DNA of 64,000 nt. Origin: Nitrosopumilus sp. GTDB taxonomy: Archaea > Thermoproteota > Nitrososphaeria > Nitrososphaerales > Nitrosopumilaceae. Below the pieces are notes generated by a model. That model did no database searches. It had not been told where the DNA came from and worked only from the letters and a program-made list of their open reading frames with translations. The position numbers and the translations under genes were made by a program. This document shows positions 1 to 64,000 of this stretch, in pieces (within the stretch, counting starts at the first letter, position 1; every line of letters starts with the position of its first letter). The stretch spans positions 124,001 to 188,000 of the forward strand of contig JAOTWS010000003.1 in assembly GCA_029862745.1 (NCBI GenBank). The letters are read 5' to 3'.

Positions 1-684
1 CCAATGTGCGTTATATAATCTACAATCTGAATTATCACAAAAGGCATTACCTGTTTCATAATACATGATTGCTTGTAAAATATATCCCTCTACAATTTTA
101 AATAATCTTGAATCATGATATTCTAAGAACTCTCCTCGGTATTTTTTCTTTAATTCTTCAATTTTTTCATCAGAGAAATTTGTTAGTAATTCCAAATAGT
201 ACTTTTTTGGTTTTGCAGGCGCCTCTATTATTCCAGTAGTAGAAATAATTGCAGGGTTGGATCCTATTAATGCTCGTGCATGATATCTAAAATCGCCATC
301 ATCAAATGTACATATGAGCTTATTTGTAAAAATAATATGCAATATGTCAGCATTATTCTCAGTTATTGGAATGAAATCAATAATTTTTTTACAAAATTCA
401 AAGCCATCATATAATATCTTTAGATCATTTTCTGACATGTCCGTGTTATCACTTTCAATTTTTATTTCTTCAATTGTTGGTATATGTTTTTGAAATGGAT
501 TTTTTAAATCAAATATTCTGACACTTGCAATATTCTTAGATCGTTTTTTATCATTATGTTTGAAGAAATTATCCCTTATCTCCACTAATACTGGAAATGT
601 ATTTGTAATAAATTTCTGTAATTCTTTTATTTGAATTTCAGGAACAGTTGGCTCATCATAAAGAATAATTTTTGAAATTTTCAA
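1..684 (-). CDS. DUF6775-like putative metallopeptidase (3' end cut by window edge)
   Basis: An open frame runs on the minus strand from a TTG at 682-684 off the left edge, 228 codons without a stop. It is partial only because the window ends. Its N-terminus reads KISKIILYDEPTVPEIQI, and near the edge it carries a Cys-x4-Cys pair followed by RLYNAHW. It resembles the thaumarchaeal DUF6775 family, described as putative metallopeptidases; I recall this family name and did not check it. No HExxH-type motif is visible in the part present, so any enzymatic role would depend on residues outside the window. A second TTG at 685-687 could be the start. It lies just downstream of the Thi4 gene in the same direction (about 24 nt), so co-transcription is plausible. 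Confidence 0.6.
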   Translation of the reverse strand, partial: MKISKIILYDEPTVPEIQIKELQKFITNTFPVLVEIRDNFFKHNDKKRSKNIASVRIFDLKNPFQKHIPTIEEIKIESDNTDMSENDLKILYDGFEFCKKIIDFIPITENNADILHIIFTNKLICTFDDGDFRYHARALIGSNPAIISTTGIIEAPAKPKKYYLELLTNFSDEKIEELKKKYRGEFLEYHDSRLFKIVEGYILQAIMYYETGNAFCDNSDCRLYNAHW

Positions 685-708
685 CAAGAAGGATATTGAT
701 TCAATAGC

Positions 709-1527
709 TTATCTTTCTAACTCTTTGATTTTTGCTGCCGTAATCTCAGCTGCTTTTTTTCCAGAATACAACATCGAACCAAATGTAGGTCCCATTCTAG
801 CCAATCCGTGAGTTTCAGTAACTGACATTCCTGCTGCAACTAATCCGGGGTAAACTTCACCTGTTTTATGTACAACATGTTCTTCACCATCATTAACATG
901 CATTGGTTCCATTCCTTTCCATTTTGTCAGGCCTCTATCAACTAGTCTCTTCACAGCCACAGAGTCATGACCTGAAGCATCAATAATCATTTTAGCTTCA
1001 AGTGCAACTGGATCAACACAGGTAATATTACGTGGTAGTGCTGAAACGGGCATCCAATTAACAACAATTCCTGTCACTCTACCATTTTTTAATACCAAAT
1101 CATCAAATTTTGTAAGTTGAAGAAATTTTACACCTGCATCACAAGCTGCTGCAATTAATTTTGATACGGCATGAGGTCCAGGCGTTAAGTATAATCCATC
1201 TGCAACTTTTTTGTACGGTATACCTAATTCATCCCAAAATTTTTGCGCAGGTTCTCTTACAGTTACTGGATTCATCATATATCCACCTAACCAATAACCT
1301 CCTCCCAGATAGTTATTTTGTTCAATGACAAGAACTTTGAAACCCATATTAGAAAGGTCTCTGCTTGCAGTTAACCCTGCAGGTCCTGCACCAATTATGA
1401 TGACATCGGAGTCTGCTCTATCAATTAATACCTCATGAAATTCGTTTGCTATTGCACGTGTAATTTCGACTTCACGTACATCTGTAAATATTTTAGATGA
1501 TTGCTCTGCAATGGTTACTTTTTGCAT
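709..1527 (-). CDS. thi4: Thiamine thiazole synthase Thi4, Cys-type
   Basis: Makes the adenylated thiazole precursor of thiamine from NAD and glycine in the cytoplasm. An N-terminal Rossmann segment with GAGPAGLTA binds the dinucleotide. It is followed by the glycine-rich GGGYWLGG region and a C-terminal GxxxARMGPTFGSM segment typical of the family. In the active-site loop the sequence is ITCVDP with Cys170. In yeast THI4 the equivalent Cys donates its own sulfur (single turnover), whereas methanogen enzymes have His there and use sulfide. I chose ATG 1527 because GAAAGGA lies upstream of it; an in-frame ATG at 1551 would add eight residues. The gene is divergent from the siroheme reductase. 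Confidence 0.93.
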   Translation of the reverse strand: MQKVTIAEQSSKIFTDVREVEITRAIANEFHEVLIDRADSDVIIIGAGPAGLTASRDLSNMGFKVLVIEQNNYLGGGYWLGGYMMNPVTVREPAQKFWDELGIPYKKVADGLYLTPGPHAVSKLIAAACDAGVKFLQLTKFDDLVLKNGRVTGIVVNWMPVSALPRNITCVDPVALEAKMIIDASGHDSVAVKRLVDRGLTKWKGMEPMHVNDGEEHVVHKTGEVYPGLVAAGMSVTETHGLARMGPTFGSMLYSGKKAAEITAAKIKELER

Positions 1528-1685
1528 GGCGTTGTTTCCTTTCGTGAACAATTAATACTTTCCCACAACTTTTTTTAAAAAAAATTAGGTCACACTAATA
1601 ATTTTGATTACTCATGATGTGTAAGAATAGGAAAATTATGTACTTTGATGAAATTATTTCTCCTAAAATACCCAAATATCAAAAA

Positions 1686-1692
1686 TTTATAA
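1686..1692 (+). promoter_or_regulatory. TATA box of the nitrite/sulfite reductase gene
   Basis: TTTATAA lies 26-32 nt before the TTG start at 1718, the spacing expected for an archaeal TATA element driving a leaderless transcript. No Shine-Dalgarno-like sequence precedes the TTG, which fits leaderless initiation. Confidence 0.6.
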
Positions 1693-1717
1693 CCAAACTA
1701 AAAGAAATTTCATTGTA

Positions 1718-3526
1718 TTGACGTCATCTGATCTTAAACAATATACACCAGATTCCACCAAACCCAAAATTAATTGGGCTAGAATTGAGGAAGCTGACAA
1801 TTTTGCTAAAACTGTAAAACTGTTCCGCCAAGGAAAATATGATGAGGCTAGTTTTAGACGATTTAGACTTCAACATGGAGCATATGGTACCAGAATGACT
1901 GGGGATTATGCGATGGTCAGAATAAAACTACCTGCAGGGGAAATTTATCCAAATCAATTTGAAAAAATATCTCAACTCAGCGAACAGTATTCTATAGGCA
2001 GTGCACATTTTTCAACTAGAGAAAACATTCAACTTCATTGGGTAATTCTTGAGGATGTTTCAGAAATTTTTAGAGGCCTGTCTGAAGTAGGATTAACATC
2101 AAGAGAAGCATGTGGTAACTCTGTTAGAAATGTAATGTGCAGTCCATTATCAGGTGTTTGTACTAACGAAGAATTTGATTCAACTCCGTATGCACTTGCA
2201 ACTGCAAGGTTCTTTTTAAGAAATCCAATGGCCCAAAACCTTCCACGTAAATTCAAATTTAATTTTACATGTTGTGAAAAACATGGGATGGTGAGAATGG
2301 TCGATGTAGGGTTAATTCCACAAATTCGAAATATTGATGGTTCATCCCAACGTGGTTTTAAGATATTTCTTGGGGGTGGACTGGGAAACAAATCTTATGT
2401 TGGACATCAATTGGAGGAATTTACTCCTGATGAAGATTTACTTTATACTTCTATTGCTGTAATGAGGATATTTGATAGGTTAGGAGATAGGAAAAATCTT
2501 GCAAGAAATAGAATGCGCTATCTGGTAAATGATATGGGATGGGAAAAATTTCAAAACCTTGTTTTCAAAGAACGTGCGGTGGTAAGAGCTACTCAATCCA
2601 TAATAACTCAACTAGATGTTGACCTCACTCCAGATAAAATCAAACGACCGATTAGAATTTCTGATGAGAGTGGCGCACCCACACCAGACGGATTTGCTAG
2701 ATGGGTAAAAACAAACACTGTTAAACAATCTCAAACTGATTACTGTTCTGTATTTATCACTCTAGAAGCAGGAGATATCACTGCAAGTCAACTTAATGCA
2801 TTAGCTGATATTATTCGTGAATTTTCATCTGAGGGAAAGGCGAGATGTGGGTTTGTACAAAATGTTGCATTGCGATATGTTCATGAGGACGACTTACCAC
2901 GCCTATATTCTAAACTACTTGAAGTTGGGCTAGCAAAATCGGGTGCATTAACCATGACGGCCCCTATTGGATGTTCTGGAACTACTTCATGTAATCTTGC
3001 TCTGACAAATTCTCACAGACTAGCAAAAGAAATTCAAAGAAAGTTTCTTGAACTAAAACTTGATGAAGATAACGATCTAAGTGATTCATCCATTAAGATT
3101 AGTGGGTGTCCTAATTCTTGCGGGCAACATGGAATTGCAACTATAGGATTCTTTGGCGGAGGGGGTCGTGTTGGGAAAGACATGTATCCAAATTATCAAA
3201 TGTCTTTAGGCGGACGTTCTGACGGCGATACTATGTTGGGTGTAACATGTATTAGAGTTCCTGCAAAAAGAGTGATACCTGTAATTCTAAAAATTATTGA
3301 AACATTCAAACAAAACAAGAAAGATGATGATACTCTAAAATCATGGATTCATAGAATTATAAATGGAAATGAAGATTCGGCTATAAAATCCATTAATGAT
3401 ATTAAAAAAATATTGGAGCCACTGATCATTCCACCTACAAAAGAAAACGATCCGGACTTTTATCTGGACTATGGTAGCGATACAAGTTATCATACAAAAA
3501 CCGGAAAGGGTGAATGTGCTGCTTGA
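1718..3526 (+). CDS. Siroheme [4Fe-4S] nitrite/sulfite reductase (ferredoxin type)
   Basis: A 602-residue assimilatory reductase that takes six electrons from ferredoxin to convert nitrite to ammonia or sulfite to sulfide. It shows the two-fold repeat of the family: a ferredoxin-like half domain near residues 75-140, the first siroheme domain, a second half domain near 345-410, then the cluster ligands. These are Cys419-x5-Cys425 and Cys464-x3-Cys468 within GCSGTTSC and GCPNSCGQHG. Start is TTG 1718, behind a well-placed TATA box. The rhodanese gene overlaps its stop codon, which favours a sulfur role (sulfite reductase). Motifs alone do not separate nitrite from sulfite reductases, so both remain open. 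Confidence 0.9.
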   Translation: MTSSDLKQYTPDSTKPKINWARIEEADNFAKTVKLFRQGKYDEASFRRFRLQHGAYGTRMTGDYAMVRIKLPAGEIYPNQFEKISQLSEQYSIGSAHFSTRENIQLHWVILEDVSEIFRGLSEVGLTSREACGNSVRNVMCSPLSGVCTNEEFDSTPYALATARFFLRNPMAQNLPRKFKFNFTCCEKHGMVRMVDVGLIPQIRNIDGSSQRGFKIFLGGGLGNKSYVGHQLEEFTPDEDLLYTSIAVMRIFDRLGDRKNLARNRMRYLVNDMGWEKFQNLVFKERAVVRATQSIITQLDVDLTPDKIKRPIRISDESGAPTPDGFARWVKTNTVKQSQTDYCSVFITLEAGDITASQLNALADIIREFSSEGKARCGFVQNVALRYVHEDDLPRLYSKLLEVGLAKSGALTMTAPIGCSGTTSCNLALTNSHRLAKEIQRKFLELKLDEDNDLSDSSIKISGCPNSCGQHGIATIGFFGGGGRVGKDMYPNYQMSLGGRSDGDTMLGVTCIRVPAKRVIPVILKIIETFKQNKKDDDTLKSWIHRIINGNEDSAIKSINDIKKILEPLIIPPTKENDPDFYLDYGSDTSYHTKTGKGECAA

Positions 3527-4320
3527 CAGAATCAGGCAAAATCACAACAGATGTTGATTCTTTACGATCAGAAATTAGAGATAAAAGTGTGAGAGTAATT
3601 GATGTTAGAAGAGAAGGAGATTACAAACAAAGTCATATCCCTACTTCTGTAAATTTACCTTTAGCAACTCTCTTATCTGATGATAGTCCTGAACAAGTTT
3701 TAAAAATTGTAACTTCAATGGGTATTGATGATGAACTCCCAGTAGTTGTCTACGACGATACATTTGGTGCTTTGGCTTCAAGAGTTGCTTGGACATTAGA
3801 ATACATAGGACATTCTAATGTAACATTGCTTGAAACTACATACAGTCATTGGAAATCCCTGGGATTAGAAACGGATTCTCAAATTCCTGACATTCAAAGT
3901 AAAGAGCATTCTATGCATTTACATCCCGAAATATTGGCCACCTCTGATTATTTAGAAAATGCAAAAACAAAAGATAATGTAATTTTAGTAGATAATCGAG
4001 AGCGATTGAATTTTCTTGAACAACATATACCAAATGCCATTAACATTCCTTATCGAACTCTGGCAACAAAAGATAAGATTTTGCGTTCCAAAGACGATAT
4101 GAAAAGATTATTTGATAATCGAGGCATCACTGGGGATTCAGAGATAATCACTTACTGTGGTAGTGTGGGTACATTGTCAGGTTTGGCATACTATGCCTTG
4201 AAATCTGTAGGACTACCAAATACAAAATTATACGTTCGTTCTTTTAAGGAATGGAAAAATCTTCAGAAACCCACAGAAAAACAAGAAGATGCAAATTATT
4301 GGGATTTATCTGCAGAGTAA
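3523..4320 (+). CDS. Thiosulfate sulfurtransferase, two rhodanese domains
   Basis: Tandem rhodanese protein, about 265 residues, that transfers sulfane sulfur via a cysteine persulfide. The N-terminal domain (about 8-120) has Asp in the loop where the Cys would be (VVVYDDTFGA) and is presumably inactive. The C-terminal domain (about 135-255) carries the catalytic loop CGSVGT with Cys212. An ATG at 3514 would add three residues, but AGGGTGA abuts that ATG, whereas it sits about 9 nt before TTG 3523. TTG 3523 also overlaps the upstream stop as TTGA, so I prefer it; translational coupling with the siroheme reductase is likely. The stop codon abuts that of the convergent TPR gene. Confidence 0.88.
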   Translation: MTESGKITTDVDSLRSEIRDKSVRVIDVRREGDYKQSHIPTSVNLPLATLLSDDSPEQVLKIVTSMGIDDELPVVVYDDTFGALASRVAWTLEYIGHSNVTLLETTYSHWKSLGLETDSQIPDIQSKEHSMHLHPEILATSDYLENAKTKDNVILVDNRERLNFLEQHIPNAINIPYRTLATKDKILRSKDDMKRLFDNRGITGDSEIITYCGSVGTLSGLAYYALKSVGLPNTKLYVRSFKEWKNLQKPTEKQEDANYWDLSAE

Positions 4321-5442
4321 TTAAGAGGAAATTTCATTCCGGAGTTTTTTCGTAACAGTACCTTCTATATTATCAAACAGAACCAACATCTTGTCTTTAT
4401 TTTCAATCAAATAGTCTTTGCCCCTATCTTTCAATCGTATTTTCCATAATCTAATCTCTCTATGTTCATCAAAGAAATTTTCAATCATTTGTTCTCCTGA
4501 TTTTGCAGGATCTATGAACACATCAAAAATCTCGATGGTTTTTTCAATGTCTTCTCCTTCAATAGATTCTTTAACGGCATGTATAGCTTGGCTTAGTTCT
4601 TTCAAATTTTTAACAGGTTTTGGTAATGTCTTTTTTGTAATTCCAAACAAACCTTTCTTTTCTTTACCAATTTTTTCTGCAACATTTGGTGCAAGATCAT
4701 AAATTGGAATTTTACTTAGACCATCACGTTTTTCATTTTGAACAATTAATCCTTTTTCTAATAATTTCTTTAAAGCGTTATCTGCATCAGCTTTGTCTAA
4801 AAATGTTGTCCAAACAATTGCACCTAATGTATGATATCCTTGTCTAATAGATTCTAAAACAACAACTTCTTGAATTCTTTTGAAACCTTCTTCAATTTTC
4901 ACATTCATGAAATCCTTATCTCTAATTGATTTTCTTGCATTTTTAACATCAATCTCAATTGAGCGTTTTAATGACTCTAATGATTCTGGTACTTGATTTA
5001 ACAAAGATAAGAAACATGCTTGATTATACCATGCCATCCCATATGTTGGATCTGATTCTATTGCCTTCTGAACTGCATCTAATGCTTTAGAATAATTTTT
5101 CTGTTCATAATGGACTAATCCTTTTAGATTCCATGCTTCGGGATTTGTTACATCTATGTCTAAAATTCTGTCGTATATTTTCAATGCCTCACTATGATCA
5201 TCAATGTGGAATCGGGCATACCCCAATTTCATCAGAGTTTCTATGTTATTAGGATCAATTCTTAATGCCTGTTCAAAAACTTCTATGGCTTCTTCAAGTT
5301 TTTCATCTGCCATTAAATTGATTCCACGTTTGAATAATTTTTTACGATTGTAATCTGAATCAACAATACTTGTCTCTTCTTTAGCGATCTTCTCTGGTTT
5401 CTCTGCTACTTTCTCTGATTTTTTTCTAAATAATTTTTTCAC
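4321..5442 (-). CDS. TPR-repeat protein with C-terminal winged-helix-like region
   Basis: A 373-residue soluble protein. After a Lys/Glu-rich N-terminus (1-30) come about four tetratricopeptide repeats (about 35-170) with the usual alternation, such as AWYNQACFLSLLNQ and GYARFHIDDHSEALKIYDRI. A region around 195-250 looks like a small winged helix (DNALKKLLEKGLIVQNEKR), followed by an alpha-helical C-terminus. TPRs mediate protein-protein contacts; the partner is unknown. Its stop codon is directly adjacent to the stop of the convergent rhodanese gene, with no spacer. No enzymatic motif seen. Confidence 0.85.
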   Translation of the reverse strand: MKKLFRKKSEKVAEKPEKIAKEETSIVDSDYNRKKLFKRGINLMADEKLEEAIEVFEQALRIDPNNIETLMKLGYARFHIDDHSEALKIYDRILDIDVTNPEAWNLKGLVHYEQKNYSKALDAVQKAIESDPTYGMAWYNQACFLSLLNQVPESLESLKRSIEIDVKNARKSIRDKDFMNVKIEEGFKRIQEVVVLESIRQGYHTLGAIVWTTFLDKADADNALKKLLEKGLIVQNEKRDGLSKIPIYDLAPNVAEKIGKEKKGLFGITKKTLPKPVKNLKELSQAIHAVKESIEGEDIEKTIEIFDVFIDPAKSGEQMIENFFDEHREIRLWKIRLKDRGKDYLIENKDKMLVLFDNIEGTVTKKLRNEISS

Positions 5443-5546
5443 TAGGACAAAATGTGTTTTTATCTAGATAAATACTATCTTAATTGAGCCTAATGGCACA
5501 TATCTGAAACTTGGGATGAGTTTAAGCGATCTAAATACAAAAATAC

Positions 5547-7352
5547 TTGAAATATACACAATCGTTTGTGTCATCTCAGCCACGAATAGAAATTCAAGGA
5601 CAGGCACCTTTCAAGCAATCAGGTGTCTACGAAGTCCAAATTGCAATTACTGAAAGTAAGCCTTCAGATGAGGTAATCCGAACAAAGCAATTCTCGTCTT
5701 TATGGAAAGGTAATTTTCATCTTCGGGTCAAAGAAGGGATGTTTTCTGAAACCCTTGGATCTCCATCTAATCCACTTCCTTCAGCAATTGCAAGTCTGGA
5801 TAAAATTTGGATTATAGTCAATGATCAATTCTCTTCATTACATTCTGTATTTGTTGTCCCTTTAGCAAGATCATCGCCATCTCAAACAGAAACTAAATCT
5901 ATCGAGGATCAACCAGTCAAGCGTTCTACGAAAACAAGTACTGAGTCTTCTCATTCCTATGGAAGTAGAGGTCCTGAAGGTCAACCTGGTCCACCAGGAG
6001 ATAAAGGTCCGACTGGAGTTATTGGTCCACCAGGAGATAAAGGTCCGCAGGGTCCAATTGGTCCACCAGGAGATAAAGGTCCGCAGGGTCCAATTGGTCC
6101 ACCAGGTCCAATTGGAGATAAAGGAGTTACAGGAGATAAAGGAGTTACAGGAGATAAAGGAGTTACAGGAGATAAAGGAGTTACAGGAGATAAAGGAGTT
6201 ACAGGAGATAAAGGAGATAAAGGAGATAAAGGAGTTACAGGTCCAATTGGAGAGAAAGGCGATAAAGGTCCAACAGGACAAATAGGCGATAAAGGTCCAA
6301 CAGGATTGAAAGGTCCAATTGGAGAGAAAGGCGATAAAGGTCCAACAGGATTATCGGGTGACAAAGGTCCAACAGGATTAAGAGGGTCTCCAGGAGAAAA
6401 AGGGGATAAAGGTCCGCAGGGAGTTATTGGTGATAAAGGTCCAACAGGATTAACAGGTCCAACAGGTGATAAAGGTTCAACAGGATTATCTGGTGTTCAA
6501 GGAGAAAAAGGGACTCAAGGTCCATCAGGTCCAATTGGGGATAAAGGCGAAAAAGGTCCAATTGGAGAGAAAGGTCTGCAGGGTCCAACAGGATTATCTG
6601 GAGATAAAGGATTAACAGGTTCCACAGGTCCAATTGGGGATAAAGGCGATAAAGGTCCGCAGGGTCCAATTGGAGAGAAAGGTCCAACAGGACAAACAGG
6701 ACCTTCGGGAGAGAAAGGTCTGCAGGGTCCGCAGGGTTCTGCAGGAGCTAAAGGGTTAACAGGAGTACCAGGACCACAAGGCGAAAAAGGCGATAAAGGT
6801 CAGCAGGGTCCAATTGGAGAGAAAGGCGTTAAAGGTGCTGAAGGACCAATCGGAGAGAAAGGTTCGCAGGGAGCACAAGGTCCGCAGGGTCCTGCAGGAG
6901 CTAAAGGGTTAACAGGAGTACCAGGACCACAAGGCGAAAAAGGCGATAAAGGTCCGCAGGGTCCAATTGGAGAGAAAGGTCCAACAGGACAAACAGGACC
7001 TTCGGGAGAGAAAGGTCCGCAGGGTCCGCAGGGTCCGCAGGGAGAACGTGGTCCAACAGGACCTTCGGGAGAGAAAGGTCCGCAGGGTCCGCAGGGGATT
7101 CAAGGTCCGCAGGGAGAACGTGGTCCAACAGGTTCTATTGGGCCTAGCGGTGATCAAGGCCCAGTAGGAGGACAAGGTCCAGTAGGTCCGCCAGGTCCAA
7201 GAGGTCCGCCAGGTCCGCCAGGAGAAAAAGGTCCATCAGGTGGAATGTCTCCCGAACAAAAAGCACTTTTCAAAGATTTGTTAGAAATTCTAACAAATAA
7301 AAATATGATTTCAACGGAAGAACAAATTAAATTGATGAGTTATCTTTATTGA
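5547..7352 (+). CDS. Collagen-like Gly-X-Y repeat protein
   Basis: A 601-residue protein in three parts. Residues 1-138 form a non-repetitive, probably globular domain ending in a Ser/Thr-rich linker. From Gly139 to Gly565 there are 142 uninterrupted Gly-X-Y triplets, mostly GPx, GDK, GEK, GPQ and GPT. About 36 residues follow the repeat. The Lys-Gly-Asp/Glu combinations stabilise triple helices in bacterial collagens that lack hydroxyproline. I see no signal peptide or membrane anchor, so location is unknown. Start is TTG 5547; GTG 5568 is a good alternative, since TAAATAC at 5531-5537 is about 35 nt upstream of it. Open frames on the opposite strand here are by-products of the repeats. Confidence 0.9.
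6114..6203 (+). repeat. Five perfect 18-bp tandem repeats in the collagen region
   Basis: The unit ggagataaaggagttaca occurs five times in a row without mismatch, encoding GDKGVT five times. It continues into three GDK triplets and a further GVT. Such identical units point to recent slippage or unequal exchange, so copy number probably varies between strains. Confidence 0.9.
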
Positions 7353-7636
7353 TTTTTTCAAACAGTTTTTTTAAATTTTTTACTTGTAATGCATTATTTA
7401 GTCCCAAAAGTGAATAATTATCTTTATTTTAAAATTTTGATTTGGGTTAATATTTTTATTTTTAAAATATTCTAAAAATATTGATTTCTAAATTTAATAT
7501 ATTTTTTAATATATGGACTCAAAATTCCAAACAACAGTTATGATTTGAAATATCTTTAGTTGACACTAACAAAGATTTAGAAAAAGGAAAACAATTCGTC
7601 ATCGATTGGACGATTGTTAATTTACTAACGATATTA

Positions 7637-7849
7637 TCATCGTCTTTTTGCTGCTTTTCTCTTTGGAGCTGCTTTGCGTGTTGCTGCTTTTCTCTTTGGA
7701 GCTGCTTTGCGTGTTGCTGCTTTTCTCTTTGGAGCTGCTTTGCGTGTTGCTGCTTTTCTCTTTGGAGCTGCTTTGCGTGTTGCTGTTTTTCTTGCAGTAG
7801 ATTTAGATGTTGATCTACGTTTAGTTGCAGCTTTTCTCTTTATAGCCAT
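7637..7849 (-). CDS. Lys/Ala-rich histone H1-like basic protein
   Basis: A 70-residue protein made almost entirely of Lys, Arg, Ala, Thr and Pro, with no acidic residue. After an N-terminal MAIKRKAATKRRSTSKST segment it has four copies of an 11-residue unit (ATRKAAPKRKA). It resembles eukaryotic histone H1 tails and bacterial H1-like proteins (Hc1/AlgP type), so it probably binds DNA or RNA nonspecifically. It has no folded domain. The 33-bp DNA repeats encoding it are identical. It stands alone between long AT-rich spacers. Expression level and partner are unknown. Confidence 0.75.
   Translation of the reverse strand: MAIKRKAATKRRSTSKSTARKTATRKAAPKRKAATRKAAPKRKAATRKAAPKRKAATRKAAPKRKAAKRR
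7650..7781 (-). repeat. Four identical 33-bp tandem repeats
   Basis: The unit starts gctgcttttctctttggagc on the plus strand and repeats four times with a period of 33 bp. It encodes the 11-residue basic unit of the H1-like protein in frame on the minus strand. Confidence 0.92.
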
Positions 7850-8152
7850 ACAGAATCGGTATTTTCATTGTTTTTCAGTGGTTAAACTAAAAAAATTTAC
7901 ACAAATTGATTACAAATTATGAAGTAATAATTTCTTCAATTTTTTTTATGATCGTTAAAATTTCAAAATTTATTTTCAAATATACTATCTTTATCATGTA
8001 ATGAGAACGATTTGAATATACATTTTAGAATTATTTTATAGTTTGTACTCATATTTAGATCTGATTAGAACAAATATTAGATCTTTTTTATTTTTATGAG
8101 GTATTAATTATCCAACTTAAATTTTTGATCTATTTCCTAATTTTTAATTAAA
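7850..8152. other. AT-rich intergenic spacer
   Basis: About 300 bp between the H1-like gene and the convergently placed 3' end of the DRG GTPase gene. It holds the promoter region of the H1-like gene and T-rich tracts. No convincing coding frame or structured RNA seen. Confidence 0.5.
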
Positions 8153-9262
8153 TTATACTCCTCTTCTTTTGATAATTGTTAATACATCTTCATCTAGTAA
8201 AATGTGATTTAGACTTACTCTTTGTCCTCCAAATTTTACACTTTTACCCCAGACTAAACCATATCTAAATTCTTTTTTCAATCTTCTATGAAGTTTATTA
8301 CAAATATCTTCAACCGTATCTCCTTCTCTTGCAATCAATGGCTCTTTGAAATCTGTTTCTTCTCCTTTAGGCCTCATGTAAATCCTGATAAATTTCAATT
8401 TTTCATATATTTTCTCTTTGAGTAAATCGATGTTTGTATTTGAATTTGCAGATACTTCGATTACATCTGATTTTATTTTTGTTTTCAAATCTTTTAGAAA
8501 TTCTTGATCCACTAAATCAATTTTATTTAAAACTGTCAGTGCTTTTGAATAGCTTACATTTCCAGCAATATGATCTGCCAGTTGTTCTGATGTAAGATCT
8601 TCTCTTACTACTACACGCGCACTAACTAATCCATAAAGATGTAAGATGTCTTTAAGGTGCTTCTCAGTAATTTTTGTCAGTTTAACTTGTTGGGCAATTG
8701 CAATTCCACCCATAGATGCTTTTTCTATTGTGATGTTCGGAGGTAGTTGATTAAGCCTAATTCCAATATTTCCCAATTCATTTACCAAGACATCTTCATG
8801 AAAAGGTTGGAATACATCTAGTATGAGCAATACAAGATCAGCACTTCTTGCAACAGACAAAATTCTTTTTCCTAATCCCTTGCCTGTAGATGCACCTTTG
8901 ATAATTCCAGGAAGATCTAAAACTTGAATTCTTGCACCTCTATACTCCATCATCCCTGGCACAACTGTAAGAGTGGTAAATTGGAAAGCCCCAACTGTAG
9001 AATTTGCACTTGTCATTTTATTTAACAGCGTAGATTTTCCAACACTAGGTAATCCAATAAACACAACTGTTGCATCGCCACTTCTTCTTACATCAAATCC
9101 ATCTTGCTTAATCCCAGATTTCTTAGCTACATCAGCTTCTTGTTCTCTTTTAAGTTTAGCAATTTTTGCCTTTAACAGACCTATGTGATGCTCAGTGGCT
9201 TTATTGATCTGAGTTCTTGCCATTTCATCTTGAATGGCCTTTATCTTTTCAGGAATTCCCAA
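8153..9262 (-). CDS. drg: DRG/OBG-family GTPase with TGS domain
   Basis: A 369-residue translation-associated GTPase of the developmentally regulated GTP-binding type, expected to act on ribosomes. The N-terminal helical arm starts MGIPEKIKAIQDEMARTQ, the family signature. The G domain has G1 GLPSVGKST (70-78), G3 DLPG (116-119) and G4 NKID (246-249), with the inserted S5D2L-like segment between G3 and G4. The C-terminal part (about 290-369) is a TGS domain. Length and motifs are complete. The start at 9262 overlaps by 14 nt the end of a small upstream reading frame. Confidence 0.93.
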   Translation of the reverse strand: MGIPEKIKAIQDEMARTQINKATEHHIGLLKAKIAKLKREQEADVAKKSGIKQDGFDVRRSGDATVVFIGLPSVGKSTLLNKMTSANSTVGAFQFTTLTVVPGMMEYRGARIQVLDLPGIIKGASTGKGLGKRILSVARSADLVLLILDVFQPFHEDVLVNELGNIGIRLNQLPPNITIEKASMGGIAIAQQVKLTKITEKHLKDILHLYGLVSARVVVREDLTSEQLADHIAGNVSYSKALTVLNKIDLVDQEFLKDLKTKIKSDVIEVSANSNTNIDLLKEKIYEKLKFIRIYMRPKGEETDFKEPLIAREGDTVEDICNKLHRRLKKEFRYGLVWGKSVKFGGQRVSLNHILLDEDVLTIIKRRGV

Positions 9263-9491
9263 TATTATTCACCAACCATAACATTCTTTTCAAATAAAAC
9301 CGTATTACTTTTTTTATTTTCTTGATTCTATTAATGAGGATCATCTGAAAGTTATTTGATTGAATTAAAAATTCTGAAAATTGAACTTCTCTCATTCTTT
9401 CAAAATCCCAACAGAAAATTCTGAATTGTCTAGATTCATCTGTAAATAATACTTTTCTAGAAATTTCTTTTATACGTCCCTTTCTTACCAT
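9249..9491 (-). CDS. Small basic hypothetical protein upstream of the DRG GTPase
   Basis: An 80-residue frame whose stop overlaps the DRG GTPase start by 14 nt on the same strand. The composition (many Lys/Arg, mixed hydrophobics, no repeats) looks protein-like, beginning MVRKGRIKEISRKVLFTDES. I recognise no family. The overlap would fit an operon, but no clear ribosome-binding site precedes it. It could also be a chance frame over the promoter of the GTPase gene. Confidence 0.4.
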   Translation of the reverse strand: MVRKGRIKEISRKVLFTDESRQFRIFCWDFERMREVQFSEFLIQSNNFQMILINRIKKIKKVIRFYLKRMLWLVNNIGNS

Positions 9492-9596
9492 ATTTTCAAC
9501 AGTATTTCCCCACTATTGTACCTCATGTTTTGATCTTTGGTGTCTCATGAACATATCATCTTATCATTTTTTAACAGTTAATGAGCGTGAGATTAT

Positions 9597-10175
9597 GTGA
9601 AAAAATTATTGTTATTTATTTTTATAGGATTTTTCATTATATTGTATTTTATTTTGGCTCTTTTTGTTTTACCTGAACAATTTCTTTCGACTGAACAACT
9701 AATACCACAACCATACTTGGAAGTAGATTTAAGCGAGCATGATATCTCTTTTGGGGATTCATTTAGACTAAATGTTATTTCAGAGAACAAAGGAGATTAT
9801 GGTGATATTCATATTGTTTCTGTAGCATTTCCAGATCTAATTGAAATGGATGTAGTTGAAATTGCAACTTATGATTTTACACAGTCCTCTAAATACATCT
9901 CAATAGGAGATAAAATAAGTGCCAAATACAGTGGTGGGGTGGAATCAACTTTTTCTAAATACCCATCTATTGAGGCTATGACTAGGCCTACATATCCTGG
10001 AATAAAAAATCATTTGGGACTGATTATTACCCCTGAAAAATTAGGTATTTTTACAATGTATATCAAATCAATAGATATTCCACATACAAGTAATCTTTCA
10101 CACTATCCTGATTCTGGATTTTTAGATCATCAAGATGAATATGTTTTAGTTTATTCAGTAAACGTAAACCCATAA
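9597..10175 (+). CDS. Membrane-anchored extracellular beta-rich protein
   Basis: 192 residues. A single N-terminal hydrophobic helix (about 4-30, Phe/Leu/Ile-rich) anchors the protein or acts as a signal peptide. The remaining 160 residues look like a beta-sandwich domain, with SFGDSFRLNVISENKGDYGDI resembling CARDB/Ig-like folds. Start is GTG 9597. It ends 10 nt before the first possible start of the multi-spanning membrane gene and probably forms an operon with it. No cysteine or metal motif seen. Function unknown. Confidence 0.75.
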   Translation: MKKLLLFIFIGFFIILYFILALFVLPEQFLSTEQLIPQPYLEVDLSEHDISFGDSFRLNVISENKGDYGDIHIVSVAFPDLIEMDVVEIATYDFTQSSKYISIGDKISAKYSGGVESTFSKYPSIEAMTRPTYPGIKNHLGLIITPEKLGIFTMYIKSIDIPHTSNLSHYPDSGFLDHQDEYVLVYSVNVNP

Positions 10176-10200
10176 TATCCTATAAATGCTGATTATATTC

Positions 10201-11283
10201 ATGTCTACGAAATCAAAAAATAAATTAAGTTTTCTTCAAATTTATTCTGAGCATATTTTTATTCTCGGAAGTGTTTTTACAAGTCTTGGAATCTTATTGG
10301 TAACTATTGGTGGAAGTTGGGATATAACAAATCATTTACTAAACAAGCCTGAATCATTTTTCTCCCCACCACATGCCCTGATGTATTCTGGAGTTTTAAT
10401 ATCTCTAATTGGCGTTGTATTATCGTTTACAGGATGGAAAAATTTAGATCGTTTTAAGGAATTGTATAAATTTCCTTTAAAGATCAAGTTGATTGGAATA
10501 GCATTACTTACAGGAGCAGGGCCTTTTGATTTTGCGTGGCATTCTAATTTTGGTCTTGATGGATTACTAAGTCCACCTCATTTTACGTTGATCACTGGGA
10601 TGTTTTTATGCAGTGTCGGCCCCATGATTGGGATTTCAAGATATTTGAAAAATAGCAATACTAATTCAATTTTGAAGTATTTAGTAATTTTAGTAGTCAT
10701 TCCTGTTTGGTTATCGGGTTCTGGTATCCTCTCTTCATTGTCTTTACCATTTTCTAGTACAGATTTTTTTGAATTTAATCCAGATCCAATACTTGCATTT
10801 TTTGTTGCTTCCTTGGGCTATCCTTTTTTAATATCTATTTCGATGTTTTTCGTTTTCAGATTATCTGATTTTAAATTTGGAACTATGAGTATTCTTGGAA
10901 GCCTATTTTTGCTAGTATATAGTTCGACTGCAATCATGCCCAATTTTGCACTTTTTGATTCGATCCAGTTCTATTCATTGAATCTAATTCCTTTTGTAAT
11001 ATCAGATATAATTTTGAGATTCAATAAATCTAAAATCTCTTGTATTTTTGTAGGAGGATTACTTGGATCTATATTTTACATGGTTTACTATCCTTATGTG
11101 ATGTATACTTTCAATGAAGTTTTACTTGGAAAGCTTGTTTCTCCAAGTTTAATTTATTTTGTCTATTTTGAATTAATTGGTAAAGTATTTTCACTCACAG
11201 TGATTCCAGCTATATTGATGGGTATTTTTGCAGCTTTATTGTCTGAAAAAATTTCAAAAAAGATTCAAATACACAAAGCCTAA
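10201..11283 (+). CDS. Polytopic membrane protein with duplicated D-x3-H ... SPPH motif
   Basis: About 360 residues with roughly eight to nine transmembrane helices. Two related motifs occur: WDITNH followed by FSPPHALMYSG in the first part, and FDFAWH followed by LSPPHFTLITG about 75 residues later. Both combine Asp, His and an SPPH segment at helix ends, which suggests a paired metal- or heme-binding site inside the membrane; this is inference. I chose ATG 10201 (MSTKSKNK); ATG 10186 would add five hydrophobic residues. It follows the anchored extracellular protein by about 25 nt, so the two may work together. I do not recognise the family. Confidence 0.75.
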   Translation: MSTKSKNKLSFLQIYSEHIFILGSVFTSLGILLVTIGGSWDITNHLLNKPESFFSPPHALMYSGVLISLIGVVLSFTGWKNLDRFKELYKFPLKIKLIGIALLTGAGPFDFAWHSNFGLDGLLSPPHFTLITGMFLCSVGPMIGISRYLKNSNTNSILKYLVILVVIPVWLSGSGILSSLSLPFSSTDFFEFNPDPILAFFVASLGYPFLISISMFFVFRLSDFKFGTMSILGSLFLLVYSSTAIMPNFALFDSIQFYSLNLIPFVISDIILRFNKSKISCIFVGGLLGSIFYMVYYPYVMYTFNEVLLGKLVSPSLIYFVYFELIGKVFSLTVIPAILMGIFAALLSEKISKKIQIHKA

Positions 11284-11326
11284 ACATTGGTTTTCTTTAC
11301 GTAGCAAATATTATCCAGTTTAAAAA

Positions 11327-12034
11327 ATGATTCTTGTGAAAAAGAGAACATTTGCAGTAGATATTGACGGCACAATAACTGAAAATGGTGGTGGACGTAT
11401 TCATCTTGGTGCACTTGAAGCACTTAGACATTTAACTAACATGGGCCATAATGTAATTTTTGTAACAGGTAGATCATCAGTTGAAGGGTTTTTGCTTTCG
11501 GTATTTGGCGGAACTACAAAAATTGCAGTTGGTGAGAACGGCGGATGCATCACTCTAAATTCTGATGAACATATGATGTTAGGAAACATAGATGAATGCA
11601 AAAATGCATTAAAAGTAATTCAAAACAATATTGAAAATGTGAAAGAAAAACCAGTTTTTCCCAGGATGACTGAGGTAGTGTTACAGAGAACATTTGATCT
11701 TGATCTTGCAAGAAGTGTTTTAGCTGAAAACAATATCGAAGTAGAATTATCTGATAGTCAATATGCATATCACATTAATTCTCATGGCATTGACAAAGGC
11801 TATGGGTTTTCAAAGATTATGAAGAAATTGGGAATTTTACGTGATGATGTTATTGCCATAGGTGACAGTGCAACTGATGTTCCACTGTTTAAAGTGGCAA
11901 ATACAAGTATTGCGTTAGGAAATGCCTCAGAGCAGGTAAAATCACAAGCCACGACAACAGTTTCTGCTCATTCAGGGGATGGTCTTCTTGAAGCATTAGA
12001 TAGATTAGCGTCAAGAAATTGGGAATTAACATAA
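11327..12034 (+). CDS. pgp: Phosphoglycolate phosphatase, archaeal HAD type
   Basis: HAD-superfamily phosphatase (235 residues) with motif I DIDGT (Asp12 nucleophile, Asp14 acid/base), motif II in VTGR, Lys in IDKGYG and motif IV GDSATDVPLF. The C2-type cap between residues 85 and 155 and the overall length fit the archaeal phosphoglycolate phosphatase/sucrose-phosphate-phosphatase-like group. It would recycle 2-phosphoglycolate in the cytoplasm. An in-frame GTG at 11336 is an alternative start. It is a separate unit downstream of the membrane pair. Confidence 0.85.
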   Translation: MILVKKRTFAVDIDGTITENGGGRIHLGALEALRHLTNMGHNVIFVTGRSSVEGFLLSVFGGTTKIAVGENGGCITLNSDEHMMLGNIDECKNALKVIQNNIENVKEKPVFPRMTEVVLQRTFDLDLARSVLAENNIEVELSDSQYAYHINSHGIDKGYGFSKIMKKLGILRDDVIAIGDSATDVPLFKVANTSIALGNASEQVKSQATTTVSAHSGDGLLEALDRLASRNWELT

Positions 12035-12366
12035 TGATATCTATTAGATGGTTTTGGCAGCAAAAAAGATTCACATTAATATTTTAAGTAATTTGAATAT
12101 CGTAAAAGGATGCTATAACTAACTGAGTTCAAGTATAGGTTGCTTGGGAGTTTTTTTTTGGCTAACCAAAATAAAATCATGTTAACTTTGACCAAAATTA
12201 GAATATCCATAGGGTTATTTTTGTAAAATCTTGATCAGTTCTACAACATCATAAATTTCTACTATCATGATGTATTGTTCTATTCTTTTTTCCCGGTCGC
12301 GAATGTTATAATTAGATCTCAGCAAATAGGGTAAAATCTTTTAACATATACCTTGTATTTCTATTC
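12035..12366. other. Intergenic region with promoter of the VOC gene
   Basis: 332 bp. The last 30 bp hold a TATA-like TTTTAACATATA about 27 nt before the ATG at 12367, suggesting leaderless transcription. A T9 tract near 12150 may end upstream transcripts. No coding frame supported. Confidence 0.5.
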
Positions 12367-12837
12367 ATGACAAAATCAATACCTGACGGATTCCACACTG
12401 TGACTCCATCAATTGTTCTGAGTAATTCCAAAGAAGCAATAGAGTTTTACAAAAAAGCATTTAATGCAAGAGAGATCTATCAAATGCCTACTCCAGATGG
12501 CAAGACAATGCATGCCATGATTCAGATTGGAGATTCCTTTGTTATGATGAGTGATGAATTCCCACAAATGGGTTGTAGTTCTCCAACTACAGTAGGAGGT
12601 ACTTCGACCACAATTCACCTGTATGTAGAGGATTCAGATAAGGTCTATAATCAAGCAGTTAAAGCAGGTGCCAAACCAGTAATGCCATTAATGGATGCAT
12701 TCTGGGGAGATAGATGTGGAAGTGTGATTGATCCATTTGGACATTCATGGATGGTGTCTACACATAAAAAAGACATGTCACCTGAAGAGATGCAAAAAGC
12801 CGCCAAAGAATACATGTCAAAACAACATAGCCAATAA
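12367..12837 (+). CDS. VOC-superfamily protein (PhnB/glyoxalase-like)
   Basis: 156-residue protein of the vicinal oxygen chelate fold with two beta-alpha-beta3 modules (about 8-75 and 80-135). The PhnB-like hallmarks are present: SNSKEAIEFYKKAF, DSFVMMSDEFP, WGDRCGSVIDPFGHSW. The GHxW end and the DRxG segment match the PhnB/3-demethylubiquinone-methyltransferase-like subgroup, whose substrates are mostly unknown. A short charged tail follows. Complete, with an ATG start behind a TATA-like element. Confidence 0.85.
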   Translation: MTKSIPDGFHTVTPSIVLSNSKEAIEFYKKAFNAREIYQMPTPDGKTMHAMIQIGDSFVMMSDEFPQMGCSSPTTVGGTSTTIHLYVEDSDKVYNQAVKAGAKPVMPLMDAFWGDRCGSVIDPFGHSWMVSTHKKDMSPEEMQKAAKEYMSKQHSQ

Positions 12838-13076
12838 GGGATATTTTTCTTTATTTTTGATTGCTCTGTCCAGCTGTTCCTCAAGATCATTTATTATTTT
12901 CAGATTGTATTGGAGAGAAAATTATTGTGAGTGTCTACATGCTGAAGGGAAGATCAAATGCAGATGTTTTCTTTAAATTTTTTGCAACTGTTAGGCATTT
13001 TGGCTCAACCACATGAAATAACATATGCCAAAACCACATTTTATGGCAAGTTTTGAACTTGTTTATGTTAAAAATG

Positions 13077-13345
13077 CTATGTTTTTTTGAGGATTTCTTC
13101 AAAAATATTTATTGAACTATTTGCAATTGCATCACAGTTCTCATTTGGGTTTACAGAGATTAAAACAACATAACCAAAAATTGGAATACTTATCATGTCG
13201 ATGTTTGTTCTATGGCTTATATTGTACATTAAGATCCCTACGACATAGGTAGATGATAAAGTAAAACACAATCAGAAAAAAATATTGCAAATAAAACTAG
13301 AACTGATTTGTTCAGTCTTGATTTTACCCTTCCATCATATGACAA
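13077..13345 (-). pseudogene. Remnant of a small sensor-like protein (DUF6659-like)
   Basis: The 3' half is open on the minus strand and ends with IPIFGYVVLISVNPNENCDA and a C-terminal amphipathic helix. The pattern S-H-R-x5-MISIP-x7-IS matches my memory of the thaumarchaeal DUF6659 (roadblock-like) proteins. Upstream, in another frame, SYDGRVKSRLNKS looks like the start of the same domain (family pattern NxxGRLV). The two halves are separated by frame changes and stops and the middle is missing. I therefore read it as a decayed copy rather than a 64-residue gene. The family assignment is tentative. Confidence 0.4.
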
Positions 13346-13383
13346 GTTATTGTTATATTATCATGATAGACACGGGTAGCAAC

Positions 13384-13445
13384 ATAATGTAACACAAAGT
13401 AACTTAGATCATTCATAATGTAACACAAAGTAACTTAGATCATTC
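13384..13445. repeat. Perfect 31-bp tandem duplication
   Basis: The 31-bp unit beginning ataatgtaacacaaagtaac is present twice head to tail without mismatch, 35 bp upstream of the wHTH membrane-protein gene at 13481. It includes no obvious open frame. It could duplicate a regulator site or simply be a recent slippage event. Confidence 0.9.
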
Positions 13446-13480
13446 AAAATGTTTTTAGCCATAATCATAGAATTCAAACC

Positions 13481-13984
13481 ATGGACGAAGAGCCAAAAGA
13501 TGTAATTGTTTTAGGAACGATCAAGTCAGGAGTGAAATCATTTAACAAAATTTGCCAGGTTGCAAAAATTAAACCATCTGAACTGAATTCCATTCTTGAA
13601 AAATTAGAGTCTCGCGGCCTAATAGATGTAAAAGAGAAGAAGGGGTTATTTGGGAAGAAAGTGGAGATCATTACAACTGAGAAAGGAGTAAAAGAATTAG
13701 AGTATAGAATACATGAATTGGAGGGAAAGTGGAATCAAATGGCACAATTATACAAGTCAGGAGACAAACAAAAACTCCAGAAATACATGGATGAAAACAA
13801 GATTTCCTTCAAGGAGATGATGTTTTTTGGGATTTTAGACATGGTGATGTTTTCAATGATGTTTAGCATGCTAGGAATGACCATGGTCAGCTTTATCCCG
13901 CCTCAGGACATTCCTCAAGATGCAAGTGGAGAAGGAGATATTGGTGATGACGGTGGTGGATTTGATTTTGATATTGGATTTTAG
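13481..13984 (+). CDS. Winged-helix protein with membrane segment and Asp/Gly tail
   Basis: 167 residues in four parts. Residues 1-70 form a MarR/ArsR-like winged helix (KSGVKSFNKICQVAKIKPSE, then LEKLESRGLIDVKEKKG). A coiled stretch covers about 70-110. A Met/Phe-rich hydrophobic helix lies around 115-135. The tail is acidic and glycine-rich (GDIGDDGGGFDFDIGF). A DNA-binding-like domain tethered to the membrane suggests a membrane-linked regulator, but the tail and target are unknown. The gene follows the 31-bp tandem duplication. I do not recognise a named family. Confidence 0.75.
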   Translation: MDEEPKDVIVLGTIKSGVKSFNKICQVAKIKPSELNSILEKLESRGLIDVKEKKGLFGKKVEIITTEKGVKELEYRIHELEGKWNQMAQLYKSGDKQKLQKYMDENKISFKEMMFFGILDMVMFSMMFSMLGMTMVSFIPPQDIPQDASGEGDIGDDGGGFDFDIGF

Positions 13985-14046
13985 GTATTTTATGAATTTA
14001 AAAATCATGCAAAGGATATAAATTCCAAAAAACGAAGTTAATTACA

Positions 14047-14484
14047 TTGAAAAAAATACTTGTACCGTTTGATGGTTCTATGTACTCTGAAAAAGCATTT
14101 GAAAAAGCATTAGAAATTGCAGAAAAGTTTGAATCAGAAATAATAGGCATGACCGTAATACAATCAAAAATATCTGACTCTGCTGGGATGTCTATGACAC
14201 GTATGCAGGAAATTCAAGACGAGGAGGAAGCTATTGCTGCTGCAAAGCTTAAAAAACTTGAGGACAAGGCAAGGAGCAAAAACATACCATTCTCAATAAA
14301 AATAATTCACAATCCTTCATCTTCAGAAGCAATAGTATCTTATGCAAATAGCCATGATATTGATTTGGTCGTGATGGGATCTCACGGCAGAACAGGTTTT
14401 AGAAAGATTGTGCTTGGAAGTGTTGCAAATGGTGTTGTAGGACATGCAAAATGTTCTGTTTTAATTACAAAGGGAGAAAAATGA
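14047..14484 (+). CDS. Universal stress protein, UspA family
   Basis: 145-residue single-domain Usp. It begins KKILVPFDGS (start TTG 14047) and ends with the ATP-binding signature G-2x-G-9x-G-S in GSHGRTGFRKIVLGS, followed by the last strand CSVLIT. These are the features of ATP-binding Usp proteins, which form dimers in the cytoplasm. Target process not evident. It follows the wHTH membrane-protein gene by 62 bp in the same direction. Confidence 0.92.
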   Translation: MKKILVPFDGSMYSEKAFEKALEIAEKFESEIIGMTVIQSKISDSAGMSMTRMQEIQDEEEAIAAAKLKKLEDKARSKNIPFSIKIIHNPSSSEAIVSYANSHDIDLVVMGSHGRTGFRKIVLGSVANGVVGHAKCSVLITKGEK

Positions 14485-14736
14485 CATTAGGTAATTATTC
14501 AAATTATAAATAAACAATCATTATGATCAAGCTTTCTCTCAGTAATTTCTTGATAGTCTCTACAAAATCTACGAATAGATAAGCTCTCATTAACGTTTAA
14601 CTATCAAAATATGCTATTGTCCTGATTCAGACTTCAAATTCATGAAATATTTAATAGTATTTAGCATATCCAACCAACAACCAATTAAAATCATTATACT
14701 AAGATAAATTAGCATCCAGACTTTCAGATATACAAT

Positions 14737-16623
14737 ATGACGTTCAAGGCCATCATAGATGAGATTGAGAACAATCTCAACAAGATACTTTCGGAACTTT
14801 CTATATCAGGTGTAAAGTATTCGGTTGGACCTGCAAATCCAGGGTTTGGGGATGCTAGTTCAAACATTTCTTTCTTGCTTGCAAAACAGCTCAGAAAAAA
14901 GCCTAAAGATATTGCCATAATGTTGTCTGAAAGATATTTGGGTTGTACCAGTACACTTGTTTTAAAACCTGAAGCACATACTTCAGGATATCTGAATTTC
15001 ATTGCCAATTGGGAAAAACTAAGTCAATTGATATTATCTGAATCACGCCTTGAAACTTTTGGAGATGCTGATATTGGAAATGACTCTTCAATAGTTGTAG
15101 AACATACAAGTGTAAACCCCAACAAGGCTCTGCACATAGGACACATAAGAAACATAATCATCGGAGATACAGTCTCAAGAATCCTCAAAAAAGCAAAGTA
15201 CAAAGTTAATGTCCTAAACTATATTGATGATTCTGGTCTTCAAGTAGCTGACATTATAGTAGGATTCAAACATTTTGGATTTAATCTAGAGCCCCCCCAT
15301 GGGAAAAAGTTTGATCATTACTGTGGAGATAATGTCTATGTAAAAACCACTGAAAAATATGAATCAGATCCCAGTCTTGAGGAGATTCGTAAAAATATCC
15401 TCAAAGAACTAGAAGAAGGAAATTCTGAAATTGCAAAATTTGCAGATAAAATCACCAAGAGAGTTTTATCAGACCAATTAGAAACTTGCTGGAATTTGGG
15501 TGTATTTTATGATTGTCTAAATTTTGAATCTCAAATAATTCGCTCAGGATTATGGGATAAAATATTTCAAAAACTAAAAGAGATGAATCTTATAGAGTTT
15601 GAAAATGATGGTAAAAATTCTGGCTGCTGGGTTATTCGTGGAGAAGGTAAGGAAGAAGACAAAGTAATTGTTAGAAGCAATGGCACTGCCACATACATCG
15701 CCAAAGACATACCATATGCTGCATGGAAGCTAGGATTGATTGAAGATCCTTTCAATTATGAAAAATATGATAAGGAACAGCCTAATTTGCAAACATTATG
15801 GCAGACCACACTTAATCGAGACAAGCCCAACAGTCAAAACTTTACTGGAAAAAAAGTTGTCACTGTAATTGATTCTCGTCAGGCTAGACTGCAAAAAATT
15901 ATCACTGCCTTGATGGCCAAATTCAAATCAATTCCAGACGCATATGTCCATCTAGGTTATGAATCTGTAACACTTAGCACTGATACTGCGAAAACACTCG
16001 GATTTGACACTGATGGAAAACAAGCGCAGATGTCTGGGCGAAAAGGTGTGTATGTTAATGCAGATTCAGTATATGAATGGCTAAAAGAAAAAACAAGACA
16101 TGAGACCCAAAAAAGACATCCTGAAATGGATTCTTTTGAAATAGAGAAAATTGCACATCATGTTTCGGTGGGAACCTTGAGATACGAGATGATAAAACAA
16201 GACCTGGATAAAATAATCACATTTGATTTGACAAAGTCTTTAAGTTTGGAAGGAGACACTGCTCCCTATATTCAGTATACTCATGCAAGGGCATCCAGAA
16301 TAGTAGAGAAATCAAACAGAATACCATCAATTGACGTTGATTATTCATTGTTCAAGGAAGAATCTGAGATAGGGTTGATTAAAAATATAGGTCTTTTTAA
16401 TATACAAGTTCGAGATGCTGCAAATAATTTGTCACCAAAGGTCATTGCAAGATATTGTCATGATTTGGCAGTCTCATTTAACTCGTTTTATGAACATGTT
16501 AAGGTTTTAGATATTGGTAATGAATCACTTGAAAATTGTAGATTATGTTTGGTGTATTCCTTTAAGATTACTTTAGAAAAAGCACTTGATCTTCTTGGAA
16601 TAACTGCTCCTGATACAATGTAA
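14737..16623 (+). CDS. argS: Arginyl-tRNA synthetase
   Basis: 628-residue class I aminoacyl-tRNA synthetase that charges tRNA-Arg. An N-terminal Add-1 domain (about 1-85) precedes the catalytic core with the HIGH motif at His133-His136 (NKALHIGHIRN). The second signature is the variant MSGRKG at 432. The C-terminal DALR anticodon-binding domain begins around 515 (YIQYTHARASRI). The sequence is complete. It is followed by a long gene-free stretch. Confidence 0.97.
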   Translation: MTFKAIIDEIENNLNKILSELSISGVKYSVGPANPGFGDASSNISFLLAKQLRKKPKDIAIMLSERYLGCTSTLVLKPEAHTSGYLNFIANWEKLSQLILSESRLETFGDADIGNDSSIVVEHTSVNPNKALHIGHIRNIIIGDTVSRILKKAKYKVNVLNYIDDSGLQVADIIVGFKHFGFNLEPPHGKKFDHYCGDNVYVKTTEKYESDPSLEEIRKNILKELEEGNSEIAKFADKITKRVLSDQLETCWNLGVFYDCLNFESQIIRSGLWDKIFQKLKEMNLIEFENDGKNSGCWVIRGEGKEEDKVIVRSNGTATYIAKDIPYAAWKLGLIEDPFNYEKYDKEQPNLQTLWQTTLNRDKPNSQNFTGKKVVTVIDSRQARLQKIITALMAKFKSIPDAYVHLGYESVTLSTDTAKTLGFDTDGKQAQMSGRKGVYVNADSVYEWLKEKTRHETQKRHPEMDSFEIEKIAHHVSVGTLRYEMIKQDLDKIITFDLTKSLSLEGDTAPYIQYTHARASRIVEKSNRIPSIDVDYSLFKEESEIGLIKNIGLFNIQVRDAANNLSPKVIARYCHDLAVSFNSFYEHVKVLDIGNESLENCRLCLVYSFKITLEKALDLLGITAPDTM

Positions 16624-17294
16624 CACTAGAAACAATGTTGCTATACTCTACTTAGAATACAGACCAACATGGTTATCAAAGATGAATCTGGTTAATACAG
16701 AATTTAATATAAACAAAACTAAGATAAAACAAAATCCCAATTAAAAGATAGATGTGATTGAATATAGATCAACTCCATTTTTAATTTGTGCTTTGCTTTT
16801 TAAAAAAAACTACAAATTATGGTTGAACCATATTAACTATGTTATTTATTAGGTCATATTTTTCATTAAGTTCAATTGAAGAAACATAAAATATGACAGA
16901 TACGATATACACAACCTAAGTATTACATTCTGCTACTACCATACTTCACCGCATTGAGATTATTTCATACATCATATTCTATAACTGCCAGCACTACTAC
17001 AGTTTCAGTAATATGGATTAGAATAGTATTCCAAGGTATAACTCTGAAGGAAATAACAACATCCACGTCTGATATCAATGAGATCACAATTACATGTTGA
17101 GACAATCTTTTTTCTATTTGTTTTGGTGACATTTATCTCCCGTAGTTACGTGAATGCCAAATAAAATGAAATGAGGTAAATCATAAAATGAACACATTCA
17201 TCAAACTTGAAAATTGCATACACTCATTAAATATAGAATTTTTATAAATCAATTTTGAGTTTTTAATCATTACAGAATTTGTTCTGTATAGAAT
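16624..17294. other. Long gene-free stretch
   Basis: About 670 bp of AT-rich DNA between argS and fur. The longest suggestive frame is a 46-codon minus-strand stretch starting at TTG 17105 (VIVISLISDVDVVISF), without family similarity or a clear start signal. No repeats, RNA-like GC island or promoter pattern stands out. Confidence 0.45.
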
Positions 17295-17720
17295 CTAATT
17301 GAATTTAGATTTACAACGAGTACAATAACCAAACAGTTCAAAACGACTCTTTACAATAAGATATTTTGATTTTTTTGTAGCTCTATTTTGGATCTCTTTT
17401 AGTGAATCCTCATCAACATCATCTATTTTACCACAATTCATACAAACTAGATTGAGATGCTCATCTGTATGTACATCAAATCTTGTTTCCCCTTTTACTT
17501 CAATCTCACTTACTAATTTTTTCTCTTTTAGAAGATCAAGTGTCTTGTAAACTGTAGAGAGACTTATCATGGGATATTTTTTTTGAATGGTCTTGTGAAT
17601 GTGCTCTGCGCTGGGATGATCCTCGGTTTTTAAAAGATAATCTACTATTGCTATTCTTTGTGGTGTAATTCGGAATCCTTCTTTACGTAGCAATATAACT
17701 AGATCTTCTAATTGCTGCAT
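17295..17720 (-). CDS. fur: Fur/PerR-family metalloregulator
   Basis: 141 residues. The N-terminal winged helix (about 1-80) has GFRITPQR and the recognition segment SLSTVYKTLDLL. The C-terminal dimerisation domain has the structural zinc site Cys93-x2-Cys96 and Cys133-x2-Cys136 and a His/Asp-rich regulatory site around 83-90 (DVHTDEHLN). It would repress iron- or peroxide-responsive genes. Whether it is Fur or PerR type cannot be settled by eye. Two palindromes lie in its upstream region, which suggests autoregulation. Confidence 0.93.
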   Translation of the reverse strand: MQQLEDLVILLRKEGFRITPQRIAIVDYLLKTEDHPSAEHIHKTIQKKYPMISLSTVYKTLDLLKEKKLVSEIEVKGETRFDVHTDEHLNLVCMNCGKIDDVDEDSLKEIQNRATKKSKYLIVKSRFELFGYCTRCKSKFN

Positions 17721-17752
17721 GCTTATTCTATTCTTATTTATTATTTATAGTT

Positions 17753-17775
17753 ACTAGTTATTAATAATAATTAGT
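17753..17775. promoter_or_regulatory. Imperfect palindrome upstream of fur
   Basis: actagttatt-aat-aataattagt: two 10-nt arms with one mismatch around a 3-nt centre, 33-55 bp upstream of the fur start codon. The position overlaps where the fur promoter should be, so it is a candidate autoregulatory operator. Confidence 0.45.
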
Positions 17776-17793
17776 GATAAGTAAAAACACTTA

Positions 17794-17812
17794 ATTAGGA
17801 ATAATTCCTAAT
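17794..17812. promoter_or_regulatory. Fur/PerR-box-like palindrome
   Basis: attaggaa-taa-ttcctaat is a perfect 8-bp inverted repeat around 3 nt, 19 bp in total. Length and symmetry resemble bacterial Fur and PerR boxes. It lies about 75 bp upstream of fur, on the side facing the next plus-strand gene, so it could serve either direction. Confidence 0.5.
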
Positions 17813-17984
17813 AAGAATATGCAAATACAATGCATTCAACAAAATCAATTAAAATTTGATAAAAAAACGGTTAACCCTGCAAGTAAAATTTATGTCAGCT
17901 GCGGTAACATATCGGTTCACATTCAAAACTACTATGTATTTTGTAAGTATCGCAGATCATTTTTTGATGTGGGGGTGGAATTTC

Positions 17985-18155
17985 ATGAGTGAGCATTCTT
18001 GTAGAAGTGTTTGTGGATATTATGATGCAAATGCAAAATTTAGAAACTCAGGAAATAATACATTTAGAAAATATTGCATTATATGTGATCTAGAATTAAT
18101 TTCTAGATATTCAATGTGTCCTTGCTGTCACAAATCTTTTGAGGGTGATAAATGA
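17985..18155 (+). CDS. Small zinc-ribbon protein
   Basis: 56 residues beginning [19 protein letters not shown]. It has a Cys-x3-Cys near the N-terminus, then Cys-x2-Cys (YCIICDLE) and CPCC near the C-terminus, a layout typical of a large thaumarchaeal family of tiny Cys-rich proteins. I chose ATG 17985 because GGGGGTGG precedes it; a longer frame back to 17856 has an unconvincing N-terminus. It lies downstream of the 19-bp palindrome. Function unknown, probably nucleic-acid or protein binding. Confidence 0.6.
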
Positions 18156-18159
18156 TGGG

Positions 18160-18800
18160 GTTTTCGTGTAAAGGTGTATGTGATGGATTTAAAGGAGATA
18201 AAATCCCAAATAATAAAACCTGAACTGATGCTCCTGTTGCATACCAAAATGGATCACTGATCCCATATTGATAAGCAACAGTAGATAACTGAAGCAATGT
18301 AGCGGCCATGTCCATGCTGGAACAATGGCTGCAGCAGTAAGACCGGTTTTGATGGTTCTTCCTGCAGTATTAAACATCTCAGAGGTTTGGCTAACACCAA
18401 GATACTTTACTTTGATTTTTACCTCAATTGTGATAATTACGGCAAAAACCATACCTAATCCAACAACGATGACCCAACCAATCCATTCAGATAATGCTTC
18501 ACCTACTGCAAATCCTTCAGTAATGGCACCTGCAGCATACCAAAAAGCACCTCCCAATCCAAATTCATAAGTTACAGTGGAGGATTGTAAAAGAGTTGCA
18601 GCCCATGTCCAAGCAGATACGATAGATGATGCAATTAATCCAGTTTTGATGGTTCGACCGGCTGTATAGAACCATTCAGATGTTTTTCTAGTACCAAACC
18701 ACTCTGTCTCAGCCTTTACCATTAATGTGACAGATAATGCATTATTAGGCCAACTCCGATTAATACAAGGTATTCTAATTCAATCTCATTTAATCCACGA
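18160..18800 (-). pseudogene. Chimeric remnant of two urea-transporter (SSS/DUR3-like) 5' ends
   Basis: Minus-strand frames carry the N-terminal signature of DUR3-like sodium:solute symporters twice. The first copy (about 18800-18540) has [34 protein letters not shown] and GGAFWYAAGA, preceded by a degenerate first helix in another frame. It then fuses to a second start region (EGFAVGEALSEWIGWVIVVG) and repeats [16 protein letters not shown] and AWTW. A one-base loss at 18305/18306 then shifts the frame, and [19 protein letters not shown] and VQVLLFGIL continue in the next frame before decaying at PSHTPLHE. The remaining 500 or so residues of the transporter are absent. This is a remnant, not a gene. 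Confidence 0.8.
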
Positions 18801-18865
18801 TCATTTGGTTTCTGTAACTAAATCAGTTTTCGATAACTATCTGTAAATTTTATCATATGTTCATT

Positions 18866-19081
18866 CTAGATGATAATAAATGACAGATATGTTTCAAAGT
18901 GATTTGCCATAGTGTTTTCAGACATATCTATATGTGACAAACATATCTTTGAAAATTCATTAATATGTTTTTCACATAGTTTGATTACCGTATTATCGGG
19001 TGTAATATTTAATTTTCTTCAACAGTTTGTGTACCACTTTAAATACTTTCTTGAGTTAATTGGCATATTCTCTATGTACAT
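18866..19081 (-). pseudogene. Short ORF interrupted by an in-frame TGA
   Basis: From ATG 19081 the minus strand reads MYIENMPINSRKYLKWYTNC, then TGA at 19019-19021, then another 50 codons (RKLNITPDNTVIKLCEKHIN and on) to a TAG. The sequence looks protein-like but matches no family I know. It could be a small gene inactivated by one stop. An 84-codon plus-strand frame (18912-19166) overlaps it and looks less natural (very Phe/Ile-rich). Low certainty either way. Confidence 0.25.
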
Positions 19082-19293
19082 CAGAAAAATCTTTGATGAA
19101 AAAAGGCAAAAAGAATTCTCAATTATCAAGAATTTGTTTAATATTTCTCTCAAAAACTTCAGTTAATTGGTTGAATTCTAAATTTTCTTTTATCAAGTTA
19201 TATCTAGAATAATTTTGTATAAAAAAATACCATGTCAATCCTTATACGGTAAAAAATATGTTAAAATTAGAATAAATTTGCTGAGACATTACA

Positions 19294-20964
19294 ATGAAAG
19301 CTTCTGATTTGTTTGTTAAATGCCTGGAAAATGAGGGTGTTGAATACATTTTTGGTATTCCTGGTGAAGAAAATGCTGATTTTATGATGTCATTATCTGA
19401 ATCTAAAATTAAATTCATTTTAACACGTCATGAACAAGGTGCTGCTTTTATGGCTGATGTGTATGGACGGCTTACCGGAAAAGTAGGCGTATGCCTTGCA
19501 ACTTTAGGTCCAGGCGCTACTAATCTTGTTACAGGGGTCGCCAATGCAAACATGGACAGATCAAGATTACTTGCAATTACAGGTCAAACTGATTCTCATC
19601 TACTACATAAAGAATCTCATCAAAACATGGATGCAATTACTTTGTTCAAACCTATCACCAAGTGGAACTGGTCAATACGTAATCCTCAAAACATTCCAGA
19701 AATCGTAAGAAGAGCATTCAAAATTTCACTTGAAGAAAAACCTGGCGCAACACATATTGAATTACCGCAAGATATTGCAAAGAAAGATGCTGACATTCCA
19801 CCAATAGAACCACAACCAGTTTTTAGATCTGAACCAAATGAACAGTTGATTAAACAAGCAGTAAAGATAATTCTTGAAGCCAAAAATCCCGTGATTTTTC
19901 TTGGAAATGGATGTGTTCGTGAAAATGCCAGTCCCCACATAAGAAAATTTGTAGAAAAAACAGGCATTATTGCCATGAACACGTTTATGGGAAAAGGTGT
20001 AGTCTCAGATGACTCGCCTCTGCATTTACACACTATTGGAATTAAAGATGCGGATCATGCTTTGCTTGCAATGAAATCAGCTGATGTGGTAATTGCTGTA
20101 GGTGTTGATCTCGTGGAATATAGTCCAAAGAATTGGAATTTAGACTTTAGCAAGAAAATAATACATATTGATTTTACTCCCTCTGAAGTATATACTTACT
20201 ACAGACCAATGGTTGAGATCGTTTCGGATATTGGATATGCAGTTGATGCCATTTTGGAAGAATTAGAACTGCAAAAAAAAACAAATCCAGAATTAGATGC
20301 ATTCCCAAGAAAAGAAATTCCCAAATTATTTAAAAAAATTATTAATGAAGTAGATGAAAGAAGGGATTCATTTAATCATAATATGGCATTTCCCATAAAG
20401 CCTGAGAAGTTAGTAATCGATGTTCGCAATGCATTAGGCGAAAAGGATATTGTGTTATCTGATGTAGGTGCACACAAACTTTGGATTTCTAAAATTTACA
20501 AAACATATCAGCCAAATACATGCATAATTCCAAATGGTTTTTGTTCAATGGGATTTGCCTTTCCTGGAGCCATCGCTGCAAAGATAGTTCACCCTAACAG
20601 AAATGTGGTGGCGATGTGCGGTGATGCGGGGTTTTTGATGAACATACAAGAGCTTGAAACGGCAGTACGTCTAAAACTTTCAGTCATTACAATAGTATGG
20701 TGTGATTGTGACTTGGGAATGATTTCAATGAAACAAAAGAATGAATTTGGTAAAAGTGTTTTTACTAAATTTACAAATCCTGATTTTATCAAATTAGCTG
20801 AAAGTTTTGGAGCAGTAGGATTTGTCGTAAAGTCTACTAAAGATTTTTCAAAGATTTTAGAGGATGTAAAAAAAATCAAAGACAAACCAGTGATAATTGC
20901 AATTGATGTGGACTATTCAAGGAATAATGTTTTGTTAAATGACAGTAATTATGAAAATGTATGA
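19294..20964 (+). CDS. Acetolactate-synthase-like ThDP enzyme
   Basis: 556-residue thiamine-diphosphate enzyme of the acetolactate synthase/AlsS group: two pyruvates give acetolactate plus CO2. The N-terminal PYR domain has GIPGEEN and the catalytic Glu in RHEQGAAFMAD. A central domain spans about 190-325. The C-terminal PP domain has CGDAGFLMNIQELETAVR with the ThDP/Mg motif (GDAGF ... Asn). No ACT regulatory subunit gene lies nearby, unlike ilvBN, so this may be the single-subunit catabolic or an accessory form. Other ThDP decarboxylases of the same fold remain possible. It stands alone with a long 5' spacer. Confidence 0.85.
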   Translation: MKASDLFVKCLENEGVEYIFGIPGEENADFMMSLSESKIKFILTRHEQGAAFMADVYGRLTGKVGVCLATLGPGATNLVTGVANANMDRSRLLAITGQTDSHLLHKESHQNMDAITLFKPITKWNWSIRNPQNIPEIVRRAFKISLEEKPGATHIELPQDIAKKDADIPPIEPQPVFRSEPNEQLIKQAVKIILEAKNPVIFLGNGCVRENASPHIRKFVEKTGIIAMNTFMGKGVVSDDSPLHLHTIGIKDADHALLAMKSADVVIAVGVDLVEYSPKNWNLDFSKKIIHIDFTPSEVYTYYRPMVEIVSDIGYAVDAILEELELQKKTNPELDAFPRKEIPKLFKKIINEVDERRDSFNHNMAFPIKPEKLVIDVRNALGEKDIVLSDVGAHKLWISKIYKTYQPNTCIIPNGFCSMGFAFPGAIAAKIVHPNRNVVAMCGDAGFLMNIQELETAVRLKLSVITIVWCDCDLGMISMKQKNEFGKSVFTKFTNPDFIKLAESFGAVGFVVKSTKDFSKILEDVKKIKDKPVIIAIDVDYSRNNVLLNDSNYENV

Positions 20965-21194
20965 CTTTAGCATTGAAAAACTTATAATAATATAAACATA
21001 CAAAATAAAAAATTATTTAAAATCTATAAATTTTTCTAATAATTATCAATACGTTGACACAATTGTTCAGATATATTTGAAAGTTAATTCTCATTCTATA
21101 TAATGAGAACATATTCTTGTATTCATTAGCTTATGCTAATTAGGTCACTCTAATTTTCAATTAGTTTAAATGAAATTTTCATGTGATATGAGAT

Positions 21195-21364
21195 ATGCGA
21201 ATTGATTTATGTAGAAAGTGTGGGACGAATTACAAATTCAAAGAAAATGTTTTTCATGTAACGAACCAATTAAATTTCAATGTATAAAGTGTCACTATTC
21301 TCCTGATGAGCAATTTCATTTTCATTATAATACATCACAATTGATAGTACCAATTAGAAAATGA
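21195..21364 (+). pseudogene. Frameshifted small zinc-ribbon gene
   Basis: ATG 21195 opens MRIDLCRKCGTNYKFKE. One base later in phase, the next frame continues KCFSCNEPIKFQCIKCHYSP to a stop at 21364. Together they give three Cys-x2-Cys pairs, a coherent zinc-ribbon protein of about 56 residues broken by a single missing base in an A-rich run near 21240-21247. It may be a recent pseudogene or a sequencing error in a homopolymer. Confidence 0.5.
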
Positions 21365-21459
21365 TATAACAATACTTTGAATGTATTAAAAATTTAGATG
21401 AACGTTAAAGAAAAACTTAGATCTGTTATATTTTAAAAATACTGAATTTAATTATTGTA

Positions 21460-21558
21460 ATGTATCAGAGATGGGATATTTGTAGATATAGACATTAGCC
21501 TGAACATATTAAAGAAAAACGTAATCGGTGTAATAAATTTCATTTACGTTCTGGATAA
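21460..21558 (+). pseudogene. Tiny Cys/His ORF with in-frame TAG
   Basis: ATG 21460 reads MYQRWDICRYRH, then TAG, then PEHIKEKRNRCNKFHLRSG to a TAA, all in one frame. Cys and His spacing (C-x3-H, later C-x3-H) looks like a small zinc finger with one nonsense change. With only 33 codons this is weak on its own, but it sits beside another broken zinc ORF. Confidence 0.25.
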
Positions 21559-21578
21559 TATTGAATTTTAAACGAAAA

Positions 21579-21878
21579 TCATTTTCGTGATTTTCTATAT
21601 GGGTTTTTTTCATAAAAATTTTCTATGTTTTCAACCCATCTTTTGTTTTCAGGTAATCGTGAACATGTATGTGGCCTTTTCCCATTATTTGATAGAATCT
21701 CACTGTTATTTTTGTAAAATTTGTCAGTCTCATCGATCAAAACATCAAGAAAATCTAATGCATCACGAGATTCCATACTTTTTGGGTCCGGATGTGACAT
21801 TATTGATTTGGATAGTGTTTCTATTTTTGCTATTTTTATCCTATATTCACTCAGAACTCTATGATCAAAAGAAATCAT
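21579..21878 (-). CDS. Hypothetical soluble protein
   Basis: 99 residues, highly charged and helical (MISFDHRVLSEYRIKIAKIE; later DALDFLDVLIDETDKFYKNN). A TATA-like GTAAAAAG lies about 25 nt before the ATG, supporting a leaderless start. The overlapping plus-strand frame is Phe/Cys-rich and looks like its shadow. I do not recognise a family. Confidence 0.55.
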   Translation of the reverse strand: MISFDHRVLSEYRIKIAKIETLSKSIMSHPDPKSMESRDALDFLDVLIDETDKFYKNNSEILSNNGKRPHTCSRLPENKRWVENIENFYEKNPYRKSRK

Positions 21879-21969
21879 GTTAATTTTGAGTGCTTTTTAC
21901 CTGTGTATGTTCATTTCGGTGTAAATATCTAATTAAATTAGTTTACAGAGTTCCCTGACTCCTGTATAT

Positions 21970-22482
21970 TCATCCATACATGGATTTGTCAATGGTTTGG
22001 TCTACTGTATTATTGTGGGATGAGAATCCGCTGAAATTTGAACGCAGTATCTTTTGAACATGTCCAGAAACTCTTGCAACATTATCCCACGTATTATGAA
22101 ATGAGATTCTGTCTAGAACCTGCTCATCTATATGTGAAAACAATGCCAGCCCTACGATATTTTCATTATCTTTTATCCATTGATGCCCCATACCACATAT
22201 CGTACAAATCTCACTTATTTCCATAATTGTTTTTGAAAATGATGGATTTTTCATTACAAGCAATTTCGCATCATCCGGGGGAAATCTCATGTTAACATTG
22301 ATATGAATTCTGTCAGACCTATTGGCGTTTTTACTAACTATGATGTTTGATCCTACATGAAATTGCCATTCTACTATCTTACTTTTCTCTCTGATTTTTT
22401 CTGTTTGATCTTCATAATTGATATTGGTGATCTTTATAAAATCTTCAACAAGGGTTTTCATTTGTTCTGATGTTTTTGCCAT
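21970..22482 (-). CDS. DUF2299-family protein
   Basis: 170-residue soluble protein: an N-terminal helix, then beta strands including EWQFHVGSNIIVSKNANRSD and INVNMRFPPDDAKLL, then helices. This pattern fits the archaeal DUF2299 family, whose function is unknown. GCATATATTG lies about 25-30 nt upstream of the ATG at 22482. The Cys residues in ICTICGMGHQW are probably not a full metal site. Monocistronic by appearance. Confidence 0.7.
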   Translation of the reverse strand: MAKTSEQMKTLVEDFIKITNINYEDQTEKIREKSKIVEWQFHVGSNIIVSKNANRSDRIHINVNMRFPPDDAKLLVMKNPSFSKTIMEISEICTICGMGHQWIKDNENIVGLALFSHIDEQVLDRISFHNTWDNVARVSGHVQKILRSNFSGFSSHNNTVDQTIDKSMYG

Positions 22483-22530
22483 GAAATTAATCAGTACTTG
22501 CTCAATATATGCATGATATAAAAAAAGGAA

Positions 22531-22668
22531 TTAATGGCTGTGTCCACAACCACAGGAATCATGTCCACCATGTCCTTGAGATTCATTTCCTGCGCATTTG
22601 GAACATTTGTCTGAGCCTGTTGGGGAAAAGAAACCTATTCCGCATGATACGCATTTCATATTTGACAT
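22531..22668 (-). CDS. 45-residue zinc-ribbon protein with His/Gly/Cys tail
   Basis: A complete small gene from ATG 22668 to TAA. It begins MSNMKCVSCGIGF, has a second pair KCSKC, and ends with a GHGGHDSCGCGHSH tail. The two Cys-x2-Cys pairs form a zinc ribbon; the tail could bind extra metal (Ni, Zn or Cu). A TATA-like AATAAATACAG lies about 25 nt upstream. Function unknown; metal storage or delivery is a guess. Confidence 0.7.
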   Translation of the reverse strand: MSNMKCVSCGIGFFSPTGSDKCSKCAGNESQGHGGHDSCGCGHSH

Positions 22669-22760
22669 GATAATCGTACATAAATGCTGTATTTATTGAA
22701 TGCGCATAGTCAATAATAAAAATAATAAAATTTTTGAAATATTTATGAATTCATTTCTCT

Positions 22761-23084
22761 TTATCCATCCTTTTTCTGGAATACCCTATATTCTCCGATG
22801 ATCGAATTACATTTGTGGCAAGTGTATTGACCTCTCTCTATCAAAGTAAGTCCATCTGCAACTTCCTCATTAGGTTGTTCTTCAATTTGTATTTTGGTAG
22901 GACCCTTAAATTCAGAATCACATTGTTTGCAAAAATATTTCAACATTTTTGCAGTATCCAGTTTTTCAAGAGATGACAAAAAATGTTTATCAATATTAGG
23001 AACAAGTTTTGATTTTATTACTTGTTCGTCATCAAGTTCTGCATGTACCCATCCACCTGATCCAGCTAATTGAATTTCTGTCAA
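22761..23084 (-). CDS. Zinc-ribbon hypothetical protein
   Basis: 107 residues. An N-terminal part with GSGGWVHAELDDEQVIKSKL is followed by two Cys-x2-Cys pairs far apart (FCKQCDSEF and TCHKCNSII), which together would bind one zinc. The segment between them is acidic. Soluble, conserved-looking, function unknown. It lies downstream of the candidate ncRNA terminator on the same strand. Confidence 0.7.
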   Translation of the reverse strand: MTEIQLAGSGGWVHAELDDEQVIKSKLVPNIDKHFLSSLEKLDTAKMLKYFCKQCDSEFKGPTKIQIEEQPNEEVADGLTLIERGQYTCHKCNSIIGEYRVFQKKDG

Positions 23085-23178
23085 TTTAGTTTAAGATAGT
23101 TATAGGTATTAAAATACTGTTTGACAAGATTATTTGAAAGATCGTATTCACAAAGATTTTATGTTTTCTACATCTTGT

Positions 23179-23210
23179 AAAAAAAGTCAGTCCCCGTTAC
23201 TTTGGAGACT
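23179..23210 (-). terminator. Hairpin plus T7 tract (intrinsic-terminator-like)
   Basis: On the minus strand AGTCTCC (23210-23204) pairs with GGGGACT (23195-23189) across an 8-nt loop, with one G-T pair. After GAC, seven T follow (23185-23179). It lies directly after the GC-rich structured segment on the same strand. Confidence 0.55.
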
Positions 23211-23314
23211 CTGAAATGTATTAACTAGTTTATCTGAGCATTGGGCTCTTCCAGCTAACACCGCGAGATGTCTCTGACTCAATGTTCTGTTCTAACCACT
23301 AGTTTATGATAAAA
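23182..23314 (-). ncRNA. Candidate structured small RNA
   Basis: The core 23234-23297 is 50% G+C in a surrounding of roughly 30%. It has no sustained coding frame on the minus strand. On that strand outer arms AACTAGT/ACTAGTT enclose shorter hairpins such as GAGC-CCAAT-GCTC and GAGA-CA-TCTC. A TATA-like CTTAAAAG (23336-23343) sits about 27 nt before a plausible start near 23313, and a terminator-like hairpin with T7 follows. Total about 130 nt. It is not 5S, tRNA, SRP or RNase P RNA as far as I can tell. An H/ACA-type guide is conceivable, since an ACA follows the outer stem by 3 nt, but I cannot fit the canonical fold. Confidence 0.45.
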
Positions 23315-23335
23315 AAACAGGGCCAAAAAAAATTA

Positions 23336-23343
23336 CTTTTAAG
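23336..23343 (-). promoter_or_regulatory. TATA-like element for the candidate ncRNA
   Basis: CTTAAAAG on the minus strand, about 27 nt upstream of the putative 5' end of the structured segment. No protein-coding start lies downstream at a suitable distance, which supports a non-coding transcript. Confidence 0.4.
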
Positions 23344-23552
23344 TTAAATTTCTAAACGTTCAACTTGCTCTATTGTATTTATAATATTTCTTGAGGTAAT
23401 AGTTTAAACAAGAAATTGCTTCATAATTCGGCAATTTTCATCACATTTGAGGAAAATCAGAGAGAACCCGTTGAAATAATCATCAGCATATCTCATAATT
23501 TTTGAAAGTAAATAACAATTTGAATTTAACCTAATTTTTGATATAATTCATT

Positions 23553-23780
23553 CTAAATCATTACCCCGTTGTCATCCATGAAGTCTGATTCCACTAATGC
23601 TTTAATTTGTGATGTGTTGTCACAGTTATTTTTGAATCCTATACGATGCTGAAGGATTCGGACCATGCCGTATCTCTTGTAACTTTTGGTGGATTCATCA
23701 TATTCTTTATCGTGTATGGTTAGAATTATCGCCTTTACTTTTTTGTTACAAGTGTTACAATAAACATGGATCTCATTCAT
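23553..23780 (-). CDS. Small Cys-containing hypothetical protein
   Basis: 75 residues starting MNEIHVYCNTCNKKVKAIIL with one Cys-x2-Cys pair and a later single Cys (KNNCDN). The N-terminus reads like the first half of a zinc ribbon; the rest (YDESTKSYKRYGMVRILQHR) is polar. Probably a real small gene given its composition. No family recognised. Confidence 0.55.
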   Translation of the reverse strand: MNEIHVYCNTCNKKVKAIILTIHDKEYDESTKSYKRYGMVRILQHRIGFKNNCDNTSQIKALVESDFMDDNGVMI

Positions 23781-23879
23781 AGATTTTCTTAAAAAATTAT
23801 AAACTTAAGCATGTCGATTTTTATCTAAAAGTAAAAAGCAACCAGTAGATTCTTATCTAAAAAATTTTCGGAAAAATTC

Positions 23880-24797
23880 ATGGGTAAAATAAAGAATAAT
23901 TCTCCTGTACTATTTTTCTATAATAATTCAAAAAAATGGTTAGCTAAAATCTCAAAAAAGGAATCATTTCATACCCATATTGGCGTAATTAAACATTCTG
24001 ATGCTATTGGTAAGGAGTATGGGTCCAGATTAATTACAAACAAGGACAAGTATGTCTATCTTCTGAAACCCACGATGTATGATTATGTAATGAAAATACA
24101 ACATGGAACTCAGATCGTTTACCCAAAAGATCTTGGATATATTGTTGCAAGATCTGGAATTGGTGACGGGCAAAAGATTGTTGAAATTGGAACAGGTAGT
24201 GGTTCATTGACTTCTTTTGTAGCAAACATTGTAAAACCACGTGGACATGTTTACACTTTTGATGTTGATGAAAATTTCATAAAGATTGCAGAAAAAAATA
24301 TCAAAAAAGCAGGAGTTTCAAAATATGTAACACAACATAACTTGGATCTAAAGACTACAAAAATAATGCCGCTGGAAGAAATGGATGTTGCATTAATCGA
24401 TTTAGGAGATCCGTGGACTATAATTCCAAAAGTACGACAAATGCTAAAAGGCAGTGGGAGTGTATTTGCCATTTGCCCAACCATGAACCAATTAGAGAAA
24501 TTGACTATGACATTAGTTGAAAACGAGTTCACCGATATAGAGTCTACTGAACACATTCTACGTACAATTGAGGCCAGAGAAGGAAAAACAAGACATTCTT
24601 TTCAAGGTATTGGTCATACAACATACCTTTGTTTTGCAAGAAAAGCCTTCTTTGGAAGGGAATTAAGAAAACTAACTGAAAAAACACCAGAGCCAAAGGA
24701 TCTTTCTACAGAAAAAACTCCAAATAAAATTAATAAAAAAATAGCCTCAAAGGTAACCGGAAAAAAAGAAAAGAAAGTAAGAAAAAAATCAGCCTAG
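23880..24797 (+). CDS. trmI: tRNA (adenine-N1)-methyltransferase TrmI
   Basis: 305 residues. It methylates N1 of adenine 57/58 in the tRNA T-loop using SAM. An N-terminal beta domain (1-75) is followed by a Rossmann methyltransferase with motif I EIGTGSGSL beginning at Glu102 and motif IV DVALIDLGDPW. The TrmI-specific KDLGYIVARSGIGDGQ segment precedes motif I. The C-terminal 45 residues are Lys-rich and probably disordered, a likely RNA-binding tail. Complete and followed at 50 bp by nnrD. Confidence 0.92.
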   Translation: MGKIKNNSPVLFFYNNSKKWLAKISKKESFHTHIGVIKHSDAIGKEYGSRLITNKDKYVYLLKPTMYDYVMKIQHGTQIVYPKDLGYIVARSGIGDGQKIVEIGTGSGSLTSFVANIVKPRGHVYTFDVDENFIKIAEKNIKKAGVSKYVTQHNLDLKTTKIMPLEEMDVALIDLGDPWTIIPKVRQMLKGSGSVFAICPTMNQLEKLTMTLVENEFTDIESTEHILRTIEAREGKTRHSFQGIGHTTYLCFARKAFFGRELRKLTEKTPEPKDLSTEKTPNKINKKIASKVTGKKEKKVRKKSA

Positions 24798-24847
24798 CAA
24801 CAGTTCAAAACAAGATTTATTCATACATCTTTTTTAGAGATGTTATA

Positions 24848-25711
24848 ATGGTACAAAAAAATCTCACGTTAACAATTGTAAAAAAATTCATTCCGTCACG
24901 AAAATCCACTTCTAGAAAAGGGGATAACGGAATTGTTCTAGTTGTGGGTGGTAGTTATATCTACCATGGTGCACCAATATTATCTTCAATAGCTGCACTG
25001 AGATGTGGAACTGATCTTGTTTATACATCTGTTCCAAAAATCAACGTAACTCCAACACGTGCTATTTCCCCAAATCTCATAGTCATTCCTTTAGTTGATC
25101 AAAAACTAACTCGTGGTGCTGTAACTAAATTATTAGGAGTCTTGCCACATAGTTTGCATTCTGCAACGATTGGGATGGGACTTGCAATACAAGACAAAAA
25201 TGCATTGATTTATTTTGTAAAATCACTCTTAGATAGAGATGTTAGATTATCCTTGGATGCAAGTGCTCTAATCCCTGAAGTTTTGCCACTTTTAGCAGAC
25301 AAAAATGTTGTAGTGACACCGCATGCTGGCGAATTTAAACGACTATTTGGAGAAGCTCCACCCAATTCAAAAAAAGAACGGATCAAAGTAGTAGAAAAAA
25401 ATGCCAAAAAGAATGGAATTGTAGTATTACTAAAAGGTGCAATGGATATAATCTCAAACGGTACTACTACCTATCTTTATGAAAAAACAATTCCTGCCAT
25501 GACTGTTGGTGGAACTGGTGATGTGTTGTCAGGATTAGTTGCTGGGCTATTAGCAAAAAATCGTAATGCATTAGAATCTGCTGCTGCTGCTGCTTTCATT
25601 AATGGCTTGACAGGAAAAGCAGTTCAGAAAAAAGTTGGGTTACATATGACCTCGATGGATTTATTGGATGAAATTCCAACTGTAATGAAACCCTTTGACA
25701 AAATCTTGTGA
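24848..25711 (+). CDS. nnrD: ADP-dependent (S)-NAD(P)H-hydrate dehydratase
   Basis: 287 residues, ribokinase-like fold. It repairs hydrated NAD(P)H to NAD(P)H at the expense of a nucleotide. The family signatures TPHAGEF (at 157) and GGTGDVLSG (at 221) are intact, including the catalytic Asp of the second motif. Only the C-terminal YjeF domain is present; the epimerase NnrE would be encoded elsewhere. The next gene starts with GTGA overlapping its stop, so the pair is co-translated. Confidence 0.92.
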   Translation: MVQKNLTLTIVKKFIPSRKSTSRKGDNGIVLVVGGSYIYHGAPILSSIAALRCGTDLVYTSVPKINVTPTRAISPNLIVIPLVDQKLTRGAVTKLLGVLPHSLHSATIGMGLAIQDKNALIYFVKSLLDRDVRLSLDASALIPEVLPLLADKNVVVTPHAGEFKRLFGEAPPNSKKERIKVVEKNAKKNGIVVLLKGAMDIISNGTTTYLYEKTIPAMTVGGTGDVLSGLVAGLLAKNRNALESAAAAAFINGLTGKAVQKKVGLHMTSMDLLDEIPTVMKPFDKIL

Positions 25712-27072
25712 TTCTGATGAATACTCTTAAACACATAGATTCTCACATGAACGAACTTATTTCAGATTTACAAGATTTAATTCGACAACCAAGCGTGTCT
25801 GCAAAAAATGAAGGAATTGAAGAATGCGCCATACTTGTTCATAAATTACTAAAAAAAACAGGAGTTAAATCGAAGATTTTACGATTAAGAAAAGGTGTTG
25901 CACCAATAGTATATGGAGAAATACAATCAAAACAAAATCCTTCAAAAACTATGATGTTTTACAATCATTACGATGTCCAACCTGCTGAACCATTTGATCT
26001 GTGGGATAACCCTCCCTTTAGTGGAACTAGAAAAGGAAATAAGATTTTTGGAAGAGGTGCAACTGATGACAAGGGGGAATTAATTACAAGGATCAAAGCA
26101 GTAGAAGCATATCTTAAAACAACGGATGATGTCCCATGCAACATAAAATTTGTGATTGAAGGTGAAGAAGAAACAGGAAGCGCACACATTGAAGAATATC
26201 TGAAAAAATACAAGCAGAAATTTTCATGTAATGGTGTTATCTGGGAATTTGGATATGTAGATGTAAAAAATAGACCAATAATTGGACTAGGGATGAAAGG
26301 ATTACTATTTGTAGAATTATCTATAAGTGAGTCTATTCGAGATGCTCATTCTAGTTTGGCTGTTTTGATAAAAAATCCTGCATGGAGATTAATTGAAGCA
26401 ATTAAAACACTGCGAGATTCTGATGGAAAAATTCTCATAAAAGATTGGTACAAGGAAGTTACACATTTATCAAAAAATGACTTGGAAATAATTCAAAATG
26501 AGCCTTTTGATGAAAGTATCTTCAAAAAAGAATTTGGGATTAAATCGTTTGTAGGTAATAAAAAAGGATTAGGTGCAAAAAAGGCATTGGTGAGTGATCC
26601 AACTTGTAATATCGCAGGGTTTGCATCTGGGTATACGGGGGATGGTGCTAAAACTGTTCTTCCAGGTAAAGCTTTGGCAAAAATTGATTTTAGGTTAGTA
26701 CCAAAAATGGATCCTAAAAAACAAGTTTCAAGGTTAAAAAACCATTTAAAATCAAAAGGTTTCTCGGATGTTAAAATTAAAGTTTTTCATGGTGAAGCAG
26801 CAGCAAGAACAGATTCTTCTCATCCCTTTGTTGCTCAAGTAAAAGATGCAGCTGACAAGTCTTTTGGGAAATCCATCCTTAATGTTTCAAATGCTGGAAC
26901 GGGTCCAATGCATCCATTTGTTGAAATTCTTAAAGCCCCCTGCATTTCGATAGGAAGTACATACATGTTTTCAAGAATTCATTCGCCTAATGAATTTGCC
27001 AGAGTTGATTTACTAAGGAAAACAACAAAATGTATGTGTTTAATCATGCATAACTTTGGAATCAGTCAATGA
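25708..27072 (+). CDS. M20-family metallopeptidase
   Basis: 454 residues, M20 dizinc peptidase (ArgE/DapE/CPG2 and dipeptidase relatives). Metal ligands are visible in order: His in YNHYDVQP near 87, the bridging Asp in GATDDKGE, the catalytic Glu-Glu pair in EGEEETGS, and a C-terminal His in RIHSPNE. A dimerisation domain is inserted at about 200-320. Closest in feel to the dipeptidase (PepV/CNDP-like) group. Start GTG 25708 overlaps the nnrD stop by 4 nt; ATG 25717 is an alternative. Substrate not predictable. Confidence 0.9.
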   Translation: MILMNTLKHIDSHMNELISDLQDLIRQPSVSAKNEGIEECAILVHKLLKKTGVKSKILRLRKGVAPIVYGEIQSKQNPSKTMMFYNHYDVQPAEPFDLWDNPPFSGTRKGNKIFGRGATDDKGELITRIKAVEAYLKTTDDVPCNIKFVIEGEEETGSAHIEEYLKKYKQKFSCNGVIWEFGYVDVKNRPIIGLGMKGLLFVELSISESIRDAHSSLAVLIKNPAWRLIEAIKTLRDSDGKILIKDWYKEVTHLSKNDLEIIQNEPFDESIFKKEFGIKSFVGNKKGLGAKKALVSDPTCNIAGFASGYTGDGAKTVLPGKALAKIDFRLVPKMDPKKQVSRLKNHLKSKGFSDVKIKVFHGEAAARTDSSHPFVAQVKDAADKSFGKSILNVSNAGTGPMHPFVEILKAPCISIGSTYMFSRIHSPNEFARVDLLRKTTKCMCLIMHNFGISQ

Positions 27073-27482
27073 AGACATCTTGGTAATTTTTTTAATGAGA
27101 TGTGCAAGTGAGATTCTTCCAGGTCCTACTATCATGATTACTAGTGATGACGCAAGTAAAATCAAATCAATTTCAACTCCTCCATTCCCGTTTAAACTCT
27201 GATCTCCTTTGATGATGAAAATTACACCCAGCATTACTATTGAGAGTAATGATGCAGATAATCTACTAAGAATACCAATTATTAATAAAATACCTGGAAT
27301 TAACTCTGCTAATGCACAAGTGGGATCTGCATCTCATCAGATATGCGGTTATTTGTTAAGAAGTTTGTAAACCCTGGATTAAATTCAGATATACCATGAA
27401 CAATGAAGATCACACCAATGGCTGATCTTACACCCATGATCACTACATCGTTTAAAATTTTTTCTCTAATTTCAGTAGTCAA
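27040..27482 (-). pseudogene. Frameshifted DoxX-family membrane protein
   Basis: From TTG 27482 the minus strand encodes TTEIREKILNDVVIMGVRSA and then VIFIVHGISEFNPGF, the start of a DoxX-like quinol-oxidase-subunit family protein. It hits stops just after MQIPLVH. The neighbouring frame continues at once with LAELIPGILLIIGILSR through the remaining helices (SLVIMIVGPGRISL) to 27040. A 2-bp gain or 1-bp loss near 27310-27320 breaks an otherwise intact gene. It overlaps the convergent peptidase gene by 33 nt. Recent pseudogene or base-calling error. Confidence 0.75.
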
Positions 27483-27577
27483 TTTTTTTTGGATAGATTT
27501 TTAGTATAACTATCTTACCCGTAAATTAGGCACCAAATGTAGAAAGCCCTTTATTATGCGGCAAAATTATTTGAATT

Positions 27578-28174
27578 ATGTCAATGTATATGCCAGGTGC
27601 AACTGCTGTTGGAATTACTTTTGATGAAGGAGTAGTTTTTGCTAGTGAAAAAAGGATTGCATTTGGAAACTTCCTAGTAAGTAAATCTACCAAGAAAACA
27701 TTTCCCATCACTCCCAAAGTAGGTGCAACTTGTGCTGGACTTGTAGCAGATATGCAAATCTTAACCTTACAGATTGCAGCTCTAGCAAAAATTAGAAAAA
27801 TGGAACTCAAAAGAGATATTCCGCCAAACACTGTTGCTAAAATGATGTCAAATATGATGTATGAACGAAGGTATTTCCCATTATTGACCCAGGTAATTGT
27901 GGGAGGAATAGTTGATAAACCAATAATGTATACACTTGATCCATTAGGTTCTGTTCTTCCTGATGAATATGCAGCAGTTGGAACAGGTGCTGAAATGGCA
28001 TTGGGAGTATTAGATCCGCAATACAAACCAAACATGAGCCAAGATGAAGCAATTGATTTGGCAAAGCGGGCAGTTCGTTCAGCAGCACTAAGAGATTCAG
28101 CAAGTGGCGATGGTATCGATATTTTAGTCATCACTAAAGACGGCATCAATGAATTTACAGAACAGATCAAATAA
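27578..28174 (+). CDS. psmB: Proteasome beta subunit, probably catalytically inactive
   Basis: 198-residue 20S proteasome beta-type subunit of the Ntn-hydrolase fold. Active beta subunits mature to Thr1 in a Gly-Thr-Thr-Thr-Val-Gly context. Here the sequence is PGATAVG, so Ala8 stands where Thr1 should be. The equivalents of Glu/Asp17 (Glu24) and Lys33 (Lys40) remain, as does the DSASGDG region. It would therefore be a structural beta subunit working with a second, active beta encoded elsewhere, as in Crenarchaeota with two beta types. Alone between DoxX and the PUA gene. Confidence 0.92.
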   Translation: MSMYMPGATAVGITFDEGVVFASEKRIAFGNFLVSKSTKKTFPITPKVGATCAGLVADMQILTLQIAALAKIRKMELKRDIPPNTVAKMMSNMMYERRYFPLLTQVIVGGIVDKPIMYTLDPLGSVLPDEYAAVGTGAEMALGVLDPQYKPNMSQDEAIDLAKRAVRSAALRDSASGDGIDILVITKDGINEFTEQIK

Positions 28175-28643
28175 TCATAATCATTAATTTTACAAATCAT
28201 GTTGTTTTTAGTTGGCGATATTACAAAAAATTAATTGTTTGGATATAATATATTTCTCAGACATGAATAATTTAGAATTAATTAAAAAAACCAAACATGA
28301 AGACAGGGAAATTATTTCTAAAAATAGACAACTGATTATCAATGCAAAAAAAACTACCATCATTGTAATTCATATCACAAAAATAATGAAATTGAATAAT
28401 TTTTGGAGATTCGTGATACGGTACATTTGGAATTAAATCAGATAACAAGTCACACAACAAGATATACTAAACATAATTATTAAACAATAAAGAATACTAA
28501 ATTCAAAAAATTTTGATGTAATTTTATTTGAAATTTTTGATTTAGTAGAAAGTTTTGGTAGTGAAATAAAGATAAGCAGATCTATTTGAAAATGATATTT
28601 ACCAAAAATAACTACAGGTGTATTAGATAAAATAAAAAAGGAT
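28175..28643. other. Gene-free AT-rich region
   Basis: 470 bp between psmB and the PUA gene. Frames of 74 codons (plus strand, 28212-28436) and 77 codons (minus strand, 28433-28666) exist but have low-complexity Ile/Lys/Phe-rich composition and no recognisable domain. No RNA-like GC island. Confidence 0.4.
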
Positions 28644-29120
28644 TTAATTGTAAATTGTTTTTCCAACTTCCCAAAATCTATCTGAGATATAATGGATGTT
28701 TTTTATTACCTCTCCTTTTTCCATATTTTCTAACTCAGAACTGGCAACTAAAGATTTTCCAACTGCTAAAAATTTATGTTGTGATTCTTCAACAATACAA
28801 ACTAAACTATCTTTTTTAAACTCTGTGTATTTCTTAATTCCAGGCCTCATCACGTTAGCGCCTTTACACATAAATTTCACAGCCCCCATATCCACCATTA
28901 CATTCGGGAATTTTTGCAATGTTTCAGTTTCAGACAAAAATGGCAAGTAATCTTCATTAACTTTCAATATTTTTATTCCTGCACCCGTGATAATTTGTGC
29001 ATCATCTAGAATTTGATGTACTTTAACATTTTTTATTTTAGGGAATTTAATTCCCCATTTTTCTGAAACTGTTTTCAAGAGTTCTGATGTTTCACTCTTT
29101 GAAATTAGATTGGACTTCAA
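28644..29120 (-). CDS. PUA-domain RNA-binding protein (MCT-1/Tma20-like)
   Basis: 158 residues. The N-terminal half (1-75) matches the pre-PUA domain of archaeal MCT-1/DENR-like proteins (LKTVSEKWGIKFPKIKNVKV). The C-terminal PUA domain (about 80-155) has VDMGAVKFMCKGANVMRPGI, the RNA-contact signature. Related eukaryotic factors act in translation reinitiation and ribosome recycling. Its ATG overlaps the homoserine dehydrogenase stop (ATGA), so it is the second gene of a two-gene unit. Confidence 0.85.
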   Translation of the reverse strand: MKSNLISKSETSELLKTVSEKWGIKFPKIKNVKVHQILDDAQIITGAGIKILKVNEDYLPFLSETETLQKFPNVMVDMGAVKFMCKGANVMRPGIKKYTEFKKDSLVCIVEESQHKFLAVGKSLVASSELENMEKGEVIKNIHYISDRFWEVGKTIYN

Positions 29121-30127
29121 TCTCTTGCAATCTCTTGTCTAATATCCAGTAAATCTCTGAGTATTGAACTGGCAGTTTCCATACCTCCTGCACCTTTGCC
29201 AATAATTGTCTGGGTGCCTGAGTGCTCAGATGTAAAAGCAATTGCGTTTAATGTTCCATTGACACAAAGAGGATCATCACGTGATACTTCTATTGGCGAC
29301 ACAATTAGATCCTTGTTACATGATGCAATTAATTTGATAGCACAGTTATTCCTGGCAGCATTTTTAATATCCTCAGATGTTACTTTTCGTATACCTGTAC
29401 ATTTGATGTCAGGCATTATTACTTTCATTCCCATTACCCAGTTTGCAAGAATTACCAGTTTAGCTGCTGCGTCTAACCCATCTAAATCTAAAGATTCATC
29501 AGCCTCTACATACCCCTTGTTTTTTGCATCTTTTAATGCATCTTCAAATGATAATCCTGTTGACATATTTGATAAAATGTAATTTGTAGTTCCATTTAGA
29601 ATTCCTGCAAATGAAATTATTCTTTCCCCTCTCAGACTATTTTTGGCATAATCAAGAATTGGTGTTCCTCCACCAACGGTACCACTAAATTTGAACATTA
29701 CTTGATTATACATTGCCAGTTCTAGTAAGGACGGAAATGCCAATGCCAAAGGACCTTTATTTACTGAAATTACATGCATACCTTTCTTCATAGCACTTGT
29801 AATGTGAGTCATGCCAGGTTCTGCATCTTTATAATTACTTGCAGTTGTTTCAATCAATACATCAGCATCGACATTGTTTAACATATCTACTCCAGACATG
29901 GAGTTTTTTTTGTCAGAATATTTTTTTACAGTTCCAAATTTTTTCTTAACTTCAACAAGTTTGTTAAATTCTAATCCAGAGGAATCAACTGCACTTCCCC
30001 TACTGTCAAAGACGCCTACAACTCTAGGTTTTAATCCATATTTTGCATAAAGATCCTCTGATCGTGAATCAAATAATTTAACTAAACTTTGACCTACAAT
30101 CCCAAAACCACATAATATTATTCTCAA
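29117..30127 (-). CDS. hom: Homoserine dehydrogenase
   Basis: 336 residues. It reduces aspartate semialdehyde to homoserine for threonine and methionine synthesis. The N-terminal Rossmann motif GFGIVGQS (7-14) is followed by the central catalytic region GTVGGGTPILDYA and the family signature GILNGTTNYILSNM. KGYVEADESLDLDGLDAAAK carries the catalytic Asp and Lys residues. No C-terminal ACT domain is present, so feedback control by threonine through ACT is not expected. First gene of an operon with the PUA protein. Confidence 0.95.
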   Translation of the reverse strand: MRIILCGFGIVGQSLVKLFDSRSEDLYAKYGLKPRVVGVFDSRGSAVDSSGLEFNKLVEVKKKFGTVKKYSDKKNSMSGVDMLNNVDADVLIETTASNYKDAEPGMTHITSAMKKGMHVISVNKGPLALAFPSLLELAMYNQVMFKFSGTVGGGTPILDYAKNSLRGERIISFAGILNGTTNYILSNMSTGLSFEDALKDAKNKGYVEADESLDLDGLDAAAKLVILANWVMGMKVIMPDIKCTGIRKVTSEDIKNAARNNCAIKLIASCNKDLIVSPIEVSRDDPLCVNGTLNAIAFTSEHSGTQTIIGKGAGGMETASSILRDLLDIRQEIARD

Positions 30128-30252
30128 ATTATTTCATTCCTTTTGTAATTTTGACTCATTTTGTTTCTCTTGATTTTCTTATCATTAATTGTGTTTTATT
30201 AATAATTTTTGAATATTGTTTGACAAAGATACCCATTTCCTAGTTGGGCAGA

Positions 30253-30657
30253 TTACACGTCTTCATCTTTTTCATGTTTTAATGAAATTGAATTAATACA
30301 GTATCTCTGATTTGTCGGTTTTGGCCCATCATCAAATACATGGCCTAAATGTGCCCCACATTTGTTACAATTAACTTCTGTGCGAATCATCCCATATGCG
30401 GTATCTGAAATATATTCTATCTTCTTTTCATCCAATGGTTTCCAAAAACTTGGCCAACCTGAGCCTGAATCAAACTTTGTATCTGATGAAAAAAGTTCTT
30501 CTCCACAACACACACATTTGAAAGTGCCTTTCAGAGAAGTATTGTTATATTTTCCAGAAAATGGGGGTTCTGTTCCATGGTTAATGCATATCTCATATTG
30601 ATCTGGTGTTAGAATCTTTTTCCATTCTTCTGGTCTTTTTTCAATTTTTTCGGTCAT
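30253..30657 (-). CDS. msrB: Peptide methionine-R-sulfoxide reductase
   Basis: 134 residues. It repairs the R form of methionine sulfoxide in proteins. The structural zinc ligands Cys48/Cys51 (CVCC) and Cys97/Cys100 (CNKC) are present. So are the SGSGWPSF substrate loop and the catalytic Cys120 in RYCINS. No MsrA is fused. Complete, with a short spacer to the ThyX-like gene, which is on the same strand. Confidence 0.95.
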   Translation of the reverse strand: MTEKIEKRPEEWKKILTPDQYEICINHGTEPPFSGKYNNTSLKGTFKCVCCGEELFSSDTKFDSGSGWPSFWKPLDEKKIEYISDTAYGMIRTEVNCNKCGAHLGHVFDDGPKPTNQRYCINSISLKHEKDEDV

Positions 30658-30686
30658 TGTTATTATCTAAATGGTTAGTTGCTCTA

Positions 30687-32324
30687 TTATTTTAGTTTCT
30701 TTCTTTTTTCTTCGGTTCTTTTTTCGGATTCAAATCTTTCTAAATCATATTCTTTCATATCAACATACTTCATAATTTTACTCAAATTTGGATGTACTTT
30801 ATTTATTTGTTTGAACATTTGTTGTGCTACTTGTCTATAATCAATATGGCCCTGAGGTACAGTTCTCAATTCAATCAGATGGCATGCTTCACGAAGATTA
30901 AATTTCATTAAATAAGGATAATTGTATCCAAAATTTACAACATATTGCGCTTGCTCAGGATATTTTTGTCTGATTTTTTTAAATACATCTTTAGTCTTCT
31001 CCATACATTCTTTGAAATCTTTCTCTATGCCAAGAATTGTAATTTCATTTGGCATACTAAACCCATGGTCTGTTGTTAACAACTGTCTTTGTAGGGTTAG
31101 CGCTCTATGTCTGTGAAAATCTCTAAACATTCCAAAGTTATTACACAGATCAAATGTGTAATAAACATGTTCAAATGCTCTTGACGGTCTGTGACGTCTA
31201 TTTGTCCTAAGTTTTGCAAATGTTTCAATAATTTTATTCTTATTTTGTTTCGACATTTTTTTTACTTGTAATAAGATATCTTGATATGATGTACTTGGTG
31301 ATTGATCATAAATCATACTTGCAATAATTTTATTTATTGCACTGGTTTCTGATTCATATTCTACTAGTTTTGTTATAGCACCAACCTTTGATTTGGATTT
31401 AATTTCGTTTACAATAATTGATTTAGATTTATTTTTGATGTTTCTAAGATATTTTTGAAATACTTTTCCATATTTGTCATCTGCTCTCCTGACAAAAGAT
31501 TTGATGGTTGTATCTAATTCTTTTTTAATTTTTGAGGCTAGATCTTGTTCTTCTCTTAGTTCAGATGATCCTAAAACGGTAAGAAGGTATTCAAACGCTC
31601 TTCCATTTCCAGTTATTCCAACATTGGTCAACGTTGATGCAGGTAATAATCCTCTGAGAATATCTAAAGATTTAGCTTTCGTCGAACCCTTGTAAATCAT
31701 TTTGGCAGATTTTATATCATCCTCATTTTTTAATTTAGAAAATAATTTTTCTTTTCCGTCCCTTGAATCTTTGAAATTATATTTTTCTATAGGATATTTT
31801 TCTCTAACGTAGTTAACCATGGGTTCTATATTTTTTGAATAAATATCAAATGAAAAATTACAACTATCTTCATAGAGATCTGCAAATCTTGATTTCATGA
31901 TTTGAGGATCCCTGTAAAATCGATATTTTCCGTTTTCTTTTTTATTCCATGCAACATATCTGGACGATTTTTCTAGATATGATAATCCTATTCGTCTATC
32001 TTCAATTTTTTTTACTGCAATATTTGACAGGCCCTCAATGGCAATTTGGGCTTCTCCTAATTCTGCAACAGAATCATCTCCGTATTCTAAAAGTACCTTA
32101 TCGTAAAATTCATCTCCCCTATTTTTATTTTGTAAAAACTCATCAAGAAAAATTTGTCTCATGCTTTTGTCAGTTCGACTATATCTAGACATCAATGCAC
32201 CGCGATCAACCTGTCTTGGTGTGAGGATTGCAAAAACGTCATCGTCAGTATTTGAAAAGTGATCGGATAAGATTTTTTTTTCCTTAATTGAAAATTCTGA
32301 CAATATCGATACGGTGATTCTCAA
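30687..32324 (-). CDS. Double-domain ThyX-like protein
   Basis: 545 residues, roughly twice a normal ThyX (about 220). The two halves resemble each other. The N-terminal half has [20 protein letters not shown] and the RLGL/FEYL-type helices. The C-terminal half has [20 protein letters not shown], which aligns with the ThyX motif RHR-x2-S-x-NExSxRY. The C-terminal copy keeps RHR but has Thr and QRQ where the Ser and NE should be. FAD-dependent dTMP synthesis is therefore possible but not assured. The protein ends in a charged Lys/Arg tail. Confidence 0.75.
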
Positions 32325-32335
32325 TTATTAATAGT

Positions 32336-32629
32336 CTATTTCTTTTTTCCAATTTGAATTAGATCTGGGCCTTTATCTCTATCTTTGTTTTGTCCTTTTG
32401 CTTGCCATCTCAACAATACTTCTTTGAAATTTGCTGCATCAGATTCGTTTTCGGTATACATCAATGTAGTAACCCAAAAACCTTTCTTTGCAGTTTTACC
32501 TCCAACAGAATTCATCCAAAAATCACTTGGTAAACTCTCTAAAGATTTATTGTCAGGATCTTTTGTAATTTCAGACCATCTACTTGCGACGAAATTCAAA
32601 ATTTGCTCAAGTTCTTCTTTTTGAATCAT
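32336..32629 (-). CDS. Conserved-type hypothetical protein
   Basis: 97 residues, soluble, Trp-rich for its size (SRWSEITKDPDNK, DFWMNSVGGKTAKKGFWVTT, LLRWQAKGQNK). It ends in a Lys-rich tail. The gene is 11 nt upstream of the ThyX-like gene on the same strand, so the two are probably co-transcribed. No motif for enzymatic activity. I do not recognise a named family. Confidence 0.7.
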   Translation of the reverse strand: MIQKEELEQILNFVASRWSEITKDPDNKSLESLPSDFWMNSVGGKTAKKGFWVTTLMYTENESDAANFKEVLLRWQAKGQNKDRDKGPDLIQIGKKK

Positions 32630-32762
32630 GGTACTGGTACTATGTCTTTTAATTTTAAAATTACTAAAATTCCATTTACAGCAATTTTGTTAAAAAAATC
32701 TAACTAAAACTAAAAACATTACTTACACTTTGTCGGTTATACAAAAATCATGAGTCAATCAT

Positions 32763-33632
32763 ATGACAAACGACGATATCGAATTTATCGGTAAGAACGT
32801 CAAAGACATGTACGGAACATTCATGGGTAAAGTCATAGGAACAATAACTGATATTGACGGTAGTATTCAATCCGTTGGTATTGACTGCGGTTCTCAAGGA
32901 CTACAGCAAGTCCAGTATGAACAATTAGTGGTCCAAGGGGATATTGTTATCTTCATTCCTAAATGGAGGTTAGACTCACAAAAACTCATTCGTGAAAAAC
33001 AATTAACTCTACGTCGTCTAAAGGCATTGATAGATATTGTTTCAGAAAATGATGACATGAAAGAGGATGCAGAAATCATTCATGAAAAATACAAGTCAAA
33101 ACTTGTATCATTGGATAAAACAGAACATCAGATCAAAGCAATACTTGAGACAAGATTAAATGAGTTAGAAGAACAAATGCAGTCTGCAAAAATGTTATTG
33201 TTTGACGCAAAAGTGCAATACAAGAGCAACGAAATCTCAGACACGATATTTGAAACCGTGAAATCATGCACAACTGAGGTAATTGAGCATGTAACACACG
33301 AAACAGCAGAAATCGCAAATGTGAAGAGAAGGATTTCAGATCTTGAATTAGAAGAACACGAAATGACGTTTCCTACACCAAACATCCAAGAATCAGCCGT
33401 TTCATACCTGAAGACTCCTGAACCAGAACAATTAGTTCAGACAATACTTCCGGAAGCACCAACAGAACCAGTAGTTAGACATTCAGAATCAATTGAAGCT
33501 AAAGTTGAACCAACACCAAAATCTTCATCTGAAGTCACAGTTAAATTTCCAGAACCACCCCAACAGGTGACACCAGAAACATCAAATGATGACAATGACA
33601 ATGATTGGTTATCAAGAATGGAAGCACAGTAA
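32763..33632 (+). CDS. cdvA: Cell-division protein CdvA
   Basis: 289 residues. CdvA marks the division site on membrane and DNA and recruits the ESCRT-III-like CdvB. The N-terminal PRC-barrel (about 1-75) begins IEFIGKNVKDMYGTFMGKVI. A long coiled coil follows (about 80-200). The tail (205-280) is Pro/Glu-rich and ends in a short Trp-containing peptide NDWLSRM, a plausible CdvB-interacting end. CdvB and CdvC are not adjacent. The ATG at 32763 is leaderless by appearance. Confidence 0.9.
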   Translation: MTNDDIEFIGKNVKDMYGTFMGKVIGTITDIDGSIQSVGIDCGSQGLQQVQYEQLVVQGDIVIFIPKWRLDSQKLIREKQLTLRRLKALIDIVSENDDMKEDAEIIHEKYKSKLVSLDKTEHQIKAILETRLNELEEQMQSAKMLLFDAKVQYKSNEISDTIFETVKSCTTEVIEHVTHETAEIANVKRRISDLELEEHEMTFPTPNIQESAVSYLKTPEPEQLVQTILPEAPTEPVVRHSESIEAKVEPTPKSSSEVTVKFPEPPQQVTPETSNDDNDNDWLSRMEAQ

Positions 33633-33885
33633 TTTTTTTAACTTATTTTTTTAATATTTTACAGAATCTAATTTGCCAAATGTCATATTGGTTTCTGATT
33701 TTATACATATTCAATAGACCTCAACTATTGAGAATGAAGATGATAAGTATATTGAGAACACAGACCATACAATAAAGATCATAGTAATAGATTTGAAAGA
33801 TTATATCAAAAGCCAATAAAAGTAATATTCCTATTTATATTTTCTTAAAAATTTTTTATATTTTTTGTATGAACCAAATTTGATT

Positions 33886-34821
33886 CTAATTATTTTTCTT
33901 GAAAAAAGATTCTACTTCAGATCTAGTTTTAGTACCAAGTTTAATTGGGATTTTTTTATTCCATGGAATATATTCCCATTTCCACAGATCATGATTATTG
34001 TCATGTGGTGCTAATGCATGGTTTGATGTGTTTACAAAAATTACAGGATGATTCATATCTTGAAAATAGTATTTTACTGGAATTATTTTTTTATTATGAA
34101 CTGTGTCTTCAAAAAGATTACTTTTCCCACTGTAAATATTATCAAAGAAGAATTGATTGTCCTTAAAAGAAAAGGTTTCAATATCTACAATCCTTTTGTA
34201 TTTCAATAATCGTATATATCTGTAAATACCATCTAAAATTCCATGCATCCTTAAAATTTCATCTTGAAAAACCAATGTTATTTCATAAGATCCATCATTT
34301 TCTTTATGCACGTGAATCTCTCTAAGAAAATTCTCCCAAGCATCAATTTTTGGCTGATATATTACTGGAATCATAGAAGTATTCCTTTCCAAGTAATCTG
34401 CTTCTATTATTTTTGTGCCAGATTCATTGTTTCTTTCTTGAAGTATGGTATTGTAAAGATCTTCTGTTTCATGTTCATAATCAGACCATATTTTTACATC
34501 CTTTAGATCTCTATGATGTTTATCATTACTTTGCTCTAAATCAAAGACAAGAATATTTTGATGATCGACTGTCTCTTTTTGTACATTTGATATAATAAAT
34601 CCCAACATAAGATTAACCTCAAAATCAGATTTCATAAATTTTGAATATCCTGATTTTTTTCTTCTAACGATTACTCTTGCTTTATTATCATTCATTCCAA
34701 TTACTTTGACGTTGCAATCTTTGTAATCCCAAATTCTTTCTTTATTTTTCCAAGAAAGATAATATCTTTTAGATTCTTTTACTTCATCGTATATTTCCTG
34801 CCTGTATGAAAAATGAAACAT
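33886..34821 (-). CDS. Hypothetical soluble protein
   Basis: 311 residues without signal peptide, membrane helix or cysteine cluster. Rich in Lys, Asp, Tyr and Trp (RYYLSWKNKERIWDYKDC; HNDNNHDLWKWEYIPWNKK). The pattern of alternating strands suggests a beta-rich fold. It is divergent from the small GMC-partner gene by about 30 bp, so both promoters are compressed into that gap. No family recognised. Confidence 0.65.
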   Translation of the reverse strand: MFHFSYRQEIYDEVKESKRYYLSWKNKERIWDYKDCNVKVIGMNDNKARVIVRRKKSGYSKFMKSDFEVNLMLGFIISNVQKETVDHQNILVFDLEQSNDKHHRDLKDVKIWSDYEHETEDLYNTILQERNNESGTKIIEADYLERNTSMIPVIYQPKIDAWENFLREIHVHKENDGSYEITLVFQDEILRMHGILDGIYRYIRLLKYKRIVDIETFSFKDNQFFFDNIYSGKSNLFEDTVHNKKIIPVKYYFQDMNHPVIFVNTSNHALAPHDNNHDLWKWEYIPWNKKIPIKLGTKTRSEVESFFKKNN

Positions 34822-34854
34822 AATTTTTAATTACTTTGCACGACTAAAAGATTT

Positions 34855-35430
34855 GTGGCAGAATATACGGTAAGAGGCCAAATTCACAATGTTAATAATT
34901 TAAAATTTTATGTTGAAATTTTAGATAACGATCAACATTGGTTTGATGATAGAATAAATGATCTCTTGGGTTCTTCTTGGACTGATGATTCTGGGAAATT
35001 CGAGGTTACTTTTATCGATGAAGCATATAGAGACAATTGGCTTGAAGGAAAACCTGAGCTGTTTGTAATAGTAAGAAACGAATTAGGAGTAATATGCCAC
35101 ACAACAAAAACAAAGAGTCCATCAAACCCAAATGATGCTGCAAATCTAACTTTTGATATTACTATCCAAAAGGAGAATTCTTTTGATGATAGTCCATATG
35201 ATGCTGCAAATATCAAAAGAATAGCAGCATTTGCAAGAGTTGGAGATAGCATAGATTTAACAGATAATGTTAGAAATTCTTTTAGACTGTTAACTCAGAC
35301 CATTAATGCATGGCTGCTCTACACAAATGAGAGTAAATGGAACCTTATCAAATATGATGGGCCACAAGTAGAACGCTATCCCTGGCGTAATCAGCACACT
35401 CATAAATTAAAATGGGATAATGGATCATGA
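34855..35430 (+). CDS. Small partner protein of the GMC oxidoreductase
   Basis: 191 residues starting at GTG 34855. The N-terminal 100 residues look like a transthyretin/CNA-B-like beta domain (EYTVRGQIHNVNNLKFYVEI, WTDDSGKFEVTF). The remainder is helical with FARVGDSIDLTDNVRNSFRL and a Trp-rich end. No signal peptide. It overlaps the oxidoreductase gene by ATGA, so the products are made together and may form a complex. Exact role unknown; a folding or electron-transfer partner is inference. Confidence 0.7.
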   Translation: MAEYTVRGQIHNVNNLKFYVEILDNDQHWFDDRINDLLGSSWTDDSGKFEVTFIDEAYRDNWLEGKPELFVIVRNELGVICHTTKTKSPSNPNDAANLTFDITIQKENSFDDSPYDAANIKRIAAFARVGDSIDLTDNVRNSFRLLTQTINAWLLYTNESKWNLIKYDGPQVERYPWRNQHTHKLKWDNGS

Positions 35431-38120
35431 CAAATACCATTTACGGTATTGACAAATTTGAGAAAAGGGCAGAACCATACGAAGTGATTCAAAAAGATGT
35501 AATCCGAGATGTTGATGTATGTGTAATAGGATCAGGTGCTGCAGGAGCAATACTTGCAGAAAAATTTGCTGCAGCAGGTAAAACAGTTGTCCTATTAGAA
35601 AAAGGAGGTTACTATGATGGTGAATCTATGAATCAACTAGAAAATGACATGATCTCACTACTGTGGAAGAATAGTGGGGCCAACTTCACATCAAATCTGA
35701 AAATTGCCATAGCTCAAGGCTCTTGTCTGGGAGGATCCACTGTGATTAATGATGCAGTGTGTTTTAGAATTCCAGAACTTGTAATTCAACAATGGAATAA
35801 TTTAGGGGTGAACATCTCAAAGGAAGAATGGGATTATGCAAATGATGAAGTATCATCAAGAATTAATGTTACAAAGGTAACAGAGAATGAATTAAATGAG
35901 AACGCAAAAAAACTCCGACAAGCATGCTCAGAGATACAAGTCAATGGTGAATCAATTACTGAACATCGTGTGAATGATAGAAATTGTGGTCCATCCTGGA
36001 CTGATCCATCACTTCAATCATGTGTGCAATGTGGGTTTTGTCATTTAGGGTGTCATTATGATACAAAACAAAGTATGCTAGTTACATACATCCATGATGC
36101 ATTGCAAACTAGTGAGAATTTTACTATATATTGTAATTGTGAGATAAATAAGCTCGTTCATTCAAACGGAGTGGTAACTGGAGTTGAAGGTTCATTTATT
36201 GACAACACAGGAAACGAAAAATATCGTATTAGAGTCAATGCTCAGGTAGTGGTGATTAGTGCAGGTGCAATAGCATCTTCAAATCTACTGCAAAAATCAG
36301 GTGTGGCCAACAAAAATATTGGAAATGGATTAGCATTGCACCCAGCACCATTTGTTATGGGTCATTTTAAAGAAAAGATCTACGGAAATAGAGGAATTCC
36401 AATGTCATATACATGTCACCAATTTGGAGTTACAAACAATATTCGCAGAGGAGGCTTTTTAATTGAAAGTATATTCTTGCCAATATTTCAAATGGCACTT
36501 GCCATACCAAACTTTGGTTTGGATCATGCAAGGCTAATGGCAGAATTCAATAACTATACACTTGCAGGAGTAATGGTAAGAGATGATTCGGTAGGTAAAA
36601 TCATAAAAACTTTTGGAGGCAATCCAAAAGTGTTATACGAATTAACAAATGATACGATAGATGACATGTCTAGAGGCATGGCATTACTTGCACGAATGTG
36701 GTTTGAAATAGGTGCGGATTATGTAGTTACATCACACAATGATGTACCTGAACTTCGAGGCATATGGGATATTCCAAAACTAGAGAAAGCAGTAAGGGAG
36801 AATCCAGACGGTCTTAGAGTAGGTTCAGCACACCCACAAGGTGGAAATAGAATGGGGGATGATCCAGAAAAGGCAGTTGTTGATTCCAATTGTTTAGTAT
36901 TTGGATTTAAGAATCTCTATGTATGTGATGCAAGTGTTTTTCCAACTGCTCTTGGAGTGAATCCTCAGTTAACTGTGATGGCACTTGGGGCATTAACTGC
37001 AAACAAGATACTTGCAAATTGGCCTTCAGATATTGTTATCCCTCATTCACTTGGAAACACTTGTAATTTATCTCAGACACAAAATTGTTTATCAGATACT
37101 ATTGGCGAGATGTTTTCAGTCACAGAGCACAAACCGGAATTATTTGATAGTCTAGAAAATTCAGTATCAAATGAAATTGTTCCTGGAGAGAATTGGTATT
37201 TTGATAAAGGTACATTGATGATTTCAAATAATCTCTACTGGAAGGGATTTTATGGTAGAAATGCAGATATTACAACTACTGGATTAAGGATTTTTGGAGG
37301 ATTTTATAAGAGATTTAGAAGACTAAACTCCGAATCATTTAGCGGTGTTACAAAGCCGTTTAATGTTCCAGTGTTTGCAAAAAGCATTGCAAAACAAAAA
37401 GAATTGGCAGGACATGGAAAAGTTATTCATCTTGAATATGAAGATACACCATTCAACCAGGCATATGACATATTAAAGATAGTGGATGAAAACCATATTC
37501 TAGGAAAAGCATTTTTGGGTTCGTTTGGTCGTGGGCAACAATTATTTGATTTTAGCATGTCTAGAACATATCCAATTGATTTTATGGGTGAAGACGATCT
37601 TACCACTTTATTCTATAATGATGAGTTTAGTCATACTCCTACTAAAGATGAGATGATTGGAAGATGGGAGGGGGTACTTGTTTCAGATTCATTTGTAACT
37701 CCTAGAAGCCAAGTCTTTGATTTTGATTATGATGGAAGTGGAGAATACCAAATGCATTACAACTTTTCTAATATTATACAAGGATATTCTGAAGTCTCTA
37801 CAAACGAGAATTTGTTCAGATTCGATGACTTTACACCATTTCATGATGAATTAAGAATGATAAGACCTGATTTTGTTGTAGGAAAATGGGTAACTGATTG
37901 GTCATCGGTACAAAACAACAGATTTTCAATTTTAGAGTTAGAACATCTCATTAACTCTGGTGCAAGTACAATTCAGGTTTTGGATAGCATCTATAAGATT
38001 TTTAATTTAAGAATACCTAGACTTCCACAAGAAATCGGAGTAAGTTTTTTGAATGTTGAGAATCATCCACAAAAAGGTTCAAGAATAGGATTAAGTTATA
38101 TTCTTAGAAAAACAAACTAG
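35427..38120 (+). CDS. GMC-family oxidoreductase with Cys cluster and C-terminal extra domain
   Basis: 897 residues. The N-terminal 530 form a GMC flavoenzyme: FAD motif GSGAAG (35-40), QGSCLGGSTVINDAV, an active-site His in SAHPQGGNRMG and Asn in GVNPQLTVMA. Between them lies Cys199-x2-Cys202-x2-Cys205-x3-Cys209, as in the long-chain alcohol oxidase branch, possibly an Fe-S ligand set. Residues about 560-897 form an added domain with WYFDKGTLMISNNLYWKGF and IGRWEGVLVSD (GxWxG-like), absent from typical GMC enzymes. Substrate is probably an alcohol or polyol but unproven. Confidence 0.85.
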   Translation: MTNTIYGIDKFEKRAEPYEVIQKDVIRDVDVCVIGSGAAGAILAEKFAAAGKTVVLLEKGGYYDGESMNQLENDMISLLWKNSGANFTSNLKIAIAQGSCLGGSTVINDAVCFRIPELVIQQWNNLGVNISKEEWDYANDEVSSRINVTKVTENELNENAKKLRQACSEIQVNGESITEHRVNDRNCGPSWTDPSLQSCVQCGFCHLGCHYDTKQSMLVTYIHDALQTSENFTIYCNCEINKLVHSNGVVTGVEGSFIDNTGNEKYRIRVNAQVVVISAGAIASSNLLQKSGVANKNIGNGLALHPAPFVMGHFKEKIYGNRGIPMSYTCHQFGVTNNIRRGGFLIESIFLPIFQMALAIPNFGLDHARLMAEFNNYTLAGVMVRDDSVGKIIKTFGGNPKVLYELTNDTIDDMSRGMALLARMWFEIGADYVVTSHNDVPELRGIWDIPKLEKAVRENPDGLRVGSAHPQGGNRMGDDPEKAVVDSNCLVFGFKNLYVCDASVFPTALGVNPQLTVMALGALTANKILANWPSDIVIPHSLGNTCNLSQTQNCLSDTIGEMFSVTEHKPELFDSLENSVSNEIVPGENWYFDKGTLMISNNLYWKGFYGRNADITTTGLRIFGGFYKRFRRLNSESFSGVTKPFNVPVFAKSIAKQKELAGHGKVIHLEYEDTPFNQAYDILKIVDENHILGKAFLGSFGRGQQLFDFSMSRTYPIDFMGEDDLTTLFYNDEFSHTPTKDEMIGRWEGVLVSDSFVTPRSQVFDFDYDGSGEYQMHYNFSNIIQGYSEVSTNENLFRFDDFTPFHDELRMIRPDFVVGKWVTDWSSVQNNRFSILELEHLINSGASTIQVLDSIYKIFNLRIPRLPQEIGVSFLNVENHPQKGSRIGLSYILRKTN

Positions 38121-38364
38121 GGACAAAATATAGGAGATAATTAAAAACAGAAGAAATCATTCTGTTGGATTCATCATTAGATCAATTAGAACAGAACATT
38201 GTTAGTTTATGATATTCAAGAATTGTGGATTTCTGATATTTCTATAGTTCAATTGATACTGGATTTCTACTTTTTATATTCCTATGAAAAAATTAGGCGT
38301 GATAAAGATAGAAAATTAAACTAAATTTAATTAATTATAAAGATCTAAGTTCATACACTTTTTG

Positions 38365-40284
38365 ATGTCTGAGACATATAATATTGGACTTGGAAAAAAT
38401 GATTCAGATTTAAGAAAAAAGGCGGATTCTGATTTTGTGTCTTTTTGGGGCGAGCAGGCAAAGAATCTAACTTGGTTTTCACCATGGTCTCAAATTCTAG
38501 ATTGGAAATACCCATTTGCCAAATGGTTTGTCGGGGGTAAAATCAATGCATCATATAATGCCCTAGATATCCATCAAAAGGCAAATGCTAACAAACCTGC
38601 CATTCTTTGGGAAGGAGAAAATGGGGAATCTCGTATCATCACATATCGTGAAATGTACACTCAAGTACAAAAATTATCAAATGTTCTCAAATCTTTAGGT
38701 GTCCAAAAAGGAGACAGAGTTACAATATATCTTCCAATGATTCCAGAATTACCCATTACAATGCTAGCATGTGCAAGAATTGGTGCAATACATACTGTGG
38801 TATTTTCAGGATTTAGTTCTACATCCATCAGAGATAGAATTATTGATTCAAAATCAAAAATCGTCATCACTGCAGATGGAGGATATAGACGAGGAAATGT
38901 TGTTAAACTCAAAGAAGTCATAGATGATGCAATCAAAGACTGTGATTTCATACAACATGTTATTGTTGTAGAGAGAACCAAGAATACAATCACACTTAAT
39001 TCGAGAGATAGTCTTTGGAGTGATTTGATGAAAGATGTTTCTAATTCATGTGATGCAGAAAAACTAGATAGTACACATCCTCTCTATATTTTGTACACAT
39101 CTGGAACTACTGGAAAACCTAAAGGGGTTTTACATGGAACTGGAGGGTATCTAACACACTTACATTCTACTTTCAAATGGGCATTTGATATTAAGGATTC
39201 TGATGTATTTTTTTGTACTGCCGATATTGGTTGGGTGACAGGTCACAGCTATGTTGTCTACGCACCTTTACTTCATGGTGTAACACAAGTAATCTATGAG
39301 GGGGCACCTGATTATCCAGATGCATCACGAATGTGGAATATTTTACAAAAATATCATGTCACAATTTTTTACACAACTCCAACTGCACTAAGAATGTTTA
39401 TGAAATTTGGTGACAGTATTCCAAATTCTTTTGATCTTTCATCATTGCGATTACTTGGAACTGTAGGTGAGCCGATAAATCCTGAAGTTTGGAAATGGTA
39501 TTTTAAAACTATTGGAAAAGAAAAATGTCCGATAATAGATACTTGGTGGCAAACTGAAACTGGAGGTATGATGATTTCTCCTTTACCTGGATTAGAGACT
39601 ATTCAATTAAAACCAGGTTCAGGAACTAAACCAATTCCAGGGGTAGATATTGCAGTAGTTGATGACATTGGAAATATTGTTTCTTCTAACACAAAAGGGT
39701 ATTTAGTAATCAAAAACCCATGGCCTGGGATGTTTTTAACATTATGGAATGATGATAAAAAATATTCCTCGGTATACTGGTCAAAATACAAAAACTTCTA
39801 CTACTCCGGAGATTATGCACTCAAAGATGACGATGGGTATTTTTGGTTGCTAGGACGTGCAGATGATGTTTTAAAAGTTGCAGGTCATAGGATTGGAACT
39901 GCAGAACTTGAAAGTTGTATTGTATCTCATAAGGATGTTGCAGAAGCTGCAGTATGTGGAATTCCAGACGATTTAAAAGGTGAAGTGATTATTGCTTTTG
40001 TCGTTTTAAAACACGGAATTACGAAAGATTCCAACCTTTTGGAAAACGAAATAGCAGATAAAATTAGATCTAATATAGGTGCAATTGCAACACCAAAACA
40101 AATCTATTTTGTTTCAAAACTTCCAAAAACGCGTAGTGGAAAAATAATGAGACGGCTGTTAAAAGCTATTGGAAATAATGAACAAATTGGTGATGTTAGT
40201 ACCTTAGAAGATGGTGCTGCAGTAACCGAAGTTCAAGCTGCCTTTGATGAAATTCAAAAATCAATCAGAGATAAATCAAAATAA
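38365..40284 (+). CDS. acs: Acetyl-CoA synthetase, AMP-forming
   Basis: About 639 residues. It activates acetate (or propionate) to the acyl-CoA through an acyl-AMP. The ANL core motifs are present: YTSGTTGKPKG near 245, DTWWQTETGG, YSGDYALKDDDGYFWLLGR with the hinge Asp. The C-terminal KTRSGKIMRRLL contains the catalytic, acetylation-prone Lys. ATG 38365 is preferred over the adjacent TTG; TTATAAA about 28 nt upstream suggests leaderless transcription. Related enzymes in the 3-hydroxypropionate cycle share this fold, so the preferred acyl group is uncertain. Confidence 0.9.
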   Translation: MSETYNIGLGKNDSDLRKKADSDFVSFWGEQAKNLTWFSPWSQILDWKYPFAKWFVGGKINASYNALDIHQKANANKPAILWEGENGESRIITYREMYTQVQKLSNVLKSLGVQKGDRVTIYLPMIPELPITMLACARIGAIHTVVFSGFSSTSIRDRIIDSKSKIVITADGGYRRGNVVKLKEVIDDAIKDCDFIQHVIVVERTKNTITLNSRDSLWSDLMKDVSNSCDAEKLDSTHPLYILYTSGTTGKPKGVLHGTGGYLTHLHSTFKWAFDIKDSDVFFCTADIGWVTGHSYVVYAPLLHGVTQVIYEGAPDYPDASRMWNILQKYHVTIFYTTPTALRMFMKFGDSIPNSFDLSSLRLLGTVGEPINPEVWKWYFKTIGKEKCPIIDTWWQTETGGMMISPLPGLETIQLKPGSGTKPIPGVDIAVVDDIGNIVSSNTKGYLVIKNPWPGMFLTLWNDDKKYSSVYWSKYKNFYYSGDYALKDDDGYFWLLGRADDVLKVAGHRIGTAELESCIVSHKDVAEAAVCGIPDDLKGEVIIAFVVLKHGITKDSNLLENEIADKIRSNIGAIATPKQIYFVSKLPKTRSGKIMRRLLKAIGNNEQIGDVSTLEDGAAVTEVQAAFDEIQKSIRDKSK

Positions 40285-40605
40285 TTTGTTTCTATGTAGA
40301 CACTCATAAAATCAGAAAAAATGTATATTTTGCGACATAAGCCAGAATACAGATAACAATCCCATTGCAATTTAAAAATAGAAAAAATGATTTGATGTCA
40401 AGAAATACAAATATTCATAATGAATGTAAGTATAATGTTAGGAAATGGCGATTTAGAAAGTTTATTTTACAATAACTTTTACACATTATAATCAAAAATA
40501 TTCATTAGAACACCACCATGAATTCTAACGTCCGATCATCAACAAGGTTATAAGGGATGAATTAGTAAATCTTAAATATTACCATAAAAGGTTTTGAGAG
40601 AGAAA
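40285..40605. other. Intergenic region with TFB promoter
   Basis: 320 bp, AT-rich. TTAAATATTACC about 30-35 nt before the TFB ATG is the likely TATA element. No coding frame or structured RNA seen. Confidence 0.45.
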
Positions 40606-41514
40606 ATGGCTAGAAAAATCAATCCAAAAGATAAATGTCCAAGATGTGGTCAGGGAACACTGGTTACAGACGCCAACACAGGTGAAAATTTTTGTGGTAA
40701 ATGTGGATTTGTTATTACTGATAAGGTGGAAGAATCAGGTCCAGAGTGGAGGTCATTTTCAAATGAAGGTGAAAACAAAAGTAGGGCAGGAGTTCCAACA
40801 TCACTTGCCATGCATGATATGGGGTTAGCCACTGTGATTAATCCACAAAACAGAGATGCAACGGGTAAGCCACTAACTGCTGCCATGAAAAGTACCATAG
40901 AGAGACTAAGAACATGGGACAGCAGAAGTCAGGTACATGAACCAGTAGACAGAAACTTTAGACAAGCATTTAGTGAATTAGACCGATTAAAAGACAAACT
41001 AGCTGTGGGTGATTCAGTTATTGAAAAAGCTGCTTACATTTATAGAAAAGCTCTCGAAAAAGGACTAGTCAGAGGACGTTCAATCTCAGCCTTGATTGCT
41101 TCAGCACTATATGCAGCATGTAGAGACACAGAAACACCAAGAACCTTAAAAGACATAGGATATGCAAGTAACATTAAACGTAAAGATATTGCAAGGTGCT
41201 ATAGATTATTGTTAAGAGAATTAAATTTAAAGATGCCAGTAGTTGATCCAATTAAATGCATTTCAAGAATTGCCAGTAAGGCAGGATTATCTGAAAAAAC
41301 AAAAAGGAAAGCAACAAAAATTTTACAGACAGCCGAAGAACAAAAAATTTCTGCAGGTAAAGACCCCATGGGATTAGCAGCTGCAGCATTGTATGTTGCA
41401 TGTGTTACAAATGGGGAAAATAAAACACAACGAGACGTAGCAGAGGCTGCAGGAGTTACAGAGGTTACAATTAGAAATAGATACAAAGGTTTGAAAGTAG
41501 CATTAAACCTCTAA
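40606..41514 (+). CDS. tfb: Transcription initiation factor IIB
   Basis: About 302 residues. TFB bridges TBP-bound TATA DNA and RNA polymerase. The N-terminal zinc ribbon has CPRCGQG and FCGKCGF. The B-reader/linker follows (GPEWRSFSNEGENKSRAG). Two cyclin-like repeats cover about 110-205 and 210-300, the second with the BRE-recognising helix-turn-helix (AEAAGVTEVTIRNRY). ATG 40606 (MARKINPKDK) is preferred over TTG 40594. It overlaps the convergent CPBP protease gene by 4 nt. TBP is also encoded in this window, at 62254. Confidence 0.96.
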   Translation: MARKINPKDKCPRCGQGTLVTDANTGENFCGKCGFVITDKVEESGPEWRSFSNEGENKSRAGVPTSLAMHDMGLATVINPQNRDATGKPLTAAMKSTIERLRTWDSRSQVHEPVDRNFRQAFSELDRLKDKLAVGDSVIEKAAYIYRKALEKGLVRGRSISALIASALYAACRDTETPRTLKDIGYASNIKRKDIARCYRLLLRELNLKMPVVDPIKCISRIASKAGLSEKTKRKATKILQTAEEQKISAGKDPMGLAAAALYVACVTNGENKTQRDVAEAAGVTEVTIRNRYKGLKVALNL

Positions 41515-42488
41515 ACGAAGTTTTTAGAATAAAGTTTATACAAAAACATAATGCTCAGAGACAACATTCCTGACATCAATAACAATATTTCCAGATAAGA
41601 CATAAGTGAATGAGAAAATGCTTCTTCAATAGAAATAAAATTTATTTGTGAAAGAAAAGTAGCATATGCAAATATAAAATAATTTGTTGCCCAATGAATC
41701 AAAAGTGAAGCAACAAAACCATATTTCAGATAGACCCAACCAAGGATAATTCCACTCACAGATGCTTGAACAAATTTTCCTTCACTCCAAGATTCACCAA
41801 ATGCAATATGTGCAAAACCAAAAAGAACTCCTACAAAAATAATCAGAAAAATTGCTTTTTTACCGTTATGAATATTTAAAATATTGGGGGTCCACAAACA
41901 ACTCAAAAAATACCTCAGTGAAAATTTAGTGGAATAAAAAACAAACAATGGAATACCCAATAAAATTAAGCGAAATCCAAATTCTTCTATTATAGGTGCC
42001 AAACTAACATAAAAAAATTGAATTAGATCATTTTCGGCCATAGGCGGAACAATACTAATTTCAAATTGTTCTTGAACAAAATTAATCAGTATTGACACCA
42101 GGACCAAAATAGATAGCCATTTAGTCACACCAATCATATAGTTTGATCTATCATCGTATTTTCCAAAAGATATCATCAAAGACATGGTTTTAAGAAACCC
42201 ATGTCGGGGCCCCAACAGGGCAATTACGAAAAATACAAGATAGAAAACCCACAAAATAACAAAGATGTCGCCGATACTAACATCAGTTGAGGATTGATAA
42301 AAAACAGTATCTTTGAAGAGAACTAAATGGGTTAAAGGATATTCGAAATTAATATCTTCACCAATTTCACTTTCAAAGAAAACATAAATTCCTATGGGAA
42401 AAGAAATGAGTAATAACCCAAAAATCAAAGACAAGAAAGTAGTGAATGGGATTGCTATAAATTGAAATATTTTATTTGAATTTTGCAA
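41511..42488 (-). CDS. CPBP-family intramembrane metalloprotease
   Basis: 325 residues with about eight transmembrane helices. The CPBP/Abi motifs are present: the Glu-Glu pair with Arg in APIIEEFGFR (EExxxR), FGFAHIAFG (second motif with His) and LLIHWATNY (third motif, His and Asn). The same fold prenyl-processes proteins in eukaryotes (Rce1) and has varied roles in prokaryotes. Substrate unknown. It lies 6 nt downstream of aIF1 on the same strand. Confidence 0.88.
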   Translation of the reverse strand: MQNSNKIFQFIAIPFTTFLSLIFGLLLISFPIGIYVFFESEIGEDINFEYPLTHLVLFKDTVFYQSSTDVSIGDIFVILWVFYLVFFVIALLGPRHGFLKTMSLMISFGKYDDRSNYMIGVTKWLSILVLVSILINFVQEQFEISIVPPMAENDLIQFFYVSLAPIIEEFGFRLILLGIPLFVFYSTKFSLRYFLSCLWTPNILNIHNGKKAIFLIIFVGVLFGFAHIAFGESWSEGKFVQASVSGIILGWVYLKYGFVASLLIHWATNYFIFAYATFLSQINFISIEEAFSHSLMSYLEILLLMSGMLSLSIMFLYKLYSKNFV

Positions 42489-42494
42489 TTTATT

Positions 42495-42803
42495 CTAATG
42501 CAATTCTATAGTATCTTCTGCAAAACCTAAATGAATCAAGGTATCTTTTATTGTGTCTCTATGATCACCCTGTAAAAAGATGTACCCATCTTTGGCAGTT
42601 CCACCGCAGGCATATTTGTTTTTTAGATCTTTTGCAACAGTTTCCAAGTTATTTAATTTAGGATCTAATCCCTCAATCATAGTACCTTTTTTCTTGAATC
42701 TCCTAGTTTCCAATCGAATAATAATTTTAGTACTATCTTTGGCAAGTTCACCACAAGCACATAGATCTTCTGGAAGACCACAGGTATTACAAATTACTGC
42801 CAT
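42495..42803 (-). CDS. Translation initiation factor aIF1 (SUI1)
   Basis: 102 residues. The SUI1 domain has KIIIRLETRRFKKKGTMIEG, the basic loop that contacts the ribosomal P site, and the family end GYIFLQGDHRDTI. The N-terminal Cys-rich extension (CNTCGLPEDLCAC) is common in archaeal homologues and could bind zinc. It discriminates initiator codons during start-site selection. The gene is complete and probably transcribed with the CPBP protease. Confidence 0.95.
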   Translation of the reverse strand: MAVICNTCGLPEDLCACGELAKDSTKIIIRLETRRFKKKGTMIEGLDPKLNNLETVAKDLKNKYACGGTAKDGYIFLQGDHRDTIKDTLIHLGFAEDTIELH

Positions 42804-42901
42804 TCGTTCTAACTAATTTCAATTATACGCACTATTAAGCCTTGTTTGAATATCAAATGGAAAATAGAAATAATTGAGTTGTGTAGAGACATAGTGAAAC
42901 A

Positions 42902-43231
42902 TTGTCAAAAGATCTTACAAAAAAAGCTGTAGAAATGTTGTTAAACGGAGCAACACTACTTAGTGAACCTTGTCCATATTGCTCAGGTGTACGAGTAATA
43001 AAAGAAGGGTATGCCTTATGTATCAGTTGTGGGCGTGAGCCTAAGAAAAAAGAAATTCGTATGGAAAAGGCCTCAGAAGGAGAAAAATCGTCAATCCAAA
43101 AAACATTAGAAAAAAAGGTAGAAACACTATCAAAAGAATTAGAGGTAGAACCTGATTATGAAAAGCAGCAAAATATTCTAAAAACCATTAATTTGACATT
43201 AGAAACCATAGAGAAAATTAAAGGCAAATAG
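42902..43231 (+). CDS. UPF0148/Sjogren autoantigen-1-like zinc protein
   Basis: 109 residues, TTG start. The N-terminal half has LLNGATLLSEPCPYCSGVRV and ALCISCGREPKK, the four-Cys ribbon of the archaeal UPF0148 family related to the human Sjogren/scleroderma autoantigen 1. A coiled-coil segment follows (KKVETLSKELEVEPDYEKQQ). Function unknown. Divergent from aIF1 with a 98-bp gap. Confidence 0.85.
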   Translation: MSKDLTKKAVEMLLNGATLLSEPCPYCSGVRVIKEGYALCISCGREPKKKEIRMEKASEGEKSSIQKTLEKKVETLSKELEVEPDYEKQQNILKTINLTLETIEKIKGK

Positions 43232-43372
43232 AGTTAATCTCAAATTATCCCAAAAATGGTTCAGAATTTTAAAGATTTGAATTTTAATTATGGCAAATTA
43301 AAAAAAACTAATTTTTAAACTTTGATACTATGATCATCTGGCTATAATACGCTGAAATTCTAATTGCAGTGA

Positions 43373-43666
43373 TTAGTTCGCTTGAAACAAGAAATATTGT
43401 AAAGGTGGCATAGTTTGAACGAACATAGACATAAATGATAAGTAACCAATAAACCACAAAAAAATTACAAATGGAAAGATAAAGAAATTTGTTGCAATAA
43501 ATCCTATTATTCTAGGTGCTACTAATGCCTTCTTACCAGTTGATTTGAATTTTCCTTGTGTGATTCTCTTTTCTAAATTTAGAGAAAACATATCACGTTT
43601 AGATGAGAATCGATAAAAATAAAAAACAAATATTCCATAAATGACTATGCCAATTGCAAATCCCAT
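43373..43666 (-). CDS. Small two-helix membrane protein
   Basis: 97 residues with hydrophobic helices at about 3-20 and 52-78. A basic middle loop (SKRDMFSLNLEKRITQGKFK) presumably faces the cytoplasm. No catalytic motif. A broken small membrane-protein gene lies just upstream on the same strand (43682-43945), 16 nt away. Function unknown. Confidence 0.7.
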   Translation of the reverse strand: MGFAIGIVIYGIFVFYFYRFSSKRDMFSLNLEKRITQGKFKSTGKKALVAPRIIGFIATNFFIFPFVIFLWFIGYLSFMSMFVQTMPPLQYFLFQAN

Positions 43667-43681
43667 AAGATCATAGATAGA

Positions 43682-43945
43682 TTATTTCGTATCTATTTCT
43701 TGAATTAATTCATTAAAATAATCTAAAACAATAATTTCTGAATCTCGAGTGTTTAATACAATTTTCATTATATTCTGATTTTTTAGAATTTTTTCAGATA
43801 TTAATTCTACCTTCTCGACATTTAAAATTAATTCGTCATCCTTCTGATATGTCTAAAAACTTTGATTGGTCTGATGGGTCATCATATAATATCTAAATGA
43901 CGTTACTACAACTACCAAAATTAATGAAAAAATGAAACGCTTCAA
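43682..43945 (-). pseudogene. Small signal-anchored protein with an in-frame TAG
   Basis: From TTG 43945 the minus strand reads KRFIFSLILVVVVTSFRYYM and on to NQSF, then TAG at 43853-43855. It continues in the same frame with TYQKDDELILNVEKVELISE for 56 codons to a TAA. A TATA-like TTTTAAAAAATT lies about 20-25 nt before the TTG, so the promoter looks intact. Signal anchor plus a charged helical domain is a coherent small protein. One nonsense change (or a base-call error) interrupts it. Confidence 0.5.
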
Positions 43946-44373
43946 TTAACATAATTTTTTAAAATATTGGTTTCAACTTCTTCCACAATTCTAATATACT
44001 AATTTGTCAGATGTTTTATCTTAATTCTCAAGCAATTATTTTTTGTATGTTTATTTTTTGTATGTTTATTTTCTCTAAGTTGTTTTAGAAATTTGCTTTT
44101 AAGGGAGAATCAATGTATTAATCTAGTAAGCATTAAGAACAATTATGCCATAATAGTTGGAAGTCATCTTTTTTGTCAGTTTATGATCAAATTTCTAAAT
44201 GCCAATATATGTTACGGTTGATCCCCCAACTGATAGAAAAATTTCAATGACTACAACGAGTACATTCTTTTAGAATAGAAATACTGCATCTAGTGTTTAA
44301 TTAAAAAGAATTTATCCAATGTGTTAAAATATCTGAAATCGCATTTAGGCGTATCATGATGCCTATATTTATA
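43946..44373. other. Intergenic region with a 15-bp tandem repeat
   Basis: 430 bp without a supported gene. At 44036-44065 the unit ttattttttgtatgt occurs twice in tandem. The 3' end holds the promoter of the TSP3/Cys-His gene. Nothing else stands out. Confidence 0.5.
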
Positions 44374-45825
44374 ATGGATAAAAAAATTAGTATTTTACTT
44401 GTTTTTACCCTAGTAGTATCATTTTTTGCTTGGTTTGAAATTACAACCTTTGCAGATTCTGACAAAGATAGTGTAATGGACTCTATTGACAACTGCCCTT
44501 TAAATGCCAATTTGGATCAGTTTGATTTTGACTTTGATAAATTGGGAGACGAGTGTGATACTGATGATGATAATGATGGAGTATTAGATTTTATTGATCA
44601 GTTTGATTTAGACCAGCTAGAATGGATTGATTTTGACTTTGATGGAATTGGTTCATCCGGAGACCCTGATGACGATAATGATGGTATTGTAGATATTGAT
44701 GATTCAATCCCTGTACCACCTTCAGAAAAGTTGGCTACAAAATATCTTCAGGACATACACATCTGTGCTGAGATGGTCAATAGTACTAGTCATCTTGTTT
44801 GTTATTCTCAGTTTTTTGGCAAGATTGTAAAGAATGAAAAAAACAGCTCTGATGCACTAGAACTATCTATAGCATTATCTAAAATTGGTGCAATAGATGA
44901 TTGTCATTTTGTATCACATGTAATTGGTCATACTGCATATAATGAAACCAGAGACGTAAGAAAAAGCCTACAAGGGATGGACGGTACTATGTGCAGAGGG
45001 GGTTATTTCCACGGAGTATTGGCATCTTATTTCCACAGCATTAATGAATCCAGAGTATCTTTTCCAGATTCATATCAAACAATATGTGATGATTTGATAG
45101 GTTCGTCAAGCTATCAAGACTGTATTCATGGTTTGGGACATGGTTTTGTACATTATTTTGAAGGTGATATAGAGTCTTCACTGGAAACATGTCATGAATT
45201 ATCATTTTATCAAAATATTTTATGTGGGAAAGGCGTCATGATGCAGCATACAGACAACATGCTTACAAAAAACAAAATGTCTGATGATGTGATCTCTAAT
45301 CTTTGTAATGAAGTACAACTAGAAAGAAATGACTATGTAGAATGTAATAGGTCCACTGGAACTACGCTTGCATTTTTTACTGGACATAATTTTGAAAAAG
45401 GCAAAGTACTGTGCAATCTAATTAAAGATGCAGACGCAATGAATTATTGTGTAGAGGGATTGTTATTAGAGATTCAAGATTCAGAAAGATACGAATATGC
45501 GCCTCTAACAAAGGATATCAGAGAGAAGTTCCAACCACAGATCATTGAAGGTACTAAAAATATTGATATCAGAAGTCCTGCAATAATATCTAATTTTGAA
45601 TTTATACCTAAAATTGGGATAATCTCATTTTCAATAGATAGTCCACATTATGTGATATTGTATATACCAAACGAATTTGTTTCATCAAAAATGGCAGTTA
45701 CGGTTAATGGTAATATCCCAAATCAGTTGGAGATAAAAAATAATGTCTTGGGAGAAGATGTTGCCATGATAAGTTTCGTTCCAAATGAACCTGGAATTAT
45801 TTTAATCACCCATCTAACTCAGTAA
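44374..45825 (+). CDS. Secreted TSP3-repeat protein with novel Cys/His-rich domain
   Basis: About 483 residues. Signal peptide: MDKKISILLVFTLVVSFFAW; an upstream ATG at 44356 is less likely. Residues about 28-115 contain calcium-binding thrombospondin type 3-like repeats (DSDKDSVMDSIDNCP, DTDDDNDGVLD, DPDDDNDGIVD). A Cys/His-rich domain (about 125-345) follows, with Cys177-His178 and His182/His186, Cys207 and FHG213, Cys250-x-HGLGHG, Cys273-His274, Cys284 and His292. A C-terminal beta domain (370-483) ends the protein. The regular Cys/His modules suggest metal or heme ligation, but I recognise no family. Confidence 0.75.
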   Translation: MDKKISILLVFTLVVSFFAWFEITTFADSDKDSVMDSIDNCPLNANLDQFDFDFDKLGDECDTDDDNDGVLDFIDQFDLDQLEWIDFDFDGIGSSGDPDDDNDGIVDIDDSIPVPPSEKLATKYLQDIHICAEMVNSTSHLVCYSQFFGKIVKNEKNSSDALELSIALSKIGAIDDCHFVSHVIGHTAYNETRDVRKSLQGMDGTMCRGGYFHGVLASYFHSINESRVSFPDSYQTICDDLIGSSSYQDCIHGLGHGFVHYFEGDIESSLETCHELSFYQNILCGKGVMMQHTDNMLTKNKMSDDVISNLCNEVQLERNDYVECNRSTGTTLAFFTGHNFEKGKVLCNLIKDADAMNYCVEGLLLEIQDSERYEYAPLTKDIREKFQPQIIEGTKNIDIRSPAIISNFEFIPKIGIISFSIDSPHYVILYIPNEFVSSKMAVTVNGNIPNQLEIKNNVLGEDVAMISFVPNEPGIILITHLTQ

Positions 45826-46014
45826 TGAGAGGAGGAATCAAAAAGGTTCAAAAGTACAACATACACAAATCTGGATAGATCAATATTGTTTAAACATAAT
45901 ATTTTAAAATCTTGTTGTTTATTCTACTATTACTAGACAAAGCATTGTTTATTGGTCCCATAAAATTGACTAGCTAGTATCAAAAACAATTTTTCAATTT
46001 AAATTGATAATATT

Positions 46015-47292
46015 ATGATTTCCAACAAGAAAAATTGGATGCTGTTTATAATTCCATCCAGTATTGCTGCTGAGGGGTTGCACATTGCAATTCCTTTGTT
46101 TGTTTTATTTCTTGGAGGAAATGTAGTAGATGTTGGACTCGTAGTTGGACTGCATTATGGATTTTCTTCATTAGGCTCTATTTTTTGGGGTAAAATTATT
46201 GATAAATATCAAGTAAAGAAAGGAATTTTGATAATTTGTTTTTCAGTAATTGCTGCAACTAGCTTGGCCATGTATTTTGTATCTGAAATTAATTTTGTTT
46301 TCATCCTATCAGCAATTCTGGGATTTTTCATAATTGGGAAAAATCCTGTAACTCAGATTTTAGTTATGGAGTCTGTTCCAAATAACCAATGGGGTGTTTT
46401 GTTTTCAAGGATTTCAATTATTGCAAGCTTGGGTAGCCTTTTAGCATTTCTTGTAGGGGTATTATGGGATTCATTTTTTGATCTTAGACCATACTTTATT
46501 TTTTGTGCTATGTCTAGCACTATTGCTGCAATACTAAGTATGCTAGTAGAACAGAAGAGCTTTATCGAAAGAGAGACAATTTTGCATTCAATTTATGGTC
46601 TAAAACATATTTTCAACTATAACAGATATCACTTTCAAGTAGTATATCAAAGAGTTCCAAAAATTCAGGATTTCAAACACATAATTTCAATTTTCAAAGG
46701 TAAAATTTCACATGAGATAGGAATTTTATTTTTTGCAAATTTTTTGTTTTATTTTGGTAGTAACACATACTTTACTGCATTTATTCCATTCTTAAAGAAA
46801 TATGACTTTACTGACTCGCAAGTTTTTCTAGTGTATATGCTTCAAACTATAACATTACTTGCAATCTTTTTTCTAGTTCCTAGACTAATTGCAAAAATCT
46901 CTGAAGAGAGGGCTACACAACTAGCGTATATTCCACGAGTGTTAGGAGTTTTAATCGTTGCCGTGATTTTTCCTCAAGTGATCGGTACAGAATCATTTGT
47001 TACGGCAGTAATATCTTCATGCTTGATGGTTGCAGCATTTTCAATATACAGTACTTCAAATTCACTAATTTTATTCAAAGCCATTCCACAAGGATTTGAA
47101 GGTACATACTTGGGTGTGAATAGCTTTATGATTGGAATAGGGATATTGTTAGGTTCTTTGACTGCGGGATTTATTTCAAGTGCATTAAGTTACTCCGTAT
47201 CTTTTGGCATTGCAGTAGTTTTGATAGTGTTATCACTTCTAATGTTTAGACTTTATTTAAAACACGTATTGTCGCATAAGGCTATTGACTAA
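46015..47292 (+). CDS. MFS transporter
   Basis: 425 residues, about twelve transmembrane helices in two halves joined by a cytoplasmic basic loop around 185-225. The MFS loop motif between helices 2 and 3 is visible as GSIFWGKIIDKYQVKKG. The second half begins near EIGILFFANFLFYFGS. Substrate cannot be told from the sequence. It stands alone behind a 190-bp spacer. Confidence 0.88.
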   Translation: MISNKKNWMLFIIPSSIAAEGLHIAIPLFVLFLGGNVVDVGLVVGLHYGFSSLGSIFWGKIIDKYQVKKGILIICFSVIAATSLAMYFVSEINFVFILSAILGFFIIGKNPVTQILVMESVPNNQWGVLFSRISIIASLGSLLAFLVGVLWDSFFDLRPYFIFCAMSSTIAAILSMLVEQKSFIERETILHSIYGLKHIFNYNRYHFQVVYQRVPKIQDFKHIISIFKGKISHEIGILFFANFLFYFGSNTYFTAFIPFLKKYDFTDSQVFLVYMLQTITLLAIFFLVPRLIAKISEERATQLAYIPRVLGVLIVAVIFPQVIGTESFVTAVISSCLMVAAFSIYSTSNSLILFKAIPQGFEGTYLGVNSFMIGIGILLGSLTAGFISSALSYSVSFGIAVVLIVLSLLMFRLYLKHVLSHKAID

Positions 47293-47497
47293 ATTAGCAA
47301 CAATATTGTCTGATTAATCGTTAAATATTTTGATTTTGAATCTATACCTATCTGATCCATTTCTAACCAAAAATAGTAAGCAGAATACCCCAGAACTCGA
47401 ACTCAGATCAAGTAAAATTAAGAATAAATTGAACTTAAGGTCAGATTTTGCTTCATGAATAAAGTTTTTATGTTAAAATTCTTGATGACGAATCATA

Positions 47498-47665
47498 ATG
47501 AGTAGCAATAAAAAATCAGCACCACTGCCAGCATCAAGTGGAGGCCTCATGAGGTTCTTTGAGGATGAGACAAAGGGATTTAAAATAGATCCAAAAATAG
47601 TGGTATCAATTCCAATTAGTTTAATTGTAGTTTCATGGGTAATTGATGTATTCCTATCTCCGTGA
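47498..47665 (+). CDS. Preprotein translocase subunit Sec61-beta (SecG)
   Basis: 55 residues from ATG 47498 to TGA. A polar N-terminus (SNKKSAPLPASSGGLMRFFE) precedes the conserved GFKIDPKIVV segment and one transmembrane helix (IPISLIVVSWVIDVFL). This is the standard archaeal Sec61-beta layout. It forms the SecYE-beta channel in the cytoplasmic membrane. The DUF2070 gene starts 5 nt downstream. Confidence 0.9.
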   Translation: MSSNKKSAPLPASSGGLMRFFEDETKGFKIDPKIVVSIPISLIVVSWVIDVFLSP

Positions 47666-47669
47666 GAAA

Positions 47670-49418
47670 ATGGAAAAAGAGTCAGATGACGTTTCAAACA
47701 TACATAACAGGTTTTCCCTTACTCTAGTTAATCCATCATCACATTATTTTTCACTAGCAATATCATTGATAGTGGCAGCAGTAACAGTTCTTGGCATATA
47801 TTTTGGTTATTTGGGTTATTTGGGATTTGAAGAAAATTGGTATAGATTACCATTAGTTTTAGGAGTATTATTTTTAACACAGTTATTAGACACACAATTT
47901 ACAAAGAAAAAAGAATATTCGAAATCATTACACTCATCTCTTTTTGGAAACATGTTGTGGACAGTCACACTTATGATGGGACTACTTTCAAGTGTGGTAT
48001 TATCAAAAGACATTGAATTATTCTTTATAACTTTTGGAATGTTTTTGTTTGCTAGTTTTAGAATAGGAATTTACACAACAACTCTTGGAGTCAGTCTCAA
48101 AAAAGCTTGGGCGATTTGTTTTATTCAGCCCCTAGCAATGTATTTGATGTTAATTCCACAAGATATGTGGATTACAATATTGAGTGAGCCAGTTGGATTA
48201 GGTTACGGAGTATCTTTTATGATAATTGCAAGTGTGTGGTCAATTTTAACAGATAGAGCAGGAAGGCCGGGAATGGAAAGTACGCATAAAACTATTCAAG
48301 CATATCTTGCATCACAAGGAAATGATTTTGAAGATGCTGAGAAATTAATGGAACAACATTCAAAGGAAACCCAGGTATCAACATCACAGATAAAACTATC
48401 ATCACAAATGAACGGAAATGAATTTCGAATGGTGCTACCAGAAATACATCCGGGGCCTTATCATCCAGTTGGAGGGAGTAACATCCCATATCTAATTTAC
48501 AAAAACTTGTCATCATCAGCAATGGTCATGCATAGTATTTCAGATCATTCTCTTAACCTACCATCAAGAAATGAAGTAGAGAATTATCTCAAAAATTTAG
48601 AAAATAATGAAATCAAGGAAGAAGGTGTACAATGTACAGAGCCAGTAACAGTGCAGATTAACAAGGCAAGAGTAACTGGACTACTTTTTGGAAATAATCC
48701 ATTGTTATTTTTATCATTATCACCACATGGAATGGAAGACATTCCAAGCTACATGAAAACAGAGATTGAGCAATATGCAAAAAATCGAAATTATTCTAGA
48801 ATAATGATAGTAGACTGCCATAATGCCATGGGTGATGAGATTTCTAAAGAAGATGGTCAAGACATGTTAAAAGCCGCAAAATCATGTCTAGATACTCTAA
48901 TTACAAAAGATAATTTTCCCATTGAATTTGGCTATGCAAATTCTGATGACATGGATGTGTGGGCAGAAGATTTGGGATTAGGAGGACTAGGTATTGTTTG
49001 TCTTAAAATCAATAATAAAAAATATTTTCTTGGGTGGGCAGATGCCAATAATATGGAAAACGGGGTAAGAGAAAAAATCATAGAGAATTTTGCAAATAAT
49101 AATTATCAATTACTTGAGATCTGTACATCAGATACACATTATGCCCCTGTTAAAGCACGGAATAGAAATGGATACTATCAATTAGGACTGATCACAAGTG
49201 CAGACAAACTTTCAAAATGGTTTCTTGAGATTACAAAAAAAGCTGAAGCAACGATCACAATAGCAAAATTTGAGATTTTAGAAAGTCAGAGCGAAGTAAA
49301 AGTTATGGGTCAGACCATATACGAAGATTATTCTAAAGCATTAGATAATTCATTAAAAATTACAAAGAGTTTTGTTATTGGAAGTCTCTTGTTATTCATA
49401 ACGAGTCTTTTTCTATAG
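47670..49418 (+). CDS. DUF2070-family membrane protein
   Basis: About 582 residues. The first 200 contain six to seven transmembrane helices, and a soluble domain of about 330 residues follows. A last hydrophobic helix closes the protein (FVIGSLLLFITSLF). The soluble part has His motifs EIHPGPYHPVGGSNIPY, LSPHGMEDIP, VDCHNAMGDE and TSDTHYAPV, which look like a metal-dependent hydrolase site. The family is archaeal and uncharacterised. ATG 47670 is preferred; an in-frame TTG at 47643 lies inside Sec61-beta. Its tight position after Sec61-beta suggests co-expression. Confidence 0.88.
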   Translation: MEKESDDVSNIHNRFSLTLVNPSSHYFSLAISLIVAAVTVLGIYFGYLGYLGFEENWYRLPLVLGVLFLTQLLDTQFTKKKEYSKSLHSSLFGNMLWTVTLMMGLLSSVVLSKDIELFFITFGMFLFASFRIGIYTTTLGVSLKKAWAICFIQPLAMYLMLIPQDMWITILSEPVGLGYGVSFMIIASVWSILTDRAGRPGMESTHKTIQAYLASQGNDFEDAEKLMEQHSKETQVSTSQIKLSSQMNGNEFRMVLPEIHPGPYHPVGGSNIPYLIYKNLSSSAMVMHSISDHSLNLPSRNEVENYLKNLENNEIKEEGVQCTEPVTVQINKARVTGLLFGNNPLLFLSLSPHGMEDIPSYMKTEIEQYAKNRNYSRIMIVDCHNAMGDEISKEDGQDMLKAAKSCLDTLITKDNFPIEFGYANSDDMDVWAEDLGLGGLGIVCLKINNKKYFLGWADANNMENGVREKIIENFANNNYQLLEICTSDTHYAPVKARNRNGYYQLGLITSADKLSKWFLEITKKAEATITIAKFEILESQSEVKVMGQTIYEDYSKALDNSLKITKSFVIGSLLLFITSLFL

Positions 49419-50055
49419 TAGTCATTTGATCAAGATTTCCATAAAACTCATCAATAAATGAGGATAGTTGAAAAATAGGAACAATTGGAACATTTTCAAT
49501 AAAATCTATTTTATCCTGATACAATGTAACAATTACAGGTACTGCCATAGCACCGGGGGTTTTAGAAATATAATGTTTGGTTCTTTCAATTTGTTTTTTT
49601 ACAGCAGTGGATAATAAAGAGACACTATAGCGTTTCCAGTGTTTACAATCGATTAAAATTGCAATACCTAACCTGATTCCAACAACATCAATTTCCATTC
49701 GAGGTTTAGTTAGAATTAAATTTTTTATTACTGCAAAATTTTTTGAAGATAAAATTTCTGCAGTTAAACCTTCAAAATCTTTCCAATCTAAAGAGACAGA
49801 TACTTCATCTATAGGGGAACCTTTTTCAAGCAAAGCAATGGCGATTTTTAATTTATCTCCATCTTCAAAATAATATGTGTTATCTTGTTTTGTTCCAATA
49901 TTATTTTTGATAAATTCATCTAAAATCATTTCAGAATCAATTAAATTCATTTTTGTGACTGCAGAGAAATCTTGTGTAGACACTCCACCTTGTATTATTC
50001 CATTCAAACAAGTAATCATTTTTGGATAAATTTTCAATTGTAAGTTTTGATTCAC
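49396..50055 (-). CDS. PD-(D/E)xK restriction-endonuclease-like protein
   Basis: 219 residues. A winged-helix-like N-terminal part (1-85) is followed by a nuclease-like domain: WKDFEGLTAEIL helix, then MEIDVVGIR (Asp) and ILIDCKHW (Asp-x-Lys), the PD-(D/E)xK core of the Mrr/RecB-like fold. The motifs are intact, so it may cut or process DNA; it is not linked to a methyltransferase. It overlaps the 3' end of the convergent DUF2070 gene by 23 nt. Confidence 0.8.
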   Translation of the reverse strand: MNQNLQLKIYPKMITCLNGIIQGGVSTQDFSAVTKMNLIDSEMILDEFIKNNIGTKQDNTYYFEDGDKLKIAIALLEKGSPIDEVSVSLDWKDFEGLTAEILSSKNFAVIKNLILTKPRMEIDVVGIRLGIAILIDCKHWKRYSVSLLSTAVKKQIERTKHYISKTPGAMAVPVIVTLYQDKIDFIENVPIVPIFQLSSFIDEFYGNLDQMTTIEKDSL

Positions 50056-50135
50056 ATTAGAAATATAGGTTTTAGTCCTAATAACATCGGGGTATTATGA
50101 TATAGGTTTTATTATATGTTTTAGAAAACAGGGTT

Positions 50136-52601
50136 ATGAAAAAATTGCTAGTGATCATACTAGCACTTTCAATTACATTTAGCATATACAATGAATCATT
50201 TGCAGAAAAAGCCACATTTTTTGATTCAGTTAAATTCATTCAGTATTTAGATGAAAATACAGCATTAGAAGAAGTGCGAAACGGAAATCTCGATATATAT
50301 TATGACAGAATTTCTCCAGACAGATTAGAAAATCATCAAGCACGTGAAGGATTGCAGGTATTTGATTCAACTGGTAGGTCATACAGTATATTGGTAAACC
50401 CTGCAGAGTCTAAAGAATTTAATCCATTTTCAAGCAAGGAGATAAGATTTGCTCTTAATTATTTAATAGACAGAAAATTAATTGTGAACGAGTTAATGGG
50501 AGGGTATGGTTCACCAATTATTTCATACTACAACCCTTCAGATCCAGAATATCTAACAGTAATTGAACAACTTGAGATGTTTAATTTCAAGTATAATCCC
50601 ACATTTGCAAATGAAGTAATTTCAAAAATATTAAATGAGAAAGGAGCCATAAAAATTGGAAATAAATGGCAAATTAATGAAAAACAAATAGAGATTAAAA
50701 TTTTTATCAGAAGCGACGATCCAATTAGAAAAGCAATTGGCGAAGTATTAGCAGCAGAATTAGAAAAAATTGGATTTACATTAAAAAAAGATTTCGGGGA
50801 TTTAAATAAAGCATTTGTTGTTGTTTACGGTTCAGACCCAGCTGAACTAAAATGGAATATATACACAGAAGGGTGGGGGCATTCAGCATTTGTACGGTAT
50901 GATTCTGTTGGGCTAGGACAAATGTATTCACCTTGGTTTTCATATATGCCTGGATTTAATAATCCGTCATTTTGGAATTATCAAAATAAAAATTTAGATG
51001 AACTTACTCAAAAAATATACACCAGTGATTTTGAAACATCAGAGAAAAGATCACAGATAATCCAGAAAGCTGTTAAAGAAGGAATTAACGAAGGTGTAAG
51101 AATTTTTGTAGCAAGCAAAATAGATCAATATGTTGCAAACAAAAAAATCAGCGGAATTGTTAATGATTTTGGAGCAGGGGTGCCAAGCAGATTTACTCCA
51201 ATTAATGCAAAAAGTGATCACAGTGAATTAAAAATAGGTGTAAAACAAATCTATCAAGGCGCTTGGAATCCTGTAATGGGACTAACAGATAGCTACAGTA
51301 GACATATTTGGGATATTGTCTCAGATCCTGCAACATTCAAGCATCCATTTACTGGTGAAACATTTCCAGTCAGAACAAAATGGCAGGTTGAAACTTCAGG
51401 TCCAAATGATAAATTGAGTGTTCCCAAGGAAGCAAAAATATGGAATCCGTTATTACAAAAATGGGGAAATGTGGAAGAAGGAACACTTGCAACAAGTAAG
51501 GTAACATTTGATTTTGATTTTAGTAATTGGCATAATGGAGAAAAAATGGACATACATGATATTTTACATTCACTTTATTTTACAATTGAGTGGGGGACCC
51601 AGATTGATGAAAATGATAAAACGTTTGATACAGAGTTCACTCCTAGAGCAGCTCAAAGTATTCAGACACTTATTGGAATAAACCCAATTGATGAGGATAC
51701 AATTGAAGTTTACGTCAATTATTGGCATTTTGATGAAGGTGAGATAGCTGATTGGGCAGTATTATGGAGTTTAGTACCATGGGAAATTACATCAGCCATG
51801 GAAAAGGCAGTAATTGATGGAAAAGTTTCATTTTCAAGATCAGAATCCACTAATAAAAATGTGAATTGGTTATCATTAATAATTCCAAACGATGCAAAGA
51901 TTATCAGAGATTATTTACTAGAATTTAAAAATTCAAAATTCATACCACAGTCATTAAAAGAAAGTAATCAAAATTTTGAATATTACCAAAAAAGATATGA
52001 TACATCAATTAAATGGATTGAAGAAAAAAATCATGCAGTTATCAGTAATGGTCCATTCTATCTAGATTCATATTCACCAGAATCACGAACGATCAAAGTT
52101 ACGACATTTGATGATGATTCTTATCCATTTAAAATAGGGAAATGGTCTGAATTTGAAAAACCACAACTCCCATCTATAAAAAAAATAGAGATGGAAGAAA
52201 TAATTAAAAAAGGAGAGATACTTAATTTGATAGTCAATGTCGAAAACTCTGATTATGTATTATATTTTTTAACAAATTCTGAAGGAGAAAAAATCAAATC
52301 AGAAACACTTGAAGTTACAAACAATAATGTGATCATTAACATCCCTTCTGAAAGCACATATAATTTAGAGATAGGTGCAAACAATATCAAGATATTTGCA
52401 ATTTCAAATTCAATACTAAAACCTGATTTTTATGAATCGAGCTTTCTTGTAACTAACAATAATACAAAGATACCAGAAAAGACGAATGGCAATATAAAAT
52501 TCTCTGAAAATAATTCAGAGAATTGGATTTGGATCATACCAATTATAAGTATTTTAGGAATTTTGATCTATCTAAAAAAACGAAATCACAATAAGCCATA
52601 A
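50136..52601 (+). CDS. Membrane-tethered solute-binding protein, family 5 (oligopeptide/nickel)
   Basis: 821 residues. N-terminal signal peptide (MKKLLVIILALSITFSIYNE), then a family-5 extracellular binding domain. Visible features are KEIRFALNYLIDRKLIVNEL, the lobe region LKIGVKQIYQGAWNPVMG, and later a second ligand-lobe portion. A beta domain (about 690-785) and a C-terminal membrane helix (WIWIIPIISILGILIYL) with a basic end anchor it outside the cell. No permease or ATPase gene is adjacent, so its transporter partner is encoded elsewhere. Ligand unknown. Confidence 0.85.
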   Translation: MKKLLVIILALSITFSIYNESFAEKATFFDSVKFIQYLDENTALEEVRNGNLDIYYDRISPDRLENHQAREGLQVFDSTGRSYSILVNPAESKEFNPFSSKEIRFALNYLIDRKLIVNELMGGYGSPIISYYNPSDPEYLTVIEQLEMFNFKYNPTFANEVISKILNEKGAIKIGNKWQINEKQIEIKIFIRSDDPIRKAIGEVLAAELEKIGFTLKKDFGDLNKAFVVVYGSDPAELKWNIYTEGWGHSAFVRYDSVGLGQMYSPWFSYMPGFNNPSFWNYQNKNLDELTQKIYTSDFETSEKRSQIIQKAVKEGINEGVRIFVASKIDQYVANKKISGIVNDFGAGVPSRFTPINAKSDHSELKIGVKQIYQGAWNPVMGLTDSYSRHIWDIVSDPATFKHPFTGETFPVRTKWQVETSGPNDKLSVPKEAKIWNPLLQKWGNVEEGTLATSKVTFDFDFSNWHNGEKMDIHDILHSLYFTIEWGTQIDENDKTFDTEFTPRAAQSIQTLIGINPIDEDTIEVYVNYWHFDEGEIADWAVLWSLVPWEITSAMEKAVIDGKVSFSRSESTNKNVNWLSLIIPNDAKIIRDYLLEFKNSKFIPQSLKESNQNFEYYQKRYDTSIKWIEEKNHAVISNGPFYLDSYSPESRTIKVTTFDDDSYPFKIGKWSEFEKPQLPSIKKIEMEEIIKKGEILNLIVNVENSDYVLYFLTNSEGEKIKSETLEVTNNNVIINIPSESTYNLEIGANNIKIFAISNSILKPDFYESSFLVTNNNTKIPEKTNGNIKFSENNSENWIWIIPIISILGILIYLKKRNHNKP

Positions 52602-53077
52602 CATTTGAGAATACCATCAATTTGATCTTCATTATCAAGTTTCAAGTATTCCTCCAATAGATTTTGATTAAGCTCGTAGAAAGTGTGACCCCATTTGAAT
52701 TTGTTAAGTAATTCTAAACTTTGTTCTTTAAAACCTAAAATAAATAATGAAGCAGATAATGCTTCAACAGTAGTTAATTTGTTTAGTCTTGCATAATTAA
52801 GAGGGTTTCCGGCAAGGAGTGGTGGAAGTTTTCTTTTAATACCAGCAAATTTTTTAGAAAATGCCTGATCAGCTAGATTCCAAGAACAATCAATTCCAAC
52901 AATGGAGTGAATTAATGATTTATCTTTAGGCAGCAAAGTTTTTTCAGAGAATGGATCCAAAACTAATCCCTTACGACTAATTTTTTTAATATTTTGAGCA
53001 AGTCCAAATTTAACCATTTTAGCTGCTGTACATTTTTTTGGATCATCCTGATAAAACATTAAAACTTGTAATTTCAT
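52586..53077 (-). CDS. tsr3: rRNA aminocarboxypropyltransferase Tsr3
   Basis: About 163 residues. It adds the 3-amino-3-carboxypropyl group of SAM to a modified uridine near the decoding centre of small-subunit rRNA. Family signatures visible: DPKKCTAAKMVKFGLA, IVGIDCSWN, LPPLLAGNPLNYARLNKLTT and ALSASLFILGF. ATG 53077 (MKLQVLMFYQ) is preferred over 53086. The 3' end overlaps the convergent SBP gene by 16 nt. Confidence 0.93.
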   Translation of the reverse strand: MKLQVLMFYQDDPKKCTAAKMVKFGLAQNIKKISRKGLVLDPFSEKTLLPKDKSLIHSIVGIDCSWNLADQAFSKKFAGIKRKLPPLLAGNPLNYARLNKLTTVEALSASLFILGFKEQSLELLNKFKWGHTFYELNQNLLEEYLKLDNEDQIDGILKCYGLL

Positions 53078-53111
53078 TTTAATCAACAGTTAGATAAGAA
53101 CTATTTTGAAC

Positions 53112-56100
53112 TTACTCTAAAGTTTTGTACGTTATCTTGTAATAAAACCGTGAAATCTGATCATCATCTTTGAGTATTTCAACAGTCCAAGTTTCATTGG
53201 GTAAAAATTCATCAGAAGACTCTGGCAAAATACTAAATTTTTCAAGACGTGCATCTGAACCACTATATCTAACATTCAGATGATTTCCATCAACTTCTAT
53301 AGTTTGGTAGATTTGTCCAGGAGTTCTAGTAGATTCATGTACCAAGCAATCATTATCACTAGGACCAATAACACAGATTCCACTGGAAGTAGAAACCTTA
53401 AGATCTACAAATGATTCATCTCCTCGTACTGAAGTTATCAAGGAACCAGCAAGTACTTTAGGCGCAATAGATGCAATATCAGTAGTTTTTTCTTCAGTCA
53501 ATATAGATATCGTATTTTCAGAGATTCTATTTTCCCTCTCAATTACAGTACTAGGTTTAATGGCTAGTGGTTTTTCTACAACATCAAATAAAATAGATTT
53601 AGTTTCAAAACCGGAATCAACTGTTATCTCATAAGAGCCAATTGCAGAAAAAGTGTCAGGAATTACAAATTGATAAGTAAATGATCCAGAAGAACTTGGG
53701 CGAATTGTAGTTACAGGGCCAGTATGTTTACCGCAATTAAATGTACCACAAGTAATTTGTGAGTCAGATTTTTTGATTATACTAACATCAAATTTTTCAA
53801 TATAGATCAACTTGTTTGGTTTTCCATTGATTTCCACTACATCACCAGGATAGTATTGGGTTTTATCGGTAGACAGTAAAAGAGTCACGGGTTTGTCAAC
53901 ACCAAGTGCATAATCATTTGCAACACTAAAAGTTGATTCACTACGTGCACTTCCATAAAGAGCTTTTATAGAATATGTCCCTTCAGGGAATACTGGTATT
54001 GGTAATTCAAAGAGACTGGTGAATTCTCCACCCTGATTAGGATAAACAGCAGATTCGTAAATTTGTTTTGCTGGGAATGAACCATCCAATACCTTAATTG
54101 TAACTCGCTGAGTAACAACAAGTCCCTCATCACCTTGTGTACGCTTTAGAACATTTCCTACAACTTTGAGTTTTTCTCCTGCCTGATACAATGATTTTTC
54201 AGTAGTTACGTATAGAGGAGATGTACTTAGAGTATCATTTTCTGGATCCTCGGAGACTTTGAAGAAAAGAGAGGTGCTCTCACTGCTAGTTGATACTTTA
54301 ATTTTGTAAACTCCAAAATTAGATTTGACTACATCTTTTCCCGTATTGACTTTGATATTCTGTACTTTTTCTGCAACAGGCGCAGTCCAAGACCAGGAGA
54401 AACGTTGATTATCAATAGTGGCTCCAGAAAGAACTTTTGTTCCATCAGGTTTTGTCAATGTAATAGTTACGGAAGCAGCACCTGTAGGAGGCATAATTCC
54501 AGTTAAATGAACAGTTTCACCTAGACCGTATACGTCTTTATCAACAGATATTATTGCACCATCTTTCAAATCAAGTGGATTAATTACCGAAAATGTTTTT
54601 GTTGCAACATGATTTGAAAATTGAGATTTTATGACATAGTTTCCTTCTGTAAATACACTTCTTGTCACATCTAAATTAAGCAAATAATTTCCAGATGTTT
54701 CAGGAATTGCTGTAAAAACATATGCAACAGCCACGTCATCGCTATATTTTGTTTGTGTACCAGATAAAGCCGTGATCTTTAACGGGGTTCCATCTTCATG
54801 TGAAATAGAAATTTTTACAGGTACGCCGGTTTTATAACTTGAATTACTGAGTGGATCTTTTATGAAACCACTAATAACCATTTTATCTCCAGGTTCATAA
54901 ACTTCTTTATCAGAATTAACTGTCAATGATGAATCAGAATCTACAAAACTCTCAGGATTGGAAACTACATGGATAATACTAGTTGCAGTACCAATACTTT
55001 TTGAAACGGTGATTTTATAATCACCTAATCGTAATTTATTGTCTGGAATTGTAAAACTATAAGCAAATGATCCATCACCCATAATTCTCACACCATCAGA
55101 AATCTTAAATCCAGAATTGCTGCCAGTAGAAGAACTTCCTATCGAAGATTGTTTTGTTTGAACAATCTCCAAATCCAAAGTGTTAACCCATTGCTGGTTT
55201 AGTCTACCAGTAATTTTGACTTGATCACCAAGAGCATAGGCTACCTTATCAGTCCAAATTGAAATTGGTACAGATTCTTTAATATCCTCTACTACATCAA
55301 AATTAACAGAGGTAGATTTACCTGAATATTCAGCATAAATTTCATAAGTTCCATAGACAGGTGTTACTGTGGATACATAGAAAGTAGTTTTGAATTCACC
55401 ATTAGTTGGATATAGATTTCCAACAGATACAACTTTGTTGTTAGAATTTTTTACAATCAATTTCATTCCCTCAAGAGGGATAATGTTTGAAGCATTTCCA
55501 GTGATTGTAACTGATTGGCCTGGAATGTATTGCGAGTTATCAGTGAATATGCTAAGCGAATCTTCAGCCTTTATTACTTGATCAGGAGTTTCATAACCTA
55601 CAGAAAAGTCAGTACTAGCATGTGCACCGGCATATGTGACAGATACATTGTATATTCCTTCATAAATTCCTAAAACTTGTCGTAGACTAAGTGTTGCTTT
55701 ATAATTAAGATTAAGATCAGGATACATAGTCATAACCTTGTTAAAATTTGGACCAGTGATAGTGATGGTAATTTGTTGAGGTTGAAAATATGGTTTCACA
55801 ATAAAAACTTGTTCAGATACACTACCACGAATTATAGCAGTTTCACCAAACAGATAAAAATCTTTTTCAGATGAAACAGAGACAGTAACATCATTTGATT
55901 CTTGAGTATTAACAAATTTGCCATTAGATGAACCAGCAGTTGATTTTGCGAATTTCCAATCAGTTAAAGTATCCAAGTCATAACCATCATAGATTCTCTG
56001 CCAAGATGTAAAATCATTTTTGATATCAGTAAGTATAGAAGTTTTATCAATGACAACACCATTTTTGTCTCTAAGTTCAACAGATTCATTAGAATCAGTA

Positions 56101-56399
56101 AACCAAAGATTTTGATAAGAATAAGTTAAAAATTGTCCAGATTTAATTACAGTTCCACTTGGTATGGTCATTGTTTTTTTCAAAACTGTAGTCGAGGCAA
56201 TTTTCCAACCACCCAAATCAACATTAGCATCTGTAGGGTTATAGAGTTCCACCCATTCAGTAATAGATGTTGAATCATTTCCTGGTGGATTGATATCTAC
56301 TTCATTGATTACGACATGATCAGCGGTTTGAGCATATACAGGTACGATAATTCCCACAAGCAAAAAAAGACAAAATACTAAAGGTAGATTACGATTCAT
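53112..56399 (-). CDS. Large secreted protein: lamin-tail domain plus seven Ig-like repeats
   Basis: 1095 residues with an N-terminal signal peptide ending near YAQTAD. Residues about 28-150 form a lamin-tail domain (VVINEVDINPPGND, WVELYNPTDANVDLGGWKIA). At least seven related beta domains of about 100 residues follow, each opening with a Y-x2-G-[DE]-x-V-x-I-x-G motif (for example YIPGQSVTITG, YALGDQVKITG, YYPGDVVEING). The order of repeats resembles MG2/bacterial Ig-like stalks. No C-terminal anchor seen. Probably a cell-surface or matrix protein; not obviously the S-layer protein itself. Confidence 0.85.
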   Translation of the reverse strand: MNRNLPLVFCLFLLVGIIVPVYAQTADHVVINEVDINPPGNDSTSITEWVELYNPTDANVDLGGWKIASTTVLKKTMTIPSGTVIKSGQFLTYSYQNLWFTDSNESVELRDKNGVVIDKTSILTDIKNDFTSWQRIYDGYDLDTLTDWKFAKSTAGSSNGKFVNTQESNDVTVSVSSEKDFYLFGETAIIRGSVSEQVFIVKPYFQPQQITITITGPNFNKVMTMYPDLNLNYKATLSLRQVLGIYEGIYNVSVTYAGAHASTDFSVGYETPDQVIKAEDSLSIFTDNSQYIPGQSVTITGNASNIIPLEGMKLIVKNSNNKVVSVGNLYPTNGEFKTTFYVSTVTPVYGTYEIYAEYSGKSTSVNFDVVEDIKESVPISIWTDKVAYALGDQVKITGRLNQQWVNTLDLEIVQTKQSSIGSSSTGSNSGFKISDGVRIMGDGSFAYSFTIPDNKLRLGDYKITVSKSIGTATSIIHVVSNPESFVDSDSSLTVNSDKEVYEPGDKMVISGFIKDPLSNSSYKTGVPVKISISHEDGTPLKITALSGTQTKYSDDVAVAYVFTAIPETSGNYLLNLDVTRSVFTEGNYVIKSQFSNHVATKTFSVINPLDLKDGAIISVDKDVYGLGETVHLTGIMPPTGAASVTITLTKPDGTKVLSGATIDNQRFSWSWTAPVAEKVQNIKVNTGKDVVKSNFGVYKIKVSTSSESTSLFFKVSEDPENDTLSTSPLYVTTEKSLYQAGEKLKVVGNVLKRTQGDEGLVVTQRVTIKVLDGSFPAKQIYESAVYPNQGGEFTSLFELPIPVFPEGTYSIKALYGSARSESTFSVANDYALGVDKPVTLLLSTDKTQYYPGDVVEINGKPNKLIYIEKFDVSIIKKSDSQITCGTFNCGKHTGPVTTIRPSSSGSFTYQFVIPDTFSAIGSYEITVDSGFETKSILFDVVEKPLAIKPSTVIERENRISENTISILTEEKTTDIASIAPKVLAGSLITSVRGDESFVDLKVSTSSGICVIGPSDNDCLVHESTRTPGQIYQTIEVDGNHLNVRYSGSDARLEKFSILPESSDEFLPNETWTVEILKDDDQISRFYYKITYKTLE

Positions 56400-56686
56400 T
56401 ATTGCTTCCTGATAAGATGATTTAAAAGCCTCATTTTAGAATGGAATTGAGCAAAAGTTGAGCTTGTTGTTAAAGTTGACCTCAATTGTATGACTTTTTG
56501 TGGATTTTTCATGTCTAAATTACAATTTTTTGGTATTTAGATGACACGTAGGATTGATCCGAATAGAAAAGGCGTTAAATATTAGATAAAATCAAAGGAT
56601 TGGTAAAAAACCAGACTCAGTTAAAGATTTTAATCCAATAAATGAAACACAATCAAAAGCCTGAATTTCTTTATAACGATCTAATT

Positions 56687-57391
56687 TCATCCAAGCATCT
56701 CATCAACAAGTACCTTGAATGTTCCATATGGCTGTGCGCCAGTTATCATTTCAGCTTGTCCCTCTTGAGGAATTATGATGAATGTTGGAGTAGATCTTAC
56801 CCCTGCATCTGATGCAATTTTTTTGTTCTCATTTACCTGTTGCTCATATTTTTTAGAGTCAAGGCATTCATTGAATGAATCTACATCAAGACCATTAATT
56901 CCAGTCACCAACAACTTTAGATTCTCCGAATTTGCCCAACCATCATTTTCATGTCCCTGATTTGCATATACAAAATCATGATATTCCCAGTATAGATCTT
57001 GCTCCGCTGCACAATAACTTCCAGCATGGATGGTTATAGAGTCTGGCCCAATAATGGCAAAATCAACGTAGATGAGACTTACCTTGCCAGTTTCAATTAG
57101 GTTTTGCACTATTACAGGTTTGGTATTCTCATTCCATCTCTTGCAAAACGGGCATTGATAGTCACCAAATTCTATAATGGTGACAGGTGAGGATAGATCT
57201 CCTAGAACAGGAGAGCCATTTCTTGTATCTAATGATAGTTTGGTGGCTCTAGGATTGTCTGCCTTGATCGAATCTGGATTCATTGCAGCTGCAGTAATAC
57301 CCACAGCAATCACTACTGCAATTATTCCAATTATTATGAACTTGGTTTTTGAGTTTTCAGAAGGTTTTGTCTTTCTGTTTCTCTTTCCCAT
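56687..57391 (-). CDS. DsbA-like membrane-anchored thiol oxidoreductase
   Basis: 234 residues. N-terminal basic segment and a membrane helix (about 17-37), then an extracytoplasmic thioredoxin fold of the DsbA/Thioredoxin_4 type. The active site is Cys80-Pro-Phe-Cys83 within FGDYQCPFCKRW, and the cis-Pro loop is GVRSTPTFII. It would form or exchange disulfides in exported proteins. Other Cys residues (SYCAAEQ, FNECLD) may form a structural pair. Upstream spacer holds its promoter. Confidence 0.9.
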   Translation of the reverse strand: MGKRNRKTKPSENSKTKFIIIGIIAVVIAVGITAAAMNPDSIKADNPRATKLSLDTRNGSPVLGDLSSPVTIIEFGDYQCPFCKRWNENTKPVIVQNLIETGKVSLIYVDFAIIGPDSITIHAGSYCAAEQDLYWEYHDFVYANQGHENDGWANSENLKLLVTGINGLDVDSFNECLDSKKYEQQVNENKKIASDAGVRSTPTFIIIPQEGQAEMITGAQPYGTFKVLVDEMLG

Positions 57392-57725
57392 ACCGTCAAT
57401 TTGTTGTGGGTATTAAAAGAATTTATCCAAAAAGAATGAATTACATATATTATTCTCCAAAGCATAACTGAGAAATTACGCACTACAAGCAAATTAGCTA
57501 AATAGTATTTCTTGGTAGTTTTAATAAGGCATTGAATTGATATAAAAAGGATTTTCTTGTATCTAAGATTTTGGTTTCAATATAGTACAAGTATTATTTT
57601 AAAGGTTTTTTTGCATCTTCAATTTGATTTGTATGTACATAGACATTTCCATTATCGTCGTAATCACATATTTTAAAAGGATAAAAAAATAATCTAATTT
57701 TTTAGTTTTAAGACACTTAAGAAAA
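57392..57725. other. Intergenic region, possible coding remnant
   Basis: 334 bp. On the minus strand about 57605-57690 encode KICDYDDNGNVYVHTNQIED and a short Lys-rich end without a start codon. This looks protein-like but is only about 33 codons, perhaps the tail of a lost gene. No other signal. Confidence 0.3.
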
Positions 57726-57980
57726 TTATTCTTTGGAGCAATCACAATTTGAACACATCTTATTGATAATTTTAGAACCACATTCCATACATATGCCCTC
57801 ACCTACATCTGCACGTATGGATTTGCGCTTTTTTCCAACGTAGAGTTTAATTCCAAAATACATAAGAATTACTATGATAGCTGCATAAACAGGGGCCATG
57901 AATGGAATCAGACCAATCATAAATAGAAAGAGACCTACAATCAAAACAATTTCTCGCCTTTCAAATTTCAATAAAATCAA
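57726..57980 (-). CDS. Small membrane protein with C-terminal zinc ribbon
   Basis: 84 residues. Two hydrophobic helices (about 10-30 and 31-47), a basic linker (KKRKSIRAD) and a cytoplasmic four-Cys ribbon: CMECGSKI and CSNCDC. Positive-inside rule places the ribbon in the cytoplasm. Zinc ribbon on a membrane hairpin is common among archaeal proteins of unknown role. Confidence 0.7.
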   Translation of the reverse strand: MILLKFERREIVLIVGLFLFMIGLIPFMAPVYAAIIVILMYFGIKLYVGKKRKSIRADVGEGICMECGSKIINKMCSNCDCSKE

Positions 57981-58113
57981 AATGATGTCAAATCGATAAA
58001 AACATGCCGGAGCTCAGTGCCATTAGTTTACTTCATTTTAAAGTCATTACTCTAACTCATCTTCATTGCTCGGCAATTAATCTAGAAGATAATTTCTTTA
58101 TAAGATAACAAAA

Positions 58114-58190
58114 TGGTGGGATCGGAGAGATTTGAACACTCGACCTCTGCGTCCCAAACGCAGAATCATACCAAGCTAGACCACGATCCC
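58114..58190 (-). tRNA. tRNA-Pro (anticodon TGG)
   Basis: Minus strand. The acceptor arm GGGATCG pairs with CGATCCC. The anticodon stem CTGCG/CGCAG encloses TTTGGGA, giving anticodon TGG (reads CCA). The T arm contains GTTCAAATC. Discriminator A is followed by an encoded CCA (58116-58114). No intron. A TTAAAT element about 27 nt upstream may be its TATA box. It also lies alone between protein genes. Confidence 0.95.
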
Positions 58191-58492
58191 AGTATGCCAT
58201 AAAAATTGCCCAATTTAAGCTTCACAGATAATAATTTGAGCAAATTTTGAAGATATTATTGCTGTTTTTAGAGTTTTAAGAAATAAAATGTATCAATCTA
58301 ATGAATTGTAATAATCCCAATCTCATGCCAATAAAATTTACTATTATTTCATGGTTCAAATTCGATTGATCATTACATGCATGTGGCCATAATTATGGAG
58401 ACATAATCCATACTTGCCTGGAAATTAAAGGGATTTAAAAGATCACTCATCATAGATAAAAAATTCATTAGCATTGAAATTTTAGTTAACAT
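58191..58492. other. Intergenic region
   Basis: 300 bp between tRNA-Pro and the malic enzyme. It holds the tRNA promoter and the malic-enzyme promoter. No coding frame or repeat supported. Confidence 0.45.
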
Positions 58493-59635
58493 ATGACAAA
58501 AAATGCCATCATACTTCACAAAAAACTAAAAGGTAAAATCTACATTGAAAGCAAAATTCCCAAAATAACAAATGAGAATTTGCAACTCATTTACACCCCA
58601 GGCGTAGCAACAGTATGTAAGGAAATTCTTAACAATCCCAATCAGAAATATCATTTAACCACCAAGGGAAATAATGTTGCAATAATTACTGACGGAACTA
58701 GAATCTTAGGACTAGGTGATATTGGTCCGGATGCGGCGTTGCCTGTAATGGAGGGAAAGTCAGTGTTGTACAGAGAATATGGAAAAATTAACGCTTATCC
58801 AATATGCCTTAACACTACTGACAAGAAAAAAATCATCGATACAATAATTGCGATAGAACCTATGTTTGGTGCAATAAACCTAGAGGACATTGAATCACCA
58901 AAGGTGCTTGATATTTCAAATGAAATTGTAAAAAAACTATCAATACCAGTGTTCCACGATGACAGACACGGAACAGCGATTGTGGTTCTAGCAGCCATGA
59001 TAAATTCGCTAAAAATAATGAGTAAAAAAATATCAGAGATCAAAGTAGTAATAGTTGGTGCAGGTTCTGCAGGGTATGGTATTGCCAAACTGTTAAATTT
59101 TGCTGGCTGTAAAAATATCATTGTGCTAGACTCCAAAGGAGCAATACATAAAAAAAGAAAAACCAACATGAACAAATACAAACTAGAACTTGCGCAATTT
59201 ACAAATCAAAAAGAAGTAGGATATCTTGAGGATGTAATAAAAAAAGCAGATGTATTCATCGGAGTATCTGGAATCAAGAATCTCCTAAAACCTAGAATGA
59301 TCAAAGAGATGAATGAAAGTCCAATAGTATTTGCACTTACAAACCCCGAACCTGAGATAGATCCCAATATGGCAAAAAAATATGGTGCAAGTGTAGTTGC
59401 TACTGGAAGCTTCAGATATGAAAACAAGGTGAATAATGCCCTGGTTTTTCCGTATCTGATGAGGTCAATATTAGATTTGAAGATACAAAAGGTAACTCTA
59501 GAAATATTATACGTTACTGCTTTAGCAATTGCCAATACTGTACCAAAAAACAAGCTTGCCGAAAATCACATAATTCCCTCAATCAATGACAAAAACCTAC
59601 AAAAAAATATTACCAAATCTTTAACAAATATCTAG
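58493..59635 (+). CDS. NAD(P)-dependent malic enzyme
   Basis: 380 residues, the short bacterial/archaeal form. It oxidatively decarboxylates malate to pyruvate. The N-terminal catalytic domain has YTPGVATVC (catalytic Tyr), TDGTRILGLGDIGP and NLEDIESPK (metal ligands), and VFHDDRHGTAIV. The Rossmann domain has VVIVGAGSAGYGIAKL. The C-terminal FALTNPEPEIDP is a further signature. No phosphotransacetylase domain. Cofactor choice (NAD or NADP) cannot be told by eye. Confidence 0.94.
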   Translation: MTKNAIILHKKLKGKIYIESKIPKITNENLQLIYTPGVATVCKEILNNPNQKYHLTTKGNNVAIITDGTRILGLGDIGPDAALPVMEGKSVLYREYGKINAYPICLNTTDKKKIIDTIIAIEPMFGAINLEDIESPKVLDISNEIVKKLSIPVFHDDRHGTAIVVLAAMINSLKIMSKKISEIKVVIVGAGSAGYGIAKLLNFAGCKNIIVLDSKGAIHKKRKTNMNKYKLELAQFTNQKEVGYLEDVIKKADVFIGVSGIKNLLKPRMIKEMNESPIVFALTNPEPEIDPNMAKKYGASVVATGSFRYENKVNNALVFPYLMRSILDLKIQKVTLEILYVTALAIANTVPKNKLAENHIIPSINDKNLQKNITKSLTNI

Positions 59636-59779
59636 TATTTCAAATACTGAATTTAAAAGATTGAATTTACAAGTTGAAGGGAAGCCTCAAATTAAGCCCA
59701 ATGTGGAGGTTAGGTGCATATAATAACTCAAATCAAATCGGTAGATAATCATTTTAAAGGTAGTTAAAAAAGCGAAAAT

Positions 59780-60676
59780 ATGGTAATCGAGGAATATATC
59801 AAGGCAGGTAAGATTGCATCAGAAGTAAGAGAGATGGTTCGAAAAAAGAATTGGGTTGGCAAGTCAGTTTATGATATTTGTGAGGAAGTTGAAAATGAGA
59901 TTAAAAAAAGAGGAGCAGGATGTGCTTTCCCAGTAAATGCAAGTATCAACGAGGTTGCTGCACATTATACTGCAGAGCCAAATGATCCTATCACGATCAA
60001 AGACACAGATTTGATAAAGATTGATCTTGGTGCACAAATTAATGGGTACATTGCAGATACTGCGGTTACTGTCTGTTACGACGTACAGTTTGATAGTCTA
60101 GTTCAAGCCGCAGAAGAGGCATTGGCAAATGCAATGTCCATGGTAAAAACAGGAGTCAAGGCAAGCGATATTGGACGTACCATAGAAACTACAATTAAAA
60201 AAAGAGGGTTCAAACCAATTGCAAACCTTAGTGGACATTCATTGGATCAATACACAATACATGCGGGAAAATCAATTCCAAATATTTGGTCAATTGGGGG
60301 ATTTTCACTTTCAGAGAATTCAGCCTATGCATGTGAACCATTTGTAACAACAGAACAAGGAGGAGGGTTTGTAAGAAACGGAAAAATAAAAAATATTTTT
60401 GCGCTTAATTCACGAAAGAAAACAAAGAACGAAGAAGCAGATAAACTTCTGGATTTTATTTGGAATAATTTTAACATGCTGCCATTTGCTTTGAGATGGC
60501 TAGTAAAAGATTGGGAAGAAAAGAAAGCAAGAGAATTATTACATGTGTTAATTAACAAGAAAGCTGTTCAAGCATATCCAATTCTGATCGAAGTAAACGA
60601 ACAAAAAGTTGCTCAAGCAGAACATACATTCATACCCAATGAAAACGGGGCAACAGTTACAACTCAGATCCAATAA
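59780..60676 (+). CDS. map: Methionine aminopeptidase, type II
   Basis: 298 residues. It removes initiator Met from nascent proteins. Metal ligands are visible: Asp in KIDLGAQINGYIADTAV, His in LSGHSLDQYTIHAG, Glu in CEPFVT and the final Glu in AEHTFI. The type II insertion (about 175-235, helical) is present. It is complete and followed, 24 nt later, by a 37-residue zinc-ribbon gene. Confidence 0.95.
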   Translation: MVIEEYIKAGKIASEVREMVRKKNWVGKSVYDICEEVENEIKKRGAGCAFPVNASINEVAAHYTAEPNDPITIKDTDLIKIDLGAQINGYIADTAVTVCYDVQFDSLVQAAEEALANAMSMVKTGVKASDIGRTIETTIKKRGFKPIANLSGHSLDQYTIHAGKSIPNIWSIGGFSLSENSAYACEPFVTTEQGGGFVRNGKIKNIFALNSRKKTKNEEADKLLDFIWNNFNMLPFALRWLVKDWEEKKARELLHVLINKKAVQAYPILIEVNEQKVAQAEHTFIPNENGATVTTQIQ

Positions 60677-60700
60677 AAATACAAAAGTACATGAGATAAT

Positions 60701-60814
60701 TTGAGTGATGAAGTAAGACCTTGTCCGCAATGTGGGGGATTTATGTTCAAAGAACAAGGAGAGAGCATATCATGGTTTTGTCCTTCATGTAATGTAAAAT
60801 TTAGAACAAAATAA
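60701..60814 (+). CDS. 37-residue zinc-ribbon protein
   Basis: TTG 60701 to TAA: begins SDEVRPCPQCGGFMFKEQ and ends SWFCPSCNVKFRTK. Two Cys-x2-Cys pairs 20 residues apart make a single zinc ribbon and nothing else. It is in the same direction as map and likely co-transcribed. It converges with the next small zinc gene. Confidence 0.65.
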   Translation: MSDEVRPCPQCGGFMFKEQGESISWFCPSCNVKFRTK

Positions 60815-60819
60815 TCCAA

Positions 60820-60975
60820 TCATCCATCTAAAGGTTCGCCAAATATTTTTTCAATACTAGTGAGATTACCACATGAAATGCATTTTGAAGACATAGTGAA
60901 TAATGTATCACCCTCTGAGAATGCTCGTTTTTTCATAGCATTGCATTTAGTACATTTTTCAACAGTAAATGCCAT
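60820..60975 (-). CDS. 51-residue zinc-ribbon protein
   Basis: MAFTVEKCTKCNAMKKRAFS, later SKCISCGNLTSIEKIFGEP. Two Cys-x2-Cys pairs form a zinc ribbon. An in-frame ATG at 61005 would add a very Lys-rich ten-residue leader and overlap the DUF1512 gene by 4 nt, which is also a credible start. Its stop is 5 nt from that of the convergent 37-residue zinc protein. Confidence 0.65.
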   Translation of the reverse strand: MAFTVEKCTKCNAMKKRAFSEGDTLFTMSSKCISCGNLTSIEKIFGEPLDG

Positions 60976-61001
60976 AACAATTTTTTTTTTCTTTGAGAAA
61001 T

Positions 61002-62204
61002 TCATTGTGGAACTCCTACTGTATTACCTACACCAATTATCACCAGAGATTGGCCAGGTTTAGTATTTTCGCGAATCATCTCATAGAGTTGTGAGCGGGC
61101 ATTATCTGCAGTATCAGCTATATCTTTTGTCATCAAAGTTATTGCCTCTTTTACAGATTGTTTAATCACAATAGAAAAGATTGGTATCTGATGAGATGTG
61201 GCAATATCTTCAATCTGAAATCTTTCAGTTCCAATTCCACCTATTGCCGCACCAAAACCTCTTGCAACAGATGCGGAATCCTCACCTTCCAATTTTAATG
61301 CAGCATCAATCATAATTATTGCATCAAGTTTGTTTCTAGAAATAAGATTTTCCAATGCATCAGCAGGCCTACCCACTGTAGAGCTAGGTCCTTCAGCTTT
61401 TAAAAGAAATAATGTTCTATCCTCGAAATCAATTTTTGCAAGACTGGTCTGAAATGCGATTGATTCTTTGGAATTATTTAACATCATTTTTCCGACAACC
61501 ATTGGACCTATTCCATCTCCAATTGGTTGACCCAGTTTAAATGGAGAAATTGCATCCCTCATGGCCTCTGCCTGTTCCATTATGAATGGGAGAATCATCT
61601 GTAGAGGTAAAATCAGCGGATAATTGTTTTGTTTTTTTGCAGTCAGAAACATGTGATTGATTATTTTATAGATCATTTGTAATGAGGAAGATATTTCAAG
61701 TAAAGTTTGAACTTTGGCTAATTCATAATTATTGATTTCTGGAGAAAGTAATTTTACATGTTCTCTACTATAGTCCTCTCTTGATCTAACAGTATGTCTA
61801 ACTTTGTCAACTATACCATTAGGATCCATATCAACTGGCATGATTGTAAAATAATCTAAAAATTGATCAATTTTTTTTGTAGGATCATTCTTTGGATTCA
61901 AATTATTTTTTACATAATTAATTAATTCAGAACGAGATTCGGATCTAAAACCATCTAGTTTTTTGATTGCTTTATTGAGTTCATTAGAAGTAACAAGTAA
62001 TTGAATTCTTTGACCATAAAAAATAAAAAGAACTATTGGAAGGATCCAAATTAGCATCATTATAGGATTTGTTTCATCATTCATTGCAAACAATTGATCA
62101 AAATCAAAATTTGTAAAATTCACTAAATTCATCACCTGCCAATTCCAAATTAAACCATTCGTCAGAAGGGTAAAAAATAGTAAAAAATGAATAACAAGAG
62201 TCAA
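61002..62204 (-). CDS. DUF1512-family protein
   Basis: About 400 residues. One or two N-terminal transmembrane helices (including MMLIWILPIVLFIFYGQRIQ), then a soluble domain. It carries VVGKMMLNNSKESIAFQTSL and SVARGFGAAIGGIGTERFQI, glycine-rich segments typical of archaeal DUF1512. The C-terminal KPGQSLVIIGVGNTVGVPQ could be nucleotide-related. Start is TTG 62204; ATG 62132 is an alternative that drops a hydrophobic stretch. Divergent from TBP across 49 bp. Function unknown. Confidence 0.85.
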   Translation of the reverse strand: MTLVIHFLLFFTLLTNGLIWNWQVMNLVNFTNFDFDQLFAMNDETNPIMMLIWILPIVLFIFYGQRIQLLVTSNELNKAIKKLDGFRSESRSELINYVKNNLNPKNDPTKKIDQFLDYFTIMPVDMDPNGIVDKVRHTVRSREDYSREHVKLLSPEINNYELAKVQTLLEISSSLQMIYKIINHMFLTAKKQNNYPLILPLQMILPFIMEQAEAMRDAISPFKLGQPIGDGIGPMVVGKMMLNNSKESIAFQTSLAKIDFEDRTLFLLKAEGPSSTVGRPADALENLISRNKLDAIIMIDAALKLEGEDSASVARGFGAAIGGIGTERFQIEDIATSHQIPIFSIVIKQSVKEAITLMTKDIADTADNARSQLYEMIRENTKPGQSLVIIGVGNTVGVPQ

Positions 62205-62216
62205 AATAATGGCGAG

Positions 62217-62245
62217 TGCTTTTATTATAGTTCAAATATAAAAAA
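62217..62245. promoter_or_regulatory. Shared divergent promoter of TBP and DUF1512
   Basis: Only 49 bp separate the two start codons. TTTATTATAG (62220-62229) lies about 28 nt before the TBP ATG. AAATATAAAAAAAT (62232-62245) lies about 30 nt before the DUF1512 start on the other strand. The TATA-like elements sit back to back, so bound TBP could link the expression of both. Confidence 0.45.
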
Positions 62246-62253
62246 ATCCGAAT

Positions 62254-62814
62254 ATGCCACAAACAAAACCTATCATAAGCGTGGAAAATGTTGTAGCATC
62301 CGCAGACGTTATGCAAAAAATGGATTTGAATGAAATTACAAAAACATTTCCAGATGTGGAGTATCATCCAGATCAATTTCCAGGACTGGTTTTTCGACTA
62401 AAAACTCCAAAAACGGCAACATTGATCTTCACATCAGGTAAAATGGTATGTACAGGCTCCAAATCTGAAGAAATGGCAAGAAAAGCAGTGAAAACAGTTG
62501 TGCAGAAACTCAGAAAAGGAGGCATCAAAGTAAAAAAAGACGCAGTAGTTACAATTCAAAACATTGTAGCTTCAATCAATTTAGGTGGAAAGATTCACTT
62601 AGAGCAAGCAGCAAGAACATTGCCACGAAGCATGTATGAACCAGAACAGTTTCCGGGACTAATTCATAGAATGCTAGACCCAAAAACAGTAATTTTGTTA
62701 TTTTCATCAGGGAAACTTGTTTGTACAGGTGCTAAACAAGAACCAGATGTATATAGATCAGTAAATAATTTGCATGCGTTACTCGAAGAAAAAGATTTGA
62801 TGATTTATGACTGA
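62254..62814 (+). CDS. tbp: TATA-box-binding protein
   Basis: 186 residues in two imperfect repeats. The first has ENVVASADVMQKMDLNEITK and PGLVFRLKTPKTATLIFTSGK. The second has IQNIVASINLGGKIHLEQAA and PGLIHRMLDPKTVILLFSSGK. These are the saddle-forming halves that bind TATA DNA, with the Phe pairs that kink the helix. No acidic tail of note. Complete. Together with TFB at 40606 it makes the core initiation set. Confidence 0.97.
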   Translation: MPQTKPIISVENVVASADVMQKMDLNEITKTFPDVEYHPDQFPGLVFRLKTPKTATLIFTSGKMVCTGSKSEEMARKAVKTVVQKLRKGGIKVKKDAVVTIQNIVASINLGGKIHLEQAARTLPRSMYEPEQFPGLIHRMLDPKTVILLFSSGKLVCTGAKQEPDVYRSVNNLHALLEEKDLMIYD

Positions 62815-62889
62815 TCGCATAAAATCAATATTATATTATTTAATTAAAACTCAAAGAATTAACACATAGCAACATAGACAAGGTACAAA

Positions 62890-62911
62890 CCAAGATCAAT
62901 CTTGATCTTGG
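62890..62911. terminator. Perfect 10-bp hairpin between convergent genes
   Basis: ccaagatcaa-tc-ttgatcttgg is a perfect palindrome with a 2-nt centre. It sits between the 3' ends of tbp and the convergent MetG-beta-like gene. No long T tract follows on either side, so a bidirectional terminator is plausible but not certain; a protein-binding site is an alternative. Confidence 0.45.
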
Positions 62912-62951
62912 AATTAGACTATTCAAAATTACTTTTCAAAAAATAAATAAA

Positions 62952-63281
62952 TTATTTTATTGGACTTCCAAGAGGAACATCTTCTGTCACAGTTAACCAA
63001 AAGGGCTTATCATCAACATCAGCTGCCAGTAACATTGCATTTGATTCAACTCCCGCCATCTTTTTTGGTTCAAGATTTGCAACAACAATGACGGTTTTAC
63101 CCACAATATCTTCAGGTTTATAGTATTGTGCACCACCAATTATCACATCACGTTGATCACCATTTCCCAAATCAATTAGACCTTTAACGATCCTGGATTT
63201 ACCTTCTATGGGTTCAGTTGCAATGATTTTTGCAACTCTAATGTCGATCTTTGCAAAGTCATCATACGATATAGTCAACAT
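62952..63281 (-). CDS. Stand-alone tRNA-binding domain (MetRS-beta/CsaA-like)
   Basis: 109 residues of OB fold: DDFAKIDIRVAKIIATEPIE, then VIIGGAQYYKPEDIVGKTVI, and PKKMAGVESNAMLLAA. These match the C-terminal tRNA-binding domain of methionyl-tRNA synthetase, here as a separate protein. It could associate with MetRS, encoded elsewhere, or act as a general tRNA chaperone. Confidence 0.9.
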   Translation of the reverse strand: MLTISYDDFAKIDIRVAKIIATEPIEGKSRIVKGLIDLGNGDQRDVIIGGAQYYKPEDIVGKTVIVVANLEPKKMAGVESNAMLLAADVDDKPFWLTVTEDVPLGSPIK

Positions 63282-63320
63282 AATAAACCCTAATTTTCCC
63301 GCTTAAAATCAATTTCCAAT

Positions 63321-63536
63321 TTATTGTAATTCCTTTTTGTTAATCCCAGAAGTTTCAATTTCATATCTTAATGCTGCCGGCATTTCCATGTATTTTTTGT
63401 TGACAAGTTCGATTATTTGGTCTTCAGGAACATGAACTTTTGCTAGTAATTTCCCTCTTTGATGAGCATACGCATTTTTCCAAAACCCAGCACCATCAAA
63501 AGTTTCAATTTTTGGCATGTATTTTGTAGGTTTCAT
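63321..63536 (-). CDS. Small conserved-type hypothetical protein
   Basis: 71 residues: KPTKYMPKIETFDGAGFWKN, then KVHVPEDQIIELVNKKYMEM and a helical end. No cysteine or membrane segment. The composition looks genuine. The nearest good TATA element upstream (63652-63664) would give a 5' leader of about 95 nt that contains the cloverleaf-shaped structure. No family name recognised. Confidence 0.65.
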   Translation of the reverse strand: MKPTKYMPKIETFDGAGFWKNAYAHQRGKLLAKVHVPEDQIIELVNKKYMEMPAALRYEIETSGINKKELQ

Positions 63537-63555
63537 TTTCTTTTAAATTTAAAGT

Positions 63556-63634
63556 GACTGTGACGGAAGAGTGGCAAACGCCATTGGAACTGGAGTTACT
63601 GTTCCGGATTTTAGGCATGTTGCCCATCACAGTC
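63556..63634 (-). ncRNA. Cloverleaf-like structured segment (ncRNA or 5' leader)
   Basis: 79 nt, 51% G+C in AT-rich DNA. Outer arms GACTGTGA and TCACAGTC pair perfectly over 8 bp. Inside, plus-strand notation, are three hairpins: TGGC-AAAC-GCCA, TTGGAAC ... GTTCCGG (7 bp with two G-U) and GGCA-TGT-TGCC. There is no T-loop signature or plausible anticodon, so it is not a standard tRNA. A TATA element 24-27 nt beyond 63634 points to the minus strand, as the leader of the gene at 63321-63536. A 41-codon plus-strand frame from GTG 63554 is a competing explanation. Confidence 0.4.
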
Positions 63635-63651
63635 TACTACAAGTCGTACAG

Positions 63652-63664
63652 GAATCTAATATAT
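63652..63664. promoter_or_regulatory. Symmetric TATA element
   Basis: AATCTAATATATTTAATG contains a nearly palindromic TATA core (about 63652-63664). It lies about 28 nt before the SRPBCC ATG (63688) on the plus strand. On the minus strand it lies about 27 nt before the cloverleaf segment. It may serve both directions. Confidence 0.45.
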
Positions 63665-63687
63665 TTAATGCGGAATTAGTATAAAAC

Positions 63688-64000
63688 ATGGCTACAATAG
63701 AAGTTGAGGTGGAAATTAATGCCTCAGTAGACAAAGTGTGGGATATTGTTTCAGACATGGATAATGAACCAAAGTTTTGGAAAGGAACAAAAGAAGTTAG
63801 AAACATATCCAAAGACGCAAACATCATCAACAGAGAAGTTACAATAGTTTTCAGAGATCAAAAATGCCTACAGGAGGTTAAACTTGAACCAAAAGAAAAG
63901 ATAATAGTCAAATTTACAAAAGGCATCATAAACGGAGAAAAGATTATTGTGTTAATGCCTAAAGGAGAAAAAACTTTACTTCGTACAATTTGGGATGTCA
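63688..64000 (+). CDS. SRPBCC/START-like protein (3' end cut by window edge)
   Basis: 104 codons are present, with no stop before the edge. ATIEVEVEINASVDKVWDIV and SDMDNEPKFWKGTKEV are the typical opening of the SRPBCC (polyketide cyclase/dehydrase, START-like) ligand-binding fold: a first strand, then a helix pair, then strands. Such proteins bind hydrophobic ligands in a deep cavity. ATG 63688 is about 28 nt from a good TATA element, so leaderless. The ligand is unknown. Confidence 0.8.
   Translation, partial: MATIEVEVEINASVDKVWDIVSDMDNEPKFWKGTKEVRNISKDANIINREVTIVFRDQKCLQEVKLEPKEKIIVKFTKGIINGEKIIVLMPKGEKTLLRTIWDV

Follow-up and report, generated by a model that had tools for sequence, protein, structure and literature searches.

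The window, meaning the whole stretch of DNA analysed here, comprises 64,000 nucleotides of a Nitrosopumilus sp. genome (assembly GCA_029862745.1, contig JAOTWS010000003.1, positions 124,001 to 188,000 of the forward strand). It contains a collagen-like gene of 594 residues at 5568-7352 (+). The initial annotation had placed an archaeal collagen-like frame at 5547-7352 (+); this frame is open throughout, and its product matches the Pfam collagen family (PF01391) with 230 bits against a cut-off of 27.2, which identifies it as a collagen-like protein. All eight collagen matches in the genome fall within this frame, so that it is the sole gene with such matches.

The start codon had to be corrected. 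The TTG at 5547, taken as the start in the initial annotation, sits within a conserved promoter-like box, and translation starts at GTG 5568, 21 bases further in. The box, AAATA(C/T)AAAAATACTT, is conserved in about 40 family members at a fixed distance (-35 to -20) before the GTG; the window carries it as AAATACAAAAATACTT (5533-5548, +), which resembles an archaeal BRE/TATA element. The start codon of the relatives is at the same fixed place, and several of them have an in-frame TAA upstream. The start was assigned to GTG 5568 because of the fixed distance of the box and these upstream TAA codons. The box might function as a promoter, and its location 20-35 bases 5' of the start is in keeping with leaderless or near-leaderless transcription. 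With the start set by this box, there is no concealed signal peptide further 5'.

The gene order is kept across genera: NirA, rhodanese, TPR protein (-), collagen gene (+), DRG GTPase (-), HAD phosphatase (+), and ArgS. In the window, the divergent neighbour at 4321-5442 (-) encodes a TPR protein with a winged-helix-like part, and this adjacency is kept in the family. The conserved downstream neighbour at 8153-9262 (-) encodes a DRG/OBG-type GTPase with a TGS domain. The short divergent intergenic stretch between the TPR and collagen genes (5443-5567) probably holds two opposed promoters. Some further frames were observed. The frame at 7637-7849 (-) encodes a 70-residue protein rich in Lys, Arg and Ala, in which the 11-residue unit AAPKRKAATRK occurs four times (33 bp in the DNA, 99% matches). 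This protein resembles a histone-H1-type DNA-binding tail, and only some members of the genus have it beside the collagen gene. Candidatus (Ca.) Nitrosotenuis chungbukensis has a 101-residue frame directly 3' of the collagen stop (L106, 3112-3417, +), and the window has no similar frame. A large protein of 1095 residues with a hydrophobic leader, encoded at 53112-56399 (-) of the window, is probably secreted or a surface protein. An anti-phage system was considered and rejected; PADLOC gave no meaningful match.

Architecture of the collagen-like family

The family members have a constant architecture, consisting of a β-sandwich head of about 98 residues, a linker, a collagen rod, and a near-invariant C-terminal helical hairpin. 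The window protein conforms to the family definition, with the head, rod, cap and hairpin in a single frame at the conserved locus. After the start correction, 131 residues precede the collagen, namely the domain of about 98 residues and a linker of about 30. The initial annotation had reported an N-terminal domain of 138 residues without assignment; the lack of an assignment holds for Pfam and the PDB, but the length does not.

The head (5571-5876, +) was confidently predicted by AF2 to be a β-sandwich (pLDDT 92.1, pTM 0.83, modelled residues 2-103). Nothing significant was found for this domain in Pfam, in the PDB by sequence, or by Foldseek (PDB, BFVD). The best Foldseek match, a weak one, is the ligand-binding region of the bacterial adhesin SgrA (E 0.088, TM 0.54), and there are also weak resemblances to viral proteins (best E 0.011). 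The linker (5877-5960, +) is rich in Ser/Thr/Glu/Lys, varies between species by sequence comparison, and is probably disordered. The C-terminal 34 residues (7248-7349, +) are near-invariant, and AF2 predicts two helices for them. This helical hairpin is proposed to be a trimerisation or docking module. SHOCT, which was considered for this module, was rejected; no Pfam SHOCT match was found in 17 members at E values up to 10.

The collagen domain (5961-7247, +) is defined by the PF01391 match and by Gly periodicity. It has Gly at every third position 143 times in succession (Gly139 to Gly565 in the earlier numbering), and thus 143 unbroken Gly-X-Y triplets. The initial annotation counted 142 uninterrupted triplets over the same interval, which agrees with this number, as the run consists of 142 triplets plus a final Gly-Gly-Met. 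A single unbroken run is found in 90/90 distinct full-length members; a script counted 89 of these, and in the other one, L103, the apparent breaks are ambiguous X residues. Over the family, the X position is Pro in 40% and Asp/Glu in 30%; the Y position is Lys in 28%, Gln in 16%, Thr in 13%, and Pro in 13%. Every member has at most one Cys, and most have none. Motifs of the rod are kept between genera, above all close to its C-terminal end. A conserved collagen cap at this end (7194-7247, +), whose pattern is present in 53 of 60 representatives, may be where the triple helix nucleates.

The run length varies from 68 to 185 triplets, with a mode of 124 (19 of 90 members). The groups differ, with 68-69 triplets in Marine Group I strains and 185 in one Cenarchaeum chromosome. 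The length is constrained despite the slippage-prone repeat sequence, since 33/90 members have 122-125 triplets. Two local repeats were found in the window gene: an 18-bp tandem array of seven copies encoding Gly-Asp-Lys-Gly-Val-Thr (GDKGVT), a local expansion (6114-6241, +); and a locally duplicated 153-bp unit in about 2.1 copies with 87% matches (6726-7042, +). These two repeats probably explain the excess of the window member over the usual 124 triplets. Misassembly, which had been named as a reason to doubt the repeat, is excluded for the repeat generally, because it recurs in many independent assemblies, some of them closed or single-contig chromosomes. The exact copy number of the GDKGVT array depends on the assembly.

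Distribution, selection and origin

Collagen matches were found in 214 of 250 Nitrosopumilaceae genomes, including 124 of the 131 high-quality ones, and in 22/22 genera. The collagen gene belongs to the core genome of the Nitrosopumilaceae, as a single copy in conserved synteny. Long runs of this kind had been called uncommon in archaea, which is incomplete; the gene is no rare oddity in this lineage. Even two genomes of 0.8 Mb (G307, G309) retain it. Many genomes without a match have contigs that end at the locus, either in the head domain, in the TPR gene, or right beside the latter (G041, G005, G253, G034, G160, G162, G166, G258, G279, G280). Four genomes have other genes beside the TPR gene (G018, G177, G180, G200). 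The TPR orthologue is also missing in G015 and G079, where the locus is absent or unassembled. Beyond the Nitrosopumilaceae, collagen is patchy in the wider order.

Searches of archaeal genomes with the two termini found relatives family-wide, with a lineage-specific head and a near-invariant C-terminus. The N-terminal region was matched by 77/150 relatives, all from the window's own genus. A head-domain profile searched over 400 genomes of the class matched 22 of 82 genera, normally once per genome, and all the listed matches are from the Nitrosopumilaceae. The named relatives from the C-terminal module search include Nitrosopumilus, Nitrosarchaeum, Ca. Nitrosotenuis chungbukensis, Cenarchaeum, Ca. 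Nitrosopelagicus, and Marine Group I single-cell genomes, all of them Nitrosopumilaceae. The open literature searched contained no description of the family.

For the analysis of selection, the 19 members that have exactly 124 triplets were compared. All their Gly residues are conserved, while the Gly codon varies synonymously at 123 of the 124 aligned positions. The median dN/dS is lowest in the C-terminus (0.05), followed by the N domain (0.15) and the collagen (0.19); saturated pairs were excluded, and a few N-domain pairs may be misaligned by one residue. Unbroken Gly runs with turnover of the Gly codons indicate that the collagen gene is under strong purifying selection. A functionless repeat that is open by chance, or an assembly artefact, would fit the internal tandem duplications; this reading has a negligible probability and is refuted by the codon evidence and by the agreement of many independent assemblies.

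Four genomes, which represent two further families of the order, have the TPR, HAD and ArgS genes close together, and no collagen gene lies between or beside them in the stretch examined. The TPR orthologue therefore predates the collagen gene. In the simplest history, the collagen gene would have arisen, or been inserted, a single time beside the TPR gene on the Nitrosopumilaceae stem, and would then have been kept.

Cellular location and relation to known collagen-like proteins

No hydrophobic leader, transmembrane segment, or LPXTG motif was found in any of the 90 members by hydropathy and motif analysis. The Kyte-Doolittle peak (12 residues within the first 45) is 0.46 in the window protein and at most 1.75 in the family, compared with 2.4-2.65 in secreted controls, which supports the earlier statement that no signal peptide is visible. 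The controls are unrelated collagen-like proteins of the same archaea with ordinary hydrophobic leaders. Because there is no export signal, the cytoplasm is the most likely setting, and the protein is probably cytoplasmic. Other family genomes encode such additional, leader-bearing proteins, e.g. L069 (7456-9030, +) and L076 (4742-8308, -), which served as the secreted controls. They share the Gly-X-Y repeat with the window protein, but have leaders, only 16-21 triplets, and different flanks.

The genome of the window has no match to a prolyl hydroxylase of the PF13640 type and no lysyl oxidase, and a hydroxylated or cross-linked collagen was rejected for it. The lack of these matches and the low Cys content of the family likewise favour a cytoplasmic protein. 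Lysyl oxidase was found in 7 of the 61 genomes searched. A lysyl-oxidase-like gene (PF01186) is present in some Nitrosopumilus genomes (G002, G004, G007, G012, G024, G027, G035).

The streptococcal adhesins Scl1/SclA (NF038330) and Scl2/SclB (NF038329) resemble the window protein in having a globular N-terminal head and long perfect Gly-X-Y runs without hydroxyproline. The similarity is at the level of the repeat HMM, and the scores are below the curated cut-offs (254.1/400 bits for NF038330; 241.6/325 bits for NF038329). Their heads are not related by sequence to the archaeal head as far as the searches show. The Scl adhesins carry a signal peptide and are anchored to the wall by LPXTG; neither feature was found in the archaeal protein. 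BclA of the Bacillus exosporium forms a trimeric collagen filament and lacks a classical signal peptide. Its head is C-terminal and C1q-like, and a motif for exosporium targeting lies at its N-terminus; in the archaeal protein, the head is N-terminal, the C-terminus is a helical hairpin, and no spores are involved. The animal fibrillar collagens also contain a long perfect Gly-X-Y domain with a Pro-rich C-terminal end suited to nucleation. The archaeal protein differs from them in lacking an export route, in the absence of PF13640 and lysyl oxidase matches from the window's genome, and in its other end domains. Collagen-like proteins are already known; what is new is a signal-less archaeal collagen that belongs to the core of a whole family and has end domains of its own.

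Possible functions of the collagen-like rod

The reading we prefer, which we hold to be about an even bet, is that this lineage-specific single-copy core gene encodes a homotrimeric collagen-like rod, not exported by any recognisable route, which serves as an intracellular spacer, tether or scaffold. From collagen chemistry, a trimer with a rise of about 0.286 nm per residue, nucleated at the Pro-rich C-terminal end, would be expected. Judged from the sequences, the C-terminal helical hairpin and the collagen cap may align and nucleate three chains, which would zip from the C-terminus toward the N-terminus. The triple helix might be stabilised by unhydroxylated Pro in the X position and by Lys-Gly-Asp/Glu contacts. 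With this rise, 124 triplets, the common number, would give a stiff rod about 106 nm long, and the window protein one of 123 nm. The rod would end in the flexible linker and three β-sandwich heads, which might be binding heads. By conjecture, the most likely task of such a rod would be to hold two partners about 0.1 μm apart in the cell, as a spacer, tether or scaffold. The spread of 68-185 triplets between genera argues against one universal ruler length.

The protein may instead act at the cell surface, as a fibre or adhesin that reinforces the S-layer or binds surfaces, after export without a signal by an unrecognised route. This reading, the main rival, is possible but clearly less probable than the intracellular one. 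Most known bacterial collagen-like proteins are surface-located, and the weak SgrA match of the head would fit a surface role, against the cytoplasmic reading. In a study of hypo-osmotic stress (PMC13037477), 'LPXTG-anchored collagen-like adhesins' were more highly expressed at low salinity; the proteome of strain MY2 of Ca. N. chungbukensis contained one such adhesin, and a role in the S-layer was proposed. Strain MY2 does carry the core gene. However, it also has two further collagen-coding places, so the protein detected may not be that of the core gene. The label 'LPXTG-anchored' is itself the NCBIfam output for any such repeat below its own cut-off (254 bits against 400), and leader, transmembrane segment and LPxTG are all missing from the family.

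A functional pair with the divergent TPR/winged-helix protein was also considered, in which the head would dock on the TPR protein and the rod would carry it to a distant site. The divergent adjacency is maintained family-wide, and the conserved rod motifs, one of which is present in 42/60 representatives, may be binding sites. However, the sister lineages have the TPR orthologue without the collagen gene, and in four genomes of the family different genes lie beside the TPR gene. The other neighbours of the collagen gene are conserved too, so the adjacency alone is weak evidence, and such a pair is unlikely.

An equally doubtful extension of the cytoplasmic reading is a collagen skeleton, in which the trimeric rod of about 0.1 μm would span or brace the very thin rod-shaped cell, and help to set its width or to position the nucleoid or membrane. 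The gene would have a single origin on the family stem and is absent from the sister-lineage loci examined. Rod-shaped cells of the Nitrosopumilaceae and coccoid cells of the Nitrososphaeraceae have been contrasted (PMC13037477). A link to cell shape is conjectural, and would rest on a single evolutionary event.

The protein is very improbably a domesticated viral fibre protein. The weak Foldseek resemblances of the head to viral proteins would agree with such an origin, and collagen repeats are common in phage tail fibres. However, the head and C-terminal module have no relatives in viral contigs, phage or plasmid records, or PHROGs, and the gene has a fixed chromosomal place across the whole family. 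A viral or plasmid origin is therefore disfavoured.

In animals, collagen is usually regarded as an extracellular material, and in some bacteria and phages as a surface or fibre protein. Here, a long collagen that lacks an export signal is part of the core genome of an archaeal family to which many of the most abundant ocean microbes belong. An intracellular protein would put the triple helix to an unusual use; an exported one would point to an unknown export route. Either location could be checked directly in cultured strains. In the Nitrosopumilaceae, collagen looks like a conserved, probably internal structural part, and not an oddity.

Follow-up and report, generated by a model that had tools for sequence, protein, structure and literature searches.

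Two fused DUR3 urea transporter stubs in a Nitrosopumilus genome: the probable scar of a deleted urease island

Gene content of the locus

Nitrosopumilus is an ammonia-oxidizing archaeon. The window analyzed here is a 64,000-nucleotide stretch of one contig of a Nitrosopumilus sp. draft genome; the remnant described below spans 18199-18776, entirely on the minus strand (Table 1). The flanking genes order as ArgS - PerR - ZnR1 - ZnR2 on one side and ALS on the other, an arrangement shared by the window and the two related genomes G045 and G074. The Fur/PerR-family regulator has 87-89% amino acid identity to its counterparts in these genomes, and intact ZnR2 orthologues of 59-65 aa occupy the same place there as the truncated gene in the window. 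The ALS gene, of the PRK08322 type, is itself of limited distribution: only about 21 of the 95 genomes of the genus carry it with at least 69% identity; most of the others encode only an ALS paralogue with about 30-35% identity.

Table 1. Features of the locus and of the corresponding place in related genomes
Feature	Position	Strand	Remarks
Fur/PerR-family regulator, intact flank	17295..17720	-	PF01475, E 4e-33
ZnR1 zinc-ribbon gene, intact flank	17985..18155	+	86-93% aa identity to G045/G074
ZnR2 zinc-ribbon gene	18155..18211	+	First 19 codons only, cut by J1
J1	18199..18211	-	ATTTGGGATTTTA, tract common to DUR3-B and the zinc-ribbon gene; L075/L140 alignments overlap
DUR3-B (urease-proximal urea transporter, 'Copy 1') stub	18199..18537	-	Signal-peptide AAGA to ...LLFGIL
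J2	18524..18537	-	14-bp direct repeat TGCTGCAGGTGCCA, in both intact genes; proposed urease-removing deletion site
DUR3-A (distal urea transporter, 'Copy 2') 5' stub	18524..18776	-	About codon 9 to FWYAAGA
J3	18773..18786		DUR3-A 5' end against ALS-upstream flank
ALS-upstream flank	18912..19166	+	Weakly conserved reading frame; G045, G074 and G009 have a comparable stretch at this site
Acetolactate synthase large-subunit-like gene (ALS), intact flank	19294..20964	+	NF006187, E 1e-210, above cut-off
20-mer TTGGCGTGCAAACCAATTAC	L139 ~4706-4725; L140 ~2071-2052; L075 ~7208-7189	+; -; -	Outside the window

An open reading frame in the remnant (18189-18722, minus strand, 177 aa) opens at an internal ATG and reads, in translation, ...FWYAAGA|ITEGFAVGEALSEW... 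Its first 68 codons come from the beginning of one urea transporter gene and the next 70 from that of another, and the second copy continues past the break of the reading frame in another frame. In a search of the genus (95 genomes), one DUR3 gene, of about 750-870 aa, aligned with residues 1-68 at up to 94% identity, and a different DUR3 gene, of about 660-690 aa, with residues 61-139 at up to 92%; the E-values of about 1e-34 to 1e-39 for both halves exclude a chance match. On the minus strand, window positions 18772-18524 represent the 5' part of the first gene (DUR3-A) and 18537-18199 that of the second (DUR3-B), fused and frameshifted. The initial annotation had read this segment as the starts of two different DUR3/SSS paralogues joined after FWYAAGA, with a one-base deletion in the second copy. 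Alignment with the DUR3/SSS proteins of urease-bearing relatives assigns the two halves to different genes as proposed, the junction lies where it had been placed, and the deletion is real, located at about 18308 within a TGGG run of DUR3-B. An additional 1-bp deletion is found at about 18741, near the start of DUR3-A. Searches of the 177-aa frame against Pfam and NCBIfam returned zero family matches, and the complete SSS core is not encoded in this frame, which consists of frameshifted 5' stubs only; as judged from these comparisons, it is to be classified as a DUR3 remnant and not as a member of the family.

Urease clusters with two DUR3 genes in related genomes

The closest intact copies of both genes are carried by G072, a metagenome bin from San Francisco Bay, on two contigs. 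JAOTUX010000108.1 (L088) holds DUR3-A at 1023-3332, and JAOTUX010000028.1 (L075) encodes ureF, E, A, B and C, DUR3-B (3901-5883), an MFS protein and ZnR2. Both intact genes contain the SSF domain (PF00474) and match the PDB chains 9j7c, 9x5u and 9vim ('Urea-proton symporter DUR3') with E-values of 1e-167 to 1e-194; by this similarity, the source genes of both stubs are assigned as DUR3 urea transporters. The DUR3-A stub has 98.0% nucleotide identity to the L088 gene over 250 bp and 90% to the gene of G010 (protein E about 1e-36); the DUR3-B stub has 96.2% identity to the L075 gene over 343 bp and 81-86% to those of other Nitrosopumilus.

The locus was drawn from eight relatives for comparison of gene order. 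In six urease-bearing ones (G010, G093, G008, G040, G019 and G044; loci L041, L042, L044, L045, L047 and L048), the two stub genes bracket the urease operon and lie on one strand, in the order ParB-like, wHTH, DUR3-A, accessory genes (ureD, G, F, E and, in most cases, a UreH-like permease), ureA, ureB, ureC, DUR3-B and a 174-aa protein; apart from DUR3 and ureC, the genes were named by sequence and order. The strand and order of the DUR3 genes flanking urease in the relatives are the same as those of the stubs, with the flanks in G072 divided between the two contigs. In these six genomes, the site in DUR3-A that corresponds to the junction is separated from that in DUR3-B by 8.7-10.2 kb, with the urease operon in between, so that the earlier description of the two as adjacent SSS genes does not hold.

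The urease alpha subunit (PF00449) is encoded in 33 of the 95 genomes of the genus and is absent from the genome that contains the window. Likewise, a search of this genome for the SSF domain detected neither an SSF gene nor an intact SSS transporter. When the closest urease contig served as a DNA query, no trace of ureF, E, A, B or C came up, the only matches being the stub and one 35-bp AT-rich stretch. Loss of urea uptake and its variation between Nitrosopumilus genomes, as first suggested, agree with these results, but the loss extends beyond uptake: a look for urease genes elsewhere in the genome found none, and at least one more deletion occurred at the 3' end of the remnant. The 35-bp AT-rich stretch, located 3' of ALS (20976-21010), is 89% identical to positions 8711-8746 of L075, directly 5' of the MFS gene.

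The presence of two dur3 copies of different origin, and their link to the ure genes, have been described in marine ammonia-oxidizing archaea, where experimental validation of the intact dur3 has been called for (PMC10753782). As in the marine Nitrosopumilus cluster of that study, one dur3 lies near ureC and the other is distal, and the stubs in the window are the 5' parts of these genes; unlike it, the window lacks the cluster, and what is left of the two transporters amounts to about 253 and 339 bp, fused to each other.

Probable position of the island

Several lines of evidence indicate where the cluster probably stood. L075 ends in ZnR2, which is convergent with DUR3-B, and the arrangement in the window is the same. 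G074, which has no urease, retains ZnR2 together with the decayed 5' end of an MFS gene that, in L075, sits between ZnR2 and DUR3-B. Furthermore, an intergenic 20-mer (Table 1) is identical at the corresponding place in G045, G074 and L075 within otherwise diverged sequence; this 20-mer is absent from the window. Given the ZnR2 end of L075, the MFS remnant in G074 and the shared 20-mer, it appears that this locus in the relatives was occupied by the island or, at a minimum, by its B-side flank. The closest clade mates (G045, G074 and G009) have no trace of DUR3 at the locus, and G074 looks like a case of separate loss at the same spot. No complete, intact island was found at the locus on one contig, the two contigs of G072 ending before the ALS side; presence of the island in the ancestor of the whole clade would rest on the MFS remnant of G074 and the shared element. 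G009 contains ArgS and ALS and lacks PerR and the zinc ribbons, a pattern suggesting that genes have been gained and lost repeatedly at this locus.

Two other readings of the site were considered and rejected. Loss at the usual position of the cluster, between ParB-wHTH and the 174-aa protein followed by UspA as in G010 and G093, is contradicted by the match of the window flanks to the PerR-ALS locus of G045 and G074; in addition, the genome lacks any match to the 174-aa protein and has only a 38% paralogue of the wHTH protein. For tRNA-associated integration, a tRNA was looked for at the site and none was found.

Some further features of the compared loci can be mentioned. In G009 (L181, G009:C52), the ALS gene and its upstream flank are about 1.66 kb apart (4220-5881), which is part of the same picture of gain and loss. 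A hairpin, CTAGAGAGA...TCTCTCTAG, is located upstream of the 20-mer in G045 and L075. The G045 locus (L139, G045:C28) has a GC content of 39-45%, and the window, G074 and the G072 contigs have about 33-34%.

Decay and origin of the stubs

When the differences between the stubs and the G072 genes were polarized with other intact copies as outgroups, leaving out positions outside the junctions, the window side showed 7, 4 and 2 changes at codon positions 1, 2 and 3, respectively, together with the two 1-bp deletions; the G072 side accounted for one or two changes. Among functional copies, about 82% of the differences fall at codon position 3. In view of the window-side excess at positions 1 and 2, the stubs are thus a young pseudogene that drifts without constraint, and this pattern of decay implies that the loss of urease and urea use was apparently recent.

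The origin of the island is a separate question, and the possibility deserves serious consideration, at somewhat below even odds, that a G072-like lineage was its recent lateral source, with recombination at the PerR-ZnR flank bringing it in before its rapid loss, a scenario that is compatible with the deletion mechanism outlined below. Of 71 four-fold degenerate sites in the stubs, 2 are different in G072, against 49 of 117 for a control gene from the window (Fisher P 2e-10), and the nucleotide identity of the stubs to G072 is 96-98%, against 68-82% for the other window stretches that align to it. However, L075 and L088 might not belong to G072 at all but be mis-binned contigs from a urease-positive sister of the species studied here, which would reduce the history to a simple within-species loss. 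The ZnR2 end of L075 has 84-85% identity to G045 and G074, similar to that between G045 and G074 themselves (86%), in an alignment of only 120 bp, whereas the G072 control gene is only 72-75% identical to those of G045 and G074. This similarity of the ZnR2 end leans toward mis-binning or a transfer that took the flank along. Other window-like contigs were sought in the G072 bin, and none exceeded 82% identity over long stretches, in a test of low power with a query of about 53 kb; comparison of GC and GC3 of the G072 contigs did not discriminate. A broader and rather speculative generalization, which we hold to be doubtful, is that the urease island turns over rapidly as a module in this genus: recombination in shared flanks would have brought it into this lineage from a distant Nitrosopumilus, and short-repeat deletions would have excised it again within a brief part of the lineage's history, with G074 representing an independent loss.

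Junctions and the proposed mechanism of loss

The remnant is most likely the scar of a urease and urea-uptake island removed by deletions between short repeats (probability of about 0.88). J2 is the main junction. The 14-mer TGCTGCAGGTGCCA encodes, in DUR3-A, the AAGA of FWYAAGA and, in DUR3-B, the AAGA of a signal-peptide-like region, VFAAGAITEG. It is identical in both G072 genes, and a single copy is kept in the window, which follows DUR3-A to the left of J2 (50 of 51 bases) and DUR3-B to the right (42 of 42). For breakpoints placed at random in these two DUR3 genes, the mean shared length would be 0.7 bp, and 12 bp or more would be reached with P 2.5e-5. At J1, homology to DUR3-B stops at 18199 and homology to ZnR2 of G074 and G045 extends to 18211; the shared tract comprises at least 9 bp (ATTTGGGAT) with the G074 ZnR2 as a proxy, and up to 13 bp in the window. 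In L075, the two points joined at J1 are about 4.9 kb apart and enclose the rest of DUR3-B, the 174-aa protein, a PII-like protein, the MFS protein and most of ZnR2. At J3, where DUR3-A homology ends at 18772-18776 and homology to the G074 flank starts at 18786, inspection of 18773-18786 revealed no clear microhomology, and this junction is therefore not claimed as a short-repeat deletion.

Read from the two contigs of G072, the ancestral order would have been PerR - ZnR1 - ZnR2 - MFS - PII-like - 174-aa gene - DUR3-B - ureC/B/A - ureE/F/G/D - DUR3-A - wHTH - ParB-like, followed by the ALS flank. A deletion between the copies of TGCTGCAGGTGCCA, one inside DUR3-A and the other at the end of the DUR3-B signal peptide, about 9-10 kb apart, would have fused the two transporter starts and, as it spans the operon, eliminated every urease gene at once. 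Through a second deletion, between the short homologies represented by ATTTGGGAT, the genome would have lost what was left of DUR3-B, along with the 174-aa, PII and MFS genes and the greater part of ZnR2, and the DUR3-A side would have been cut back to about codon 9 at J3. The leftover sequence is non-functional and drifting. The former presence of the island at this place and the order of these deletions are presumptive, as is their cause, for which slippage between the repeats or short-homology end joining are the candidates.

Deletion between short repeats or microhomologies is a general class of mutation. The locus resembles products of such deletion by slippage or alternative end joining in that a tract of 14 bp lies exactly at J2, with one copy retained, and a tract of 9 to 13 bp probably does so at J1. 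It differs in that J3 lacks such homology, and here the mechanism is deduced from the sequence.

The initial annotation had attributed both the fusion and the end of urea uptake to recombination between two adjacent SSS genes, taken here as a homologous exchange. Two SSS genes are indeed fused, and they are about 70% identical at the nucleotide level in the stub stretch, but in the relatives they stand far apart around the urease operon. Moreover, FWY-AAGA of A is joined to VF-AAGA of B, that is, non-homologous positions that share a 14-bp repeat, which indicates a deletion between chance repeats and not a homologous crossover; the latter would yield one in-register chimaera instead of two tandem N-termini. 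Given the spacing and the register of the junction, this explanation is very unlikely and was rejected, with the fusion of two genes standing and the crossover in homologous parts not. An assembly artefact, conceivable in a draft assembly of 17 contigs, is extremely improbable considering the decay mutations: at sites conserved elsewhere, the stubs alone have about 13 substitutions and two frameshifts. In addition, J2, and apparently J1 as well, coincides with a short tract common to the joined partners, and the genome, 99.9% complete, has no SSF or urease gene elsewhere. That the 177 codons left open from the internal ATG make a functional chimeric membrane protein can be practically dismissed in view of the lack of any Pfam or NCBIfam match, the two frameshifts, the absence of most of the transporter core and the concentration of changes at codon positions 1 and 2.

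Urea use among ammonia-oxidizing archaea

Among marine ammonia-oxidizing archaea, the ability to use urea defines niches and is patchily distributed. The way in which one lineage lost this trait can be followed at the locus to the single base: a single deletion between 14-bp sequences in the transporter genes that bracket the operon would be enough. As an event, the loss of a cluster between short repeats is ordinary; this instance is unusually clear. Description of such a scar was not found in the literature searched, the coverage of which left out most subscription journals. Passages of one study report that ureC and dur3 occur in no more than part of the Nitrosopumilus (PMC12686405). The presence of urease alpha in about a third of the genomes compared here is in line with this patchiness in natural populations; those passages deal with gene frequencies and not with deletion scars, whereas the window captures one loss at the level of bases. 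The interval between PerR-ZnR2 and ALS is a place to compare the presence, absence and scars of urease between strains.

Apart from this locus, the window has a 601-aa ORF (5547-7352, plus strand) for a collagen-like protein, here in an archaeon; its DNA repeats (5979-7241) form an array of 9/18/36-bp units, which translate into G-x-x triplets (GDKGPTG-like). This frame is followed by a near-perfect 33-bp tandem array (7648-7792; 4.4 copies, 99%).
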